Positions 1 through 64,000 of a stretch of DNA of 64,000 nucleotides are shown piece after piece. Position numbers and translations under genes: made by a program. Position 1 is the stretch's first letter, and each line of letters begins with the position of its first letter. The notes beneath the pieces are model-generated. The model searched no databases, was not told where the DNA came from, and worked only from the letters and a program-made list of their open reading frames with translations. This DNA comes from Streptomyces antimycoticus (GTDB taxonomy: Bacteria; Actinomycetota; Actinomycetes; Streptomycetales; Streptomycetaceae): assembly GCF_005405925.1 (NCBI RefSeq), contig NZ_BJHV01000001.1, forward strand, positions 10,354,001 through 10,418,000. The letters are read 5' to 3'.

Positions 1-3000
1 GGCCGGGGAGGCGAGTCCCAGGCCCTGCACCTCACCGGCGGCGATCCGGGCAGCCCGTACGCCGTCGAGGTGAACGCCTGGACCGACGCGGCCACCGGCA
101 GCCTGCACGCCGTCTTCACCCTCGCCGAAGGCATCCCGGACGAGATCACCGACCACTGGCGGAGCGCACTGGAACGCATCGCGGACGCCTCCGCGACGGC
201 CGAGCGCACGGTACCGGTCACCCCACTCCAGCGGGGCCTCTACTTCCAGGCTCAGATGGCGGGTTCGGCGGGACACTACGTCGCGCAGAGCTGGTTCACC
301 TTCGACCGGCGCCTGGACACCGACGCACTGTCCGAGGCGATGGCGTATGTAATGGCGCGGCACCCGGTCGTGGCCGCCGGCTTCGCCACCGACGACGACG
401 GCAACCCGGTCCAGGTCCTGGGGGCGGGCCGGCGCGTCCACGTCCGTACGGTCGAGCTCACGAGCGACGCGGACGTCGAGGCGCTGCGCACCCGGGACCG
501 CGATACGGGATTCGACCCGGGCGAGCCCCCGCTGATCCGGATGACCGTGGTGCGGCTGCCCGGCGACCGCGACGGGCTGCTGCTCAGCTACCACCTGCTG
601 CTGTGGGACGGCTGGTCCCGCGAGATCGTGCTGCGGGACCTGTTCGACGCCTACCAGGCCGTCCTCGCGGGCGAGTTGCCCGATCCGGCCCCGGCCACGC
701 CGAGCTTCGAGGACCACGCCCGGGCGCTCGACGCCAAGGACGCCGCCGCGTCGGCACGCTTTTGGGCCGAGCACCTGGCCGGTCTCCCCGGCCCGACGCT
801 GCTCGCCGGACCGGCGCCGTCCCTTGCCGACGACCTGCCGCGCGCGCTCGTGCACACGCTGTCCGCCGAGCGGTCGGAGCTGCTGCGGGCGGTGGCCAGG
901 GCGCACGGCGTCACCCTGAACTCGGTGCTGACGGGCGCGTTCGGCCTGCTGCTCGGCGCCCACACGGGGCGCGACGACGCCGTGTTCGGTGTGACCGTCT
1001 CCGGCCGGGAGGGTGAGGGGCTGGAGGGCATCGTCGGCGTGCTGCTCAACACCGTCCCCATGTGGACCCGGGCCCGGCCGGACGACACCGTCCGCGGATA
1101 TCTGTCGGACGTGCAGGCGGCCAGGGTCGAGGCGATGCTCCACGAGCATCTGGGGCTCGGCGAGATCCAGCGGGCCACCGGGCACGACACCCTGTTCGAC
1201 AACCTCTTCGTGCTCCAGAACTTCCTGGACATGGACGCGTTCGCCGAGATGAACGCCAGGCATGGCATCACCTCGGTGACGGCCGACGACTCCACCCACT
1301 ACCCGTTCACCTGGGTCGTCACCCCCGGCGACCGGCTCACGGTCAAGCTGGAGTACCGCGACGAGGACACCGCGAACGCCCGGCGGCTCCTCGACGACTA
1401 TCTGCGGGTGCTCGACGACCTGGTCCGAGCCACCGGACCGGTCGGCGCGCTGCGGGGACTGGGGCCGGAGCCCGTGCCCGCCGAACGCACCGACATCGGC
1501 ACGGACACGGTGGTCGACCGGTTCGACCGGGCGGCGGACCGCGACCCGCGGCGGACCGCGCTCGTCGCCCACGGCTCGACCATGACCTTCGCCCAGCTGC
1601 GGGACCGCAGCCGCGCGGTGGCCGGTGTGCTCGCCGGGCGCGGCATCGGCCCCGAGACGACCGTGGGCCTCGCGATCCCGCGCTCCCTGGATTCGATCGT
1701 GGCGCTGTTCGCCGTGCTGCGCGTCGGCGCCGCGTATGTGCCACTGGAGCTGGACCACCCGGACGAGCGGATCGCCGCGATCGTCGCGGACGCCCGCCCC
1801 GATGTGATCCTGACCGTGAGCGCCGTGTCCCCGCGGCTCACCGGCGACCTGATCGAGCTGGACCGCCCGCTGCCCGGCGCCGAGCCGTACCGGACGTATC
1901 GGCCTCAGGACCCGCAGCGCCTGCGGCACCCCGCGTATACGATCTACACCTCGGGATCGACCGGGAAGCCCAAGGGCGTGGTGACCGAGTACGCCGGGCT
2001 GACCAATATGCTGATCAACCATCAGCGCCGGATCTTCGAGCCGGTGCTGGCGGACCACGGGCACCGGGTCTTCCGGATCGCGCACACCGTGTCGTTCGCG
2101 TTCGACATGTCGTGGGAGGAGCTGCTGTGGCTCGCCGACGGCCACGAGGTGCACATCTGCGACGAGGAACTGCGCCGTGACGCGCCCCGGCTGGTCGAGT
2201 ACTGCCTCGAGCACCACATCGACGTCATCAATGTGACCCCGACCTACGCACAGCAGTTGGTGGCCGAGGGCCTGCTCGACCACCCGGAGCGGCGGCCGGC
2301 GCTGGTGCTGCTGGGCGGCGAGGCGGTCACTCCGGCGCTGTGGCAGCGACTCGCGGAGACCGAGGGGACGGTCGGCTACAACCTGTACGGACCCACCGAG
2401 TACACCATCAACACCCTCGGCGTCGGCACCTTCGAATGCCAGGACCCGGTGGTGGGCGTGCCGATCGACAACACCGATGTGTATGTGCTGGACCCGTGGC
2501 TGCGGCCGCTGCCCGACGGCGTTCCCGGTGAGCTGTACGTATCGGGCATCGGCATCGCCCGCGGCTATCTCGGGCAGCCCGACCAGACCGCGCACCGCTT
2601 CGTGGCGTGCCCGTTCGGCGCACCCGGCGAGCGCATGTACCGCACCGGCGACCTGGTGGCCCGCCGGCCGGACGGCAATCTGATGTACCTGGGCCGCATC
2701 GACCAGCAGGTCAAGATCCGGGGGCACCGGGTCGAACTGGGCGAGGTCGAGGCGGTGTTCGCGGCGCACCCTGCGGTGCGGTTCGTCGCCGCGGTCGCCC
2801 AGCCCGATCCGCAGGTCGACGGCGCCTACCGGCTGGCCGCCTACCTTGTCCTGGACGGGTCCGAGCTGGCGGAGGTCGCCGCCGAAGTGGGCGCCGGGCT
2901 GCCGGACTTCCTGCGCCCGACGCACTACGCCCAGGTCGACAGCATCCCGCTGACCGTCAACGGGAAGGCTGACACCAAGGCGCTGCCGGAGGCCAAGCCG

Positions 3001-3267
3001 CTGGGCACGCTGACCACGGCGGGGGAGCGGGGACCGCGGACCGAGCACGAGACCGTGGTGTGCGAGTTCTTCGCCGAGGCACTGGACCTGGATGACGACG
3101 AGGTGAGTGCGGTGAGCGATTTCGTGTCCCTGGGAGGGCACTCCATGCTGGCGGTGCGGCTGATCGGGCTGCTCCGCCGCGAGTACGGCCCTGTGATCAC
3201 CATCCGTGATCTGTTCACCCTGCGAACCCCGGAAGCGATTGCCCGCCACCTTGATGACCACTCCTGA
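1..3267 (+). CDS. cchH: Siderophore NRPS, terminal C-A-T module (CchH-like, 5' end outside window)
   Basis: The reading frame is open from base 1, so this is the C-terminal part of a larger synthetase. The first 60 residues look like the end of an epimerization domain. A condensation domain follows (PVTPLQRG near residue 72), then an adenylation domain with [25 protein letters not shown], a [13 protein letters not shown] core and NGKAD, and last a carrier domain with LGGHS (attachment Ser codon at 3142-3144). There is no thioesterase. The visible A-domain pocket residues (D, M, E, N, L, G, L, I, N, K) match the code I recall for the N5-hydroxyornithine-activating third module of coelichelin synthetase CchH. 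That specificity is inference from recalled knowledge. The condensation motif reads HLLLWDG instead of HHxxxDG. The downstream exporter and esterase genes follow the same cchH-cchI-cchJ order I recall from Streptomyces coelicolor. Confidence 0.85.
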
Positions 3268-4954
3268 CACCCAGCGACCCCGCCCGGGGGCAGACATCCT
3301 CCGGACCGCACTGCGCCGCAACATCGGCGCCATGACCTGGGGCACCGTCCTCATGGGCCTGTACCAGGCCGGTGAGACCGCCTTTCCCATCGCGCTCGGG
3401 CTGATCGTCGAGCACACGATGCGGGACCGCACCCTCGGCTCGCTCGGCCTGGCGATCGCCGCGCTGGCGGTCATCATCACGACGGTGTCGCTGTCGTGGC
3501 GGTTCGGGATGCGCGTCCTGCAGAAGGCCAACACCACCGAGGCGCACCGCTGGCGGGTGAAGGTGGCGGCCTACGGCCTCCAGCCGGTGGCCAGGGACGT
3601 CGACCTGAAGTCCGGCGAGGTGCTGACCATCGCCACCGAGGACGCCGACCAGACCGCCGACATCATCGAGGTGGTGCCGCTGCTGGTCAGCTCGCTGGTG
3701 GCGGTGCTGGTCGCGGCGGTCGCGCTCGGCCTGGCCGACGTCCGGCTCGGCCTGCTGGTGATCGTGGGCACCGTCGCGATTCTGTCGATCCTGAGCGTGC
3801 TCTCCCAGCGGATCGGCTCCAGCACCCGCGAACAGCAGGCCCGGGTGGCGCGGGCGGGGGCGAAGGTCGCGGACCTGATCACCGGCCTGCGCCCGCTGCA
3901 CGGCTTCGGCGGCAACCACGCGGCGTTCGGTTCCTATCGGAGGGTCAGCACTGAGGCGAAACACCAGGCGATCACCGTCGCCAAGGTCAACGGCGTGTAC
4001 GCGGGCACCGCGCTGGCCCTCAACGCGGTCCTCGCCGCGGCCGTGACCCTGCTGGCGGGCTCACTTGCCTTCAGCGGCCGGATCACCATCGGGGAACTGG
4101 TCATGGCCGTGGGGCTGGCACAGTTCATCATGGAACCGCTCAAGCTGTTCTCGGAGATGCCGAAGTACGTGATGATGGCGCGCGCGTCCGCCGAGCGGAT
4201 GGCGCTGGTGCTGGGCGCCCCGCCGGTGGCGGCCGATGGGCGGGAGCGCCCGGCCGCGGGCGGCGACCTCGACCTCGACTGCGTCCGGTACGGCTCGCTG
4301 TGCGAGCTGAAGTTCACGGTGGCCGCCGGCGAGTTCGTGGCGATCGCGCCCTACCAGCCGCGCGCGGCGGCCGACCTCGCGTCGATCCTGGCCGTGAAGG
4401 TCCCGCCCGGCGCGTACGAGGGAGCGGTGCGGGTCAGCGGACGGGAGCTCGCGGACCTGTCGATCGAGGCGGTCCGCGAGCACATGCTGGTGAACCCGTA
4501 CGACGGGGAGATCTTCGCGGGCACCCTCGGCACGAACATCGATCCCTCGGGCACCAGCCGGATGGTCGCCGAGGCCGTCGAGGCATCCATGCTGACCGAT
4601 GTCGTCGCCCTCCACCGCGAAGGACTCGACTACGGCGTCCGCGACCGCGGCGCAAATCTCTCCGGGGGACAGCGCCAGCGGCTGTCCCTGGCCCGCGCCC
4701 TCGCCGCCGACACCGACGTGCTCGTCCTGCACGACCCGACAACGGCGGTCGACGCGGTCACCGAGCAGCTCATCGCGCGCAACATCGCGAAGCTGCGCCG
4801 GGACCGCACCACCATCGTGATCACCAGCAGCCCGGCGCTCCTGAACGCCGCCGACCGGGTCCTCGTCCTGGACGACGGCGTCATCACGGCCGAGGACACC
4901 CATCGCAACCTCCTCGCCACCGACCAGGACTACTGCCTGGCGGTGGCCCGGTGA
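3254..4954 (+). CDS. cchI: ABC exporter subunit with degenerate ATPase site (CchI-like)
   Basis: This 566-residue half-transporter has an N-terminal membrane domain of about 310 residues with six likely spans and a C-terminal nucleotide-binding domain. The start ATG overlaps the NRPS stop by 14 bases, suggesting translational coupling. The signature [15 protein letters not shown] is intact. The expected Walker A position reads [12 protein letters not shown] and lacks the GxxGxGKST loop. The Walker B region reads [11 protein letters not shown], so the Asp-Glu pair is His-Asp. Such a site cannot be expected to hydrolyse ATP well. In heterodimeric exporters one partner is often degenerate in this way. 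The competent partner would probably be a CchG-like subunit encoded outside the window. The likely role is siderophore export across the cytoplasmic membrane. Confidence 0.8.
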
Positions 4955-4963
4955 CCCGGCCCG

Positions 4964-6064
4964 CTAACCGAGCGCCCAGGCGACATCCCTGAGCAGGGCG
5001 TGCCGCCAGCCCGCCCGGTCGTGGCCAGCCGCCGACCGCGAGACCCGTATGGTCGCGCCGGATTGCCGGACCAGGCTCTCGGCCAGCTCGCAGTGCGGGA
5101 GCATCCGCGTCTCGTGCTCCCCCACGTCGAACGCGACCCGCAGACCGGACAGGTCGGGGCGCTCGCGCAGCCGCGCGGCCATGGTGCCGCCGACCGGGCC
5201 GCCCATGGGGTCCGGCAGGTCCATGGCGCCTGGTGTCCACCAGAACGACCCCGACTGACAGGCCACGCGGGACACCAGGTCCGGGAACTCCAGCGCCGCG
5301 TACAGCGCGCTCAGCCCGCCCAGGCTCTGCCCCGCGACCACCAGCCGGTCCGGGTCGGCGGGTGCGCCGGATTCCGCCACCAGCGGCAGCAGTTCGTCCC
5401 CGATCGCCTCCCACAGCGCGGGGCCGCACCCGAACTCGGCCTCCCTGTCCTTGCTCGGCAGGAAGACGAGCGTGACGGCGGGCATCTCGCCGCTCGCGAC
5501 GGCCGAGTCGAACGCGGTCATGGCCGGGTGCAGATACAGCCAGTCGTCCCCGTCGAGCAGCAGGACCACGGGTCCGCCGCCGCCCACCGGGTGGACGCGC
5601 ACGGTGCGCCGCCCGCCGAGCCGTGCGCTGTTCCAGCGGATCCGGTTGTGCGGGAGGGGCAGTACGGCATCGGCGCCGAGGACGGGCCAGTGCGGCTGGG
5701 CCGGGGTGTCCGGGGTGGCGGCGATGGATCGGTCACCGCCCGCGCCGACCGGGTTGAACGGGTCGGCGTGCGCCGCGTCGCCCGCGAGGAACTGGTAGGT
5801 CACCCGCAGCCGCGCGGGCATGCGCACCTCGGCGTACCAGCAGTCCGTGTCACCCCATCGGCACAGGGGGACCGGCTCCGACCAGCTCTCGAAGCCGATG
5901 CTCGCCGGAGAGCCGCGCCACAGGAACAAGGTCGTCCATCCGCCGCCGTCGGCGGGCACCGACACGGGTGTCCCCGCCGCCGCCCAGAACTCGTCGGTGC
6001 CGGGTGTGCCGGGCAGTCCGAACGCGACGAAGGCGTTCTCCCCATCGGTCGCACTCAGGCGCAT
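4964..6064 (-). CDS. cchJ: Fes/IroE-type siderophore esterase (CchJ-like)
   Basis: The protein has 366 residues. Its N-terminal half resembles the enterochelin esterase N-terminal domain, with a GGWTTLFLWRG segment and a DPFNP segment. The C-terminal half is an alpha/beta-hydrolase with the nucleophile elbow GQSLGG and a terminal His in a GHDRAGWRHAL context. The chosen ATG has AAGGAG six bases upstream on the minus strand; an in-frame start ten codons upstream lacks this. The gene converges on the ABC exporter gene. An iron box lies 48-66 bases upstream of the start, so repression by DmdR/IdeR with Fe2+ is very likely. In coelichelin clusters the homologous esterase is thought to act on the ferric siderophore or to release the product; which of these applies here cannot be told from sequence. 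Confidence 0.82.
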   Translation of the reverse strand: MRLSATDGENAFVAFGLPGTPGTDEFWAAAGTPVSVPADGGGWTTLFLWRGSPASIGFESWSEPVPLCRWGDTDCWYAEVRMPARLRVTYQFLAGDAAHADPFNPVGAGGDRSIAATPDTPAQPHWPVLGADAVLPLPHNRIRWNSARLGGRRTVRVHPVGGGGPVVLLLDGDDWLYLHPAMTAFDSAVASGEMPAVTLVFLPSKDREAEFGCGPALWEAIGDELLPLVAESGAPADPDRLVVAGQSLGGLSALYAALEFPDLVSRVACQSGSFWWTPGAMDLPDPMGGPVGGTMAARLRERPDLSGLRVAFDVGEHETRMLPHCELAESLVRQSGATIRVSRSAAGHDRAGWRHALLRDVAWALG

Positions 6065-6111
6065 GAACGTCTCCTTGTGAGAGGGAAGGGACAAAGCTAA
6101 GCTCCTGCCAA

Positions 6112-6130
6112 TTAGGCGAGGCTAACCTAA
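6112..6130. promoter_or_regulatory. Iron box (DmdR/IdeR operator)
   Basis: The 19-base sequence TTAGGCGAGGCTAACCTAA matches the consensus TTAGGTTAGGCTAACCTAA at 17 of 19 positions and is largely palindromic. It sits between the divergent starts of the siderophore esterase (minus, 6064) and the amidohydrolase (plus, 6175), 45 to 50 bases from each. It should therefore repress one or both genes when iron is sufficient. Confidence 0.9.
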
Positions 6131-6174
6131 GTTTGACCTGCGAACCGCCCCGGCACCCAGGAGAGTTCCGGCAG

Positions 6175-7721
6175 ATGCTCTGCACCAGACTGACGAACGC
6201 CCGCTTCCTCACCATGGACCCGGACCACCCCGTCGCCCACGACCTGGGCGTGTGGCGGGGCCGGATCGTGGGCCTGGACGAGGCCGCGACCTCCCTGCCC
6301 GCCCGCGAGGTGATCGACCTGCAGGGCGCCACCGTGCTGCCCGGGTTCATCGACCCCCATGTGCACCTGGCCTGGACCGGGTTCAAGCAGAAGACCCCGT
6401 GCTCGCCGTCGTCGAGGAGGCCGTCACCGGGAAGACCTCGCCCGGCGCCTGGGTGAGCATCGCCGGCTACGACCAGCGTGCCCTGGGGCGCCACCTGACC
6501 GCCGCCGAACTGGACAGGGGCAGCCACGGGCGCAAGGTGTTCATGATGCACGACTCCGGGCACGGCTGCATGGTCAACTCCGCCGTTCTCGACCTGCTGC
6601 CCGCCGACACCCCGCACCAGAACGGCTTCCTCGCCGAAGGCGCCATGGGCGCCGCCCGCGCTCTGCGCCTCCCGTACTCTCAAGCGGAGCTGGCCGAGGC
6701 GATCGGCCGCGCCGCCCGCACCTGCCTGGCCGAGGGCGTCACCGCCTGCGCCGAGGCGGGCATCGGCGGCGCCCTCTTCGGCCACAGCCCGGTCGAGCTG
6801 GGCGCCTACCAACGCGCCGCCGAATCAGGCCTGTTGCCGCTGCGCGTCCAGCTCATGGTCTCCGCCGACCGGCTGCGCCCGGTGGGCGCACACGAAGCCG
6901 ACGGCATTCCCCGGGCTCTCGACCTCGGTCTGCGCACCGGGTTCGGCGACGACCGGCTCTCGGTGGGCGCGCTGAAGATCTACACCGACGGCGGCATGAT
7001 GGCCCGGACCGCCGCGCTCAGCAGCCCCTACGAAGGGCTGGATCACACGGGCGAGCTGCAGGACGACCCGGAGGCGCTCGCGGACACGATCGTGGACGGT
7101 CACCTGGCCGGGTGGCAGCTCGCCGTCCACGCGATCGGCGACCGCGCCGCCGACGTCGCCCTGGACGCCCTGGAACGGGCCCAGCGCATCCGGCCGCGCC
7201 CCGACGCCCGGCACCGCATCGAGCACGCCGGCCTGATCCGCCCCGACCAGCTCCCGCGCCTGGCACGGCTCGGCATCAGCGCCGTCGTCCAGCCCAACTT
7301 CCTGCGCTACTTCGGCGACGACTATGCGGCGATCATGGGCGAGGAACGGGCCCCGTGGCTCTACCGCGGCAGGGCCTTCCTGGACCACGGCATCCCCCTC
7401 GTCGGCAGCTCCGACCGCCCCGTCACGGACGGCTCCCCGCTGCGGGCCGTCCAGTTCATGGTCGAGCGCACCTCCGAGTCCGGCCAGGTGGTCGGCCCGG
7501 ACGAGGGCATCACCCGCGACGAGGCCCTGCGGGCCTACACGGTCGCGGGTGCCGTCGCCTGCCACTGGGAGGACAGCCTGGGCAGCCTCACCCCGGGCAA
7601 GCTCGCCGACCTCGTCGTGCTCGGGGACGACCCCCGGCGGGTCGACACCTCGCGCATCGGGGACATCGAGGTGGTGGCGACGTACGTCGACGGCCGGGAG
7701 ACCGGGATCCGCACCGGATGA
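6175..7721 (+). pseudogene. YtcJ-like amidohydrolase, frameshifted
   Basis: This is a metal-dependent amidohydrolase of the YtcJ/urease superfamily type. The N-terminal part (start ATG with AGGAG upstream) carries the metal-binding DPHVH motif after a GATVLPGF strand. Reading then has to change frame at the C run 6395-6398. One added C would restore the stretch KTPVLAVVEEAV and continue into the long C-terminal frame, which holds the expected HAIGDRA, RIEHA and SSDRPV motifs and a C-terminal KLADLVVL strand. The rest of the protein, about 440 residues, looks fully constrained. That argues for a sequencing error or a very recent mutation rather than old decay. The divergent iron box lies 45 bases upstream, so the gene may be iron-regulated. 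The substrate is unknown. Confidence 0.75.
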
Positions 7722-7786
7722 GATGAAGTACGCCGAAGTGCTCACCGAACCGCGCCCTCCGACCGTGGAACCGAGGAAGGAAAGCC

Positions 7787-8303
7787 TTGATCACGGCTAT
7801 GCCCTGCCCCGCTGCCGCACACCCTCCTCGCGCCGACGTCCCGCACGCGCAGCGCCCGTCCGGAGGACGCCGCCGCACTCGCCGAGCTGTCCCGGCCCTT
7901 CGCGTGTTCGGGGGCGCTGCGGGAGCGTCCTGTCGCGCTCTACGCCACCCATGCGGCCGACTTCCTGCTGGCGGAGGCCCCCGATGGCACCGTCGAGGGC
8001 TGCGTGGGCCTGCGTGTGCACCCAGCCGACGCGGGGGAGGGCCGCGGGCCCGCGGGCGTGGTGTACAACTTCTGCGTGGCCGGCCCGAGTCAGGGAAGCG
8101 GAGTGGGAGTCGGACTGCTGCGCGCCGCGCTGGCCAGAGCGCGCGCCCAATCGCTCGGTGCCCTGTTCACGGCGACGACCGGCGGTGGCGGCCTGTTCCT
8201 CCGGTATGGATTCGCGCCCACGACGGTGCGCCTGGCGCCTTCGCGCTGGGTGGAGTCGCTGGACCCCCGGCGCGATGCGCGGATCCTCGCGCGGACCGTG
8301 TGA
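7787..8303 (+). pseudogene. GNAT N-acetyltransferase, frameshifted near N-terminus
   Basis: From about 7850 to 8303 one frame encodes a GNAT domain with RPEDAAALAEL, LLAEAPDGTVEGCVGLRV, a VVYNFCV strand, an acetyl-CoA loop of the form GSGVGVGLL and a C-terminal LFTATTGGGGLFLRYGF segment. That frame has no ATG, GTG or TTG start between its upstream stop at 7788 and 8004. A plausible start (TTG 7787, preceded by GGAAGG) lies in another frame, so a one-base insertion or two-base deletion near 7840-7855 is needed to join them. The C-terminal pattern resembles small amino-acid N-acetyltransferases of the N-acetylglutamate-synthase type; that is a family-level guess. The gene follows the frameshifted amidohydrolase by 65 bases. 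Confidence 0.55.
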
Positions 8304-8754
8304 CAGCTCGCCTTGCGTCACGCCCTGCGGCGGAGTGGATAGCAGGGTAGGCAGCGGGTCGACCCCGGGACATGGTGCAGGACACCATCCTCACGTCGGC
8401 CGGGCTGGTCGCGAGACACAGGGGCGGGCGGTGGCCCGCACCATCCGCAGATCCGCAGAGCTACGGACCGGACGGTCTGAGACTCCGGGCAACCCGGAGG
8501 AAGGCCGTGGCCGGTCGCCGCGTGGGGGAGAAGGCAGGTGGCCGGCTTGTGACGGCCGAGCCGAGTAGCAGATCGGTCCTCGACCGCGCAATCCGTGTGA
8601 CGCCGACGGCGGCGAATTCGCTTGTGGTGCCCAGGGCCATGGCGACGGACCACGGCCGATTCTACCGTTCCGGCCACGCCTGGTGCTTCCGGCGCACAGC
8701 GACGCGTCGGCGGCCACAGGAACACCGGGAGCGCATCAACCGAAGGAGCCTTCC
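8304..8754. other. Intergenic region without recognised gene; one strong hairpin
   Basis: No convincing coding frame is visible. The clearest element is a perfect 7-base-pair hairpin with a CAA loop at 8483-8499 (CTCCGGG/CCCGGAG), not followed by a T run. The last 20 bases hold the AAGGAG ribosome-binding site of the esterase gene. The region could contain a long leader for that gene; I do not recognise a known riboswitch. Confidence 0.4.
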
Positions 8755-9774
8755 ATGCCAGTCCCCCCACGCCACGTACCACCACGGAGCCGATGGAGCC
8801 GCATCGCGGCCCGGCTCCTCCCCGTCGCCGCCCTCGTGCTCGGAGCCGTTCTCGCCGGGCCCGCGCCCGCCGCGAACGCCGCGGTCACCCTCACGAAGGT
8901 GAGCAACTTCGGCTCCAATCCCGGGGCGTTAAACATGTACGTGTACAAGCCGGCGTCGCTGCCCGCGAACGCGCCCGTGGTCGTCGCGCTCCACGGGTGC
9001 ACACAGAGCGCCCAGGTCTACGCCGACAACTCAGGGCTGCCCGAGCTCGCGGACCGCGACAAGTTCGTCCTGGTGCTCGCCGAGACCACCTCGTCGAACA
9101 ACCTCACCAAGTGCTTCAACTGGTTCCAGGCCGGTGACATTCGGCGTGACCAGGGCGAGGCCCTGTCGATCCGGCAGATGGCCGGCCACGCCGTGTCGGC
9201 GTATGGCGGGGACTCCAAGCGGGTCTACATCACCGGACTGTCCGCCGGCGGTGCCATGACCTCGGTCATGCTCGCCACCTACCCCGATGTCTTCTCCGCC
9301 GGCGCGGTCGTCGCGGGCCTGCCCTACAACTGCACCAAGAGCAGCAGCCCTTACCTGTGCATGAACCCCGGGCTCGACCTCGGTCCGGACGAGTGGGCCC
9401 AGCGGGTGCGCGAGGCGTACCCGTCGTACCAGGGACCGTGGCCGCGGGCCGCCATCTGGTACGGCGACCGCGACACGACGGTCGTGCCGCGCAACGCCAC
9501 CGAACTGCGCGATCAGTGGACGGCGTTGCACGGGCTGTCCCAGACGCCCACCCGCACCTCCAGCATCGGTCCCAACGCCACCCGGCACGACGAGTACGTG
9601 GCATCCGACGGCACGGTGGCCGTCGAGGTCAACAAGGTCCCCGGCATCAACCACGGCACGCCGGTCGACCCCGGCACCGGCGCCGAACAATGCGGCAGCA
9701 CCGGCGCCCCGTACTTCCTGGACTCGATCTGCTCCAGCTACTGGATCACCAAGTTCTTCGGTCTCGGCGGCTAG
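8755..9774 (+). CDS. Secreted PHB-depolymerase/feruloyl-type esterase
   Basis: The protein has 339 residues. A signal peptide of about 42 residues ends near AANA. The mature part starts with the family hallmark strand MYVYKPASLP and VVVALHGCTQSA. The nucleophile elbow is GLSAGGAM with Ser163, and the likely catalytic His lies in the C-terminal GINHGTP segment. The start ATG has AAGGAG at good spacing. Members of this family hydrolyse short-chain polyhydroxyalkanoates, feruloylated xylan or similar esters outside the cell; which one is not decidable here. Codon 59 (8929-8931) is TTA, which in Streptomyces makes translation depend on the bldA leucyl-tRNA, so expression is probably tied to late growth or development. 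The gene appears to be single, with 450 bases of non-coding DNA upstream. Confidence 0.85.
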   Translation: MPVPPRHVPPRSRWSRIAARLLPVAALVLGAVLAGPAPAANAAVTLTKVSNFGSNPGALNMYVYKPASLPANAPVVVALHGCTQSAQVYADNSGLPELADRDKFVLVLAETTSSNNLTKCFNWFQAGDIRRDQGEALSIRQMAGHAVSAYGGDSKRVYITGLSAGGAMTSVMLATYPDVFSAGAVVAGLPYNCTKSSSPYLCMNPGLDLGPDEWAQRVREAYPSYQGPWPRAAIWYGDRDTTVVPRNATELRDQWTALHGLSQTPTRTSSIGPNATRHDEYVASDGTVAVEVNKVPGINHGTPVDPGTGAEQCGSTGAPYFLDSICSSYWITKFFGLGG

Positions 9775-9966
9775 GGGCACCGTCGCCGACCGCGGCTGCT
9801 CCCGCTCGCACATCCGCGGCTGTCGTACTCGGCGAGGCGAAACGGCCCGTCATGGTGTCCGGCACCCCTGTCGGGGCCGCCGCCATGGCGGGCCCACATA
9901 TGTCCTGTGTGGTGACCTTGCCCCTAGCCTCCGGCTCGTCCACCACTCGACTCGGAGGAGAATCGG

Positions 9967-11412
9967 ATGTCTCCAGCCCGCACGGCCTACGCCCCACCCC
10001 GCGGACGGCCCGGACGGTGCGCCGCTCTCGGAGTACGGTCGCTCGTGGGCGCCTGTGCGCTCGTCGTCGCATCGGTCGCGGCGGTGCCCGCGGCCGGTGC
10101 GGAGGGGACACCGGGCGGCCGCTGCCCCGGATCCGCCCTGCCGCACGTACCGGGTGCGGCCCACCAACAGGCCGACTGCCTGGACGAGTTGACCACAGCC
10201 GGAACGGTGGTCTCGGGCCACACCGATCCGGCCGACTTCGCGGGACTCACCCCCAAGGATCTGCCCACACCGAGCGGCGTTCCCGGGCTCCAGATCGACG
10301 GCTACTTCCCCGACACCTCGACCACCAACACCAACCACGGCTGGAACCACGACGCGCAGTTCGTCATCCGGCTGCCCGACCACTGGAACGGCGGTCTGGT
10401 GGTATCCGGTACACCGGCCAACCGCGAGCAGTACGCCAACGACCGCGCGATCTCCGACTGGGTGCTCTCCCGCGGCTACGCCTTCGCCGCCACCGACAAG
10501 GGCAACACCGGCCCCGCCTTCTACCGCGACGGCCGCAGGCCCGGTGACGCCGTCGCCGAGTGGAACAAGCGCGTCACCCAGCTCACCCGCGCCGCCCGGG
10601 CCGTCGTCACCCAGCGGTATCACCGGCCGCCCGTCCGCACCCTCGCCACCGGCCTGTCCAACGGCGGCTACCTGGTGCGCTGGCAGCTGGAGAACCACCC
10701 CGAGCTGTACGACGGGGGAGTGGACTGGGAGGGCACTCTGTGGCGCTCCGACGGCCCCAACCCGCTCACCTTCCTGCCGCCCGCGCTGCGCGCATACCCG
10801 GTGTACGCCGCCGGCGGGGCCGGAGCCGAGGACGCCTGGAAGACCATGCGCAAGGCCGGCTACCCGGCGGGCTCGGAGTTTCTGTGGCCCTACCACCACC
10901 AGGTCTACTGGGACCTGACCCAGCGCATCTACCGCGAGGAAGCCGACCCGGACTTCGACGGGGCGACCGAGGCGGGCACTCCCTACTGCGCCCCGGGCAC
11001 CCCCGGCTGTGACGCCGACTACGACTACGCCACCCGGCCGCCCGCGGTCCACCGTGCCGTCGACCGCATCGCACTGACCGGACGCATCGGCAAACCGCTG
11101 ATCACCCTGCACGGCACGCTCGACGCGCTGCTGCCCATCAGCAAGGACTCGGACGTCTACGCCCGCATGGTGCACCGGGCCGGCCGGGGTGCGCTGCTGC
11201 GCTACTACCGTATCGAGGACGGCACCCACGTCGACTCCCTCGTCGACGCCCACCCCGACAAGCTCCGCCCGATCGTCCCCTGCCACCGCTCCGCCTTCGC
11301 GGCACTGGAACAGTGGCTGACCGGAAAGGGCCGCCCCCCGGCGGACCACACCGTTCAGCGCCCGGCCGACGCGGATCCCGCGACACTGCTCACGAGCTGC
11401 CCGCTGGACTAG
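9967..11412 (+). CDS. Secreted tannase/feruloyl-esterase-like alpha/beta hydrolase
   Basis: The protein has 481 residues and begins with a long signal peptide ending near PAAGA. The nucleophile elbow is GLSNGGY with Ser231. A C-terminal acid/His pair is suggested by HGTLDALLP and DGTHVDSL. Cysteine pairs, such as those around PYCAPGTPGC, fit an extracellular enzyme. The start is well supported by GGAGGAG seven bases upstream. The sequence pattern (DHWNGGLVV, ATDKGNTG, GGVDWEGTL) is that of Streptomyces proteins usually filed as tannase/feruloyl-esterase-like hydrolases. The substrate is not known. It may work beside the preceding esterase on plant-derived esters, but the 190-base gap suggests a separate promoter. 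Confidence 0.65.
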   Translation: MSPARTAYAPPRGRPGRCAALGVRSLVGACALVVASVAAVPAAGAEGTPGGRCPGSALPHVPGAAHQQADCLDELTTAGTVVSGHTDPADFAGLTPKDLPTPSGVPGLQIDGYFPDTSTTNTNHGWNHDAQFVIRLPDHWNGGLVVSGTPANREQYANDRAISDWVLSRGYAFAATDKGNTGPAFYRDGRRPGDAVAEWNKRVTQLTRAARAVVTQRYHRPPVRTLATGLSNGGYLVRWQLENHPELYDGGVDWEGTLWRSDGPNPLTFLPPALRAYPVYAAGGAGAEDAWKTMRKAGYPAGSEFLWPYHHQVYWDLTQRIYREEADPDFDGATEAGTPYCAPGTPGCDADYDYATRPPAVHRAVDRIALTGRIGKPLITLHGTLDALLPISKDSDVYARMVHRAGRGALLRYYRIEDGTHVDSLVDAHPDKLRPIVPCHRSAFAALEQWLTGKGRPPADHTVQRPADADPATLLTSCPLD

Positions 11413-11551
11413 CGGAGGCGGCGGTGCCTGTCAGCCGAACCAGGTGGCCTTGAGTACCACGATGCGCTCGCCGCGTACGTCGGTGAGCATGAGATGCCCC
11501 CGCTGCCGGCCCTCGACCGGCAGCGGCTCCGGCCCCGGTTCATCGGGCCCG

Positions 11552-12709
11552 TCAGCTGCGGAACGGCCCCGTCACCTCATAGGTGATACCGCCTGACGAA
11601 CTGCCGCTGGTGCCGCGCTGGCTGGAGAAGTACAGCCGCCTGCCGTCCGGGGAGAACGCCGGGCCGGTGATCTCCGAGCCCGACTGGCCGTCGATGCGCA
11701 GGAACGGGGCCACCACGTCGTCCGGGGTGATGACACAGATCTCCATGTTCCCGCCGTCCTCGGCCACGAACAGATCGCCGGAGGAGGCCCCGGTCACGTT
11801 GTCCACACCGGTCAGCGGGGCCGTGCCGCCGGTCACCAGCGAATCGTCATAGGCCAGTTCGATCTTCTGGGCGGCCGCGTCGTACTGCCACACCCGGTTG
11901 TCGCCCTTGGTGGTGAACCAGCAGGTGTCGTTCGCGTAGTAGCACCCTTCGCCACCGTTGAACCGCTTGGCCCCGGCCACCTGGTTGCGGGTGGCGGTGG
12001 CGCCGGTCGGATCCGGTACCGCCGCCCAGGTGACGGGGCCACTGGTTCCGGATCCGGCGACCATGACCTCCAGCCTGCCGGAGGAGAGGTCACCCCACGT
12101 CGCCGGCGTGAAACGGTAGAAGCAGCCGTCCGTGACGTCCTCGGTCATATAGACGGTCCGGCGGTCGGGATCGGCCGCCGCCGCCTCGTGCTTGAAGCGC
12201 CCCATCGCGTCGCGCCGCACCGCGGCCTTCACACCCCATGGGTCGGTCTCGTACACGTAGCCGCGGTCGACCTCCTCACAGGACAGCCAGGTGTTCCACG
12301 GGGTCTTGCCTCCCGCGCAGTTCTGCCGGGTGCCGGAGAGGACGCGGTAGGCGCCGGTGACCGTCCCGGTCGAGGAGAACCTCACCGCGCTCGCCCCGCC
12401 CGACGGGTTGATCTCCGAGTTGGAGACATAGATCCAGCCACTGCCGTCGGCGTAACAGGCCCCGCCGTCCGGGGCGTCGTGCCAGGTGTACGAGGTGCCG
12501 GCGACCGTCTTCCGCGAACGGGCGACAACCCGGCTGGTGAAGCCGGCGGGAAGCCGTACGCCGTTGGCGTCCGGCGAACCGAGTGCCCCGTACGGGCCGG
12601 CGCCCGGCTGCGCCGGTGCGGCGTGCGCGGCGCCGCGCCACAAGGTTCCGCCGAAAGCTGCCGAGGAGCCGCCGATGACGGCGGAACGCAGGAGGGTGCG
12701 ACGTTTCAC
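11552..12709 (-). CDS. Tat-exported PhoX-family (DUF839) protein
   Basis: The protein has 385 residues and starts with MKRRTLLRSAVIGG, a twin-arginine signal whose processing site is probably near AHAAPAQ. The body shows repeated beta-propeller strands with the PhoX/DUF839 hallmarks YADGSGWIYVSNSE, CAGGKTPWNTWLSCEE, ETDPWG, AAADPDRRTVYMTED and FNGGEGCYY. The conserved Glu and Asp residues in these segments are those expected to bind Ca/Fe cofactors in PhoX phosphatases. It is shorter than Pseudomonas-type PhoX, so phosphatase activity is plausible but not proven. I saw no clear PhoP direct repeats in the 250 bases upstream. It is divergent from the CHAT operon that follows. Confidence 0.75.
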   Translation of the reverse strand: MKRRTLLRSAVIGGSSAAFGGTLWRGAAHAAPAQPGAGPYGALGSPDANGVRLPAGFTSRVVARSRKTVAGTSYTWHDAPDGGACYADGSGWIYVSNSEINPSGGASAVRFSSTGTVTGAYRVLSGTRQNCAGGKTPWNTWLSCEEVDRGYVYETDPWGVKAAVRRDAMGRFKHEAAAADPDRRTVYMTEDVTDGCFYRFTPATWGDLSSGRLEVMVAGSGTSGPVTWAAVPDPTGATATRNQVAGAKRFNGGEGCYYANDTCWFTTKGDNRVWQYDAAAQKIELAYDDSLVTGGTAPLTGVDNVTGASSGDLFVAEDGGNMEICVITPDDVVAPFLRIDGQSGSEITGPAFSPDGRRLYFSSQRGTSGSSSGGITYEVTGPFRS

Positions 12710-12964
12710 TCTCGCTCCAAGGAGTGTCGTGACCGTTCCCCGCCGCCGACCGACGGCGGGGTCCCACGGTCAGGGACTCTAGCCAGCCGGCCAGTAGGCG
12801 GAATTGACGGGATTTGGACAACATATGACGCGGGCGTGGCGTGTCGGGAGGGCAGTGGCGGCGGCTCGTGCGTGGACGCGCCCCGTACCGGCGGCCGTCG
12901 CTTGAATATGGCTCTGTCCGCGGTTCCGTGAATCCCCGGGTCATGGCACGGGCATGATGGCCCG

Positions 12965-13309
12965 GTGCGGGAAGAACTGATTGTGCGGTTACGCGGGGCC
13001 TGGCAGCAGACCGGACCACCCGACAGTGAGCTGGTCGGTACCGCTCTGGCGCCGTTCGGCGCGGACCTCGTCGGAGTGATGGCGGTTGCCCCGGGCGACC
13101 TGCGCATGCTGATCGTGGTGCCGGAGACGGCCGACCTGATCGCCGTCGGCTCGGCGGTGGCGGGCGTGCTGGCACTGCCGTCGCCTCGGATCACCTTCGA
13201 GCGCGAGATCTCCGAGGTCCGGGGGATCGCCGGGCGCGGATACTCCTGCTCCTGCGGTGGGGTCGACGGCGATCACACCGCGGAGTGCCCGAGAGCGGCC
13301 GGCACATGA
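12965..13309 (+). CDS. Small protein of unknown function with C-terminal CxC-x6-H-x3-C cluster; TTA codon 9
   Basis: This is the first gene of the CHAT unit: 114 residues starting with GTG. Residues 1-90 look like a compact alpha/beta fold with strands VGVMAV and LRMLIVVPE. The last 20 residues hold Cys-Ser-Cys, six residues, His, three residues, Cys, a spacing compatible with a small zinc knuckle. I do not recognise a named family. Codon 9 (12989-12991) is TTA, so translation is expected to require bldA tRNA. The stop codon overlaps the next gene's ATG in an ATGA junction, so the two are probably translationally coupled. Being first in an operon with a membrane protein and a CHAT protease, it could be a sensor, adaptor or protease substrate; this is inference. 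Confidence 0.65.
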   Translation: MREELIVRLRGAWQQTGPPDSELVGTALAPFGADLVGVMAVAPGDLRMLIVVPETADLIAVGSAVAGVLALPSPRITFEREISEVRGIAGRGYSCSCGGVDGDHTAECPRAAGT

Positions 13310-14151
13310 GCTGGCGGCCACCCGTCCCGATGGGCTACCTGGACAGCATCCAGGCGGTCGGCGGGTTCGCCGCCCCGCTGCTCGCCGGAGGAAGCTTCAC
13401 GCTCGCGGTGGTGGCGCTGCAGTCGGCCCCGGGCCCCGCGGGCGTCAGCCGGTGGCCGAACGCCTCCCTGGCTCTGTTCGTCCTGTCCGGTCTGCTGCAG
13501 ATCGCAACCATTCAGGCAACGGCATGGTCACGACGTTATATGTGTACCCCGGGCGACCTTCTGGAATGGTTTCCCGGCGAGGAGACCGACGGGACTCCCA
13601 GCCCGTTCCTGATCGGTATGCAGGAGAGCCATCTGCGGCAGGCCCAGCGCTGGGCGAACATGGCACGCGGCTTCTACCATGCGGGGATCATCGCGCTGCT
13701 CGCCGGGCTGCTCGTCATCTGCGTGCCACGAGGACAGCCGACCGGCGGCCGCTGGACGGTCCTCGCCGTCTGTGCGGCCGGCATCGTGGGGGAACTCGCC
13801 TGGCTGGTCAGGGCCACCTTTCTCGATCGCGCGATCCGCCGCGATGCCTGGCTCGGCATGGCCGTCCTGCTCGCCATCCTGGTATCGGTGTCCGCGCCCG
13901 GCATCTGGCATGGCCGGCCGGTACGTATCGGGGGCGCCGCCTGCCTCCTGCTGTGCCTTCTGCCGCTCATCCTGCGCCGATCGGTCACCTCGGCCTCGAT
14001 CACCACGGCGCTGAGCCTGAGTCTCGGTGTGATCGCCCTGTTCTTCCGTGTACCTCAGCCGCTCGTCGTGATAGCGCTGGTGCCGGCGTTCTTTCTCGGA
14101 GCCCACACGTTCGTGGACCTCACCCGCCGTCAGCGCGCTGTGAGCGGGTGA
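13306..14151 (+). CDS. Polytopic membrane protein of the CHAT operon
   Basis: The protein has 281 residues. The ATG at 13306 overlaps the stop of the upstream gene (ATGA); an in-frame GTG seven codons earlier is less attractive. About eight hydrophobic segments are visible, including GGFAAPLLAGGSFTLAVVAL, ASLALFVLSGLLQIATIQ, AGIIALLAGLLVICV, VLAVCAAGIVGELAWLV, AWLGMAVLLAILVSV, GAACLLLCLLPLIL, TALSLSLGVIALFF and LVVIALVPAFFLGAHTF. Between the second and third lies a soluble loop of about 60 residues with GDLLEWFPGEE. I do not recognise a family. It is encoded between the small Cys/His protein and the CHAT protease with almost no gaps, so it likely places that system at the membrane or is a target of the protease. 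Confidence 0.7.
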   Translation: MSWRPPVPMGYLDSIQAVGGFAAPLLAGGSFTLAVVALQSAPGPAGVSRWPNASLALFVLSGLLQIATIQATAWSRRYMCTPGDLLEWFPGEETDGTPSPFLIGMQESHLRQAQRWANMARGFYHAGIIALLAGLLVICVPRGQPTGGRWTVLAVCAAGIVGELAWLVRATFLDRAIRRDAWLGMAVLLAILVSVSAPGIWHGRPVRIGGAACLLLCLLPLILRRSVTSASITTALSLSLGVIALFFRVPQPLVVIALVPAFFLGAHTFVDLTRRQRAVSG

Positions 14152-14175
14152 CCAGACGCCACCGGAGACGAACTG

Positions 14176-17100
14176 ATGGACACTCACGCATTACAGGAAC
14201 TCATCGCCTGCATCAATCGAGTGCACGAGACCGACGACGTCGGGCTCACCTTCGCGGAGGAGATGACCAGGCCCCTCTCGGATGCCTGGCAGAGCTGGGA
14301 CGACGCGGACACCGAGGCGTCCCAGGTGCTGGGTGTCTTCCTCTTCTACCGCTATCTTGCGGCGCACGACCGAACCGACATGCTCATGGCCATCCGGACG
14401 CTCACCCCCTGCCTCCTGTACGCGGACATCGCCCTGCCGCCCGACATGCTCCCCTTCCTCGCCGACTACGGCGTCTGCGAGGCGGAACGGCTGCGCGAGG
14501 ACGCCCGCGGCTCACCCGATCCCGCACGTGCCGAGCGTGCGGCGTTCGCCTGGCAACGCATCGTCATGGCGACCGAGGACGGCCATCCGCAGCGCGAGGA
14601 GCGCGAGCGGTCCCTGCGGCGGGCGAGGCGACTGCTGGCCGCCCGGCGCGGCGACACCGCCTACCTCGACCAGGCCGTCGCCGCGGCACGCGCGGGTCTT
14701 GTCCCGCAGGGCCGCCGGGACCGCCTCGCCACCTGTCATGAGCTCCTCCTGGCGCTGGAAGAACGCTACGAGGCGACCGGGAACGCGGACGATCACGAGG
14801 CCGCGCTGCGGTGCGCGGAGGAGCTGGCCGTATACGCACATACCTCAGCGCGCGATGCCATCGGATGTTCCCTCCTCTTCTCCTTCGGCGAGAAGCTCTT
14901 TCAGCGGTACCTGCGCGATCCCAACACCACGGATCTGCGCCGCGCCATTGGCTTCCTGCGGGACTCGGTCGAGTTTCCCGGCCCGCACCTGCCGACCCGG
15001 CTGCTGGTCCTGTCACGCGCCCTCAGCATCTGGTCCGCTGCCGCCCGGGACCCCGGCATCGTGACCGAGGCGATCGCCCGGGCCGAGCAGGCCGAGGAGC
15101 TGGTCCCGCGGAACCACCAGGACTACCCGCTCATCAAGTGGCAGATCGCCTCGCTGTACTTCGGGCGCTACCGCACGACACACTCCGGCGACGACCTCGA
15201 CCGGGCCGCGGCAGCGATCCTCGAGGCCACCTTGTGCCTGACCCGTGAGCTGCAGATCACCGCTCTCCAGTCCGACATCGCATTCGCCCAGTACGAGCGC
15301 ACGGAGGACAGCGAGCACCTCTTCACAGTCCTCGCCCTGAGGAAACGCGTACTGCGCAAACTCCCCGAAGATGACGACCTCTCCCGGGCCGACGCCCTGT
15401 ACTCGCTCAGTCAGGCCCAGATGCACTGGTACCGGCGGACGGGCTCGCTCGGGGACCTGGACAACGCGGTCGACAACGGCCGCGCCGCCCTTGACCTCGT
15501 GGCCGCGACCGACGCGCGTCGTCGCCCGGATTTCCTGTGCGGGCTCGGCAAAGTCCACATGACGCGCTTCGCCCTGCGCGGTGAGCGAGATGCCCTGCCC
15601 GAGGCGATCGACCGGTTTCGGGAAGCCGTCACCGACGCCCCCGACCGCTACCTGCCGCTTGCGCTGCTCGCCGCCGCCCTCGGGTACCGGTACGACCTGA
15701 CACGGGACATCACCGACCTCGACGAGTCCATCGCCGCGGGCGAACGCGCCTTGGGGCTCGCCCCCGCACCACAGCGGGCGGGCATCCTGCTCGATCTCAG
15801 CGGCGCCCGCCGACTGCGCTTCGGCGGCACCGGCGACGCCACCGATCTCGACCACGCCAGGGCGGCGATCGCCGAGGCGCTCGCCCTCCCCGCTCTCTCG
15901 GCCAGATACCGGATGCGGATCAGTCTGGAGCAGACCGAGCTGGCGTCGCTCTCCACGGTGAATACCGCGGAGCGGCTGTCGGCCTTCGAGGCAGCCGTCG
16001 AGTTGCTGTCCGAGGTCGGCCTGAGCAGCCCCCACCACGAGGACCGCGAGTTCATGTTGTCGGTCCACGCCGGTCTGGGTGCGAAGGCAGCCGACGCCGC
16101 GGTGGCGGCCAACCGCCCTGATCGGGCCCTGGAACTCCTGGAAAAAGCGCGCGGCATCCTCGCCGACACCGCGCCGACGCCGGGATGGCGCGGCAATCGG
16201 GCCACCACCGCCCGCCACCTGTGCCGTAACGCCACCCGTGGCCCGATCGTCACCGTCAGCGCGATCGAGACCGGTGGTCTGGCGTTGCTCGTCACTCCGT
16301 CGGGTGTCCACCCCGTCGCCCTGCCCGGCCTCAGGCTCCACAAGGCCAGGGCCCGGCACAAAGCCCTCGAGGAGGCCCTCGCCTCCGGCGCGTGTGAGGA
16401 CGTCCTCGACGTCCTCACCTGGCTCTGGCACACGGCCGCCCGCCCCGTGCTGGAGGTGCTGAAGGCCACCGGGTGGCAGGGCACCCGCCTCTGGTGGTGC
16501 CCGGTGGGCGTGATGTCCCTCTTCCCCCTGCACGCCGCGGGCGACGGTCACGACGGCGTCATGGACCGAGCGGTGTCCTCGTATCTGCCCACCGTCCGGG
16601 CCCTGCCCGCCGAGCGTCGGCGCCCCACTTCCCCGGGCAGAGCCCTTGTGGTGGCGATGAGCAGAACTTCCGGCCAGGCGTCGCTGCCGGGTGCCGCATC
16701 CGAGGCGAACAGCCTCTCCCGCCTGCTCTCGGCCACCGTCCTGCACAACGAGCAAGCCACCCGCGAGGCCGTCCTGACGGCCCTGCCCAGTACCCGGATC
16801 ATCCATTTCGCCTGCCATGCGCAAGCCGACACCCGCGAACCCACCCGCAGCCGCCTGTTCCTGCACGACCAGCCGCTCACCCCGAGAGATCTGCCGTTCG
16901 GTCTGGACGCCGACCTCGCCTACCTGTCAGCCTGCGCCACCAGCGATGTCATGTTCCTGGGCGCCGACGAAGCCATGCACATCACCGGCGCCTTCCACCT
17001 GGCGGGCTTCCGTCATGTCATCGGCACCCACTGGCGCATCGACGACCTGGCGGCGGCCGACATCGCCGACCACTTCTACACGGTCATCGCGGCTCATGGC

Positions 17101-17205
17101 CCCGACCATGCCGCCCAAGCCCTGCACACAGCCACCGCGGAACTCCGTCGCGCCCACCCCGACAGGCCCGACCTCTGGGCCTCCCACCTCCATGTGGGCC
17201 CCTGA
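14176..17205 (+). CDS. TPR-CHAT domain protease; TTA codon 6
   Basis: This 1009-residue protein has a long alpha-helical region (about residues 60-660) built of TPR-like repeats such as those around DQAVAAARAGL, EAIARAEQAEEL and DLDESIAAGERAL. A C-terminal CHAT domain (about 720-1009) follows. The caspase-like dyad is intact: His881 in IIHFACHA and Cys920 in YLSACAT. CHAT proteins are caspase-superfamily cysteine proteases, and several act in bacterial immunity or regulated proteolysis with TPR domains as sensors; that is family knowledge. The ATG has GGAG nearby and the gene begins 24 bases after the membrane-protein gene. Codon 6 (14191-14193) is TTA, implying bldA-dependent translation. 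It is probably cytoplasmic and recruited to the membrane by its neighbour. Confidence 0.85.
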   Translation: MDTHALQELIACINRVHETDDVGLTFAEEMTRPLSDAWQSWDDADTEASQVLGVFLFYRYLAAHDRTDMLMAIRTLTPCLLYADIALPPDMLPFLADYGVCEAERLREDARGSPDPARAERAAFAWQRIVMATEDGHPQREERERSLRRARRLLAARRGDTAYLDQAVAAARAGLVPQGRRDRLATCHELLLALEERYEATGNADDHEAALRCAEELAVYAHTSARDAIGCSLLFSFGEKLFQRYLRDPNTTDLRRAIGFLRDSVEFPGPHLPTRLLVLSRALSIWSAAARDPGIVTEAIARAEQAEELVPRNHQDYPLIKWQIASLYFGRYRTTHSGDDLDRAAAAILEATLCLTRELQITALQSDIAFAQYERTEDSEHLFTVLALRKRVLRKLPEDDDLSRADALYSLSQAQMHWYRRTGSLGDLDNAVDNGRAALDLVAATDARRRPDFLCGLGKVHMTRFALRGERDALPEAIDRFREAVTDAPDRYLPLALLAAALGYRYDLTRDITDLDESIAAGERALGLAPAPQRAGILLDLSGARRLRFGGTGDATDLDHARAAIAEALALPALSARYRMRISLEQTELASLSTVNTAERLSAFEAAVELLSEVGLSSPHHEDREFMLSVHAGLGAKAADAAVAANRPDRALELLEKARGILADTAPTPGWRGNRATTARHLCRNATRGPIVTVSAIETGGLALLVTPSGVHPVALPGLRLHKARARHKALEEALASGACEDVLDVLTWLWHTAARPVLEVLKATGWQGTRLWWCPVGVMSLFPLHAAGDGHDGVMDRAVSSYLPTVRALPAERRRPTSPGRALVVAMSRTSGQASLPGAASEANSLSRLLSATVLHNEQATREAVLTALPSTRIIHFACHAQADTREPTRSRLFLHDQPLTPRDLPFGLDADLAYLSACATSDVMFLGADEAMHITGAFHLAGFRHVIGTHWRIDDLAAADIADHFYTVIAAHGPDHAAQALHTATAELRRAHPDRPDLWASHLHVGP

Positions 17206-17451
17206 CACCGGACCGGGTCCGACACTGAGCGAGCGCGGCACCGCGCGGGGCGGGCGGCGCGCCGTCACGACCCCGCGAGAGGGCTATACATCGGTTGGCT
17301 GATGTTCTCCATCGCTTCGCAGTCGCTGTGCGGTCCAACTCACCTGCGAATATGGGCTCTTCGGGATTCTGATACGTCGGATGTCTTCCCCTGAAGCTCA
17401 TACGGCCTGCACCATGCCGGTAGTTCACAACCGTCCATGGGAGGCACATAC

Positions 17452-19803
17452 GTGACCGCGCCAACAGGGAACGGGATCTCTCGCAGAGGTGTGATCGGCT
17501 CGGCGGCCGTAGCCGGCTCGGCGGTGGCACTCGGGGCCGCGGGCCCGCTGGGCGGATCGGGGACCGCCTGGGCCGCGCCCCGGGCGGCCGACGAGGCGGG
17601 AAGCCTGTCCGAGCGGCTGGCCAGGGCCGCGGCCCTGCGGTGGCGGCGGATGCCCGGCGACTGGAAGGACGGTCCCTTCCTGGCCAATGGCCTGCTCGGG
17701 GCGAACGTCTACCGGGGCGCCACGGCCAACTCCGTGAAAGTGATGGTCAGCCACTATCACGTACAGGACCAGCGACCCCAGTGGGCCGCCACGTACGGCT
17801 ACTCACGGCTGCCCATCGGGCACTTCGACCTCACCCTCGCCGGAGAGGTGACCGATGTCGACTGGACGCTCGACCTCTGGGACGCCGAGCTGCGCGGCAC
17901 CGTCACCACCACCCGGGGCAGCGTCCGCTTCTCGATGCTGGTGCACAACGCCCGTGGCGCGCTGCTGATCTCCACCCGGCCGAGCGCGGGCGAGGAGAGC
18001 GCGGCCTGGTCGTTCACCTGGATGCCCGCCGCCTCGCCCCGGACCAAGGGCAAGCCCGCCGACTACACGGGCAACCCCGACCCCCGCACCGGCTCCGCGG
18101 GCGAGACCCACTACGTCGAACAACCGCTGATCGCGGGCGGCGGATGGGCCACCGCCTGGCGGGAACGGCGCGTCGGCACCGGCAGGTTGCTCGCCGCGCA
18201 CATCGTCTACCGCTACCCGGACGACCTCGCGAAAACCACCGAACTCGCCGTGGCCGAGGTGGCGCGCACCCTGGCCGAGGACCCGGACGAGCTGGTGCGT
18301 GCGCACCGCGGCTGGTGGAACCGTTTCTACCAGCGCAGCCTGCTCTCCGTGCCCGACAAGCGGATTCAGGACTTCTACTGGATCCAGCTCTACAAGGCCG
18401 CCTGCGCCACCCGCGCCGGAGGACCCTCGATGTCCGAGTGGGGACCCTGGTACCCGGAGACCGGAGGGAGTTGGACCGCGGTCTGGTGGAACCTCAACGT
18501 CCAGATCGCCACCTGGCTGATCCAGGGCTCCAACCACCTCGAACTCGACTCCGTCACCTCCACCTTCAAGGACTTCGAGAAGAATCTCCCACTGTCCCTC
18601 CCGCCCGAGATCCCGAACGAGCAGATCTACGCCCTGTCCCACCCCTCCGACTGGACGCTGCGCCCCGGCGCCCACACCGTCGGCGTCCCGGGCACCGCCA
18701 CCAAGACGGACAACAACGGCAACCTCTCCTGGGCCATGCACAACATCTGGCTCAGCTACCGCCACACCATGGACATCCGCATCGTGCGCGACGTCCTCTA
18801 CCCGATCCTCGTCAAAGCGGTGAACTACTACGACCACTTCCTCTACGAGGGCGGTGACGGCAAACTGCATCTGCCGCTCACCCGGTCCCCGGAGTACGCG
18901 GACGCGGTGGACTGCACCTACGATCTCTCCCTGCTCCGCTGGGGCTGCACCACGCTCCTGGACTGCCTGCGCATCCTCCGCACCGACAACCCGCGCGCCG
19001 GGCGCTGGCGGGAGATCCGGCGGCGTCTGGTCGACTACCCGCGCGACGCCACCGGCGTCACGATCGGCGCCGGCACACCGCTGGCCGACTCCCACCGCCA
19101 CTTCTCCCACATGCTGTGGCTGTACCCGTTGCACGAGCTCACCTGGGACCGGCCGGCCGACCGGGACATCATGCGGACCACGTTCGACCACTGGACCGAG
19201 GACCGCAGCCTCTGGGCGGGGTACAGCTACGCGGCGGCCTCCTCGATGGCGTCGCGGATGGGGCGGCCCGAGGACGCCCTCGACTTCCTCACCACCTTCA
19301 CCGGGAACCTCTTCGACGAGTCGTACATGGACTGCTACATGACCGCGAACACCATGTACGCGGAGGACACCAACCTGGGCATCGAGAGCCCTCTGAGCAC
19401 GGCCCAGTCGATCCTCGACATGGGTATACAGAGCCATGGAGGCGTCGTTAGGGTCTTCCCCTCCGTGTCACGGCGCTGGCCGGACGTCTCGTTCCAGGCC
19501 CTGCGCGCCCAGGGCGCGTTCCTCGTCGACGCGGACCGCGCCGGCGGCAGGACCCGGTGGGTGCGGGTCCACAGCGAGGCGGGCGCGCCACTGGTGCTGC
19601 AGCACGGCATCGCCGGTGCCATCGACGTACGGGACGAGCACGGCCGTCGGCTGCGGTACCGGGAGACCGGACCCGGCCGTATCGAGATCCCGCTCGGCCG
19701 GGACGAGACGGCCGTCGTCGCCCCGCGCGGCGCCCACCCGGACGTGCGACCGCGCGACGTACCGGCCGTCGGCGACGCGAAGCCGTGGGGGCTGCCGGAC
19801 TGA
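17452..19803 (+). CDS. Tat-exported GH95-like glycoside hydrolase
   Basis: The GTG at 17452 is preceded by GGGAGG at seven bases, so it is preferred over the ATG fifteen bases upstream that lies inside this Shine-Dalgarno sequence. The 783-residue product begins with a twin-arginine signal (ISRRGVIGSAAVAGSAVAL). An N-terminal beta-sandwich is followed by an alpha/alpha six-hairpin domain. The segment DSHRHFSHMLWLYPLHELTW matches the HRHxSHL signature of GH95 enzymes, whose known activities are alpha-L-fucosidase and alpha-L-galactosidase. A C-terminal beta domain ends near VVAPRG. The overall similarity is typical of distant GH95-type proteins, so substrate specificity remains open. It stands alone, with 246 bases upstream and small genes on the opposite strand downstream. 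Confidence 0.7.
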   Translation: MTAPTGNGISRRGVIGSAAVAGSAVALGAAGPLGGSGTAWAAPRAADEAGSLSERLARAAALRWRRMPGDWKDGPFLANGLLGANVYRGATANSVKVMVSHYHVQDQRPQWAATYGYSRLPIGHFDLTLAGEVTDVDWTLDLWDAELRGTVTTTRGSVRFSMLVHNARGALLISTRPSAGEESAAWSFTWMPAASPRTKGKPADYTGNPDPRTGSAGETHYVEQPLIAGGGWATAWRERRVGTGRLLAAHIVYRYPDDLAKTTELAVAEVARTLAEDPDELVRAHRGWWNRFYQRSLLSVPDKRIQDFYWIQLYKAACATRAGGPSMSEWGPWYPETGGSWTAVWWNLNVQIATWLIQGSNHLELDSVTSTFKDFEKNLPLSLPPEIPNEQIYALSHPSDWTLRPGAHTVGVPGTATKTDNNGNLSWAMHNIWLSYRHTMDIRIVRDVLYPILVKAVNYYDHFLYEGGDGKLHLPLTRSPEYADAVDCTYDLSLLRWGCTTLLDCLRILRTDNPRAGRWREIRRRLVDYPRDATGVTIGAGTPLADSHRHFSHMLWLYPLHELTWDRPADRDIMRTTFDHWTEDRSLWAGYSYAAASSMASRMGRPEDALDFLTTFTGNLFDESYMDCYMTANTMYAEDTNLGIESPLSTAQSILDMGIQSHGGVVRVFPSVSRRWPDVSFQALRAQGAFLVDADRAGGRTRWVRVHSEAGAPLVLQHGIAGAIDVRDEHGRRLRYRETGPGRIEIPLGRDETAVVAPRGAHPDVRPRDVPAVGDAKPWGLPD

Positions 19804-19870
19804 ACCGGGCTCCCCCAGCGGCCCGGGGCGACGCCTCATGCCCCGGGTCTGCTGACCGCCGTGCCGTGTG

Positions 19871-20023
19871 TCAGGTGAGAAGCCACATGTACGACGAGGT
19901 GAGGCCCGAGGCCAGCCAGAACGATCCCGAGGCGATCCCGATGATGATCAGTACCGCCAGCGTGCTGTCTATCTTCTCCACCCGCGGGGACGGACGCCGG
20001 GGCTCCAGGTCATGTGAACTCAC
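19871..20023 (-). CDS. Small single-span membrane protein
   Basis: A 50-residue product starting with GTG (VSSHDLEPRRPSPRVEKIDS) and followed by one hydrophobic helix, STLAVLIIIGIASGSFWLAS, with a short C-terminal tail ending SSYMWLLT. Charged and Pro-rich residues precede the helix, so the N-terminus is probably cytoplasmic. The ribosome-binding site is weak (GGTGG). It resembles the many small membrane proteins of unknown function in Streptomyces. No function is proposed. Confidence 0.5.
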   Translation of the reverse strand: MSSHDLEPRRPSPRVEKIDSTLAVLIIIGIASGSFWLASGLTSSYMWLLT

Positions 20024-20151
20024 CCGTCCACCATATATGGCAAGAAGTGGGTGTGTGTGGCGGCTTTTTGAGGACTTCGACGAGGCGAAGTGATCGGAGC
20101 CCGAATCGACCGGCGGCGTCCGGGCATCGTCCCGGGCCCTTCGTCGCAAAA

Positions 20152-20187
20152 CCCGCCGACGCCGGTACGGCTACCGGCGTCGGCGGG
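20152..20187 (-). terminator. Rho-independent terminator of the lipoprotein gene
   Basis: A perfect 16-base-pair inverted repeat (CCCGCCGACGCCGGTA and its complement) with a CGGC loop lies 56 bases past the stop of the minus-strand lipoprotein gene. On the minus strand it is followed immediately by TTTT. Confidence 0.8.
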
Positions 20188-20242
20188 GCAGGCCGTGAGC
20201 GAGGCCTGAGCGGCTGCGCGATCGCGCGACCGGGCCGGAATG

Positions 20243-20866
20243 CTAACCGAGGTTCCACCTGCCCACGCGCTCCTCGTCGAAGCCGGTCGCGTCCATCTGG
20301 TAGGTCACGGCCGTGATCTTCGCGTCCTCCGGTACTTCGAAGATGACCCACCCGGTGGCCCGCTCGCCCGGCTGCAGGATCAGGGAGAGGTCCAGGGACT
20401 CGCCGACAGTGGGGGACCCGGGCTTGCCGAAGTACCCCTTCCCCGTCGAGTCGATGACCTTCGCCCCGTTGTACCCGCTGTCGTGGTAGGTGCCCGTGCC
20501 CGTTCCGACGATCGTGAAGTCCGCCGCGACCAGGCGTTTCCCGGGGGGAGCCTTGAAGTAGGCGACCTCCGCCTGGGCGCGGTCCACGTACCTCTTCAGC
20601 GTGAAGTCGGCCCGGACCGTGCCCTTGGTGTCCAGATTGCCGGGCAGTCCCTCCAGTGCGAGAGTGTCGCCGAGCTTGCCGATCGGCGCCGCCGCGCTGC
20701 TGGGCGCGGCGTCCGGCGCCTGCTCACCGCCGGGTTCGGCGGGGCCGCTGGAGCCGGTGTTCTTCGTGGGCCCGCCCTTGCCGATGCCGATGTCCGAACC
20801 GCCGCATGCCACAAGGGTGGCGGTGAGTGTGACGACCGCCGCGGCGGCCGCGATGGAACGGTGCAT
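20243..20866 (-). CDS. DUF4352-type secreted lipoprotein
   Basis: The protein has 207 residues. The N-terminus has a hydrophobic stretch and the lipobox LVAC at residues 18-21, so it should be a lipid-anchored surface protein. A Gly/Pro/Ser-rich linker of about 40 residues follows. The C-terminal domain of about 130 residues has alternating strands and the pattern RLVAADFTIVGTG...LDLSLILQPGERATGWVIFEVPED, characteristic of the DUF4352/telomeric-repeat-like immunoglobulin fold found in actinobacterial lipoproteins. The function of that family is not established. The gene stands alone and ends in a strong terminator. Confidence 0.75.
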   Translation of the reverse strand: MHRSIAAAAAVVTLTATLVACGGSDIGIGKGGPTKNTGSSGPAEPGGEQAPDAAPSSAAAPIGKLGDTLALEGLPGNLDTKGTVRADFTLKRYVDRAQAEVAYFKAPPGKRLVAADFTIVGTGTGTYHDSGYNGAKVIDSTGKGYFGKPGSPTVGESLDLSLILQPGERATGWVIFEVPEDAKITAVTYQMDATGFDEERVGRWNLG

Positions 20867-20989
20867 GGAATTCCCCGTACATCCCGTTGAACCGGATCTC
20901 TCCGGCGACGAGTGGAATCCTCGTACACCCCGGCGTACGTGAAGTGCCGGTCGTGTAACCGAACGGCATCAAAGGAGCTCGAGGCGCCG

Positions 20990-21187
20990 ATGCGGCCGTC
21001 AGTCGGACCGCGGACGGCCTCCATCGGACCCGGCACCGCCGCCCTCGCCGCCCGTACCGGCTCACCCCTGTTCACCTGGCCCGCCGTCGTCCTCTACGCG
21101 CTGCTCGTCGCCGCCTGGGCCGCGGTCGCCTGCCGCTCACTGGGCCACGTTGCCGCGCACGCGGGAAGGCCGAAGAGCCGGGCGTAA
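20990..21187 (+). CDS. Possible small membrane protein
   Basis: A 65-residue product (MRPSVGPRTASIGPG...) with one likely membrane helix, WPAVVLYALLVAAWAAVACR. An AAGGAG sequence occurs, but 13 bases upstream of the ATG, which is long. Codon usage is consistent with a real gene, yet the evidence is modest. It lies between the lipoprotein gene and the LacI regulator gene. Confidence 0.35.
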   Translation: MRPSVGPRTASIGPGTAALAARTGSPLFTWPAVVLYALLVAAWAAVACRSLGHVAAHAGRPKSRA

Positions 21188-21281
21188 TCCGGTGCCGGGC
21201 GCGGTGCCGGTCGCGGTGCCGCTCAACGGAAAGTCGCCGCACAGGTCTTGACCTCCTCCACACGCCGCCCGCAGAGTGCTC

Positions 21282-21310
21282 GGTAATGCGCATAGGTAAT
21301 GCGCATTACC
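21282..21310. promoter_or_regulatory. LacI-family operator (palindrome plus partial copy)
   Basis: The 16-base perfect palindrome GGTAATGCGCATTACC occupies 21295-21310. A partial direct copy, GGTAATGCGCATAG, precedes it at 21282-21295. The element lies 26 bases upstream of the regulator's GTG. A central CG within TGCGCA is typical of LacI/GalR operators, so autoregulation is the likely role. Confidence 0.7.
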
Positions 21311-21335
21311 AATCGACGGGGAGAGGGAATCACGC

Positions 21336-22427
21336 GTGGAGCAGTCGAGGAAGCGGGCGAAGCCAGGGCGCAATCCCGGCTCGATCGGCCGTACGTCACG
21401 ACCGCGGCAGGCGGAGGTGGCCCAGCTCGCCGGAGTCTCGCAGGCCACGGTCTCGCTGGTGCTGTCGGCCCGCACGGACGGCAAGGCGGCGACGATCTCC
21501 GAGGAGACCCGGCAGCGCGTCCTCGACGCCGCCCGCAGCCTCGGGTACGTGCACGACCCGGCCGCGCGGCGGCTGGCCGCCGCCCGCAACAACCTCCTCG
21601 GCGTCTTCAGCTTCACCGCGACGTTCCCGACGGACGTGCAGCACTCCTACTACCCGTTCCTCGTCGGCGTCGAGCAGGAGGCGGCCGCCCGCGGCTATGA
21701 CCTGGTGCTCTTCACCGGGTCGAGCGCGGGCGGGCCGGAGGCGCTCAGCCGGGTGCGCCTGGCCGACGGCTGCCTCTTCCTCGGCCGCCACGCGCCGGGC
21801 GCCGAGCTCAAGCGGCTGGTGGCCGACGGGTTCCCGGTGGTCCATCTGGGCCGCCGCGAGGAACTGGAGGGGCTGGCCTGGGTCGGCGCCGACTACGTCA
21901 GCGCCAGCCGCGCCGTCGTGGAGCATCTGGCGGCACTGGGTCACCGGCGCATCGTCCTGGTGCGCGAGGACGACGACGCCCCGGCGTCCACGGACCGTCA
22001 GCGCGGCTTTGTGGAGGGGCTGGCGGCCGTCGGCGGCGACGCGGGCCCGGAGGCGGTACTGCGCTGCGCCGACCCGGCGGGCGAGGTGACGGCGGAGCGG
22101 GTGCGCGCGCTGGTCGAGGAGGGGGTGACGGCGTTCGTCGCGGAGGAGACGGACACCGGTGCGGCCTGGCGCGCGCTGGACGCCGCCGTCCGGGAGGCGC
22201 GGCTCGACTGCCCCGGGGACGTCTCGCTCGGGCTGCTCGGCGGCCCGCCGCCGGACCTGGCCACGGCACCCGTGCCCATGGGATTCGACGTGCCCCGGCA
22301 CCAGCTCGGCGCCGCCGCTGTCCGGCTCTTCGCCGCCATGGTGGCCGGCGAGGAGACCCACGAACCACTGGTGGCCTGCGCATTCCGTACCGGCGAGACG
22401 GCGGGCCCGCCCGGCCGGCGGCCATGA
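21336..22427 (+). CDS. LacI-family transcriptional regulator
   Basis: The protein has 363 residues. Residues 25-75 form the LacI helix-turn-helix with AEVAQLAGVSQATVSLVL and the hinge region LGYVHDPAARRLA. The C-terminal part is a periplasmic-binding-protein-like effector domain (LLGVFSFTATFP..., ALGHRRIVLV, GAAAVRLFAAMV). The gene starts with GTG directly after a palindromic operator and heads a long same-strand series: FAD oxidoreductase (60 bases downstream), hydantoinase, HExxH protein and permease. It is therefore the probable local repressor of this catabolic locus, released by a pathway metabolite. Confidence 0.88.
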   Translation: MEQSRKRAKPGRNPGSIGRTSRPRQAEVAQLAGVSQATVSLVLSARTDGKAATISEETRQRVLDAARSLGYVHDPAARRLAAARNNLLGVFSFTATFPTDVQHSYYPFLVGVEQEAAARGYDLVLFTGSSAGGPEALSRVRLADGCLFLGRHAPGAELKRLVADGFPVVHLGRREELEGLAWVGADYVSASRAVVEHLAALGHRRIVLVREDDDAPASTDRQRGFVEGLAAVGGDAGPEAVLRCADPAGEVTAERVRALVEEGVTAFVAEETDTGAAWRALDAAVREARLDCPGDVSLGLLGGPPPDLATAPVPMGFDVPRHQLGAAAVRLFAAMVAGEETHEPLVACAFRTGETAGPPGRRP

Positions 22428-22487
22428 CGCCCCTGACGCACACCGCGGTTCGCACACCGCGGTTCGGACACGACCCCAAGGAGCAGC

Positions 22488-24085
22488 GTGATAGCGGAAC
22501 CGGACATCCTGATCGTCGGCGGCGGCCTCGGCGGGATCGCCGCCGCGCTCGGCGCCTGCCGGGCGGGCCGACGTGTGGTGATGACCGAGGAGACGGACTG
22601 GATCGGCGGTCAGCTCACCGCGCAGGCGGTGCCGCCGGACGAGCACCCCTGGGTGGAGCAGTTCGGTACGACGGCGACCTACCGGGCGCTGCGCGAGGGA
22701 ATCCGCGCCTACTACCGGCAGTGGTACCCCTGCGTGCCGAGGCGCTGGGGCTCGCGGAGCTGAACCCGGGCGCCGGCCGGGTCAGCAAACTGTGCCATGA
22801 GCCGCGGGTGGCGCTCGCCGTCCTCGAGGGCATGCTCGCGCCGTACCGGGCCGCGGGCCTGCTGACCGTCCTGACCGAGCACCGCGCCGTCTCCGCCGAG
22901 ACGGACGGTGACATGATCCGCGCGGTGACCGTGCGCGACCTGCGCTCCGGCGGACGGACCACGTTCACCGCCCGGTACGTCGTCGACGCCACCGAGACCG
23001 GTGAACTGCTCGACCTCGCCGGTGTGGAGCACGCCAACGGGGCCGAGGCGCAGGACGAGTTCGGTGAGCCGCACGCCCCCGCCGAAGCACGGCCCGAGAA
23101 CCAGCAGGGCATCACCGTGTGCTTCGCGCTCTCGCACCACGAGGGCGAGGACCACACCGTGGAACGGCCCGAGGACTACGACTTCTGGCGTGCCTACCGG
23201 CCCGACTTCTGGCCGGGTCCGCTGCTCGGCTTCGAGGCGCCCGACCCGCGCACCCTGGAGCCCGTGCCCCGCACCTTCGTGCCCAACCCGGACCTCGACC
23301 CGCTGGCGGTCAGCGCCGATCAGAGCGCCGACGCCGGGGACAAGGAGCTGTGGGGATTCCGCCGGATCCTCGCCCGCGGACTGCACCGGCCGGGCGCCTT
23401 CGGCTCGGACATCACCCTCGTCAACTGGCCGCTGAACGACTACTGGCTCAAGCCGTACATCGGCCAGGAGGCCGAAGCCCTGCACGAGGCGCGCCAGTTG
23501 TCGCTGTCGGTGCTGTACTGGCTGCAGACGGAGGCACCACGGGCGGACGGCGGCACCGGCTTCCCCGGGCTGCGCATCCGCCCGGACGTCACCGGCACCG
23601 CGGACGGTCTGGCCAAGGCGGCCTATGTGCGCGAGTCGCGGCGCATCAAGGCGGTGACCACCGTCGTCGAGCAGGACGTGGCGATCGACGTGGTCGGCCC
23701 CCACGGCAGGACCCGCTACCGCGATTCGGTCGGGGTGGGCGGTTACCGCATCGACCTGCACCCCTCCACGGGCGGCGACAGCTACATCGACGTCGGCTCC
23801 GTGCCGTTCGAAATCCCGCTCGGCGCGCTGGTGCCACGCCGGGTGCGCAACCTGCTGCCCGCCGGCAAGAACATCGGCACCACCCACATCACCAACGGCT
23901 GCTACCGGCTGCACCCGGTCGAGTGGAACGTCGGCGAGGTCGCGGGCGCGCTCGCCGCGCACTGCCTGGACGAGGGCGTGGAGCCCCACCAGGTGCAGGC
24001 CGAGGACAAGCGGTTCGAGGAGTTCGGCCGTCTCCTGGACCGGGCGGGTGTGCAGCGCCGCTGGCCCGACGTCCGCGGCTACTGA
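22488..24085 (+). pseudogene. FAD-dependent oxidoreductase, frameshifted
   Basis: The N-terminal frame starts with GTG (AAGGAG four bases upstream) and has the dinucleotide-binding motif [14 protein letters not shown], then [18 protein letters not shown], as in FAD-dependent oxidoreductases of the PF12831 type. At the C run 22727-22730 (after RAYYRQWYP) the frame must change. One added C gives [14 protein letters not shown] and joins the remaining 440 residues, which carry VVDATETGELLDLAGV and end in the conserved PAGKNIGTTHITNGCYRLHPVEWN segment typical of this family. Both halves look fully constrained. Such enzymes occur in sugar-acid and polysaccharide loci, but the reaction is seldom known. 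It lies 60 bases after the LacI gene and 73 bases before the hydantoinase gene. Confidence 0.75.
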
Positions 24086-24158
24086 CCCCGTCCGACAGCA
24101 CTTCCAGCCCCGTCTCCGGACTACCTGAAGCACGTCAACACACAAGGAGGTGCCCGCC

Positions 24159-26291
24159 ATGACTCCAGACCGCCGCATCCGCGTCGGCATCGACGTGGGT
24201 GGCACGTTCACCGATGCCGTGGCGGTCGACGCCGTCGCGCTCACACTGGTGGGCCAGGTGAAGGTGCCCACCAGCCACCACCACGAGGACGGTGTCGCCC
24301 ACGGCATCGTCGAGGCGCTCGAACAGCTGCTGGCGAAGGTCGACCGGACGGCCGGCGACGTCGTGTTCCTGGCACACGGCACGACCCAGGCCACCAACGC
24401 CCTGCTGGAGGGCGATGTGGCCACGGTCGGGCTGATCGGGATCGGCGGCGGGCCCGGCGCGGTGATCACGCGGCGGCTCGCCGCCTTCGGCAAGCTCGAA
24501 CTCACCCCCGGCAAACGGCTTCCGCTGGTCTACGCGCACGTGGCCGACCCGTCCGCGGAGGCCGAGGTGCGCGCGGCCGTGGAGCGGGTGCGCGCCGAGG
24601 GGGCCGAGGTGCTCGTCGCCACGGAGCCGTTCGGAGTGGACCGTCCCGAGGGCGAGCAGGCCGTGCTCGGCGTGGCGCGGCCCACGGGGCTGCCGCTGGC
24701 CGCGGCCCACGAGATCACCTCGATGTACGGGCTGCACAAGCGGACCCGGACGGCGGTGGTGAACGCCGCGATCCTGCCGCGGATGCTGGCGACGGCCGAT
24801 CTGGTGGACGCGTCCATCACGAAGGCCGGGGTGACCGCGCCGCTGATGGTGATGCGCTGCGACGGCGGCGTGATGTCGCTGGACGAGATGCGCCGGCGTC
24901 CACTGCTGACGATCCTGTCGGGCCCGGCGGCGGGCGTCGCCGGGGCGCTGATGCAGGAGCGGGTCAGCGAGGGCGTGTTCCTGGAGACGGGCGGCACCTC
25001 GACCGACATCAGCGTGGTGCGGCGCGGAAAGGTGGCGGTGCGCCACGCCACGATCCTCGGCAAGACCTCCTATCTGAGCGCCCTCGACGTCCGCACGGTC
25101 GGGGTCGGCGGCGGCTCCATGGTGCGGGTCTCCCGCGGGCAGGTGGTCGGCGTCGGTCCGCGCAGCGCGCACATCGCGGGCCTGCCCTACGCCTGCTTCG
25201 CCTCGCTCGAGGAACTGCGGGACGCCCGGGTGGCGATGGTGCGGCCGATGGCCGGTGACCCGGAGGACTACGTGGTCCTCGACGCGGCGGGCGGCCGGTT
25301 CGCGGTGACGATGACCTGCGCGGCCAACGCGCTCGGACGGGTCGGGGAGGAGGACTTCGCACGCAGCGACCAGGAGGTCGCGCGGGCCGCACTCGCCCCG
25401 CTGGCCGCCACGCTCGGCACGGACGTGGCCGGTGCGGCGCGGTCGGTGCTCGACGCGGGGACGGAGCAGGTCAGGTCGGTGGTGGACGCGATGATCCGCG
25501 ACTACCGCCTGGACCGGGACACCGCCCTCCTCGTGGGCGGCGGCGGGGGAGCGGCGGCGGTGACCCCGCACCTGGCCGCCTCCGCCGGGCTCGAAGGACG
25601 CATCGCCCGCCACAGCGAGGTCATCAGCCCCATCGGGGTGGCGTTGGCGCTGGTGCGCGAGCAGGTCGAGCGCATCGTGCCCGGCGCCACCCAGGAACAG
25701 ATCCTCGCGGTACGCGCCGAGGCCGAGCGGGCCGTCGTCGCCCAGGGCGCCGCCGCCGACGGCGTCGAGGTGGAGGTGACCGTCGACCCGCAGACCAACA
25801 CCGTGCGGGCGGTCGCGACCGGCGCCACCGAGCTGCGCACCCAGGACCGGGCGCACCGCGCCGATGCCGACGAGCGGCTGCGCGCCGCCGCCACCAGCCT
25901 CAAGACACCCGAGACCCGCGTGCGGACGCTGGCCGGCACGGACGCGTACACGGTCTACGGCACCGAGGTGCGGCGCCGATTGCGGGCGGACCGCCATCCG
26001 GTGCGGGTGGTGGACGCGGACGGTGTGGTGCGGCTCGGCGCGGCGGACGCGCGGGTGGAGACCATGACGGTCGAGGGCTCCGGCGAGGCGCTCGCCGCGC
26101 TGGTCCGCGACGCGACCTCCTACGGCGACGGAGGCGTACGGGCCCCTGCCGTGCGGCTCCTGGTGGGCGGCCGGATCGCGGACCTCTCCGGTGTCCTGGA
26201 GCCCGAGGCGCTGCTCGCCCTGGCCCGCGCCGAGCTGCGTCCGCGCGGTGCCGGGGAGCCGGTCGTCGCCGTCGTGGAGTCGCGGACATGA
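24159..26291 (+). CDS. Hydantoinase/oxoprolinase A-type protein
   Basis: The 710-residue protein begins RIRVGIDVGGTFTDAV, the acetate-kinase-like phosphate-binding loop of HyuA/oxoprolinase proteins. HGTTQATNALLEGD, a second ATPase region with LSGPAAGVAGA, FLETGGTSTDISV and GVGGGSMVRV follow. The ATG is preceded by AAGGAGG at eight bases. These enzymes use ATP to open or carboxylate cyclic amides or ketones such as hydantoins, 5-oxoproline or acetone. They normally need a B subunit; none is encoded next to it, and the C-terminal third does not obviously supply one. The stop overlaps the next ATG by four bases (ATGA). The LacI, FAD oxidoreductase and permease neighbours suggest a catabolic role for an unknown small substrate. 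Confidence 0.85.
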   Translation: MTPDRRIRVGIDVGGTFTDAVAVDAVALTLVGQVKVPTSHHHEDGVAHGIVEALEQLLAKVDRTAGDVVFLAHGTTQATNALLEGDVATVGLIGIGGGPGAVITRRLAAFGKLELTPGKRLPLVYAHVADPSAEAEVRAAVERVRAEGAEVLVATEPFGVDRPEGEQAVLGVARPTGLPLAAAHEITSMYGLHKRTRTAVVNAAILPRMLATADLVDASITKAGVTAPLMVMRCDGGVMSLDEMRRRPLLTILSGPAAGVAGALMQERVSEGVFLETGGTSTDISVVRRGKVAVRHATILGKTSYLSALDVRTVGVGGGSMVRVSRGQVVGVGPRSAHIAGLPYACFASLEELRDARVAMVRPMAGDPEDYVVLDAAGGRFAVTMTCAANALGRVGEEDFARSDQEVARAALAPLAATLGTDVAGAARSVLDAGTEQVRSVVDAMIRDYRLDRDTALLVGGGGGAAAVTPHLAASAGLEGRIARHSEVISPIGVALALVREQVERIVPGATQEQILAVRAEAERAVVAQGAAADGVEVEVTVDPQTNTVRAVATGATELRTQDRAHRADADERLRAAATSLKTPETRVRTLAGTDAYTVYGTEVRRRLRADRHPVRVVDADGVVRLGAADARVETMTVEGSGEALAALVRDATSYGDGGVRAPAVRLLVGGRIADLSGVLEPEALLALARAELRPRGAGEPVVAVVESRT

Positions 26292-26839
26292 GCGCTGACC
26301 TTGACGTGGACCTCGCGGTACGCCTGCTCGGAGGGACACCCACCCACGAGGGCCGCGACCCCGTGCTGCTGCGCCACTGGGCGGTGGCGGCGACGGAGTT
26401 CGGCCACCGGATGACCCCGCGGGCCGCGGCCGTGCGGGTCGTGGACCGGGATGGCGGGCTGGACGCCGGGCTGCTGGCCCGCTACCGCTCCCGGCCGCCG
26501 GTGGTCGAGGTGTACACCGACACCGTCGAGCGGGCCGAGCGGCTGGTCGTCGAGCGCGGCTGGCGGCACTGGTTCCCGGAAGGGTCGGTGCGCGCCGCCG
26601 CCCTCGCCCACGAGCAGGCGCACGCCTGGCTTCACCACACCGCGGTGCGCGCCGAGTTCAAGCGAGTGCTGGGCCACACGGCACTGCGGTTCGGGCGGCG
26701 CCGCCTGTACGCGTACGTCGCGGGCGCGGACGAGGTCGCCGCGCACGCCTACGCCCACGCCGTCTGCGGCCTGGGCCGCAGCCCTCTGCTGCTCACGGAG
26801 GCGCTGGCCGCCGCCGTGTCCTGTGAAAGCGAGAACTGA
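26288..26839 (+). CDS. Small HExxH protein of unknown function
   Basis: A 183-residue product translationally coupled to the hydantoinase gene (ATGA overlap) and ending three bases before the permease gene. The segment LAHEQAHAWLHH places a HExxH zinc-protease-like motif at residues 108-112, and an acidic residue occurs about 40 residues later in AGADEVAAHAYAHAV, so a gluzincin-type site is possible. No signal peptide or membrane span is seen, so it should be cytoplasmic. I do not recognise the family. Its fixed position suggests it could act on, mature or replace the missing B subunit of the hydantoinase-like enzyme; that is speculation. Confidence 0.7.
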   Translation: MSADLDVDLAVRLLGGTPTHEGRDPVLLRHWAVAATEFGHRMTPRAAAVRVVDRDGGLDAGLLARYRSRPPVVEVYTDTVERAERLVVERGWRHWFPEGSVRAAALAHEQAHAWLHHTAVRAEFKRVLGHTALRFGRRRLYAYVAGADEVAAHAYAHAVCGLGRSPLLLTEALAAAVSCESEN

Positions 26840-26842
26840 TCG

Positions 26843-28129
26843 ATGGGTGTCGTCATTCTGCTCGTCATGGCGGCGGGAGTCGCCGCCATGCTCACCCGCA
26901 AGCTGCCCACGGCGTTCGCCCTGGTGCTGCTCGCCGTGGTGATCGCGTTCCTGGCGGACGCGCCGCTCACCGGCAAGGGCAGCGTGCTCGATACGGTGCT
27001 CCAGGAGGGCGCGCCCGCGCTCGCCGCCACGATGATCGCGATCCTGCTCGGCTCGTGGCTCGGCAAGCTCCTGGAGGAGACCGGTATCGCGGGCACCCTG
27101 GTCCGTAAGATCGTCGAATTCGGCGGCGACCGGCCGGTGTTCGTGGCCCTCGGCGTGCTCGCCGTGTCCGCGGTGGTCGGCACCGTGACCGGATCGGCGC
27201 CCGCCGCGATGCTCGCCGGGCTGATCGGCATCCCCGCCATGATCGCCGTCGGCATCCCCAAGGTGACCGCGGCGGGCACGGTCCTCATGGGAATCGCCGT
27301 GGGCGTGCCGTTCGAGCTGCCGGTGTGGCAGTTCTTCTCCACCGCCCTGGACCTGCCCGTCGACACGGTGCGCGGCTTCATGGTGAAGCTGTTCCCATTC
27401 GCCCTGGTGGCCGCCGTCGCCTACGTCCTCGTGGAGTCCCGGCGCCGCGGCGTCGAACACACCTGGTCCTTGAAGTCGGTGCAGACCCGGCCCTCGCGCG
27501 GCGACCGCCGCCGACGGCTCGGCGACGCCCCCTGGTACGCCCTGCTCACCCCGGCGGTCCCGCTCACCCTCGCCCTCGGCCTGGACGTGGCCATCATCCC
27601 CTCGCTCCTCGGCGGCGTGCTGTACGCGCTGGTGACGACGACCCGGCCGCGGGAGATGAACCGCCGCCTGCTGCGCACCCTCTACGGCGGATTCGAGGTG
27701 GCCGCCCCGCCCATCACCCTCTTCGTGGCGATCGGCATCCTGCTCGCCGCGGTCAAGCTGCCCGGCGCCGTCGACGCTCTGCAGCCTCTCGTCAAGGCCG
27801 TCAGCCCGCAGAACACCGTTCTGTTCATCCTCGTCTTCACCCTGCTGGTGCCGCTGTGCCTGTTCCGCGGGCCCCTGAACGTCTTCGGCCTCGGCGCCGG
27901 CATCGCGGGCGTCCTCGTCGCCACCGGCATCTACCCGGCCGTCGCCGTCCTCGGCATGACCGCCTCGTACAACCAGGTCTTCGGCGTGTCCGACCCGACC
28001 AGCACCCAGACCGTGTGGAGCGCCCAGTACGCGGGCGTCTCCCCGCACCAGGTGATGCTGCGCACCCTGCCGTACGTGTGGGCCGTGGCCTTCGGCGGTC
28101 TGTGCGTCACCGCTTTCACCGAGCTGTGA
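26843..28129 (+). CDS. CitMHS/GntP-like carboxylate permease
   Basis: The 428-residue protein has about eleven hydrophobic helices, starting with ILLVMAAGVAAML and ending WAVAFGGLCVTAF. The early paired helices (LPTAFALVLLAVVIAFLADAPL), the re-entrant region GTVTGSAPAAMLAGLIG and an internal charged loop (RRRGVEH...RRRRLG) fit the ion-transporter superfamily that includes CitMHS and GntP. Proteins of this type import carboxylates with H+ or Na+. The substrate is unknown but is presumably the compound used by the FAD oxidoreductase and hydantoinase encoded upstream in the same operon. Confidence 0.75.
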   Translation: MGVVILLVMAAGVAAMLTRKLPTAFALVLLAVVIAFLADAPLTGKGSVLDTVLQEGAPALAATMIAILLGSWLGKLLEETGIAGTLVRKIVEFGGDRPVFVALGVLAVSAVVGTVTGSAPAAMLAGLIGIPAMIAVGIPKVTAAGTVLMGIAVGVPFELPVWQFFSTALDLPVDTVRGFMVKLFPFALVAAVAYVLVESRRRGVEHTWSLKSVQTRPSRGDRRRRLGDAPWYALLTPAVPLTLALGLDVAIIPSLLGGVLYALVTTTRPREMNRRLLRTLYGGFEVAAPPITLFVAIGILLAAVKLPGAVDALQPLVKAVSPQNTVLFILVFTLLVPLCLFRGPLNVFGLGAGIAGVLVATGIYPAVAVLGMTASYNQVFGVSDPTSTQTVWSAQYAGVSPHQVMLRTLPYVWAVAFGGLCVTAFTEL

Positions 28130-28190
28130 CCGAAGCCGGCCCGCCCCACGCCTCGACCGCCCCGCGCAGCCACCCGAGCGCGTAGCCACC

Positions 28191-28276
28191 GCGAACCCCC
28201 GGCCACCGAACCCCCGGCCACCGAACCCCCGGCCACCGAACCCACGGCAACCCGAACCCCCGGCAACCCGAACCCG
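28191..28276. repeat. Intergenic 15-16-bp tandem repeat
   Basis: Between the permease and the secreted propeller gene there are about five to six head-to-tail copies of a 15-base unit, GGCCACCGAACCCCC, drifting at the 3' end to a 16-base form with CGGCAACCCGAACCC. It sits just upstream of the next gene's Shine-Dalgarno sequence (AAGGAG). Replication slippage is the likely origin. Confidence 0.85.
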
Positions 28277-28301
28277 CAGTATCCGACCCAAGGAGCCGAT
28301 C

Positions 28302-29324
28302 ATGCCCGAGCCGCAGTCCGGCCTCGACCGCCGTATGTTCCTGCGCGCCACCGCCGTGTCCGGCGCGGCGCTCACCGTCGGCGGGCTGGCCACGCCGTCC
28401 GCCTCGGCCACGCCGTCCGCCTCGGCCGCGCCCGGCGGATTCCCGAGCTACACCTACGTCCGCACGCTGCTCACCCCGTCGAAGCTGAAGTACAACCCGA
28501 CGGGCGAGATCATCTTCCCCACGATCCGCGGGGTCTACGACAAGCTGGCCAACCCCCTGGGCCGGTACTACCTCTACTACGCGCCGCACGACGCGCCGGG
28601 CGGCATCTGCCTGGCCTACGGGAACTCCCTGGAAGGCCCGTTCACCGAGTACCCGTCGAACCCGATCGTGTCCAACAGATGGGACCCGCACTACTCCGTC
28701 AGCCACGTCTCCTCGCCGCATGTGCTGTGGAAGGAGGGCGTCAAGGAGTTCTGGCTGTACTTCCACGGCGAGAACACCACCACCCGCCTCGCCCGCTCGA
28801 AGGACGGGATCCACTTCACCTACGACAAGGTGGTCCTGAGCACGTCCATGATGCCCGCCGGCACCACCGAGACGTCCTACGCCCGGGTGTTCCGATACGA
28901 CCTGCCCTCCCGCGGCGCCCACTACGTCATGCTGTTCATGACCAACAACACCACCGACCACCGGGACATCGGCTGGGGCTGGTCCGCGGACGGCCGCAAC
29001 TGGACCTTCGCCCAGACGCCGCTGGTGCGCCACTCGGACGTCGGCGCGGTCAACGTCGGCGGCCCGCACCTGCTGACCCGCGGCGGCTCCGCGTTCGTCG
29101 TCTACAACAAGGACAAGGCGAGCGGCGGCGACCTCATGATCACCGAGGTGGGCAAGGACTTCTCGCTCCGCAAGCACCTCGGCGTCTTCTACGACTCCCA
29201 TTCATCGGCCCCCGAGAACGGCCGGGCCGCGGCCCCTTCCTTCGGCACGGACCACGGCGTCCCGTACATGATCTACGAAGCGGGCGAACGCCTCGCCGGA
29301 TCCATCGCGATGGCCCGGGGGTAG
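28302..29324 (+). CDS. Tat-exported beta-propeller glycan-active protein (GH43/GH117-like fold)
   Basis: The protein has 340 residues and starts with a twin-arginine signal (LDRRMFLRATAVSGAALTVG), with processing near SASAAPG. The mature domain reads as a five-bladed beta-propeller with repeated Asp- and Tyr-containing strands: LGRYYLYYAPHDAPGGICLAY, SSPHVLWKEGVKEFWLYFHG, ARSKDGIHF, GWGWSADGRNW, GPHLLTRGGSAFVVY and GVPYMIYEAGERL. This layout is typical of the GH43/GH117/GH130-like clans, but I cannot assign catalytic residues or a substrate. It is followed after 68 bases by an acetylxylan-esterase-like gene, which points to polysaccharide breakdown outside the cell. Confidence 0.65.
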   Translation: MPEPQSGLDRRMFLRATAVSGAALTVGGLATPSASATPSASAAPGGFPSYTYVRTLLTPSKLKYNPTGEIIFPTIRGVYDKLANPLGRYYLYYAPHDAPGGICLAYGNSLEGPFTEYPSNPIVSNRWDPHYSVSHVSSPHVLWKEGVKEFWLYFHGENTTTRLARSKDGIHFTYDKVVLSTSMMPAGTTETSYARVFRYDLPSRGAHYVMLFMTNNTTDHRDIGWGWSADGRNWTFAQTPLVRHSDVGAVNVGGPHLLTRGGSAFVVYNKDKASGGDLMITEVGKDFSLRKHLGVFYDSHSSAPENGRAAAPSFGTDHGVPYMIYEAGERLAGSIAMARG

Positions 29325-29392
29325 ACACAGTCCCCGCCGGACCCGGGTACCCACCGCCTGACCACCGGCCCTTGTGAGGAAGACAGTCCTGC

Positions 29393-30360
29393 ATGGCACT
29401 TTTCGACCTTCCACGCGAACAGTTGCACCGTTACCGCAGCGCCTCCGCCGAACCGGACGACTTCGACGCGTTCTGGTCCGCCACACTGACGGAGGCGCGG
29501 CAGCACGACCTCGACGCCCGCTTCGAGCCCGTCGACACGGGCCTTGTCACGGTGCGGGTGTACGACGCCACGTTCGCCGGCTTCGGCGGTCACCCGGTGA
29601 AGGGCTGGCTGACGCTGCCCGCGGCGGCCGCCGAACCGGTGCCCCTGGTCGTGGAGTTCGTGGGGTACGGAGGCGGGCGGGGATTGCCCCACGAACATCT
29701 GCTCTGGGCGTCCACCGGCCGGGCGCACTTCGTGATGGACACCCGCGGACAGGGCAGCGGCTGGGGCGGCGGGGAGGCACTCCGGATCCGGTGGGCGCCG
29801 CCCCCGCCTACCCGGGATTCATGACCCGCGGAATCGACGCGCCCGAGAACTACTACTACCGGCGGGTGTTCACGGATGCCGTGCGGGCGGTGGAAGCCGC
29901 CCGCACGCATCCGCTCGTCGACGCCTCCCGTACGGCGGTCATCGGGGAGAGCCAGGGCGGCGGGATCTCCCTCGCGGTGGGAGGGCTGGTCCCCGACCTG
30001 CTGGCGGTCGCCCCGGACGTGCCGTTCCTGTGCGACTTCCCGCGCGCCGTCACCCTGACGGACTCGGCCCCGTACCGGGAGATCGGCCTGTTCCTGCGCA
30101 CGCATCGCGGTCGCACCGAGGAAGCGCTGCGCACGCTCTCCTACTTCGACGGCGTCCACTTCGCCGCTCGCGGCCGGGCACCCGCGCTCTTCTCCACCGC
30201 CCTCGAGGACCAGACGTGCCCGCCCTCCACCGTGTTCGCGGCCTTCAACGCCTGGGCCCACGAGGAGAAGTCCATCGAGGTGTACGACTTCAACGGCCAC
30301 GAGGGCGGCGGGCCGTACCAGGCGGCGGCGAAGCTGAGGTGGCTCCGGCTTCTGATGTGA
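29393..30360 (+). pseudogene. Acetylxylan esterase/cephalosporin-C deacetylase-like, frameshifted
   Basis: The N-terminal frame (ATG with GAGGAAG upstream) carries the family opening MALFDLPREQLHRYR, the PDDFDAFW helix, HPVKGWLTLP and FVMDTRGQGSGWGGG. At the G run 29771-29774 the frame changes; one added G gives GGTPDPVGAAPAYPGFMTRGI and joins the C-terminal half. That half contains GIDAPENYYYRRVF, the nucleophile elbow GESQGGG, and a C-terminal FNGHEGGG with the likely catalytic His. Enzymes of this family (AXE1, CE7) remove acetyl groups from xylo-oligosaccharides or related compounds and lack signal peptides, as here. Both halves look constrained, so the defect may be a sequence error. Confidence 0.75.
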
Positions 30361-30505
30361 CGAGGGTGGCGGCCCGGACCGCCGCACGACCCCCGAAACG
30401 GCCGGTGGGCGGCCCTGCCCCACCGGCCGACGAAACCTGCCCGGAAACACCCCGGCCCCACGGACGGCCCCCGTGAACACGGGTGAACGGCTGACGTCGC
30501 ACCCG

Positions 30506-30565
30506 TTGACGCACGGACCGGGACCGCCGAAGAATGTGCGGCGTCCCTCCTCTGACAACGTTGTC
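30506..30565 (+). promoter_or_regulatory. Promoter with LacI-type operator for the discoidin-domain gene
   Basis: TTGACG (30506-30511) and AAGAAT (30530-30535) are separated by 18 bases and resemble sigma-70-type elements. The perfect 12-base palindrome GACAACGTTGTC at 30554-30565 lies about where the first transcribed bases would be. TGACAACGTTGTCA is a classic LacI/GalR half-site arrangement. It differs from the palindrome at 21295, so a second LacI-type regulator from elsewhere may act here. Confidence 0.6.
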
Positions 30566-30586
30566 CATCCTGCGAGGTATCGCCCC

Positions 30587-33500
30587 GTGTCGTATCAGCC
30601 CCTGCCCCTCGACCGCCGCCGCTTCCTGCACCTCGCCGGTCTCACGGGTGCGCTGGCCGCCCTGCCCCCGCTCACCGCAGCCGCGAGCGCCCAGGCGGCG
30701 CACGGCAGCACGGACACGCCGCCCGACGCCGTCGCGGCCACCTACCTGCGGGTGCTCCTGGACCACACCCGGTGGTCCGAGACGCAGTGGGACGAGGCCC
30801 AGGGCCACTACCGCGCCAAGGACTTCGGGTTCGCCGTGGTGCTCGGCAACGCGGTCCTGCTCACCCACGGCACCTATGACGCGACGCGCGCGGGCACCGA
30901 CCGGGAGACCCTCGAGCGGCGCACGCTCGCCACGATCCGTCACTTCGCCGCGTCGAACCGGCTCACCGGCGGCGACGAGTGGGGCCGCACGCTCTTCTTC
31001 GACACCACCTTCCAGTCGTACTTCGTCCTCGCCGCGCGGCTGCTGTGGAAGGACCTCGACACCGCGACGCGGCGAAACGTCGAGACCATCGTCCGCGAAC
31101 AGGCCGCCTACACCGTGTCGTTGGGCAGCGGCGACGACCCCGCCTCGGGCGACTGGACGCCGAACGGCCTGAGTGGCGGACACGTCGGCGACACCAAGCT
31201 GGAGGAGATGGGCCTGTACGCGCAGACCCTCGCACCGGCGCTCGCGTGGGCCCACGAGGACCGCCGCGCCGCCGACTGGGCCACCTGGTACGGCATCTGG
31301 TCGCGCAACGAGGCGGGGCTGCCGCCCGCCGACCTCGTCAACCCCGCCCGCGTGGACGGCGTCGCCGTCTCCGAGAACACCGCCCGCAATCTGTACGACA
31401 CCTTCATCGTCGAGAACCACGGCTCCTTCGGCCCGCACTACCAAGAGGAGCTGTGGCGCACCTCCGGCCGCAACGCCGCGCACTTCCTGGCCGCCGGACG
31501 GCCCCTCCCGCAGGTCCTCGCACGGCAGCCGAACGCCCAGCCGCTGTGGCGCACCCTGCTGGGTGTCATGAGCGACGCGGGCGAACCGCTGATGCCGATG
31601 GTGGAGGACCGCGAGCACCTCTACGGCAGGGACGTCATCCCGCTCGCCTTCCTCTCCCAGGTGATGCGCGACCGGGCCGCGGCGCGCGCGGAGCGGGAGC
31701 TGGCGTCACGGCTGGAGGCGTACCAGCAGTACCCGCCCGAGCACCGGTTGGCGAAGTTCTCGGGGGAGCCGAAGTACGAGCCGGAGGCACGCGCCGAGAT
31801 CGCGATCAGCTACCTGCTGCATGTGTGGGCGGCGGCGTCCGGGCGGCCCGTCGAGGCGCTCTCGCGCGAGGAGATGTTCGCGCGGGCCTCCGGCGTCACG
31901 GACTTCGGGACCGGCCCCGGACTGGTGTCGCACCAGTCGCGCACCGCGTGGGCCGGTGCCGTGACGAAGCCCGGGTTCGTGAAGTTCGCCTGGCAGCCGG
32001 GGCACGACGACTGGCTGTTCCGGCTCAGCGGCGCCACCCCGATGTTCCTGCCCGCCACCGACGCGAAGATCCAGGGCCGTACTGTGCGCGTGTACGAGTC
32101 CCTGCGCGACGGCTTCGACGGCAGCGCGACGCTGCTGCGCCTCGACGGCGGCTGGGCCGGGTTCGCGACGCTCCCGACAGGCGCCGTCGTCTACGCGAGC
32201 AGCGGCATCGCCGACGCGGAGGGCCACCTCGAGGTGCACAACCTGACGATGCCCGGCATGCCGGGGCTCGACGGCGCGCGCACCTACCGCTTCGAGGAGG
32301 GCGAGGCGACCGTCCGCGCCCGCGACACCTCCACCGACACACCCGCCGGACGGGTCGACGACCTCGGCTTCACCCCCACGACGGTGCGCCACGTCCGCAT
32401 GCTCGGCGTGCGTCCCGACCCGGCCTACGGGTACTCCCTGTACGCCTTCGAGGTGCGCGACGGCGCCCAGGGCGCCGACCTCGCGCGCGGCGGGTCCGCC
32501 ACCGCCTCGTCGGCCGACGCCGGGAAGGGCGCGCCGCTCGCGGTCGACGGCGACGCGGCCACCCGCTGGGCGGTGTCGAAGGCCGACCGCCCGCGCGCCG
32601 ACAGCTGGCTGGCCGTCGACCTCGGCGCCGAGCGCCGGATCGACCGGGTCACCCTGCGCTGGGAATCGGCGGCCGGCCGCGCCTACCGCATCCAGGGTTC
32701 CACGGACGGCCAGGACTGGAGCGACCTGGCGGCCGGGCCGAGCCCGGCGGTGAGCAGCCGAGGCGGCTGGCTCGACGTCGAGGGGCGCGCCGGGCTCGTG
32801 GTGCGTGACGGCCGGAGCCCGATCGGCGTCTACGACGACAAGATCGTCCTCGGCGACGGCCCGGCGGCACCCCTCCTCGTCGAGGGCTTCCCCGGCACGT
32901 CGGCCGGGAAGCTGCGCGCGACCGCCCGGGGGACCGCACCCACGGCGGAGGACACCGCGGTGCGCACGACGCTGACGGACGGACACCTGACCCTGTTCAA
33001 CCTCTCCGGCGAGCCCGTCAGGACGCGGATCACGATCCCGCGCACCGGTACGGACACGGTGGTCTTCGAGGGCACGCAGCGGCTGACCGCCGACGGCACG
33101 TCCTTCGAGGCCGCGCTGCCCGCCGCCACGGCGGCCGTCCTGCCCCCTCGCTTCACGCTCACCCCCCTCACGAGCCGACCCCTGCCGTCGGGACTGCGGG
33201 TCCAGGTCGTCGACGGCGCGACCGTGCGCCTGTCCGGGGCCTCCTGCACCCTGCGCGTCCGGGCCCAGGGGCGCAGCCAGGTCGCCGTCGTCCGAGCGGG
33301 CCGGACGATCACCGTCGTCCTGGCCGGCGCCGCCGCCCACCCGCACGACGACCTGGCTCTTGGCAGGACCGTCTTCCCCACGAGCCCGCTGCCGGAGGGC
33401 ATGTCCGACCCCGCGGCGGCGGTGGACGGCGACGCCCACACCGCGTGGACGCCGGGCACGCGCGGCCGCATGGTCGTGGACCTCGGCGCGGCCCGCCCGG

Positions 33501-33718
33501 TCCGCTTGGTGGAGACCGAGTGGACGGCAGGCGCGGTGCCGGGCGCGAAGGTCGGCTTCAGCACGGACGGCATCACCTACCGGGACGCCGGGAGCCTCAC
33601 CGGCCGGGGCCGCGTGCGCCGGCTGACCGCCGCCGGGACGGCCCGCTACGTCAGCCTCGAGCTCGACGGATCGGCACATGCGGCGGTGTCACGCCTGCGG
33701 CGGCTGACGGTGCGCTGA
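30587..33718 (+). CDS. Tat-exported polysaccharide-active protein with two discoidin domains
   Basis: The GTG at 30587 (GAGG nine bases upstream) gives a 1043-residue protein with the signal LDRRRFLHLAGLTGALAALP. Residues 40-450 are helical and resemble an alpha/alpha-toroid of polysaccharide lyases (FFDTTFQSYFVLAARLLWKD, WTPNGLSGGHVGDTKLEEM, ENHGSFGPHYQEELW). A middle beta region follows, with VKFAWQPGHDDWLFRLSG. Two F5/8-type carbohydrate-binding domains come next, near residues 610-730 (LARGGSATASSADAGKGAP) and at the C-terminus (VDLGAARPVRLVETEW). Such proteins bind and degrade extracellular glycans; this one is probably a lyase or hydrolase, but I cannot name a catalytic residue. It has its own promoter and a LacI-type operator. 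Confidence 0.7.
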   Translation: MSYQPLPLDRRRFLHLAGLTGALAALPPLTAAASAQAAHGSTDTPPDAVAATYLRVLLDHTRWSETQWDEAQGHYRAKDFGFAVVLGNAVLLTHGTYDATRAGTDRETLERRTLATIRHFAASNRLTGGDEWGRTLFFDTTFQSYFVLAARLLWKDLDTATRRNVETIVREQAAYTVSLGSGDDPASGDWTPNGLSGGHVGDTKLEEMGLYAQTLAPALAWAHEDRRAADWATWYGIWSRNEAGLPPADLVNPARVDGVAVSENTARNLYDTFIVENHGSFGPHYQEELWRTSGRNAAHFLAAGRPLPQVLARQPNAQPLWRTLLGVMSDAGEPLMPMVEDREHLYGRDVIPLAFLSQVMRDRAAARAERELASRLEAYQQYPPEHRLAKFSGEPKYEPEARAEIAISYLLHVWAAASGRPVEALSREEMFARASGVTDFGTGPGLVSHQSRTAWAGAVTKPGFVKFAWQPGHDDWLFRLSGATPMFLPATDAKIQGRTVRVYESLRDGFDGSATLLRLDGGWAGFATLPTGAVVYASSGIADAEGHLEVHNLTMPGMPGLDGARTYRFEEGEATVRARDTSTDTPAGRVDDLGFTPTTVRHVRMLGVRPDPAYGYSLYAFEVRDGAQGADLARGGSATASSADAGKGAPLAVDGDAATRWAVSKADRPRADSWLAVDLGAERRIDRVTLRWESAAGRAYRIQGSTDGQDWSDLAAGPSPAVSSRGGWLDVEGRAGLVVRDGRSPIGVYDDKIVLGDGPAAPLLVEGFPGTSAGKLRATARGTAPTAEDTAVRTTLTDGHLTLFNLSGEPVRTRITIPRTGTDTVVFEGTQRLTADGTSFEAALPAATAAVLPPRFTLTPLTSRPLPSGLRVQVVDGATVRLSGASCTLRVRAQGRSQVAVVRAGRTITVVLAGAAAHPHDDLALGRTVFPTSPLPEGMSDPAAAVDGDAHTAWTPGTRGRMVVDLGAARPVRLVETEWTAGAVPGAKVGFSTDGITYRDAGSLTGRGRVRRLTAAGTARYVSLELDGSAHAAVSRLRRLTVR

Positions 33719-33727
33719 CCGCCCCGC

Positions 33728-33777
33728 GCCCGCCGGGCTGTGCGGCCGTCGACCGCGCCGACGCTCGCCCGGCGGGC
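33728..33777. terminator. Inverted repeat between convergent genes
   Basis: Perfect 11-base arms GCCCGCCGGGC and GCCCGGCGGGC are separated by 28 bases, between the stops of the discoidin-domain gene (plus) and the marR gene (minus). It probably works as a bidirectional terminator; there is no T run. Confidence 0.5.
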
Positions 33778-33800
33778 ACTCACAGCGCATGCCAAACGGG

Positions 33801-34262
33801 TCAGGGGTCAGTGGCGATGCGTTGCAGCACTTTGGTGAGCTGATTCAGGTCTTCGCCCTGGACATGGTCGAGGATGTGCCGGCGCACGCTGGCGAGGTGG
33901 ATCGGCCAGGACTCCGTCAACGCGGCGAGACCGGCGTCGGTGAGGACGGCGTTCCAGCCGCGGCCGTCCTCGTCACACCTCACACGTTTGACAAGGCTCC
34001 GCCGCTCCAGACGGTCGACGATGCGTGTCATGCCGCTGAGGGAGAGGTTGGACACGGAGGCGAGTTCGCTCATCCGCATCGTCCGGCCCTCGACTTCGGA
34101 GAGATGCATGAGTGCCGTGTACTCGCTGAGCGGTAGCAGCCCCCCGCGTGCCATGTCGTGCTCAACGGCGCGCGGCATCGCCAGCAGTACCCGGCTCAAG
34201 GCGCGGATGAAGGCGTCCTCGGCCGCACTCATCGGCTTGGCTGACTCCTTGCTGCTGCTCAT
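33801..34262 (-). CDS. MarR-family transcriptional regulator
   Basis: The chosen ATG gives 153 residues (MSSSKESAKPMSAAEDAF...). The winged helix-turn-helix has LSEYTALMHLSEVEGRTMRMSEL, SVSNLSLSGMTRIVDRLERRSLVKR and the wing CDEDGRGWNAVLTDAG. The flanking helices form the usual MarR dimer interface. It is divergent from an operon of two luciferase-like monooxygenases and an F420-reductase-like enzyme. On the minus strand a strong promoter is visible: TTGACG, 17 bases, TATATT (34406 to 34378). It is overlapped by two TTGACnnGTCAA palindromes, so autoregulation plus control of the divergent operon is likely, relieved by a small aromatic or electrophilic ligand as in other MarR systems. Confidence 0.85.
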   Translation of the reverse strand: MSSSKESAKPMSAAEDAFIRALSRVLLAMPRAVEHDMARGGLLPLSEYTALMHLSEVEGRTMRMSELASVSNLSLSGMTRIVDRLERRSLVKRVRCDEDGRGWNAVLTDAGLAALTESWPIHLASVRRHILDHVQGEDLNQLTKVLQRIATDP

Positions 34263-34298
34263 GGGCACATCGTAGCGCTTGACTCTGCAAGCAGAAAG

Positions 34299-34314
34299 TT
34301 GTTTGGCGTAGCAA
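34299..34314. promoter_or_regulatory. Candidate MarR-type operator in the marR leader
   Basis: TTGTTTGGCGTAGCAA is an imperfect inverted repeat that matches, at 13 of 16 positions, the TTGCTTGGTGAAGCAA palindrome in front of the FMN reductase gene at 37340. This suggests that one regulator acts at both places. Confidence 0.45.
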
Positions 34315-34366
34315 GTGGTTTGGCGCGGGGTGCCGCGGGTGTGAACCCCGTCGCCGGCAGTTCTGC

Positions 34367-34406
34367 TTGACATGTCAAATATATAGACTGATGCTTGACG
34401 CGTCAA
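34367..34406. promoter_or_regulatory. Divergent promoter with paired TTGACnnGTCAA operators
   Basis: TTGACATGTCAA (34367-34378) and TTGACGCGTCAA (34395-34406) are perfect 12-base palindromes, 28 bases apart centre to centre. The second overlaps the minus-strand -35 element (TTGACG). The first covers the expected marR transcription start and also supplies TTGACA for a plus-strand promoter. The arrangement fits simultaneous control of marR and the monooxygenase operon. Confidence 0.7.
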
Positions 34407-34458
34407 TCAAATGACCCGGACGGGTCAGCTGCCTGCGGGACCGCTTGAGGAGGAGACC

Positions 34459-35508
34459 ATGACGGCCTCTACATTCGAATTCGGGCTCGACTCGTTCGGC
34501 GAGGTCGCGACGGACAGCGGTCGTGCGCTCGACGACGCCGAGACGGTCCGGCTGCTCCTCGAGGAGGCCGAGCTCGCCGAAGCCTCGGGGGTGGACGTCT
34601 TCAGTGTCGGAGAGCACTACCGATCGGGACACGTCGACAGCGCCACTCCCGTACTGCTCTCCGCTGTCGCCGCCGTCACGGAACGGATCCGCCTCGGTAC
34701 CTCGGTGACCGTACTGAGCACCAATGACCCCGTACGGGTCTACCACGAATTCTCCACTTTGGACGCCGTGTCCCATGGCCGGGCCCAGCTCGTGCTCGGG
34801 CGCGCGTCGGCCACGGAGTCGTTTCCGTTGTTCGGCTACGACATCGCCGACTACGAATCGCTCTTCGACGAGAAGCTCGAGCTCTTCATGCGTCTGCAGC
34901 GGGAGGAGACGGTGACGTGGTCGGGGGCGTTTCGGGCGCCGCTTGTCGAGCAGCGGCTGCGACCCCGGATGCGACCGGGCGGGATCCCCACCTGGATCGG
35001 CGTGGGCGGCAGCCCGCACTCCGTGGTCCGGGCCGCCCGCTACGGATTGCCCCTGATGCTGGCCATCATCGGCGGACGCCCACAGCGGTTCGCCGGCCAC
35101 GTCGATCTCTTCCAGCGGGCGCTCCAGCAGTCCGGACACGATCCGCAACCGATCGGCCAGCACTCGCTGGGACTCATCGCCGACACCGACGAGGAGGCGA
35201 CCGAGACCTGGTGGCAGTACTGGGAGCCGGTCGTCACCCAACTGGCCGAGGAACGAGGCTTCTACAAGCCGACCCGCGAGCGCTACCTGGCGGAGCTCGA
35301 CAGCGGAGCGCTCTTCGTCGGCTCCCCGGAAACCGTCGCCCGCAAGATCGCCCAAGTGGCCCGCGCGCTGCGTCTGAGCCGCTTCGACCTCAAGTACGAC
35401 ATCATGCACCTGCCTCGTCAGGCTCGCGCCCGCACGATCGAACTGCTGGGCCGCGAAGTCGCCCCGCGCGTACGAGAGCTGCTCAGTAAGGAGCCCGCCC
35501 ATGTCTGA
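34459..35508 (+). CDS. LLM-class flavin-dependent monooxygenase (first of tandem pair)
   Basis: The 349-residue protein follows AGGAGG at good spacing. It has the luciferase-like TIM-barrel pattern: FGLDSFGEV, VDVFSVGEHY, LGTSVTVLSTNDPVRVYHEFSTLD, the substrate/flavin strand SHGRAQLVLGRASATESFPLFGYD and GIPTWIGVGGSPHSVVRAARYGLP. Such enzymes use reduced FMN or F420 with O2. The gene is the first of an operon with a close paralogue (eight-base overlap) and an F420/NADP reductase-like gene. An FMN reductase gene follows with its own operator. Divergent MarR operators upstream suggest induction by a xenobiotic or an oxidised metabolite. The substrate is unknown. Confidence 0.85.
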   Translation: MTASTFEFGLDSFGEVATDSGRALDDAETVRLLLEEAELAEASGVDVFSVGEHYRSGHVDSATPVLLSAVAAVTERIRLGTSVTVLSTNDPVRVYHEFSTLDAVSHGRAQLVLGRASATESFPLFGYDIADYESLFDEKLELFMRLQREETVTWSGAFRAPLVEQRLRPRMRPGGIPTWIGVGGSPHSVVRAARYGLPLMLAIIGGRPQRFAGHVDLFQRALQQSGHDPQPIGQHSLGLIADTDEEATETWWQYWEPVVTQLAEERGFYKPTRERYLAELDSGALFVGSPETVARKIAQVARALRLSRFDLKYDIMHLPRQARARTIELLGREVAPRVRELLSKEPAHV

Positions 35509-36532
35509 ACTCGTTTTCGGGCTGGACACGTTCGGTGATGTACCCGAGGACGACTCCGGTGGTCTCGTCTCCCACGCGAGGTCGATTCGGCAGGTCGTCG
35601 ACGAAGCCGTCCTGGCGGACGACATCGGCGTCGACGTGCTCGCACTCGGCGAGCACCACCGGCCCGAATACTCGGTGTCGTCTCCGGAGACGGTGCTCGC
35701 CGGCATCGCCACCCGCACCAGGCGTATCCGACTCTCCTCCGGCGTCACCGTACTGAGCTCCGACGACCCCGTCCGGGTGTTCCAGCGCTTCGCGACGGTC
35801 GATGCTCTTTCCGGCGGCCGGGCCGAGGTGATCCTGGGCCGCGGCTCCTTCACGGAGTCGTTCCCTCTGTTCGGATACGACCTGAGCGACTACGACGCGC
35901 TGTTCGAGGAGAAGATCGAGCTCTTCGCGCGGCTGCTCCAGGAGAAGCCCGTCACGTGGCAGGGCACCATGCGGGCCCCTCTGGAGAACGCCGAGGTCTT
36001 CCCCACCACCGAGTCCGGGCACCTGACCACCTGGGTCGGTGTCGGCGGCTCACCCCAGTCGGTCGTCCGCACGGCCCGTTACGGGCTTCCCCTCATGCTC
36101 GCCATCATCGGTGGTTCCCCTGAGCGCTTCGCGCCCTACATCGACCTCTACCGGCGCGCGGCAGCGCAGTTCAACACCGTCGCGCATCCGGTGGGGATGC
36201 ACTCGCCCGGTTTCGTCGCCGACACCGACGAAGAAGCCCGTGAGCTGTACTGGCCGAGCTATCGGGTCATGCGCGACCGCATCGGTGCGCTGCGGGGCTG
36301 GCCGCCACTGCGCCGGGAGGAATACGACACCGAGATCGAGCACGGCTCCTTGTACATCGGCTCGCCCGAGACGGTCGCACGCAAGATCGCTCGCGCCGTA
36401 AGCGCACTCGGTGTCGGCAGATTCGACCTCATCTACACCGCGGGCTCACAACCGATCAGCGCCCGCCTTCGTGCGGTCGAGCTCTACGGCACGAAGGTGA
36501 TCCCGAGGGTCCGCGACCTCCTCGCCGACTGA
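35501..36532 (+). CDS. LLM-class flavin-dependent monooxygenase (second of tandem pair)
   Basis: The 343-residue protein starts with ATG overlapping the previous gene's end by eight bases. It is clearly paralogous to that gene: FGLDTFGDV, DVLALGEHHRPEYS, LSSGVTVLSSDDPVRVFQRFATVD, SGGRAEVILGRGSFTESFPLFGYDLSDYD and TWVGVGGSPQSVVRTARYGLPLM. The tandem arrangement points to a local duplication followed by divergence; the pair might form a heterodimer, as alpha and beta chains do in bacterial luciferase. The C-terminal segment has EHGSLYIGSPETVARKIA, common in this subfamily. Control should be the same as for the first copy. Confidence 0.85.
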   Translation: MSELVFGLDTFGDVPEDDSGGLVSHARSIRQVVDEAVLADDIGVDVLALGEHHRPEYSVSSPETVLAGIATRTRRIRLSSGVTVLSSDDPVRVFQRFATVDALSGGRAEVILGRGSFTESFPLFGYDLSDYDALFEEKIELFARLLQEKPVTWQGTMRAPLENAEVFPTTESGHLTTWVGVGGSPQSVVRTARYGLPLMLAIIGGSPERFAPYIDLYRRAAAQFNTVAHPVGMHSPGFVADTDEEARELYWPSYRVMRDRIGALRGWPPLRREEYDTEIEHGSLYIGSPETVARKIARAVSALGVGRFDLIYTAGSQPISARLRAVELYGTKVIPRVRDLLAD

Positions 36533-36571
36533 CCCCGAAACTCGCCGACCGATCCCGTGAAAGGAGACGGA

Positions 36572-37288
36572 ATGAACGTCGAGGACGTCCGCACGATCGG
36601 CATCCTGGGCGCCGGAAAAGTGGGGACCGTATTGGCGCGGCTCGCCCTCGCGGCAGGCTACCGAGTGCTGATCGCGGGATCACGCGAACCCGGCGACATC
36701 GCCCTCACCGTCGAGGTCCTCACGCCCGGCGCCGAAGCGGTCACCGCGGCCGAGGCCGCGGCCCGGGCGGACATCGCGATCCTGGCCCTTCCCCTGGGCA
36801 AGTACCGCAGCGTTCCCGTCGAAGCGCTGCACGGCAAACTGGTCATCGACGCGATGAACTACTGGTGGGAAGCCGACGGCGTACGCGAGGACCTCACCGA
36901 CCCGCGCACCTCCACCAGCGAGATCGTCCAGGCGTTCCTGCCGGGATCCCGCGTGGTCAAGGCGTTCAACCACATGGGCTACCACGACCTGGAGGACGAG
37001 GCCCGGCCCGCCGGGGTGATGGGGCGCAAGGGGATCGCCATCGCCGCCGACGACCCCGGCGACCGGGCCACGGTCGCCCTGCTCGTGGACGCCTTCGGCT
37101 TCGACCCCGTCGTCGCCGGCCCGCTCGCCGAAGGCGTGGGATTGGAGCCGGGAACCGAACCCTTCGGAGCCAACACCAGCTCCGGGGAACTGCGCGCCAT
37201 GCTCGACCGCTTCCCGGCATCGGAGCGCGGCCGGACGGTCAGTGGGGCTCGAGCCGCTGCTCCGGCCGCACCGGCTGATGCGGCGTAG
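36572..37288 (+). CDS. F420/NADP-dependent reductase-like Rossmann protein
   Basis: The ATG at 36572 sits after AAAGGAG, so it is preferred to the GTG five codons upstream. The 238-residue protein opens with [21 protein letters not shown] and [10 protein letters not shown], an NADP-binding Rossmann motif of the NADPH:F420 oxidoreductase type. [30 protein letters not shown] and [13 protein letters not shown] follow. Family members transfer hydride between NADP(H) and F420 or reduce small substrates. In this operon it probably supplies reduced cofactor to the two LLM monooxygenases; this is inferred from context. Confidence 0.75.
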
Positions 37289-37312
37289 CGAGGGGGTGCA
37301 CTCAGGTAGTAC

Positions 37313-37355
37313 TTGACGGAGCAATCACTTGGCATTAACTTGCTTGGTGAAGCAA
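37313..37355 (+). promoter_or_regulatory. Promoter and MarR-type operator of the FMN reductase gene
   Basis: TTGACG at 37313-37318 and TTAACT at 37335-37340 are separated by 16 bases. The inverted repeat TTGCTTGGTGAAGCAA (37340-37355, arms of six) begins at the last base of the -10 element and covers the likely start point. A degenerate copy lies in the marR leader at 34299. Confidence 0.6.
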
Positions 37356-37402
37356 ATATATCCCGGATGCGCGCCGGGAGCACCTTTATGAAGGGTTTTG
37401 GC

Positions 37403-37963
37403 ATGATCAAGATCGGAATTATCCTCGGCAGCACCCGTCCCGGGCGTAACGGCGCGGCTGTGGCCCGCTGGGTGCACGACATCGCCTCGCAGCGCACCGA
37501 CGCCGAGTTCGAACTGGTCGACCTGCTGGACTACAAGCTGCCGCACCTCGACGAGGCGCTCCCGCCGTCGCTGGGTCAGTACGCTCAGCCGCACACGCAG
37601 GAGTGGGCGAGCAAGATCGACTCGTTTGACGGCTTCATCATGGTGACGCCCGAGTACAACCACTCGACTTCCGGGGTGCTGAAGAACGCGATCGACTTCC
37701 TCTACGCGGAGTGGAACAACAAGGCGGTCGGCTTCGTCAGCTACGGCTCCCTGGGCGGCGCCCGTGCGGTGGAGCACCTGCGCCTGGTGGCGGGCGAGCT
37801 GCAGATGGCGGACGTGCGCGCTCAGGTCGCGCTGTCGCTGTTCCACGACTTCGAGAACTTCAGCGACTTCAAGCCCGGCCAATTCCAGGTGGATGCGCTG
37901 AACGCCACGCTGGACCAGGTGCTGGCCTGGAGCGGGGCCCTCGCCCCGCTGCGCGCCGCGTAA
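37403..37963 (+). CDS. NADPH-dependent FMN reductase
   Basis: The ATG at 37403 (AAGGG eight bases upstream) gives 186 residues; an ATG five codons earlier is also possible. The flavodoxin-like fold shows IGIILGSTRPGRNG (FMN phosphate loop), VDLLDYKLPHLDEALPP, FIMVTPEYNHSTSGVLKNAIDFLYAEW (the family signature) and GFVSYGSLGGARAVEHLR. It reduces FMN with NADPH and could feed the LLM monooxygenases encoded just upstream. It has a separate promoter that is probably controlled by a MarR-type protein. Confidence 0.9.
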   Translation: MIKIGIILGSTRPGRNGAAVARWVHDIASQRTDAEFELVDLLDYKLPHLDEALPPSLGQYAQPHTQEWASKIDSFDGFIMVTPEYNHSTSGVLKNAIDFLYAEWNNKAVGFVSYGSLGGARAVEHLRLVAGELQMADVRAQVALSLFHDFENFSDFKPGQFQVDALNATLDQVLAWSGALAPLRAA

Positions 37964-38014
37964 CGGACACAACTGGTCGCCCGAGCGCCGTCCCACGGAG
38001 GGCGGGCGGGGCGG

Positions 38015-39658
38015 TCAGGCCGACACGGCCTCGGCCGGTGGGACCCATCGCGGTGACGACGATGTCACCGCGGGGACCCCACCGGCCCGGCCTGCCCGTG
38101 CGGACATCGACAACCGGCCGCGCGATACCGCCATCCCGCCGCTCGCTCCCGGGCCGTCGGATCCAGCACCGGCCTTCGGAGATGGGTCGTGGCCTTGGAC
38201 ATAGACGGTGACTCGCGCCCCGTTGACATGGGTTGTTCCGTACTCGCGGAAGTAGCGCCGCAGGGTGCTTGTTTTCGCTTCCTCCTGCGGGGTGGTCGGC
38301 GACTGCGCACCCGCCGGGCCGCGGACCACGACGATCCGGTCGAATGCCAGCATGCGTGCCGCTATGTCCTGGGCGGGAAGCTCGACACCGGCAAGTGTGT
38401 TCGACGAAACGGCGTCCTGTGCCAGGGCCAGATCCGTCAGGAAACGGGTGTCCTCGGGACTGGCCGCGGTGAAGGCCCGGTACTGGCCGGAGAGATAGAG
38501 CAGCCCGTCGCCGGGACGGCCTTCCTTGCGTACGGCGGCGCCGACGGCGGTGACGTCATTGCTCCGGCTCTGGGGCGTCCTCAGCGAAAGGCTCGGCGGG
38601 ACGAGCGCGGCCAGTACGGCAACCGCCGCGATCCACGCGGTGCGGGAAGACCGCTGCCGCCGGTGGAAGTAATCCATCCAGGCGCCCAGCAGCAACGCGA
38701 TTCCGATATTGCTGTAGAGCACATACCGGTCGACGAAAAGGGGCTTGACCAGTGAGACGATCAGCAGCAGAAGACCCGGAAGCGCAAGAATCGGCACAGC
38801 CAGCGCGGAAAGCCGCACGGGCCCCCTCACCCCCAGGGGCGCTCGGGCACACGCCACGCCCATGACCGCCACGACCAGGAAATAGCGAAGCCGCACCGGT
38901 CCGCCGATCCAGGACACCTGCCCCGACTGCCCCGCACTGCGGATCGCCAGCGGCAACAGTCCGGCCACAACGCCCGCGGCAGTCACACTCCACGCCCTCA
39001 GCACCGGTCGTGGAACACGGGAGACGACCAGTGTGACGCCGTGTGCAACCAGGGCGAGGACCGCGAACTCATGGAGCAGACAGGCCAGCAGCATGGTGGA
39101 GCCATAGAGCGCCCACCGCCACCACCGGGCGCGATGCGGGACGCTGACCACGAGCGCATAGGTGGCCCAGGTGACCAGGGCACAGACCATGGCATACGAG
39201 CGGCCTTCCTGCGCGTACTTCTGTACCTGCGGAAGGAGCGGAAACACCAGCCCGGCCAGCAGCCCGGCACGGGGTCCCGCCAGGCGTAGCCCCAGAAGCC
39301 CGACTCCGGTCGCCGCCACGGACATCGCCAGCACAGACGGCAGCCGCAAGGTCAGCAGGCCTCCGCCGAAGAGATGGAAGATCTCATGCATCACGGCGTA
39401 GTAGAGGGCATGGACCAGATCAATCTGCTGGGCGGTGAGCCATATCTGCGAAAGATCGCGGTGCGCGAGCTGATAGGTGACGGACTCGTCCCCCCACATG
39501 GTGTTCTTCCTGCGGATACCCCAGAGCCCAAGAACGATGGTCAGCGACAACGGCGCGATGACGACAACGGCTTTGACCGGGCCCGGTGATCGTCGACGGG
39601 CGGGCACGGGAGGGAAAGCCGTCCTGGCCACGGCGGGGCCACATTCAGCAACGGACAT
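38015..39658 (-). CDS. PMT-like (GT39/GT83-type) membrane glycosyltransferase
   Basis: The 547-residue protein has about eleven hydrophobic segments. The first extracytoplasmic loop has the acidic motif NTMWGDESVTYQLAHR followed by LVHALYYAVMHEIFHLFGG, as in lipid-phosphate-sugar-dependent mannosyl- and arabinosyltransferases. The segment QKYAQEGRSYAMVCAL is also typical of actinobacterial members. The C-terminal 180 residues are soluble with YLSGQYRAFTAASP and a Gly/Ser-rich tail, probably outside the membrane. It likely transfers a sugar from a polyprenyl phosphate onto a cell-envelope acceptor. It is divergent from a two-component system, which could regulate it. Confidence 0.7.
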   Translation of the reverse strand: MSVAECGPAVARTAFPPVPARRRSPGPVKAVVVIAPLSLTIVLGLWGIRRKNTMWGDESVTYQLAHRDLSQIWLTAQQIDLVHALYYAVMHEIFHLFGGGLLTLRLPSVLAMSVAATGVGLLGLRLAGPRAGLLAGLVFPLLPQVQKYAQEGRSYAMVCALVTWATYALVVSVPHRARWWRWALYGSTMLLACLLHEFAVLALVAHGVTLVVSRVPRPVLRAWSVTAAGVVAGLLPLAIRSAGQSGQVSWIGGPVRLRYFLVVAVMGVACARAPLGVRGPVRLSALAVPILALPGLLLLIVSLVKPLFVDRYVLYSNIGIALLLGAWMDYFHRRQRSSRTAWIAAVAVLAALVPPSLSLRTPQSRSNDVTAVGAAVRKEGRPGDGLLYLSGQYRAFTAASPEDTRFLTDLALAQDAVSSNTLAGVELPAQDIAARMLAFDRIVVVRGPAGAQSPTTPQEEAKTSTLRRYFREYGTTHVNGARVTVYVQGHDPSPKAGAGSDGPGASGGMAVSRGRLSMSARAGRAGGVPAVTSSSPRWVPPAEAVSA

Positions 39659-39786
39659 CAGCGGCAGGGCCTTTCAGCAGTGGCGAGGAAACTCCGCCAG
39701 CGTGCCCGGACCTCGTTGACCGGTTGCTGACCCAACCTGACCGGACGATCAGGAAGGCGGGCCGGCGCTGTGCGAGGCTGCACCGC

Positions 39787-40467
39787 ATGCGCATCCTGGT
39801 GGTCGAAGACGAGGTGGACCTTGCCCACACCCTGCACACCGGTCTCACCGCCGAGGGCTACAGCGTCGACCTCGCCCATGACGGCAGGCAGGGCCTGTGG
39901 ATGGCCCGGACCGGCGAATACGCTCTCGTCGTACTGGACTTGATGCTGCCCGGACTCAACGGCTACAAGGTCTGCGCCCAGTTGCGCCGGGAGGGCAACG
40001 CGACCCCCATCCTGGTGCTCACCGCCAAGGACGGGGAGTGGGACCAGGCGGAGGCCCTGGACACGGGCGCCGACGACTACCTGGCCAAACCCTTCTCCTA
40101 CCTGGTGCTCGTCGCACGGCTGCGGGCCCTGGTACGACGAGCCGCCGCGGTCGCCCCGCCCGTCCTCGCCGTGGGCGACCTCTCGTTGGACGTCGCCGGC
40201 CGAATCTGTCGCCGGGCCGGGACCCGGGTGGACCTGACACCCCGGGAGTTCGCGGTGCTGGAGCTGCTGGCCCGCCGGGCGGGCCAGGCGGTCCCCAAAA
40301 CGGATCTGCTCTATCACGCGTGGCCCGACGAAGCCCTGGATCCCAACCTGGTGGAGGCGCGCGTCAGCACCCTCCGCAAGAAGGTGGACGCCGCGTTCGA
40401 CCGGCAGTCGCTACAGACTGTACGGGGTACCGGCTACCGATTGGTGGACGACCGTGAACGCGACTGA
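39787..40467 (+). CDS. OmpR-family response regulator
   Basis: The 226-residue protein starts MRILVVEDEVDLAHTLHTGL; the acidic pair is in VVEDE and the phospho-acceptor Asp is in LVVLDLMLPGLNGYKVC. The switch Thr/Lys lie in LVLTAKDG and DYLAKPFSY. The C-terminal winged helix has LSLDVAGRICRRAG, DLTPREFAVLELLARRAG and VEARVSTLRKKVD with TVRGTGYRL. It overlaps the histidine kinase gene by 14 bases, so the two are a coupled pair. Targets are unknown; the divergent glycosyltransferase gene is a candidate. Confidence 0.92.
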   Translation: MRILVVEDEVDLAHTLHTGLTAEGYSVDLAHDGRQGLWMARTGEYALVVLDLMLPGLNGYKVCAQLRREGNATPILVLTAKDGEWDQAEALDTGADDYLAKPFSYLVLVARLRALVRRAAAVAPPVLAVGDLSLDVAGRICRRAGTRVDLTPREFAVLELLARRAGQAVPKTDLLYHAWPDEALDPNLVEARVSTLRKKVDAAFDRQSLQTVRGTGYRLVDDRERD

Positions 40468-41964
40468 GCCGCGACGCCGCTGGTGGCCGCGTTCGGTACG
40501 GTCCCGCACGGCTCTGGCCGTCGCCGCGACCGCCGCCGTCATCCTGGCCGGGCTCGGCTGGTGGGTACACCACGACGTCTACCGCCAGAGCACGCAGATC
40601 GCCGAAGGGCAGGCGCAGAAACAGCTCCTGGCCCTCGTCGATCAGCTGAAGGAGGGTGCGGCTCCCGTTCGCCGAAGCACCGTGCCGTACGAGGTCGTCG
40701 CGACCGGCCGACGCGCCGCTGTCGCCTACGGCGGAGGCATGGAGGAGTTCGACCCCGGCACCCGCCATGTGCTGCCCGCGCCACCGAAGGCCGAGTTGCC
40801 CGCCCCACCGGATGACGGGGCGGCCTGGGACTATACGACCCGTCCCATCCGCATACCGGCGCCCCACGACTACAAACCCGGGGGCGCATTCGACAAGGAC
40901 GGTGGGACCTACCTGGTCATGTACGCCGAGATCAGGGCCGATGAGCTGAGCGGCGACGAAGTCGCCGCTCTGGGTGTCGCCGCCGACGCCCAGCTGCGGG
41001 TCTATGTGGTGGTGCTCCCGCACGCAGCCGAGGAAATCGCCGAGGCAATCACCAGGGCCACCGACGGCCGGCTGCTGCGGGCCGGGCTCGTCGGCCTCGT
41101 ACTGATCGCCGCCGCCGCCTACTTCGCCGTCCGTATCGCGCTGCGGCCGGTCGAAGCCATCCGTGCCCTCACCGCCTCGGTCACCGCGAACGACCCCCGT
41201 GAACGCGTCACCGTCCCCTCCACGGGACACGAGATCACCGCTCTGGCCACCACCATCAACACCACCCTCCAGCGCCTCGACAACGCCGCCGCCCAGCAAC
41301 GCCGCTTCGTCGCGGACGCCGCCCACGAACTACGCAGCCCCCTCACCACACTGCTGGCCAGCCTGGAAGTCGCGCTCGCCTACCCGGAACGCACCGACTG
41401 GCCCGCCGCGGCCACCACCGCCGCACGACAGACCCGCCGCCTCCACTCCCTCGCCGAAGACCTGCTGCTCCTCGCCCGCCTCGACACCCGCACCCCCACA
41501 GCCGACCCCGAAATCGTCGACCTGACAGCCCTCGCCTCCCGGCTGACCGAGCAATACCCCCTCACCGAACGGTCGTTGACCCTCACCTGCGACAGCACCG
41601 CCCCCGCACACGCACACGGAAACCTCGACGAATACGAACGGCTGCTGCGCAACCTCATCGACAACGCCGCCCGCCACGCCGCACACCGCATCCAGATCAC
41701 CATCCGAAACCAGGACGCGTGGGTCGTCCTCACGGTGCACGACGACGGACCGGGCGTGCCCACCGAGGACGCCGAGCGGATCTTCGAACGCTTCGTCCGG
41801 CTCGACGACGCCCGCTCCCGCGACCACGGCGGCACCGGCCTGGGCCTCGCCATCGCCCGCGACCTGGCCCACCGCCACCGAGGCGCCCTCACCCTCACCC
41901 CCGGACCCTCGGAGCATGCTTCCAGCTACGCCTTCCCCGAGCCCCCACCCCAGCCGAGAAATGA
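40454..41964 (+). CDS. Sensor histidine kinase, frameshift near C-terminus
   Basis: The protein has a helix near residue 20 (LAVAATAAVILAGLGWWV), an extracytoplasmic sensor of about 170 residues, a second helix (LVGLVLIAAAAYFAVRIAL), HAMP, the H-box AADAAHELRSPLTTLLAS (His291), an N-box NLIDNAARHA and G-boxes DDGPGVP and HGGTGLGLAIA. As written, the frame then runs past the usual end for another 150 uncharacteristic residues, to 42364. If one C is added to the C run 41898-41902 the protein ends TLGACFQLRLPRAPTPAEK at 41964, matching the normal C-terminal strand of these kinases. I therefore give 41964 as the end. Confidence 0.82.
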
Positions 41965-42065
41965 CGGCCGGCCTCGCCGCGATCGCCGACCTCGGCTGCG
42001 TCGGCCTCGACGGTGGTGGCGACGACAGCGGCGACCCGGAACACAACTCAGTGCTGACCGAGCCT

Positions 42066-42098
42066 CAGGGCCTCCGGCGCATTCCGCCGGAGGCCCTG
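42066..42098 (+). terminator. Terminator after the two-component system
   Basis: Perfect 14-base arms CAGGGCCTCCGGCG/CGCCGGAGGCCCTG with a CATTC loop lie 102 bases after the corrected stop of the kinase gene. No long T run follows, as is common in Streptomyces. Confidence 0.65.
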
Positions 42099-42472
42099 TC
42101 TGCTATGCGCGTGAGATTCGGTGGACTGCCAGGCGCTCGGTCATCGTGAGGCCGGTGAGTCCCGCCTTGATGTTGAGGTCTCCCTTGAGTCAGTCCTCGC
42201 GGTTTTCGGGGCCGTTGAACCCGTGGGCACCAGGTTCTTCGAGATGTGGCGATCGAAGCCGGCGGCCAGGTCCCCGTTGCAGCGCGTGCCGACGCACATC
42301 CTGTACTTCGCCGTCACCGGCCCCGCGCCGGCCCGGGCACAGGACCCGATCGCCGACCCGCTGAATCCCGCCGCCGCGCCGACGACGGAGCAGGACAGAA
42401 ACAGCATGGCCGACGCACTCTCGGGTCTCGTCCTCCACGGCCTGCTCCCGCCCTCGCATGGCGGGACGACGA

Positions 42473-42504
42473 ACCCCTGGCCACGAAAGATCGAGGCCAG
42501 GGGT
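42473..42504 (-). terminator. Terminator of the hydrolase-MFS operon
   Basis: Ten-base arms ACCCCTGGCC/GGCCAGGGGT with a 12-base loop lie about 60 bases beyond the stop of the minus-strand hydrolase gene. Confidence 0.55.
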
Positions 42505-42562
42505 CACTTCGCCTAGCTCCAGGGATGGAGGGCCTGGAGGGGGAGCCGCATCACGCTCGTTC

Positions 42563-43363
42563 CTACTCGGTTCCCACGCCGGCCAGAAGAGCTGCCGTCC
42601 CTTCGGGTGCCTCCACCGGGAAGTGGTGGCTGCCCAGGTCGACGGGCACGATGTCGAAGCGGTCCCCATAGCGGTCGATCGCTTCCCCCGTCACCAGGTC
42701 ACGTATCGCGAACACGGTGATCGGCTGCTGTGTCGCGCGCAGCGCCGCGTCCATGTCCCAGTGCACCAGACCCTCGATGGAACGCAGACCCGCGGGCTGC
42801 CGCACCGCGACCATCTTCTCGAAGTACGAAGCCTTGAGGGCCGTGTCGGTCCCGGCCGGCGAACCCGCCTCGACGAGACCTCGCACCCCTCCGGCGAAGT
42901 CCTCACGGAACATGCTCAGCATCGCATCGGTCTGCTCTTCGCTCAGCGCGGGGAACAGGGACAGGTAGTGCAGCGCGTCGAGTGCGACCACATGCGAGAC
43001 GGTGTCGGGGAGCAGCCGCCCGACCTCGACGGCGACCGCCCCGCCGAGGGAGTGCCCGGCCACGACGCATGTGTCCACCGACTCGGCTTCCAGCACTGCC
43101 GCCACGTCGCGAGCGAACTCTTCCATGGTCCAGACGTCCCGCGTCGACCGCGACTCGCCATGCTCGGCGAGGTCGATGGCGAGAACGCGGTAGTCCTCGG
43201 GCAGATGGTCGGTGACCGCGTCGTAGTCGCCGCGGTTGCATGCCCAGCCGTGGATGAGAGCCAGAGTCGGCCCTCCGGCCGGACCGCTGACCGTGTACCG
43301 GATCGTCGTGTGGTCCGATCGCTGAACCTCGAGGTTCTTCCTGGTCCTGTTTGCGGTCGTCAC
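42563..43363 (-). CDS. Alpha/beta hydrolase
   Basis: The GTG at 43363 follows AAGGAG at seven bases and gives 266 residues (VTTANRTRKNLEVQ...). The fold markers are ALIHGWACNRGDYD (oxyanion hole), AIDLAEHGESR, the nucleophile elbow AGHSLGGAVAV with Ser, and HHFPVEAPE with the catalytic His. It lies 43 bases after the MFS gene on the same strand and is probably cotranscribed with it under the divergent TetR. Family members hydrolyse esters, epoxides or C-C bonds; the MFS partner suggests detoxification or modification of a small toxic compound. Confidence 0.8.
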   Translation of the reverse strand: MTTANRTRKNLEVQRSDHTTIRYTVSGPAGGPTLALIHGWACNRGDYDAVTDHLPEDYRVLAIDLAEHGESRSTRDVWTMEEFARDVAAVLEAESVDTCVVAGHSLGGAVAVEVGRLLPDTVSHVVALDALHYLSLFPALSEEQTDAMLSMFREDFAGGVRGLVEAGSPAGTDTALKASYFEKMVAVRQPAGLRSIEGLVHWDMDAALRATQQPITVFAIRDLVTGEAIDRYGDRFDIVPVDLGSHHFPVEAPEGTAALLAGVGTE

Positions 43364-43406
43364 GGTGTCTCCTTGCTCTGTTCCGGATGGTAAACGGTGT
43401 ATCGGT

Positions 43407-44708
43407 TCAGTGGCATGACACGGCGGTCGCCGGAGCCTCCGCGGCGGCCGGCGTCCCGGCCGCCCGGGCCATGACGGCATGGCGCTCCGCCCGTATCTGG
43501 CTCAGGCGCAGGACGAGGGCGGTGGCGGCGATCACCGCGATCGCCAGCGCGTAGATCCCGGTGGCGGTCCTCACTCCCAGGACGGTGACCGCGATTCCGC
43601 CGAGGACGGACGGCACACTGTTTCCCAGATAGGCGATGATGTTCGCCAGGGCGAAGACCTCGCTGCGCTCGTGCGGCTTGGCGATCCGGGCGAAGGTGCC
43701 GAACGTGGCCAGCACCGACGCGCCCATGCCGAGACCCGAAACGACGGTGCCGACAGCGGCCAGCCAGGCGAGGTCACCGGCGACCCCGGCAAGCGATATC
43801 AGGGTGCCGAGTCCGAGCAGTGCGGACGAGGGGGCCAGCAGCGAGGGCGCGGGACGGGAGCGGAGCAGGAAGACCGCGAGCGCTCCGGTACCCGTCAGGA
43901 GCGTCACCACCACGCCGCCGATCAGATGGCTGCGCAGCCCCAGCAGCTCGGCCGCGACGGACGGGCCGAGCGAGAGGTACATCCCGGCCAAGGCCCAGCC
44001 GGCGATCATCGCCGGGACCACCGGGACGATGTCCGCGCGCAGGTGCGCGGGCATCGCGACCCGTGGGCGCAGGGAGGCGACGGCTCCCGGGCGGCGGAGC
44101 GACGTCTCCGGCATGAGGGCGACGACCACCGCCGCCAGCACCATTGCGCCGAAGAGCAGGGTGTAGACCAGCCGGGTCGGGGCGGGACCGAACTCCACCA
44201 GCACACCGCTGCCGAGCGCACCCAGAGCGAGCCCGGTCAGGGGAGACACCGAGGTGATGACGCCTGCGCGGCCGCGCGCATGCGACGGCTCGAGATCGAC
44301 AAGAGTGGCGCTCAGGGTGGTCGTCGCGGCCCCGGTCGCGATGCCCTGCAGCACCCGGGCGGCGGACAGGACGAACACGTCACCGGCGGCGTAGAACAGG
44401 ACGAGCGCGACCATCTCCAGCCCGATCGCCCCGGCGAGTACCGGTCGGCGGCCGAGATGGTCCGACAGCGCTCCGACGACGAGCAAGGAGCCCAGCAGGC
44501 CGACCACGTAGAGGGCGAAGACGACGGACAGCACCCACGCCGTGAAATGCCATTGCTGCTGGTAGATCGCGTAGAGCGGGGACGGTGCGCTGGAGGCGGC
44601 CAGGAAGAGGACGAGGATGGCGCCGACGTAGGGGAAGGCACCCTTCCACGGTGCGCGGTGCGGATCCCCGGCGGGCGGTCTGGCGGTGACTGCAGGTGGA
44701 GCAGACAT
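43407..44708 (-). CDS. MFS transporter
   Basis: The 433-residue protein has twelve predicted membrane helices. Helix 1 has GAILVLFLAASSAPSPLYAI, and the signature loop between helices 2 and 3 is GALSDHLGRRPVLAGAIG. A central loop near VALMPETSLRRPG separates the halves. It fits the DHA1-type drug exporter families. Three copies of a 14-base operator-like element separate it from the divergent TetR gene, so it should be derepressed by a TetR ligand, probably the exported compound. The gene leads a two-gene operon with an alpha/beta hydrolase. Confidence 0.88.
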   Translation of the reverse strand: MSAPPAVTARPPAGDPHRAPWKGAFPYVGAILVLFLAASSAPSPLYAIYQQQWHFTAWVLSVVFALYVVGLLGSLLVVGALSDHLGRRPVLAGAIGLEMVALVLFYAAGDVFVLSAARVLQGIATGAATTTLSATLVDLEPSHARGRAGVITSVSPLTGLALGALGSGVLVEFGPAPTRLVYTLLFGAMVLAAVVVALMPETSLRRPGAVASLRPRVAMPAHLRADIVPVVPAMIAGWALAGMYLSLGPSVAAELLGLRSHLIGGVVVTLLTGTGALAVFLLRSRPAPSLLAPSSALLGLGTLISLAGVAGDLAWLAAVGTVVSGLGMGASVLATFGTFARIAKPHERSEVFALANIIAYLGNSVPSVLGGIAVTVLGVRTATGIYALAIAVIAATALVLRLSQIRAERHAVMARAAGTPAAAEAPATAVSCH

Positions 44709-44718
44709 GTGGATTCTC

Positions 44719-44795
44719 GCAGTGATCGATGCGTTAGTGGCTTCAGTTCTACCGTAAACGCATCGATCGCTGCATTCAAACGCAGTGATCGATGC
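44719..44795. promoter_or_regulatory. Triple TetR operator between MFS and tetR genes
   Basis: GCAGTGATCGATGC occurs at 44719-44732 and 44782-44795, and GCATCGATCGCTGC, its inverted version with one change, at 44760-44773. The inverted and direct copies fill the 99-base divergent intergenic region and are flanked by GTTA/TAAAC sequences. This is a typical layout for a TetR that represses itself and its neighbour. Confidence 0.8.
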
Positions 44796-44807
44796 CATAC
44801 TGGTCAC

Positions 44808-45380
44808 ATGTCCACTCGCGCCGCCCCTCCGCCCCACACCGGCAGCCGGCCCGGGGGCCGCTCCGCCCGCATCCGCGCTGCCGTCCACCGGGCGGTCGCC
44901 GAGCTGCTCACCGACGAGGCCGACGAACTGCTGACGATCCCGGTCGTGGCCGCCCGCGCGGGCGTGCACGCCACCACGGTCTACCGTCGTTGGGGCTCTG
45001 TCGGTGAACTGCTCACCGACGTCGCGACCAGCCGTTTCTCCGGCGGCATCGTGGTGCCGGACACCGGGAGCCTCCGCGAGGATCTGGAGCGCTACGCATC
45101 CGATCTCGCCAAGGACCTCAACGACCCGGACACCCTCCCTCTGGTGCGCGCCACCATCGGCACAGCCGGAGATCAAGGCGCCAGTGCCTGCACGGGAGAG
45201 CGCCAGCAACAGCTCCAGGCCATGCTCGAGCGGGAACAGGCCCGGGGCCATCAGACCCCGACCGTCGAACGCGTCACGGACGCGGTGATCGCGCCCCTCT
45301 ACTACCGGGCGGTCTTCACCGACCAGGCCCTCACCCCCGAATGGACACGCGGCCTGGTCTCAAACCTGCTGCCGGACTGA
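44808..45380 (+). CDS. TetR-family regulator of the MFS operon
   Basis: The 190-residue protein has an N-terminal helix-turn-helix: AVAELLTDEADELLTIPVVAARAGVHATTVYRRWGSVGELL. It is followed by a helical ligand domain (LREDLERYASDLAKDLND, VERVTDAVIAPLYYRAVF). The gene is divergent from the MFS exporter and shares the three operator copies with it. It is probably a local repressor responding to the exported compound. Confidence 0.85.
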   Translation: MSTRAAPPPHTGSRPGGRSARIRAAVHRAVAELLTDEADELLTIPVVAARAGVHATTVYRRWGSVGELLTDVATSRFSGGIVVPDTGSLREDLERYASDLAKDLNDPDTLPLVRATIGTAGDQGASACTGERQQQLQAMLEREQARGHQTPTVERVTDAVIAPLYYRAVFTDQALTPEWTRGLVSNLLPD

Positions 45381-45527
45381 CAACACCCACACCCCGGTGC
45401 CCGGTGAAGGAGAAGGGTGCCCAGCCCAAGGCCCGGCGCCGACGCCGAGCGCGTGCGGGTGGTCCTGCCGGTGGGGGTACTGGCAGGGACTCTCATGGGT
45501 GGGCGGGGCCATGCCTGCTCTGGCGGC

Positions 45528-45704
45528 ATGGACAACCGGGCGGAGATCCGCGCTTTTTTGAAGTCTCGCCGTGACAAGGTCACGCCTGAGCAGGCCGGTC
45601 TGCCCGTGTACGGCAGCCGGCGGGTTCCGGGGCTGCGGCGGAGCGAGGTCGCGATGCTCGTCGGGGTGAGCGTTGAGTCGGATCCCCACCACGCCGCTGT
45701 CTGA
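45528..45704 (+). pseudogene. Truncated XRE/MmyB-type regulator fragment
   Basis: The 58-residue product starts MDNRAEIRAFLKSRRDKVTPEQAGLP and GSRRVPGLRRSEVAMLVGVSVE, the N-terminus of MmyB-like helix-turn-helix regulators that are normally about 280 residues. The homology stops just after the recognition helix, where YYTRLER would be expected, and a stop follows within ten codons. No ligand domain follows downstream. It is a gene remnant beside an unrelated TetR gene. Confidence 0.65.
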
Positions 45705-45759
45705 TCACTCCCGCACACGACGCCATGGCCCGCCGCGGAGTCCGACGTCGGTGGGACTG

Positions 45760-46425
45760 TCACACCCCAGGCGCGTTCCACAGCTCGCTGAGCTCCGCCC
45801 AGTCCGGGGCCGGTCCCGGCAGGATGGTGGTCTGATCGGCGGCCGGGGGGCGCAGTCCGGCGAGGACCAGGTCCAGGTAGCGCAGGTGGAGCGCAGTGGC
45901 ACGCTCACCGGTGACGGGAATCCGGGCAGCGAGATGTTCGAGCAGCAACGGGATGTCGGCGGAGGTGAAATCCGCACGTAGCACCCCTGCCCGGTGCGCG
46001 CCTCCCACCAGGTCGTCCAGGACGGCCCGCAGCCGGTCGGCGGCGGCCACGACTTCGTCCGTGGCCGGCAGCCGCCCGCCGACCTGTGGGAGAAGTGGAC
46101 CGCTTGACCCCTGGGCCGACAACGCGTCGTGCAGGAAACGGGCGAAGGCGGCCCACGCGTCCGGTTCTTCGACGAGTGCCGTGTGGGCCTGGGTGACGAG
46201 CTGCTCCATGCCCGCGAGCCGCATGCGCTGGGCCAGTAGTTCCTTGCTGGGGTAGCGGCGGTAGAGACTGCCCATGCCGATGCCCGCTCGACGGGCGATC
46301 TCCGAGACGGGGGCGTCCCAGCCGCGCTCGGCGAAGACTTCGCGTGCGGCCTGCATGAGACGGGCGTCGTTGCGGTCCGCCTCACGTTGGCGGCCTCGCG
46401 GTTTGGCTGCGTGCGTATCACCCAT
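45760..46425 (-). CDS. TetR-family regulator in SDR operon
   Basis: The protein has 221 residues. The HTH is NDARLMQAAREVFAERGWDAPVSEIARRAGIGMGSLYRRYPSKELL, followed by a ligand-binding domain with AGMEQLVTQAHTALVEEPDAWAAFARFLHD. Its start lies 16 bases after the stop of the SDR gene on the same strand, so the two form an operon. The palindrome upstream of the SDR gene (47251-47262) is the probable operator, which would make this regulator autoregulatory through the operon. Confidence 0.85.
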   Translation of the reverse strand: MGDTHAAKPRGRQREADRNDARLMQAAREVFAERGWDAPVSEIARRAGIGMGSLYRRYPSKELLAQRMRLAGMEQLVTQAHTALVEEPDAWAAFARFLHDALSAQGSSGPLLPQVGGRLPATDEVVAAADRLRAVLDDLVGGAHRAGVLRADFTSADIPLLLEHLAARIPVTGERATALHLRYLDLVLAGLRPPAADQTTILPGPAPDWAELSELWNAPGV

Positions 46426-46441
46426 GGCGCAGCATTCTCCC

Positions 46442-47200
46442 TTAAGGGCGCGCCACCCCGTGCCCACCGTCGACGGTGAGCACCGAGCCGGTGACGAAGC
46501 CGGCGTCGTCGCCGACGAGCATCGCGATCGCCCGGGCCACGTCCTCCGGCTCTGCGACCCGTCCGAGCGGGGTGCGCTCCACCAGGCGCTGCTGGAATTC
46601 CTGCGGCATCCCAGCGCTGGCCTCGGTACGCACGAAGCCGGGCGCCACGACATTGACCTTGATGCCGAGTGGGCCGGCCTCGTAGGCGACGAAGCGGGCG
46701 AAGGTGTTCAGAGCGGCCTTGGCGGTGCCATGGGCGGCCATACCCGCGGTGGGTGGACCGTCGGCCACGGCACTGGAGACGTACAAGATCCGTCCCTGCC
46801 CTCGCGCGCCCATGATCGCCAGGGCCTGCTGGGTGAGGGTGTAGACGGACGACAGTTCGTCCGTCACCTTCCTCTTGAAGTCGTCCCAGGGCAGGGTCTG
46901 CACGGGGGTCGGGGTGAAACGGGCGCCGGCGTTACAGACAAGGACATCCAGGCGTCCGTCGACGGCGGCGCGCTTCAGCAGTTCGGCTGCCTGGTCGGGG
47001 TCGTACACATCGGCCTGCACGGCGAAGGCATCGCCGCCGTCGGCCTCGATGAGCTTGACCACCTGGCTGGCCGCCTCACGGTTCGAGAAGTAGTTGACCG
47101 CCACGCGGTATCCGCGAGCCCCGAGTTCACGCGAAGTCGCCGCGCCGATTCCCCGGCTGCCGCCGGTCACCAGAGCCGTCGGCCTGCCTGTCGCTTTCAT
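46442..47200 (-). CDS. SDR-family oxidoreductase with His in place of the catalytic Tyr
   Basis: The 252-residue classical short-chain dehydrogenase has the cofactor loop TGGSRGIG, the NAGA motif, the catalytic-region Ser in YVSSAVADG and the C-terminal VNVVAPGFVRTE and TVDGGHGV. At the active-site tetrad the normal YxxxK reads H157-G-T-A-K. The Tyr to His change is encoded clearly (CAT on the minus strand), so proton transfer must differ or activity may be lost. The gene is first in an operon with a TetR gene. The substrate is unknown. Confidence 0.85.
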   Translation of the reverse strand: MKATGRPTALVTGGSRGIGAATSRELGARGYRVAVNYFSNREAASQVVKLIEADGGDAFAVQADVYDPDQAAELLKRAAVDGRLDVLVCNAGARFTPTPVQTLPWDDFKRKVTDELSSVYTLTQQALAIMGARGQGRILYVSSAVADGPPTAGMAAHGTAKAALNTFARFVAYEAGPLGIKVNVVAPGFVRTEASAGMPQEFQQRLVERTPLGRVAEPEDVARAIAMLVGDDAGFVTGSVLTVDGGHGVARP

Positions 47201-47562
47201 CTGTCCTCCGTGTCGGCGGAACGAAGTGTGTCGCGTTCAACCTATCGGAGCGGAGCGCTCCGTTCAAAACTCTCACGTCCGGCCGACGGAACAGAGAGAG
47301 CACGGCCCGCTCCGGGGCGGGCAGGTCCTGCTCGGTCTGCACACTGGGGTCGATGGCGAGCTCCCTCGGACGGAGGCACCTCCCGGCTCATTCACATGGA
47401 CGCCACAGACGGCGTTCTGAAGCGACCTCGGGTCCAGTGAGAGGGAAGTGGGGGCGTCCGACGTGGGCGATCACTTCGTCGGCCGCGCGCAACGCAACCT
47501 GAGTCACTCCCAAGTCACTTGCTCCCGCCAAGGCGGCCGCCGCCTCATGTGAGGATGTGGCA
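47201..47562. promoter_or_regulatory. Intergenic region with palindromic operator candidate for the SDR-TetR operon
   Basis: The 12-base palindrome CGGAGCGCTCCG at 47251-47262 lies 50 bases upstream of the SDR start and fits a TetR operator. The other bases, up to the lipoprotein gene on the plus strand, show no gene or recognisable element. Confidence 0.5.
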
Positions 47563-48699
47563 ATGGCATCGCTGACGAAGCACGGCAGGCGGAGGGCAGG
47601 ACTCGTGGCCGCGGCGAGTGCGGCGCTGGCGCTGACCGCCTGCGGCCCGGGCGGCTCCGACGACGGGGACTACGGCGACCGCGAGGCGAGGTACAAGCGC
47701 GTCATCGAAGACGCTCACCCGCGCCCCGCCAACGTCATCGAGGCGGCCGGCGCACCCACCGACGTCGTCCGCGCCGAGGACGGCTCGCTGCTCCTGGCGT
47801 ACAACGCCGGCAACGTCGAGGACGACGAGGGGCCGGCCGCCACCGCCTGGCGCATCGTCGACCCCGACGGCCATACGGTCGCCGAGCACGCGGAACACTC
47901 GGACGCGGAGGCGGCGCCGGCCGCGTTCAAGGGGGTGCGCGGGGGCTTCGTGCGGGTGCCGCCGGGCGAGGGAGCCGAGGGAGCGTACGCGCTCGATGTA
48001 CGCGGCAAGCTGCACAAGGTCATCAGCACCGAGACCCCGCTGCGCACCCGCCCCGGCGACGTCCTGCTCGCCGAACTGGAGCCGTCCCTCATCTACCGCC
48101 CCGCCACGCGCACCGTGGCGCCCCCGGCCGGAGCGCTGGACGACGCCATCCGCCTCGCCATCGACGAGCGAGGCACGGCCTGGAGCCTGGACCAGCCCCT
48201 GACCGAAGACCCCAACCGCGTCGTATGGCAGCACGACGGTCGCATCCTCGGCTCCACGGCCGTCCCGAAGCCGTACACGGGGGGCATCCTCGCCGCGCGG
48301 GGTGGCACCGTGGCGCTGTCCCTCATCCGGGGCGAGGGCGTACGCGGCCTGTTGGTGACGACGGACGGCGGCGAGCACTGGCAGACGGTCCTCACCGGCG
48401 GCATTCCCTGGAGAGACCTGAAGCGTGGCCCGGAGTCGCTGGTCCTGGAGGTGCTCGCGGACGGGCGGCTGCTCCTCGGCGAGGAAGGCGGCCGCTACTG
48501 GCTCGCCGATGACCGCACCAACAGCGCCTTCCACGAACTGAAGACGCCGGCGAAATTCACGTCGATGACCGTCGACGGCACGACCCTCTACGGCATCGCG
48601 GACGCGACGACGGCGACGTACGACCTGGTGAAGGGCGAAGGGCTATGGATCTCTCGCGACGGTGGACGCGAGTGGCGGCGCTACGAGCAGCGCGGGTAG
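47563..48699 (+). CDS. Secreted lipoprotein with BNR/propeller-like repeats
   Basis: The 378-residue protein starts at the ATG eight bases after GAGGA. An N-terminal RRR region and hydrophobic stretch end in the lipobox LTAC near residue 27, so it should be anchored to the outer face of the membrane. The mature part shows propeller-type strands with LVTTDGGEHWQTVL and LWISRDGGREWRRYE, the Asp-box pattern (SxDxGxxW) of sialidase-like repeats. No catalytic residues are recognised. It could bind a ligand in the cell wall or be a scaffold. It stands alone. Confidence 0.7.
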   Translation: MASLTKHGRRRAGLVAAASAALALTACGPGGSDDGDYGDREARYKRVIEDAHPRPANVIEAAGAPTDVVRAEDGSLLLAYNAGNVEDDEGPAATAWRIVDPDGHTVAEHAEHSDAEAAPAAFKGVRGGFVRVPPGEGAEGAYALDVRGKLHKVISTETPLRTRPGDVLLAELEPSLIYRPATRTVAPPAGALDDAIRLAIDERGTAWSLDQPLTEDPNRVVWQHDGRILGSTAVPKPYTGGILAARGGTVALSLIRGEGVRGLLVTTDGGEHWQTVLTGGIPWRDLKRGPESLVLEVLADGRLLLGEEGGRYWLADDRTNSAFHELKTPAKFTSMTVDGTTLYGIADATTATYDLVKGEGLWISRDGGREWRRYEQRG

Positions 48700-49222
48700 C
48701 GGCGTAACGAGTGCGTGCACGCATCCGCCCACCCGGGTAGGGCGTCGTAGAGGACGATGGGGGTCGGTGTCCTGTCCCAGGCCGACGTCGCCTTGCCGTC
48801 GAGGTAGTCGGGGAGGTGGTGCCGTTCACCGGACAGCCGGCCGAGCTGCGTTCGCTCGCCAGCGGCCCGGACGGACGGCAGCTGGGGACTTTCCGGAACA
48901 GGCCCCGAGGTCCAGTACGGACACCCTCGCGGGAAACTCGACAGCGGCTCGGGTCGCGGTCAGTGGCGACCGGGAGGCTGTCCGGCCTCATGGGCAGGAT
49001 TCCCATCAGCCCGTGGTCTGTCCTGGCGAGAGTGCGAGGCGCCACGGTGTGCCGAGCCGGTGGCGATGGGGCTCCAGGGCGCGGATTCCGAGGAGCGGGC
49101 GCGCGGCGCTCGCCGAGGATGCCCTCCGGGTAGCAGGGGGATCGTCCGGGGCCGGGTGGTAGCCGCCTCGTCAGCGCTGATGCGCTGACGAAAGCGCAGG
49201 TCGCCGGGGTTCCGCACAATGA
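48700..49222. other. Gap with possible minus-strand gene remnant
   Basis: No complete gene is visible. On the minus strand, from about 48930 to the stop at 48681, one frame reads as well-behaved protein with Streptomyces codon bias (for example LPDYLDGKATSAWDRTPTP and IVLYDALPGWADACTHSL) but has no evident start. I do not recognise the family. It may be the C-terminus of a decayed gene. Confidence 0.3.
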
Positions 49223-49269
49223 GACACCTAAAGGTGTCCATTGACAGCGGCTTCTGCGATCACGACCAT
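49223..49269 (+). promoter_or_regulatory. Promoter and palindromic operator of the leader-peptide operon
   Basis: The inverted repeat GACACCT-AA-AGGTGTC lies at 49223-49238. TTGACA at 49241-49246 is followed after 17 bases by GACCAT (49264-49269). Transcription would then begin within a base or two of the leader-peptide ATG at 49277, so the transcript may be nearly leaderless, although AAGGGG precedes the ATG. Confidence 0.5.
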
Positions 49270-49276
49270 AAGGGGT

Positions 49277-49351
49277 ATGCACTCGACGCATCCGGGCGTG
49301 CTCTGCCGCTACGTGGACTACCTGCGCACCTCCAGCGCTCTTTGTCGCTGA
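49277..49351 (+). CDS. Putative Cys-responsive leader peptide
   Basis: A 24-residue peptide whose C-terminal half reads CRYVDYLRTSSALCR, directly followed by TGA. This matches the small-leader-peptide pattern R-x-V/I-D-x-L-R-x-x-S-A-L-C that I know from actinobacteria in front of sulfur-assimilation and flavin-monooxygenase operons. Two Cys codons, the second being the next-to-last residue, would make ribosome progress depend on charged tRNA-Cys. The codons for S-A-L (49334-49341) are one arm of a hairpin with 49374-49381. The first downstream genes are an acyl-CoA-dehydrogenase-like flavoenzyme, a flavin reductase and an LLM monooxygenase, a set consistent with organosulfur use. Confidence 0.75.
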   Translation: MHSTHPGVLCRYVDYLRTSSALCR

Positions 49352-49483
49352 GCGGCGATTTTCACCGTCCCTGAGAGCGCTCGGCACCTTGTAGGTGACC
49401 GCTTCCCGCCACCGGCCCGGCCCGGAATTCCTTTCCAACTCCCGTGATGTGGGGCGATCAGACGCCCCCAGATCACGGGAGTT
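49334..49483 (+). promoter_or_regulatory. Attenuator-like hairpins between leader peptide and operon
   Basis: First structure: AGCGCTCT (49334-49341, inside the leader peptide) pairs with AGAGCGCT (49374-49381). Second structure: AACTCCCGTGAT (49437-49448) pairs with ATCACGGGAGTT (49472-49483) and contains an inner stem, GGGGCG/CGCCCC, forming a long terminator-like hairpin before the first enzyme gene. A ribosome stalled at the Cys codons would block the first stem. How this is passed to the second hairpin is not evident from simple pairing. Confidence 0.55.
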
Positions 49484-49634
49484 GCTGCGGCCCCCGGGGT
49501 CCGCGTCCGCCGCGCCGATCACCACGCCCCCGGGAACCGGACCGCCGCGGGCGCATCACTCCGTACGACACACCGCGGCCGCCGCACCCCGCACGACCAC
49601 GACCGCCGACGCGACAGCCACTCCGGAGACCCTC

Positions 49635-50870
49635 GTGACCTCCACCACCGACCGGACCCACCGCCCCACCGCCCTGCCGCCCCTGGACCTCGACCGGCTT
49701 CCCGCGCTCACCGCGGCACTGGCCGCCCGCGCCCCCGCACACGACCGCGACGCCTCCTTCCCCGCCGAAGGGGTCGCCCTGGTCCACGAAGCCGGGCTGC
49801 TCACCGCCACCGTTGCCACGCGGCACGGCGGGCCCGGGGCCGGGCTCGCCGACACCGCCCGCATCCTGCGCGCCCTCGGCGCCGGGGACCCGGCCGTGGC
49901 CCTAGTGGCGGCCATGACCCTGTTCGTCCACGCCGCCGAGGCCCGCACGCCCGGCTGGCCGGCCACCGTCTACGGCGACTTGCTCGCCGAGTCGGCCGCG
50001 GGCCCGGCCCTGGTCAACGCCCTGCGCGTCGAGCCGGAACTCGGCAGCCCGATCCGCGGCGGGCTGCCCGCCACCACCGCGCGGCGCGACGGCGGCCACT
50101 GGCTGCTGACGGGCCGGAAGATGTACTCCACGGGGGCGATCGGGCTCAGCCGCATGCTGGTCTTCGCGCGCACCGAACCCGGCGACGGGGAGCCCGTACG
50201 CGTCGGCAGCTTCATCGTCCGCACGGACAGCCCCGGGCTGACCGTGGAGCCGACCTGGGACCACGTCGGTCTGCGGGCCAGCCGCAGCGACGACGTCGTC
50301 CTGGATTCGGTACCGGTCCCCGCCGACGACGTCATCGGCCTCACCGAGCCCGGCGACACGCCGGGCGCCCGCCCCGACCCGGTGACCGGGGCCTGGAACG
50401 CCCTCGGCCTGACCGCGCTCTACCTCGGCGTCGCGGGCGCCGCCCGTGACTGGCTGACCGGTTTCCTCCACGAGCGCGTGCCCACCGCCCTCGGCGCGCC
50501 GCTCGCGACCCTGCCCCGCTTCCAGAGCGCCGTCGGCGAGATCGAGACGGCCCTCATCGGCGCCGACACACTCGTGGACGCGCTCGCCGCCCGCGTCGAC
50601 GCGGGCGACCCGGAGGCCGTCGAACAGGCGGGCGTCGCCAAGGTCCTCGGCACCCGCGCCGCCATCACCGCCGTCGACCAGGCCCTCACGCTCACCGGAA
50701 ATCACGGCCTCACGCACGCCAACCCCCTCCAGCGGCATTACCGGGACGTGCTCTGCAGCCGCGTGCACACCCCGCAGGACGACTCCGTCCTCACCGCCAC
50801 CGGCCGCGCGGCACTGGCCCGCCGGTGCACATCCGCCGCGTCCAACCCGCCCGCCTCGAAGGGCAATTGA
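49635..50870 (+). CDS. Acyl-CoA-dehydrogenase-fold flavoenzyme (SfnB/DszC-like)
   Basis: The GTG at 49635 has GGAG seven bases upstream and gives 411 residues. The fold shows the N-terminal helices (FPAEGVALVHEAGLLTATV), a central beta domain with WLLTGRKMYSTGA and RVGSFIVRTDSPGLTVEP, WDHVGLRASRSDDVVLDSV, and C-terminal helices with LTLTGNHGLTHANPLQRHYRDV. This pattern is that of FMN-dependent monooxygenases related to acyl-CoA dehydrogenases, including sulfur-acquisition proteins of the SfnB/DszC kind; the catalytic Glu of true dehydrogenases is not obvious. The leader peptide upstream and the flavin reductase downstream suggest oxidation of an organosulfur compound when sulfur is scarce. 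Confidence 0.75.
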   Translation: MTSTTDRTHRPTALPPLDLDRLPALTAALAARAPAHDRDASFPAEGVALVHEAGLLTATVATRHGGPGAGLADTARILRALGAGDPAVALVAAMTLFVHAAEARTPGWPATVYGDLLAESAAGPALVNALRVEPELGSPIRGGLPATTARRDGGHWLLTGRKMYSTGAIGLSRMLVFARTEPGDGEPVRVGSFIVRTDSPGLTVEPTWDHVGLRASRSDDVVLDSVPVPADDVIGLTEPGDTPGARPDPVTGAWNALGLTALYLGVAGAARDWLTGFLHERVPTALGAPLATLPRFQSAVGEIETALIGADTLVDALAARVDAGDPEAVEQAGVAKVLGTRAAITAVDQALTLTGNHGLTHANPLQRHYRDVLCSRVHTPQDDSVLTATGRAALARRCTSAASNPPASKGN

Positions 50871-50944
50871 CCCATGGCCCCGCACTCCCCATCGCCCGCA
50901 TCGTCGGTCGAGTTCAGCGGCATGATCGAGACCAAGGAGGCCCG

Positions 50945-51739
50945 ATGACCACCGCACCCACCGTGCCCGCCACCACGGTGCACAGCTGGCAGCCACCCAC
51001 CGGAATCCTGCCGCGGGGCACCCTCCTGGTCCTGCCCGGCCGCGGCGAACACGGCGGCACATACGAGCGCTTCGGCCGCAGGCTCGCGGCGGACGGCTAT
51101 GTCGTGCACGCCCTCGATACAGCCCCGGAGCACACGGCACGAGAGGTACTGACCAAGGTGGCGGCGGCCGCGGGTGAACATCCGGCCGCGCCGCTCGTCC
51201 TCATCGGCAGCGACACCGGCGCCCTCCAGGCCCTGCACACGGCCGCCGACCCCGACGCACCGCTCACGACTGCGGGCCTGATCCTGGCCGGAACCGCGCC
51301 GACGACGGATGGGTCCGCGCCCGCCACCGGATCCGCGGCCGATGACCACGACTCCGACTGGGAAGCCGAGTTGGCGGCGCGTACCGCTTGCCCGACCCAC
51401 CGCAAGAAGATCACCGACGACCGGGAGTTCGTCCGAGGTCGCCTCTTCGGCCCCGTACCGGCGCATCTGCTCCCCGACACCCGGCCCGACCTCCCCGCCC
51501 TGGTCCTGCACGGCGAGGCGGACCCGATCTCTGCGCTGGAGCAGGCCCGCGGCCTGGCCGAACGGCTGCCACACGCGACCCTCGGCGTACTGCACGAGGG
51601 CGTGCACGACGTGCTGAACGACGCCACCCACCGCACCACGGCAGCCACCATCGTCCTGTGGCTGGAACGCCTGCGCGCCGACCGGGGGATGAGCCCGATC
51701 CTCACCCTCGAAACCGGCGCACACCCCGCACATTCCTGA
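50945..51739 (+). CDS. Alpha/beta hydrolase with Asp at the nucleophile position
   Basis: The ATG follows AAGGAGG at good spacing; 264 residues. The oxyanion strand is LLVLPGRGEHGGTYERFG. At the nucleophile elbow the sequence is LIGSDTGALQAL, so Asp90 stands where serine hydrolases have Ser, as in haloalkane dehalogenases and epoxide hydrolases. The acid is likely in LHGEADPIS and the His in LHEGVHDVLND. It is located between the flavoenzyme and flavin reductase genes of the sulfur-type operon; cleavage of a halogenated or epoxidised intermediate is conceivable. Confidence 0.75.
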   Translation: MTTAPTVPATTVHSWQPPTGILPRGTLLVLPGRGEHGGTYERFGRRLAADGYVVHALDTAPEHTAREVLTKVAAAAGEHPAAPLVLIGSDTGALQALHTAADPDAPLTTAGLILAGTAPTTDGSAPATGSAADDHDSDWEAELAARTACPTHRKKITDDREFVRGRLFGPVPAHLLPDTRPDLPALVLHGEADPISALEQARGLAERLPHATLGVLHEGVHDVLNDATHRTTAATIVLWLERLRADRGMSPILTLETGAHPAHS

Positions 51740-51773
51740 CCATCCGGCACCGCCCCCTGGGAAGGGAATCAGC

Positions 51774-52313
51774 ATGACCGTGTCCACCGACCACCCCGCC
51801 ACCGAACCGGCGACCGCCCGCACCGGAGTGGACGGGGGCGACATACTCCGCCGGACCCTGCGCCGGCACGCGGCCGGCGTCACGGTCATCACCGTGCCGG
51901 GTCCCGCCGGGTTCACCGCGACCTCGTTCACCTCCGTCTCCCTCGATCCGCCCCTGGTCTCGTTCTACCTCGGCAGCACCGCCTCGACCGCCGGCGCCGT
52001 CCAGCGCGCGGACCGCTTCGCCGTCCATGTGCTGGGCGCCCACAACGCCGCGCTCGCGGAGCGGTTCGCCCGCAGTGGCACCGACCGCTTCTCGGGTGTC
52101 TCCTGGCAGGATGCGGGCGACGGACTCCCGGTGCTCGACGGAGTACCGGCCTGGCTCACCGCCCACGTGACCCGGTGTGAACAGGTCGGCGACCACTTCC
52201 TCGTCATCGGCGAGGTTCGGTCCGGAGGCGGTCCCGCCGAGGGCCCCGCCCTCGTCCACCACGACGGCGCGTTCGCCACCGCCGTTAGCCTCACCTCGTT
52301 GACCACCATGTGA
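51774..52313 (+). CDS. Flavin reductase family protein
   Basis: The protein has 179 residues with GGDILRRTLRRHAAGVTVIT, GFTATSFTSVSLDPPLVSFYL (the flavin-binding signature of HpaC-type reductases), FAVHVLGAHNAALAERFA and VGDHFLVIGEV. It supplies FMNH2 or FADH2 to the two monooxygenases in the same operon. The start ATG has GGGAAGGG upstream. The next gene begins 14 bases after the stop. Confidence 0.88.
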   Translation: MTVSTDHPATEPATARTGVDGGDILRRTLRRHAAGVTVITVPGPAGFTATSFTSVSLDPPLVSFYLGSTASTAGAVQRADRFAVHVLGAHNAALAERFARSGTDRFSGVSWQDAGDGLPVLDGVPAWLTAHVTRCEQVGDHFLVIGEVRSGGGPAEGPALVHHDGAFATAVSLTSLTTM

Positions 52314-52327
52314 CAGGGAGCCGTACC

Positions 52328-53347
52328 ATGCCGCTGACCTCGAAACCCCTACGGAAGCTGGGTTTCTTGACCATAGGGCTGTTCGACGAGGCCGACCCTC
52401 GCCGGGGCCATGAGTCGACCCTGCAGATCATCGAGATGGGTGAGCGGCTGGGCTTCGACAGCGCCTGGGTGCGCCACCGGCATCTGCAATACGGCATCTC
52501 CTCTCCGATGGCCGTGCTGGCGGCGGCTTCGCAGCGCACCAGCCGCATCGAGCTGGGCACCGCGGTCATCCCCGTGGGATGGGAGAACCCGCTGCGGCTG
52601 GCCGAAGACCTGGCGACCGTCGACATCCTGTCCCGGGGCCGCCTCAACCCGGGGGTCAGCGTCGGTCCGCCGAACCACTACGACCAGGTCAAGGGAGCGC
52701 TCTACCCCGACACCGCCGACCTCGAGGACTTCAGCCACGAGCGGGTGCGACGACTGCTGGACTACGTACGCGGCGAACCGGTCACCGACTTCAGCGGTGT
52801 CGAGGGCTTCGAGGTGTTCTCCGACCGTGTGCAGCCGCACTCCCCGGGGCTCGGTCGCCGCATGTGGTACGGCGGTGGCAGCCTGCGGTCGGCCCAGTGG
52901 GCCGGTGAACACGGAATGAACCTGCTCACCAGCAGTGTCGTGAAGGCGGAGGAGTCCGAGGATTTCGCCGAGATCCAGCTCTCGCACATACGGACCTTCC
53001 GCGCCCACCACCCCGACGGCGACCGTGCCCGTGTCTCCCAAGGGCTCGTCGTCATCCCCACCGACACCGCCTCGCCGGAGCAGCGCGCGAAGTATGAGCA
53101 GTACGCGCTGCAGCGCACGCCGCGCACCGCCACGCCTCAGGGACCGGCGCGCATGATGTTCGCGCCCGATCTCGTCGGCACCTCCGAGGAGATCGCCGAA
53201 CGGCTCGCCTCCCATGCCGCATTCCGGGAGGTCGACGAGGTGGCGTTCGCCCTGCCCTTCACCTTCGACCACGAGGACTACGTCCAGATCCTCACGGACA
53301 TCGCCACCCGGCTCGGCCCGGCACTGGGCTGGCAGGCGGCCCCGTAG
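52328..53347 (+). CDS. LLM-class flavin-dependent monooxygenase
   Basis: The ATG at 52328 has GGGAG seven bases upstream; 339 residues. The luciferase-like pattern shows KLGFLTIGLFDEADP, MGERLGFDSAWVRHRHLQ, IELGTAVIPVGWENPLRLAEDLATVD and SRGRLNPGVSVGPP, followed by the C-terminal MMFAPDLVGTSEEIAERLA. It is the last gene of the operon led by the Cys leader peptide. It is a different subgroup from the tandem pair at 34459-36532. The most likely role is oxygenation of an organosulfur or related compound with the flavin reductase encoded just before it. Confidence 0.85.
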   Translation: MPLTSKPLRKLGFLTIGLFDEADPRRGHESTLQIIEMGERLGFDSAWVRHRHLQYGISSPMAVLAAASQRTSRIELGTAVIPVGWENPLRLAEDLATVDILSRGRLNPGVSVGPPNHYDQVKGALYPDTADLEDFSHERVRRLLDYVRGEPVTDFSGVEGFEVFSDRVQPHSPGLGRRMWYGGGSLRSAQWAGEHGMNLLTSSVVKAEESEDFAEIQLSHIRTFRAHHPDGDRARVSQGLVVIPTDTASPEQRAKYEQYALQRTPRTATPQGPARMMFAPDLVGTSEEIAERLASHAAFREVDEVAFALPFTFDHEDYVQILTDIATRLGPALGWQAAP

Positions 53348-53382
53348 CGCGCATCACCTCCTCGTCATCCGACGCGGGCGTC

Positions 53383-57251
<3,869 letters not shown>

Positions 57252-57263
57252 TGTGGTCTCCCT

Positions 57264-58235
57264 CTACTTTTCCCCGCGCTGTACCAGGCGCCAGTTGACG
57301 ATCGAGAAGATGGCGACGACCAGGAAGATGCCCCAGGCGATGGCGGCGCCGTAGCCGAAGTCGTTGTTGTCGAAGCTCTGCTGGAAGAAATAGAGGACCA
57401 TCGTCTGGCCGGAGTTGCCGGGGCCGCCCGCGAAGGTGGAGGTGTTGTTGGTGTTGGCCAGCAGCACCTGCGGCTCGGTGAAGCTCTGCAGTCCGGTGAC
57501 GGTCGAGACGACCAGGGTGAAGAGGATGATCGGCCGCATCATCGGCACGGTGATCCGGAAGAAGGTCTGCACGGGCCCGGCGCCGTCGACGCGGGCGGCC
57601 TCGTAGAGCTCGCTCGGAATGGTCTGGAGCCCGGTGAGGAAGATCAGCGCGTTGTAGCCGGTCCACTGCCAGGTCATCAGCACGGCAATGGAGATCTTGA
57701 TGCCCCAGTCCGTGTTCAGCCAGGCCACCTGGTCGAGTCCGAGCCCTTGCAACACGGCGTTCGCGAGGCCGAAGTTGGTGGAGAAGATCGAGGTGAAGAT
57801 GATCGCCACGGCGACGACCGAGGTGACGTTCGGAAGGAAGTACGCGAAGCGGTAGAAGTTCTTGAACCGCACCGCGGAGTTGAGCATCACCGCGGTCACC
57901 AGCGCGATGAACAGCATCGGCAGGGTGGCGATCGCCCAGATGATCAGGGTGTTGGTGAGGGAGTTCCAGAACTGTCCGTCGCTGAGCAGATAGCGGTACT
58001 GCGACAGGCCCGCGTACTCCATCGAGCCGAGGCCGTCCCACCGGTGGAAGGAGAGATAGAGCGAGAAGCCCACCGGGATCAGGCCGAAGCACAGGAAGAG
58101 CAGATAGAAGGGCGAGATCGCCAGATACAGCCGCCAGTGCCCGAGCACCGAGCGGGGCTTGGCGCGCGCGGGGACGGATCTCACACCGTCGTCGGCCGGC
58201 GCGCCGAGCGTGGGGGCGGCACCTACTCCGGTCAT
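57264..58235 (-). CDS. ABC sugar importer permease (MalF-type)
   Basis: The 323-residue protein starts ATG within the stop of the binding-protein gene (ATGA). The first helix (LYLAISPFYLLFLCFGLIPV), five more helices, the EAA loop YEAARVDGAGPVQTFFRITVP and the ending NWRLVQRGEK are characteristic of UgpA/MalF-like permeases. It is followed by its partner permease after 12 bases. Confidence 0.92.
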   Translation of the reverse strand: MTGVGAAPTLGAPADDGVRSVPARAKPRSVLGHWRLYLAISPFYLLFLCFGLIPVGFSLYLSFHRWDGLGSMEYAGLSQYRYLLSDGQFWNSLTNTLIIWAIATLPMLFIALVTAVMLNSAVRFKNFYRFAYFLPNVTSVVAVAIIFTSIFSTNFGLANAVLQGLGLDQVAWLNTDWGIKISIAVLMTWQWTGYNALIFLTGLQTIPSELYEAARVDGAGPVQTFFRITVPMMRPIILFTLVVSTVTGLQSFTEPQVLLANTNNTSTFAGGPGNSGQTMVLYFFQQSFDNNDFGYGAAIAWGIFLVVAIFSIVNWRLVQRGEK

Positions 58236-59515
58236 GTCAGCACTCCCAGGTGGTCCGCTATGCGCCGGCACTTGGCCATGGCGTCCTTCCACGCCCGGCG
58301 GGGATCCTTGCCCAGGGCGTTCACATTGCGCAGTTCGTCGGAGACCGCTTGGTCCAGGGGGTAGTCGTACGGGCTGTGGTAGGCGATCGGGATCTTCTCG
58401 GCCGTGGGGCCGAAGACATCGATGGTGGCCTGGCCGCCGAAGAACGGGTCCGGCGCGCGCATCGCCTCCTGCTGGTACGAGGCGGGGGTGGACGGGAAGA
58501 GCGTGGCATCGGTGAAACCGCGGGTCTGGTTGTCCGCGTTCAGCAGCCAGGTGACGATCTCGAAGGCCAGCTCGGGCTGCCGGCAGGACTTGGTGATCGC
58601 CAGGAAGGAGCCGCCGTTGTTGGCCGGGCCGCCGGGCAGCGCGGCCACCCGCCACTTCCCCTTGGTCTTGGGCACCGTCAGCTTGAGGTCGCCGGCCACC
58701 CAGGAGGCGCCGATCTGGCTGGGCAGCAGGCCGTTCTCGATGGCCGCGTTACCGTCCGGGGTGCCGGACTGGTACCGGGAGCACAGGCCGCGCTCATACG
58801 CGTCGATCGCCATGTTCCAGGCGCGGCGCACATGCTCGTGGTCGCCGATGAAGCGCCGTTCCTCATCGACGTACCGCTGGGTGCCCTGCGCGATCATGTA
58901 CTGGTAGATCGTGAGCGCGTCGATGACCATATGCGCGCCGCGGACCTTCTTCTTCAGCCGCTCACCGGCCGCCAGATACTTCTCCCAGGTGTCCATCTCC
59001 TTGCCGACGTCCGCCGGATCGGTCGGCAGCCCCGCCCGGTCGAACACCTCGGGCATGAAGTAGTGGGCGACCGGGCCGGTGTCGATGGGAAAGCCGATCA
59101 TGCTCCCGTCGGGAGCGATGCCCTCGGCCCACTTCCACGGCAGGTACTGGTCCTTGAGTTTCTCCGCGCCGAGCGTGCGCAGATCGATGAACTGCTCCGC
59201 GTTCGGCAGGTACGAGGCCATGTCCTCGCCCTTGAGACCGGTGATGTCGGGTACGTAGGCGCGCCCGGTCATCGTGGTCAGCAGCTTGGATTTGAAGTAG
59301 CCGCCGATCTGGGCGGGTTTGAGCGAGATATCGGTGAAGCGCTTCTTGGCGTCCGCCACGACCTTGTCGCTCAGCCCGCCGGTCCAGTACCAGAGGGTCA
59401 TGTTCCGGCCGGTCGAGCCGTTCGGAACCGAGCAGCCTGCCGTGGTGCCGCCGAGCGCCGCGGTCGCCGTGGTGGCGAGGCCCGCGTACAGCAGTGCTCT
59501 TCGCGAGAGGTGCAC
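58232..59515 (-). CDS. Tat-type lipoprotein sugar-binding protein
   Basis: The start is uncertain (GTG at 59515, 59524 or 59545); the shortest gives 427 residues. The N-terminus reads LSRRALLYAGLATTATAAL and ends in the lipobox-like TAGC (Cys28), a Tat-exported lipoprotein in Streptomyces style. The mature part has the pattern of family 1 solute-binding proteins: LWYWTGGLSDKVV, VPDITGLKGEDMASYL, IGFPIDTGPVAHYFMPEVFD and GASWVAGDLKL. The gene is followed by the two permease genes and lies downstream of the PfkB gene. It is expected to capture the galactoside- or mannoside-containing oligosaccharide used by this locus. Confidence 0.85.
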   Translation of the reverse strand: MHLSRRALLYAGLATTATAALGGTTAGCSVPNGSTGRNMTLWYWTGGLSDKVVADAKKRFTDISLKPAQIGGYFKSKLLTTMTGRAYVPDITGLKGEDMASYLPNAEQFIDLRTLGAEKLKDQYLPWKWAEGIAPDGSMIGFPIDTGPVAHYFMPEVFDRAGLPTDPADVGKEMDTWEKYLAAGERLKKKVRGAHMVIDALTIYQYMIAQGTQRYVDEERRFIGDHEHVRRAWNMAIDAYERGLCSRYQSGTPDGNAAIENGLLPSQIGASWVAGDLKLTVPKTKGKWRVAALPGGPANNGGSFLAITKSCRQPELAFEIVTWLLNADNQTRGFTDATLFPSTPASYQQEAMRAPDPFFGGQATIDVFGPTAEKIPIAYHSPYDYPLDQAVSDELRNVNALGKDPRRAWKDAMAKCRRIADHLGVLT

Positions 59516-59550
59516 CGCTCCCACCGCCTTTCGGGTAGTACGCACTGCGA

Positions 59551-60603
59551 TTACAGGGTGTGGGGGGTGACGGGTGTGGTGTGCGGCGCGGGGCCGGGGT
59601 CCTCGGGGATGCGGTCCGCCAGGAATCCGTAGTCGCTCCGCAGCGCGGGGTCGCGGCTGCCGGTGGTCCGCCACCACTGGTCGACGCCGTGCCAGCCCGG
59701 TGCGGCGAGCGCGCCGCCGTGCCGGGTGACGGACAGGCCCGCGGCCAGTCCCGCGAAACGCAGCCGGTCGGCGAGCGGCCAGCCGGCGAGGGTGGCGGCG
59801 GTGAAGCTCGCGCCGAAGACGTCCCCGGCTCCCGTCGCGTCCACGACATCGATGTCGAGCGCGGCGACGTCGGCGGCCTCGCCCGTCGTCTGGTCGACGG
59901 CGAGGGCGCCGTGCGGGCCGCGTGTGACGACGGCGACCGGCACGATATCGGCGAGCTTGCCGAGCGCGGCCCGCGCGCTGTCGGTGCGTGTGTAGCCCAT
60001 CGCCTCGCCCTCGTTGGGGAGGAAGGCATGGCAGCGGGAGAGCTGGTCGAGCAGCTCGCCGGACCAGGCCCCGGTGGGGTCCCAGCCGACATCCGCGAAA
60101 ATCTTGGTGCCCGCCGCGGCGGCCTTCGCGATCCACGCCTGGGGCTCGGTGCCGAGGTGTGCGATGGCCGCCCGTGCCTCCGGGGCGCTCGCCATCAACT
60201 CGTCCTGCGGGTACGGGGGTTCCTGGCCGTGTGTGATCAGTGCGCGGTCGTGTCCCTGGGCGATCGAGACGGTCACCGGCGTGTTCCAGCCGGGTGCCGT
60301 GCGCGAGAGCGCGAGGTCGATGCCCTCCTGCCGGGCGAGGATGTCGCGGCAGTACGCCCCGTAGAAGTCGTCGCCGAAGACGGTGGCCAGTGAGGTGGCG
60401 AGGCCGAAGCGGGCGGCGGCCACCGCGAGGTTGGCGATGCCGCCGGGGCCGCAGCCCATGCCCTGGGTCCAGATCTCCTCACCCGGTGCCGGCGGTCGGC
60501 CGAGCCCGGTCATCACGAGGTCGTAGAAGAGCAGACCGGTCACCAGGACATCGGGTCCCGTGGCGTCGGGAGCTCGTTCCCCGGGCGGGGGAGGTTCGGC
60601 CAC
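59551..60603 (-). CDS. PfkB-family carbohydrate kinase
   Basis: The GTG follows GAGGAG at good spacing; 350 residues. The PfkB signatures are GCGPGGIANLAVAAARFG (N-terminal sugar site) and VVDATGAGDVFGASFTAATLAG with the catalytic Asp261. The lid residues FADVGWDPTGAW and LPNEGEAMGYT also fit. It phosphorylates a sugar released by GH2, GH4 or GH38; which one is unknown. It is the first gene of the leftward operon and is divergent from the DeoR regulator. Confidence 0.88.
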   Translation of the reverse strand: MAEPPPPGERAPDATGPDVLVTGLLFYDLVMTGLGRPPAPGEEIWTQGMGCGPGGIANLAVAAARFGLATSLATVFGDDFYGAYCRDILARQEGIDLALSRTAPGWNTPVTVSIAQGHDRALITHGQEPPYPQDELMASAPEARAAIAHLGTEPQAWIAKAAAAGTKIFADVGWDPTGAWSGELLDQLSRCHAFLPNEGEAMGYTRTDSARAALGKLADIVPVAVVTRGPHGALAVDQTTGEAADVAALDIDVVDATGAGDVFGASFTAATLAGWPLADRLRFAGLAAGLSVTRHGGALAAPGWHGVDQWWRTTGSRDPALRSDYGFLADRIPEDPGPAPHTTPVTPHTL

Positions 60604-60627
60604 GAGCTCCTCCTCTCGTCAAAAGTG

Positions 60628-60670
60628 TGCAGAGACTGCAGGGCATTGCAGAGGATCGTGCGGGCTCTGC
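60628..60670. promoter_or_regulatory. GCAGAG repeats, candidate DeoR operator
   Basis: TGCAGAG occurs at 60628-60634 and 60647-60653, 19 bases apart, and its inverse CTCTGC at 60665-60670. They lie between the divergent PfkB and DeoR genes and fit the multiple, two-turn-spaced sites used by DeoR-type repressors. Confidence 0.45.
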
Positions 60671-60739
60671 GCAAAAATGGCAAGAGGGGTGCACGCAGAT
60701 GCATAGAAATGATTGAGATTGACGAGTAGGCTGCTCGCC

Positions 60740-61489
60740 GTGCTGGCTGAACGACGACATCAGATGATCCTCCGCGCCCTGCGGTCCGGGGGCCCGGCGG
60801 CCGTGACCGACCTCTCCGAACAGCTCGGGGTCTCCGCCGCGACCGTCCGGCGCGACCTGCTGAAGCTGGAAGAGGAGGGACTGCTCACCCGGGTGCACGG
60901 CGGCGCGGTCGTCGAGGAGGGCGACCAGCCCTTCGCGGAGGTCGCCGGAGTGCGCGTGGCCGAGAAGGACGCCCTGGCGGTGGCGGCCGCGGACATGATC
61001 GAAGACGGGCAGTCCGTGCTGCTGGACATAGGCACCACCGCCTACCGGCTCGCCCGGCAACTGCACGGCCGACGGCTGACCGTGATCACCAGCAACCTGG
61101 TGGTGTTCGAGGAGCTGGCCGACGACACCGCGGTGGAGCTGGTGCTGCTCGGCGGGGTGCTCCGGCGCGAATACCGCTCCCTGGTGGGATTCCTCACCGA
61201 GGACAACCTCCGCCAGCTCCACGCCGACTGGCTCTTCCTGGGGACCAGCGGCGTCCGTCCCAGCGGGCAGATCATGGACACCACGGTCATCGAGGTCCCG
61301 GTGAAACGGGCGATGATCGCGGCCAGTGACCAGGTGGTGCTGCTCGCCGACGCGGGCAAGTTCCCCGGCACCGGCATGACCAAGGTCTGCGGCCCCGAAG
61401 ATCTCGACGCAGTAGTGACCAACGCCCCCTCGGACTCGGCCACGTGCTCGGTGTTCGAGCAGGCAGGAGTAAAGGTGGTGCGGGTGTGA
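60740..61489 (+). CDS. DeoR-family sugar-metabolism repressor
   Basis: The GTG at 60740 gives 249 residues beginning MLAERRHQMILRALRSGG, as usual for the family. The HTH is VTDLSEQLGVSAATVRRDLLKLEEEGLLTRVHGGAV. The effector domain has LLDIGTTAYRLARQL, LTVITSNLVVFEELAD and LFLGTSGVRPSGQIMD, the sugar-phosphate-binding region. It lies between two divergent operons (PfkB-ABC-GH2 leftward and GH4-GH38 rightward) and probably controls both. Its own stop overlaps the GH4 start by four bases (GTGA), so it is coupled to GH4. Confidence 0.88.
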   Translation: MLAERRHQMILRALRSGGPAAVTDLSEQLGVSAATVRRDLLKLEEEGLLTRVHGGAVVEEGDQPFAEVAGVRVAEKDALAVAAADMIEDGQSVLLDIGTTAYRLARQLHGRRLTVITSNLVVFEELADDTAVELVLLGGVLRREYRSLVGFLTEDNLRQLHADWLFLGTSGVRPSGQIMDTTVIEVPVKRAMIAASDQVVLLADAGKFPGTGMTKVCGPEDLDAVVTNAPSDSATCSVFEQAGVKVVRV

Positions 61490-62859
61490 AGCTGACCATT
61501 CTCGGCGGCGGCGGGTTCCGGGTGCCGCTCGTGTACGGGGCACTGCTCGCCGACCGCGCCCCGGGCCGCGTCACCCACGTCACCCTCCACGACCTGGACG
61601 CCGGCCGGCTGGGCGCCGTCGCCCGGGTGCTGGCCGAACAGGCCGCGGCCGGCCCGGGAGGCACCGAACGGCCGGAGGCCGGGGGAGCGCCCACGGTGTC
61701 CCACACCACCGACCTCGACGAGGCGCTGCGCGGCGCCGACTTCGTCTTCTCCGCGATCCGCGTCGGCGGCCTCGAAGGCCGCGCCGCCGATGAGCGCGTC
61801 GCCCTGGACCACGGAGTCCTCGGCCAGGAGACGGTGGGCGCGGGCGGCATCGCCTACGGGCTGCGCACCGTCCCCGTCGCCGTCGACATCGCCCGGCGCG
61901 TCGCCCGCCTGGCCCCCGACGCCTGGGTCATCAACTTCACCAACCCCGCGGGCCTGGTCACCGAGGCCATGTCCCGCCACCTCGGCGACCGGGTCATCGG
62001 CATCTGCGACTCGCCGGTGGGACTCGGCCGCCGGGTCGCCCGGGCGCTCGGCGCCGATCCGGACCGCGCGTGGATCGACTACGTCGGCCTGAACCACCTC
62101 GGCTGGCTGCGCGGCCTGCGCGTCGCCGGACGCGACGAACTGCCGCGTCTGCTCGCCGACCCCGAGGCCCTCGGCTCGTTCGAGGAGGGCAAGCTCTTCG
62201 GCCCCGAGTGGCTCGCCTCCCTGGGCGCGATCCCCAACGAGTATCTGCACTACTACTACTTCAACCGGGAAGCGGTACGGGCCTACCGTGAGGCCGAGCA
62301 GACCCGCGGCGCCTTCCTCCGCGACCAGCAGGCGCGGTTCTACGAGGTCATGGAGCAGGGCCACGCCCCGGCGCTGACGACCTGGGACCGCACCCGCGCC
62401 GAGCGCGAGGCCACCTACATGGCGGCCAACCGCGAGGCGGCGGGCGCAGGCGAGCGCGACGCGTCGGACCTGGAGTCCGGCGGCTACGAACAGGTCGCCC
62501 TCGCCCTCATGCGCGCCATCGCCCGCGACGAGCGCACCACCCTCATCCTCAACGTCCGCAACCGCACCACGCTGGGCGCTCTCGACGAGGACGCCGTCAT
62601 CGAAGTCCCCTGCCTGGTGGACGCGAGCGGCGCGCACCCCGTCTCCGTCGACCCGCTGCCCGGCCACGCCACCGGCCTGGTGTGCGCCGTCAAGGCCGTC
62701 GAGCGCGAGGTCATGAACGCCGCCGACAGCGGCTCGCGCGCCACCGCCGTCAAGGCGTTCGCCCTCCACCCGCTCGTCGACTCGGTCGCCGTCGCCCACC
62801 GCCTCGTCGACGGCTACACAGCAGCACACCCCGGCCTCGCCTACCTGAACCGCCCGTAG
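61486..62859 (+). CDS. GH4 family 6-phospho-glycosidase (NAD+/Mn2+-dependent)
   Basis: The GTG start overlaps the DeoR gene's stop; 457 residues. The Rossmann N-terminus LTILGGGGFRVPLVYGALL binds NAD+. Then come VSHTTDLDEALRGADFVFSAI, the substrate strand WVINFTNPAGLVTEA, the metal ligand Cys in IGICDSPVGLG and the metal ligand His in YVGLNHLGWLRGL. GH4 enzymes cleave 6-phospho-alpha- or beta-glycosides or unphosphorylated glycosides by a redox-elimination mechanism. No PTS is nearby, and the PfkB kinase may provide the phosphate. It is followed by an alpha-mannosidase gene. Confidence 0.9.
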   Translation: MKLTILGGGGFRVPLVYGALLADRAPGRVTHVTLHDLDAGRLGAVARVLAEQAAAGPGGTERPEAGGAPTVSHTTDLDEALRGADFVFSAIRVGGLEGRAADERVALDHGVLGQETVGAGGIAYGLRTVPVAVDIARRVARLAPDAWVINFTNPAGLVTEAMSRHLGDRVIGICDSPVGLGRRVARALGADPDRAWIDYVGLNHLGWLRGLRVAGRDELPRLLADPEALGSFEEGKLFGPEWLASLGAIPNEYLHYYYFNREAVRAYREAEQTRGAFLRDQQARFYEVMEQGHAPALTTWDRTRAEREATYMAANREAAGAGERDASDLESGGYEQVALALMRAIARDERTTLILNVRNRTTLGALDEDAVIEVPCLVDASGAHPVSVDPLPGHATGLVCAVKAVEREVMNAADSGSRATAVKAFALHPLVDSVAVAHRLVDGYTAAHPGLAYLNRP

Positions 62860-62870
62860 GAGCCCTTGCC

Positions 62871-64000
62871 ATGCATGACGAACGCCGCCGCATCGAGGAC
62901 CGCGTCCAGCGTGTCCTCACCCAGCGCGTCCAGCCCGCCGCCCACTCGGCCTCCGTGCCCTTCACGATCGAGGCGTGGCAGGCGCCCGGCGAACCGGTGC
63001 CCTTCGCCGAGGCGGCGCGGGCGCCGTACGAGCCCTTCACCACCGGGACCCCCTGGGGCCCGCCCTGGGGCACCACCTGGTTCAAGGTGCACGGCGAGGT
63101 CCCCGCCGCGTGGGCGGGCAAGCGCGTCGAGGCCGTCTTCGACCTCGGCTTCGTCGGCGACTGGCCGGGCAACCAGGCCGAGGCACTGGTCCACACCCCC
63201 GACGGCGCCCCGCTCAAGGCGGTCAACCCGCAGAACCAGTACGTGCCGGTGGCGCACCCCGCCGAGGGCGGCGAACACGTCGCGTACCTCATCGAGGCCG
63301 CCTCCAACCCCGACATCCTCGCCAACGACTTCAGCCGCCCCACCCCACTCGGCGACAAACTCACCGCGGGCCGCGCCCCCCTCTACACCTTCGCCCGCGC
63401 CGACCTGACCGTACTGGATGAACAGGTGTGGCACCTGGGCCTGGACCTCACCGTGCTGCGCGAGCTGATGCTGGAGCTGAGCGAGCACGACCCCCGCCGC
63501 CACGAGATCGCCCACGCCCTCGACCGCGCCCTGGACCGGCTGGACCTGGAGGACATCTCCGGCACCGCCACCGACGTACGCGAGGCCCTGCGCGGTGTGC
63601 TGGAGCGCCCCGCCAACGCCAGTGCCCACACCCTCTCGGCCGTCGGCCACGCGCATATCGACTCCGCCTGGCTGTGGCCCATACGCGAGACCAAGCGCAA
63701 GACCTCGCGCACCTTCTCCAACGTCACGGCGCTCGCCAAGGAGTACCCGGAATTCATCTTCGCCTGCTCGCAGGCGCAGCAGTACGCCTGGGTCAAGGAG
63801 CACTACCCCCAGGTCTGGGACCGCATCCACGAGGCCGTGCGCAACGGGCAGTGGGCGCCGGTCGGCGGCATGTGGGTGGAGGCCGACGGCAACCTGCCCG
63901 GCGGCGAGGCCCTGGCCCGCCAGCTCATCCACGGCAAGCGGTTCTTCCTGGACGAGTTCGGCATCGAGACCAAGGGCGTGTGGCTGCCCGACTCCTTCGG
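62871..64000 (+). CDS. GH38 alpha-mannosidase (3' end outside window)
   Basis: The ATG at 62871 follows AGGAG; 376 codons are visible and the frame is still open at the window's end. The N-terminal beta domain (WGTTWFKVHGEVPAAWAGKRVE, FDLGFVGDWPG) is followed by the catalytic barrel with the zinc-binding GHAHIDSAWLWPIRETKRK motif (His and Asp ligands), FACSQAQQYAWVKEHYP, WAPVGGMWVEADGNLPGGE and the nucleophile Asp in WLPDSFG. The protein cleaves alpha-mannosides and acts in the cytoplasm, since no signal peptide is present. It lies 11 bases after the GH4 gene and extends the sugar locus controlled by DeoR. Confidence 0.92.
   Translation, partial: MHDERRRIEDRVQRVLTQRVQPAAHSASVPFTIEAWQAPGEPVPFAEAARAPYEPFTTGTPWGPPWGTTWFKVHGEVPAAWAGKRVEAVFDLGFVGDWPGNQAEALVHTPDGAPLKAVNPQNQYVPVAHPAEGGEHVAYLIEAASNPDILANDFSRPTPLGDKLTAGRAPLYTFARADLTVLDEQVWHLGLDLTVLRELMLELSEHDPRRHEIAHALDRALDRLDLEDISGTATDVREALRGVLERPANASAHTLSAVGHAHIDSAWLWPIRETKRKTSRTFSNVTALAKEYPEFIFACSQAQQYAWVKEHYPQVWDRIHEAVRNGQWAPVGGMWVEADGNLPGGEALARQLIHGKRFFLDEFGIETKGVWLPDSF

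Follow-up and report, generated by a model that had tools for sequence, protein, structure and literature searches.

A CHAT protease gene and its recurring membrane-protein and Cys/His partners in Streptomyces antimycoticus: a probable defense or cell-death module

Organization of the three-gene locus

The window, a stretch of 64,000 nucleotides from Streptomyces antimycoticus, harbors three genes on the + strand between positions 12965 and 17205, encoding, in this order, a small protein, a membrane protein, and a CHAT protease. As seen in the open reading frame (ORF) calls (12965 to 13309, a membrane ORF ending at 14151, and 14176 to 17205), the genes are tightly packed, as the first-pass annotation had described them. 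The stop codon of the small gene overlaps the ATG at 13306 of the membrane gene (ATGA), and the gap between the membrane gene and the CHAT gene is 24 bases. On a contig of 10.9 Mb, in a genome of 11.2 Mb, the window is located roughly 0.5 Mb inward from one end, and the trio is flanked by a PhoX-like gene (11552 to 12709, - strand) and a GH95 gene (17437 to 19803, + strand).

The small gene (12965 to 13309, + strand) encodes a protein of 114 residues with a predicted ferredoxin-like alpha/beta domain, as suggested by an AlphaFold2 model, followed by a Cys/His tail. In the single-sequence AlphaFold2 model, the elements follow the order b-a-b-b-a-b with a mean pLDDT of 64.6, and residues 81 to 114 fall below 50. 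The tail, from residues 95 to 108 (13247 to 13288, + strand), reads C95-x-C97-x6-H104-x3-C108, which is the CxC-x6-H-x3-C pattern that had been noticed earlier in this 114-residue protein. It is a possible zinc knuckle and may bind zinc; similar motifs are found beside related membrane genes elsewhere. No Pfam family matched the small protein at E ≤ 1, and hence no match to EACC1 (PF19953) was obtained. Its closest homolog seen is encoded at locus L179 (42% identity over 55 aligned positions), the small protein of locus L176 is weakly similar (E = 0.014) and keeps a CxxC and the His without the final Cys, and seven weak matches (E = 0.0016 to 0.009) were observed among 391 other Streptomyces genomes.

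The start codon assigned to the small gene, GTG at 12965, has no clear ribosome-binding site, and therefore the start, together with the TTA at codon 9 (12989 to 12991, + strand), is less certain. Both the GTG and the TTA are also present in Streptomyces violaceusniger NBRC 13459 (locus L033). Over the whole small ORF, the two sequences show 5, 6, and 16 differences at codon positions 1, 2, and 3, respectively, which supports the ORF as coding, and in the first 96 bases, the part that contains the TTA, the corresponding counts of 2, 3, and 5 are too few to tell.

The membrane gene (13306 to 14151, + strand) encodes a protein of 281 residues when read from the ATG at 13306, and its longest ORF starts at a GTG at 13285. 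Translation from the ATG begins two residues before a W-x-x-P motif, where the alignable region of the homologs begins, and this position together with the ATGA overlap makes the ATG more likely than the GTG, so that the gene, for which the first-pass annotation had named no start codon, probably starts at 13306. A hydropathy scan gave nine raw segments, two of them nearly coincident and therefore counted as about eight in total, and a single-sequence structure model, although poor, contained eight long helices. These can be divided, on the basis of alignment A2, into a four-helix family core and a four-helix extension. The first-pass annotation had called it an eight-helix membrane protein of no recognized family, in agreement with the segment count and with the lack of any Pfam match at E ≤ 1; likewise, the searches turned up no suitable Pfam or NCBIfam model for the family to which it belongs.

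The third gene (14176 to 17205, + strand), with a GGAG just upstream of its ATG at 14176 and a TTA at codon 6 (14191 to 14193, + strand), encodes a CHAT protease of 1,009 residues with a TPR-like N-terminal part. The CHAT domain (PF12770; E = 2.8e-46; 158.7 bits against a cutoff of 24) spans residues 745 to 1008 (16408 to 17199, + strand). Within it, His881 (HFACHAQAD; 16816 to 16818, + strand) aligns with the His of the CHG motif in the solved TPR-CHAT structure 7zoq, and Cys920 (LSACATS; 16933 to 16935, + strand) with the Cys of its GAC motif (E = 0.004). By reference to H615 and C658 of Csx29, as given in the accessible portion of PMC10028731, these two residues form a predicted catalytic dyad. 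A TPR-CHAT protease with an intact His881/Cys920 dyad had been claimed earlier; the CHAT domain and the dyad stood, and the TPR assignment is reduced to a single sub-threshold Pfam match in the N-terminal part (TPR-S, 18.6 bits against a cutoff of 27.6). Both TTA codons were located exactly where they had been reported.

Recurrence of the membrane protein and its neighbors

The family that includes the membrane protein is unnamed; it is here designated TMFAM and is defined by alignment A2 (30 sequences, window included). In its core of about 180 residues, the motifs W-x-x-P-x-P-L-G-Y and A-A-P-L-L-A-G are accompanied by two pairs of hydrophobic segments, with a loop containing a conserved W between the pairs. 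Beyond the core, most of the 30 sequences soon come to an end, and the proteins of the window and of L179 carry four further segments. The window protein matches the A2 profile at 1.2e-48, a value that includes its own presence in the alignment, and phmmer searches from the window protein find members at up to 6e-17. The closest homolog seen is that of L179 (49% identity over 214 aligned positions; BLASTP, 9e-50), and the L176 protein is 44% identical over 170 aligned positions. By phmmer, the family is present in 33 of 392 Streptomyces genomes, own genome included. A class-wide search of 394 genomes with A2 gave matches in 13, of which seven, all from different genera, lie outside Streptomyces; these non-Streptomyces loci were found using the membrane-protein profile alone.

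A short ORF with a Cys/His motif recurs beside TMFAM genes. Such an ORF, defined as a same-strand short ORF with C-x1-3-C...H...C by a regular expression written after the motif was seen, adjoins 19 of 33 TMFAM loci (window included), compared with 10 of 195 random positions in those loci (Fisher, 3e-12). The expression counts some shadow frames (e.g., L059) and misses partners longer than 200 residues (L040) or with other spacing, and two contig-end fragments of genome G030 were left out. At L061, the Cys/His motif is fused to the N terminus of the TMFAM protein. L176 repeats the window order of a small gene overlapping the membrane gene, and L179, where the closest relatives seen of both proteins are encoded, has a MoxR-like AAA ATPase gene as a neighbor.

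The same loci were inspected for CHAT genes. A CHAT gene adjoins TMFAM at four of the seven non-Streptomyces loci (L175, L176, L177, and L178), and of the 34 other Streptomyces TMFAM loci, from 32 genomes, three (L036, L037, and L055) have one within 10 kb according to the Pfam model. At the remaining 31, no CHAT gene was found within 10 kb on the same contig; several of these genomes are split into many contigs, which can hide neighbors. A chance rate of 0.6% per locus follows from 86 CHAT hits spread over 32 genomes, each of about 9 Mb, when 10 kb on either side is counted. With this rate, which is taken from Streptomyces genomes, and with orthologous loci counted singly, P is 4e-8 for the non-Streptomyces loci. 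For the Streptomyces loci, P is 0.001, above chance, and the three cases amount to about two independent ones because L036 and L055 are near relatives. A linkage test with the window CHAT protein as the phmmer and tblastn query had recovered one of the 34 loci (L055) and was too insensitive, the Pfam model adding L036 and L037. A home-built CHAT profile likewise missed L177 and L178, both recognized by Pfam, and therefore the three remaining non-Streptomyces loci were rescanned with Pfam. No CHAT domain was detected at L172, L174, or L179 among called genes for products of at least 250 residues, with the TMFAM and T-family genes themselves outside the rescan. L172 has a T-family gene (described below) and an AAA gene as neighbors, and L174 has restriction-type and AbiEii-like genes.

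The CHAT genes beside TMFAM have at least three architectures. A TPR-type CHAT is present in the window, L175, and L176; at L176 the CHAT, small, and TMFAM genes run in one direction, and at L175 the search found no Cys/His ORF. The L036 protein combines CHAT with sub-threshold AAA/STAND and with TPR. The L037 protein is a CHAT-NB-ARC protein homologous over its full length to that of L177 (41% identity), which is in turn homologous to that of L178 (61% identity); the NB-ARC part is sub-threshold or not called in these two homologs. Since a Cys/His ORF and a TMFAM gene adjoin each of these homologous CHAT genes, L037, L177, and L178 represent one conserved set in three genera. Plasmids carry the family as well. 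On the Streptomyces avidinii plasmid NZ_CP108617.1, the genes OG592_RS01385 (TMFAM), RS01380 (Cys/His), and RS01375 (annotated CHAT) are adjacent. A second TMFAM gene, on a Streptomyces goshikiensis plasmid, lies near an annotated ABC-three-component system, and the incomplete gene table of this plasmid lists no CHAT gene closer than 8 kb. As a separate observation, nine Streptomyces TMFAM loci without CHAT adjoin an sdh-like gene set.

The first-pass annotation had proposed searching for co-occurrence of the homologs with CHAT, and had taken a lack of linkage as grounds for rejecting its triad. Co-occurrence was observed both outside and within Streptomyces, and the objection fails because the adjacency of TMFAM and CHAT recurs, even though most Streptomyces copies stand without CHAT. 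Overall, the three genes are genuinely and repeatedly associated, and the evidence favors a functional triad.

A parallel arrangement was found around the window CHAT's nearest relatives. An unrelated membrane family, T (motifs PTW-x-GDR and WPRLW), occurs at 20 of the 40 CHAT loci nearest to the window CHAT, 12 of which are seeds of its model, as counted by hand from the rows of alignment A1, and at those loci T is often accompanied by an overlapping small protein (S) with a Cys tail. Of 150 genomes, 46 contain T, with 71 loci in total; 45 of these loci lie within 10 kb of a CHAT gene, including 17 that were used to build the model. At least 28 of the 54 non-seed loci therefore lie within 10 kb of CHAT, a lower bound because the CHAT list is incomplete. 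T is also found near TMFAM at the nine Streptomyces loci with the sdh-like gene set and at L055, and on the Rhodococcus opacus plasmid NZ_CP130954.1 the small, T, and CHAT genes run in one direction.

TTA codons and a broken close relative

Genes with TTA codons are few, with 147 on the chromosome of Streptomyces coelicolor, and in streptomycetes they are linked to bldA and biased to TTA near the gene start, according to extracts of PMC4255298. In the 40 CHAT loci, which are the best-scoring homologs of the window CHAT and not a random sample, 15 of 41 complete CHAT genes contain TTA, compared with about 7 expected from leucine content (P = 0.001), and with 4 of 40 non-CHAT genes of at least 600 codons. 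Per 1,000 leucine codons, TTA amounts to 3.73 in CHAT genes, 0.95 in other genes of the CHAT loci, and 1.89 in the TMFAM loci; all of these counts rest on a home-made gene caller. A separate codon comparison gave a 4.3-fold enrichment of TTA in CHAT genes, with 16 other codons ranging from 0.6- to 1.9-fold, an enrichment that is partly due to the higher leucine content of these genes. The TTA positions are scattered, from 1% to 91% of the gene, and in the S. avidinii triad the only TTA is codon 177 of the membrane gene. From the codons themselves, bldA gating of the window operon is plausible, and for the small gene it depends on the start codon.

One close relative of the operon, at a nearly identical locus, was found when one genome per GTDB species was scanned for short exact peptides of the membrane protein, namely in S. 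violaceusniger NBRC 13459, where the same GH95-type gene lies downstream. There, the small gene is short by 2 bases and consequently frameshifted, and about 3 kb are deleted such that membrane residues 1 to 129 (numbered from the GTG at 13285) are fused in frame to CHAT residues 821 to 1009. The fusion is an open frame of 311 residues and keeps both dyad residues. As to the earlier question of whether the TTA codons are kept in relatives, the small-gene TTA is kept in this one, and the deletion has removed the 5' end of the CHAT gene together with its TTA region. An intact copy of the whole operon was seen in no other genome by the exact-peptide scan, which reaches close relatives. With the sole close copy found being broken, the operon has the appearance of an accessory element that is easily lost.

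Proposed function and comparison with known systems

The trio is probably a transferable membrane-acting defense or cell-death module. In its specific form, a single conflict system in which the membrane/Cys-His pair is the output unit at the membrane and the CHAT protease its activator, we give this proposal an even chance. In its favor are the gene order and overlap, the intact dyad, the recurrence of the pair and of its linkage to several CHAT types, the similar company that T keeps with CHAT, and the restriction and AbiEii-like genes around L174. Against it count the 31 Streptomyces TMFAM loci with no CHAT found within 10 kb, nine of them next to the sdh-like set, and the three non-Streptomyces loci at which the rescan detected none, L179 included; further points are the absence of a Cys/His ORF at L175 and of the final Cys at L176, the seven weak matches of the small protein, and the broken close copy. 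Together, the small Cys/His protein and its membrane partner (with a core of two helices, a cytosolic-type loop, and two helices) would constitute a constant, cotranslated membrane unit, perhaps in complex with the protease. The TPR-like CHAT protein would stay inactive until its N-terminal part detects a trigger, and, once active, might cut either the small protein or the membrane protein at its loop, by analogy with Craspase. Cleavage could open or depolarize the membrane, and the infected or stressed hypha would be arrested or killed. Elsewhere, the unit might be driven by an NTPase-type (NB-ARC/STAND-like) CHAT protein, possibly also by a MoxR-like ATPase, and, through the TTA codons in the small and CHAT genes, the proteins would be made only in the stage when the bldA tRNA is available.

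The main rival, which we regard as rather doubtful, is that the pair acts as a sensor or anchor: on an event at the membrane or envelope, it would recruit CHAT and switch it on, with the substrates elsewhere. The gene set, with a small alpha/beta protein and a membrane protein next to a caspase-fold protease, is reminiscent of the proposal, in the accessible part of Kaur et al. 2020 (PMC7159879), that EACC1 is a membrane sensor activating the caspase of EACC1-caspase systems, and a pair that also occurs without CHAT would suit a general sensor. Nevertheless, the CHAT proteins own sensor-like parts (TPR, NB-ARC, and STAND-like), and these vary while the pair stays, so that a constant output unit with exchangeable activators fits better. 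The TMFAM and Cys/His pair is best read as a constant output unit that acts on the membrane and is driven by various activators.

The two early TTA codons, the excess of TTA in CHAT genes (15 of 41 against about 7), and the bldA linkage and start bias of streptomycete TTA genes (PMC4255298, in extract) could instead point to a bldA-gated developmental proteolysis switch in aerial-hypha or spore formation. We consider this improbable, since the patchy distribution, the broken copy in a sister species, the plasmid copy, and the occurrence in other actinomycete genera are unlike core developmental genes. Finally, the three could be chance neighbors, accessory genes of a chromosome arm with no relation to one another, as the 31 Streptomyces TMFAM copies without CHAT nearby and the failure to find an intact operon among the close relatives scanned would allow. 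However, TMFAM recurs with several CHAT architectures in several genera, including the L176 operon and the L037/L177/L178 set, and the adjacency counts and their P values make chance very improbable.

Returning to the output-unit reading, a bolder version is that the ferredoxin-like zinc-knuckle protein and the four- or eight-helix membrane protein are a transferable two-protein module, the common executioner of several immune activators (TPR-CHAT, CHAT-NB-ARC/STAND, and MoxR-like ATPase), timed by bldA to arm only in differentiating hyphae; this we put forward as a speculation that is more probably wrong than right. CHAT genes are present in 112 of the 150 Streptomyces genomes sampled, and to our knowledge few of those in streptomycetes have known substrates or partners. 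The recurring pair beside different CHAT architectures provides concrete candidate substrates or effectors for CHAT proteases, and the TTA excess of CHAT genes suggests a connection of the Streptomyces developmental program with bacterial immunity or regulated cell death.

Among known systems, EACC1-caspase, as described in the part of PMC7159879 available, is likewise prevalent in actinobacteria and encodes a small alpha+beta membrane-linked protein beside a caspase-superfamily peptidase. It differs in that the window small protein has no EACC1 match and does have a Cys/His tail, a distinct protein with several helices provides the membrane part in the trio, and the peptidase domain is N-terminal in EACC1-caspase and C-terminal in the window CHAT (residues 745 to 1008 of 1009). 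In Craspase, according to the portion of PMC10028731 consulted, the activated TPR-CHAT protease Csx29 of type III-E CRISPR, which like the window CHAT has a His/Cys dyad behind a TPR-type part, cleaves the product of a neighboring gene, Csx30. The window protein, however, scores 40.1 bits with the NCBIfam Csx29 model NF041237 against a cutoff of 300, and its neighbors have no recognized relation to Csx30. In the four flanking genes that were scanned, Pfam detected no Cas family.

SLATT two-helix effectors resemble TMFAM as membrane proteins attached to conflict systems (PMC7159879, same extracts). Weak matches to SLATT_1 (NCBIfam) were seen in 11 of 30 TMFAM members, the best at 2.4e-4, with one member scoring 17.8 bits against a cutoff of 41; the window protein had no SLATT_1 match at E ≤ 0.1. 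In bacterial gasdermin operons, CHAT-type proteases activate a membrane-damaging neighbor, and the window membrane protein differs from these neighbors in being hydrophobic throughout. The T/S/CHAT module of Streptomyces and Rhodococcus, for which no name was found, is similar in combining CHAT with a multi-helix membrane protein and a small Cys-tail protein, often from overlapping genes, and differs in that the window membrane and small proteins have no phmmer match among the genes of the 40 CHAT loci. PADLOC-DB 2023 returned no family for any of the three proteins at E ≤ 0.01, no pore fold, cleavage site, or known defense family was found for the trio, and no description of the triad appeared among the matches listed from openly licensed papers. 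With its parts other than CHAT unnamed in the libraries searched, the triad is, judging by sequence, a variation on the known CHAT/caspase conflict systems.

TMFAM and T genes beside CHAT genes

The same gene set, comprising a conserved CHAT-NB-ARC-type protein, a short Cys/His open reading frame and a member of TMFAM, the unnamed family of the window membrane protein, was observed in three genera: in Streptomyces at L037 (8094-12552, coordinates within each locus) and in other actinomycetes at L177 (5044-8932) and L178 (9573-13473). The CHAT-NB-ARC-type proteins of this set share 41% and 61% identity in the two pairs compared. At L176, upstream of the CHAT gene of a CHAT/small/TMFAM triad, lie (2584-5346) a TPR gene and a gene which, from its sequence, we take to be Hsp70-like.

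A second, unrelated and likewise unnamed membrane family, T, accompanies CHAT genes together with an overlapping Cys-tailed small protein in many Streptomyces and in Rhodococcus, as seen, among others, at L113 (4737-5992), L121 (3417-4675) and L185 (3229-8547). At Streptomyces locus L055 (2936-13599), a transposase-bearing insertion splits the TMFAM gene. One flank of this gene carries a CHAT gene resembling that of L036, and the opposite flank carries a T/CHAT module.

TTA codons and a broken copy

Among the 40 loci closest to the window CHAT gene (L105-L144), TTA was found in 15 of 41 complete CHAT genes, above the approximately 7 expected. The window's PHB-depolymerase-like esterase gene (8836-9774) also carries TTA, at codon 32 counted from the start called here. 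In the S. violaceusniger copy (L033), a deletion fused membrane-protein and CHAT parts in frame, giving a 311-residue open frame (8022-8957), and the small gene is frameshifted.

TMFAM in other gene settings

After the closest relative seen of the window's small protein/TMFAM pair come a MoxR-like AAA gene and a gene for a 657-aa protein with no Pfam match at E<=1 (L179:7693-12236). Nine TMFAM genes (L035, L042, L044, L046, L048, L053, L056, L058 and L060) adjoin a succinate dehydrogenase-like gene set, named from sequence; a T gene lies close by, and several of these loci have a small Cys-containing partner. At L174 (1-18474), the TMFAM gene sits amid helicase, Eco57I/MmeI-type methylase, GmrSD-type and AbiEii-like AAA genes, a neighborhood that is likely a defense island.
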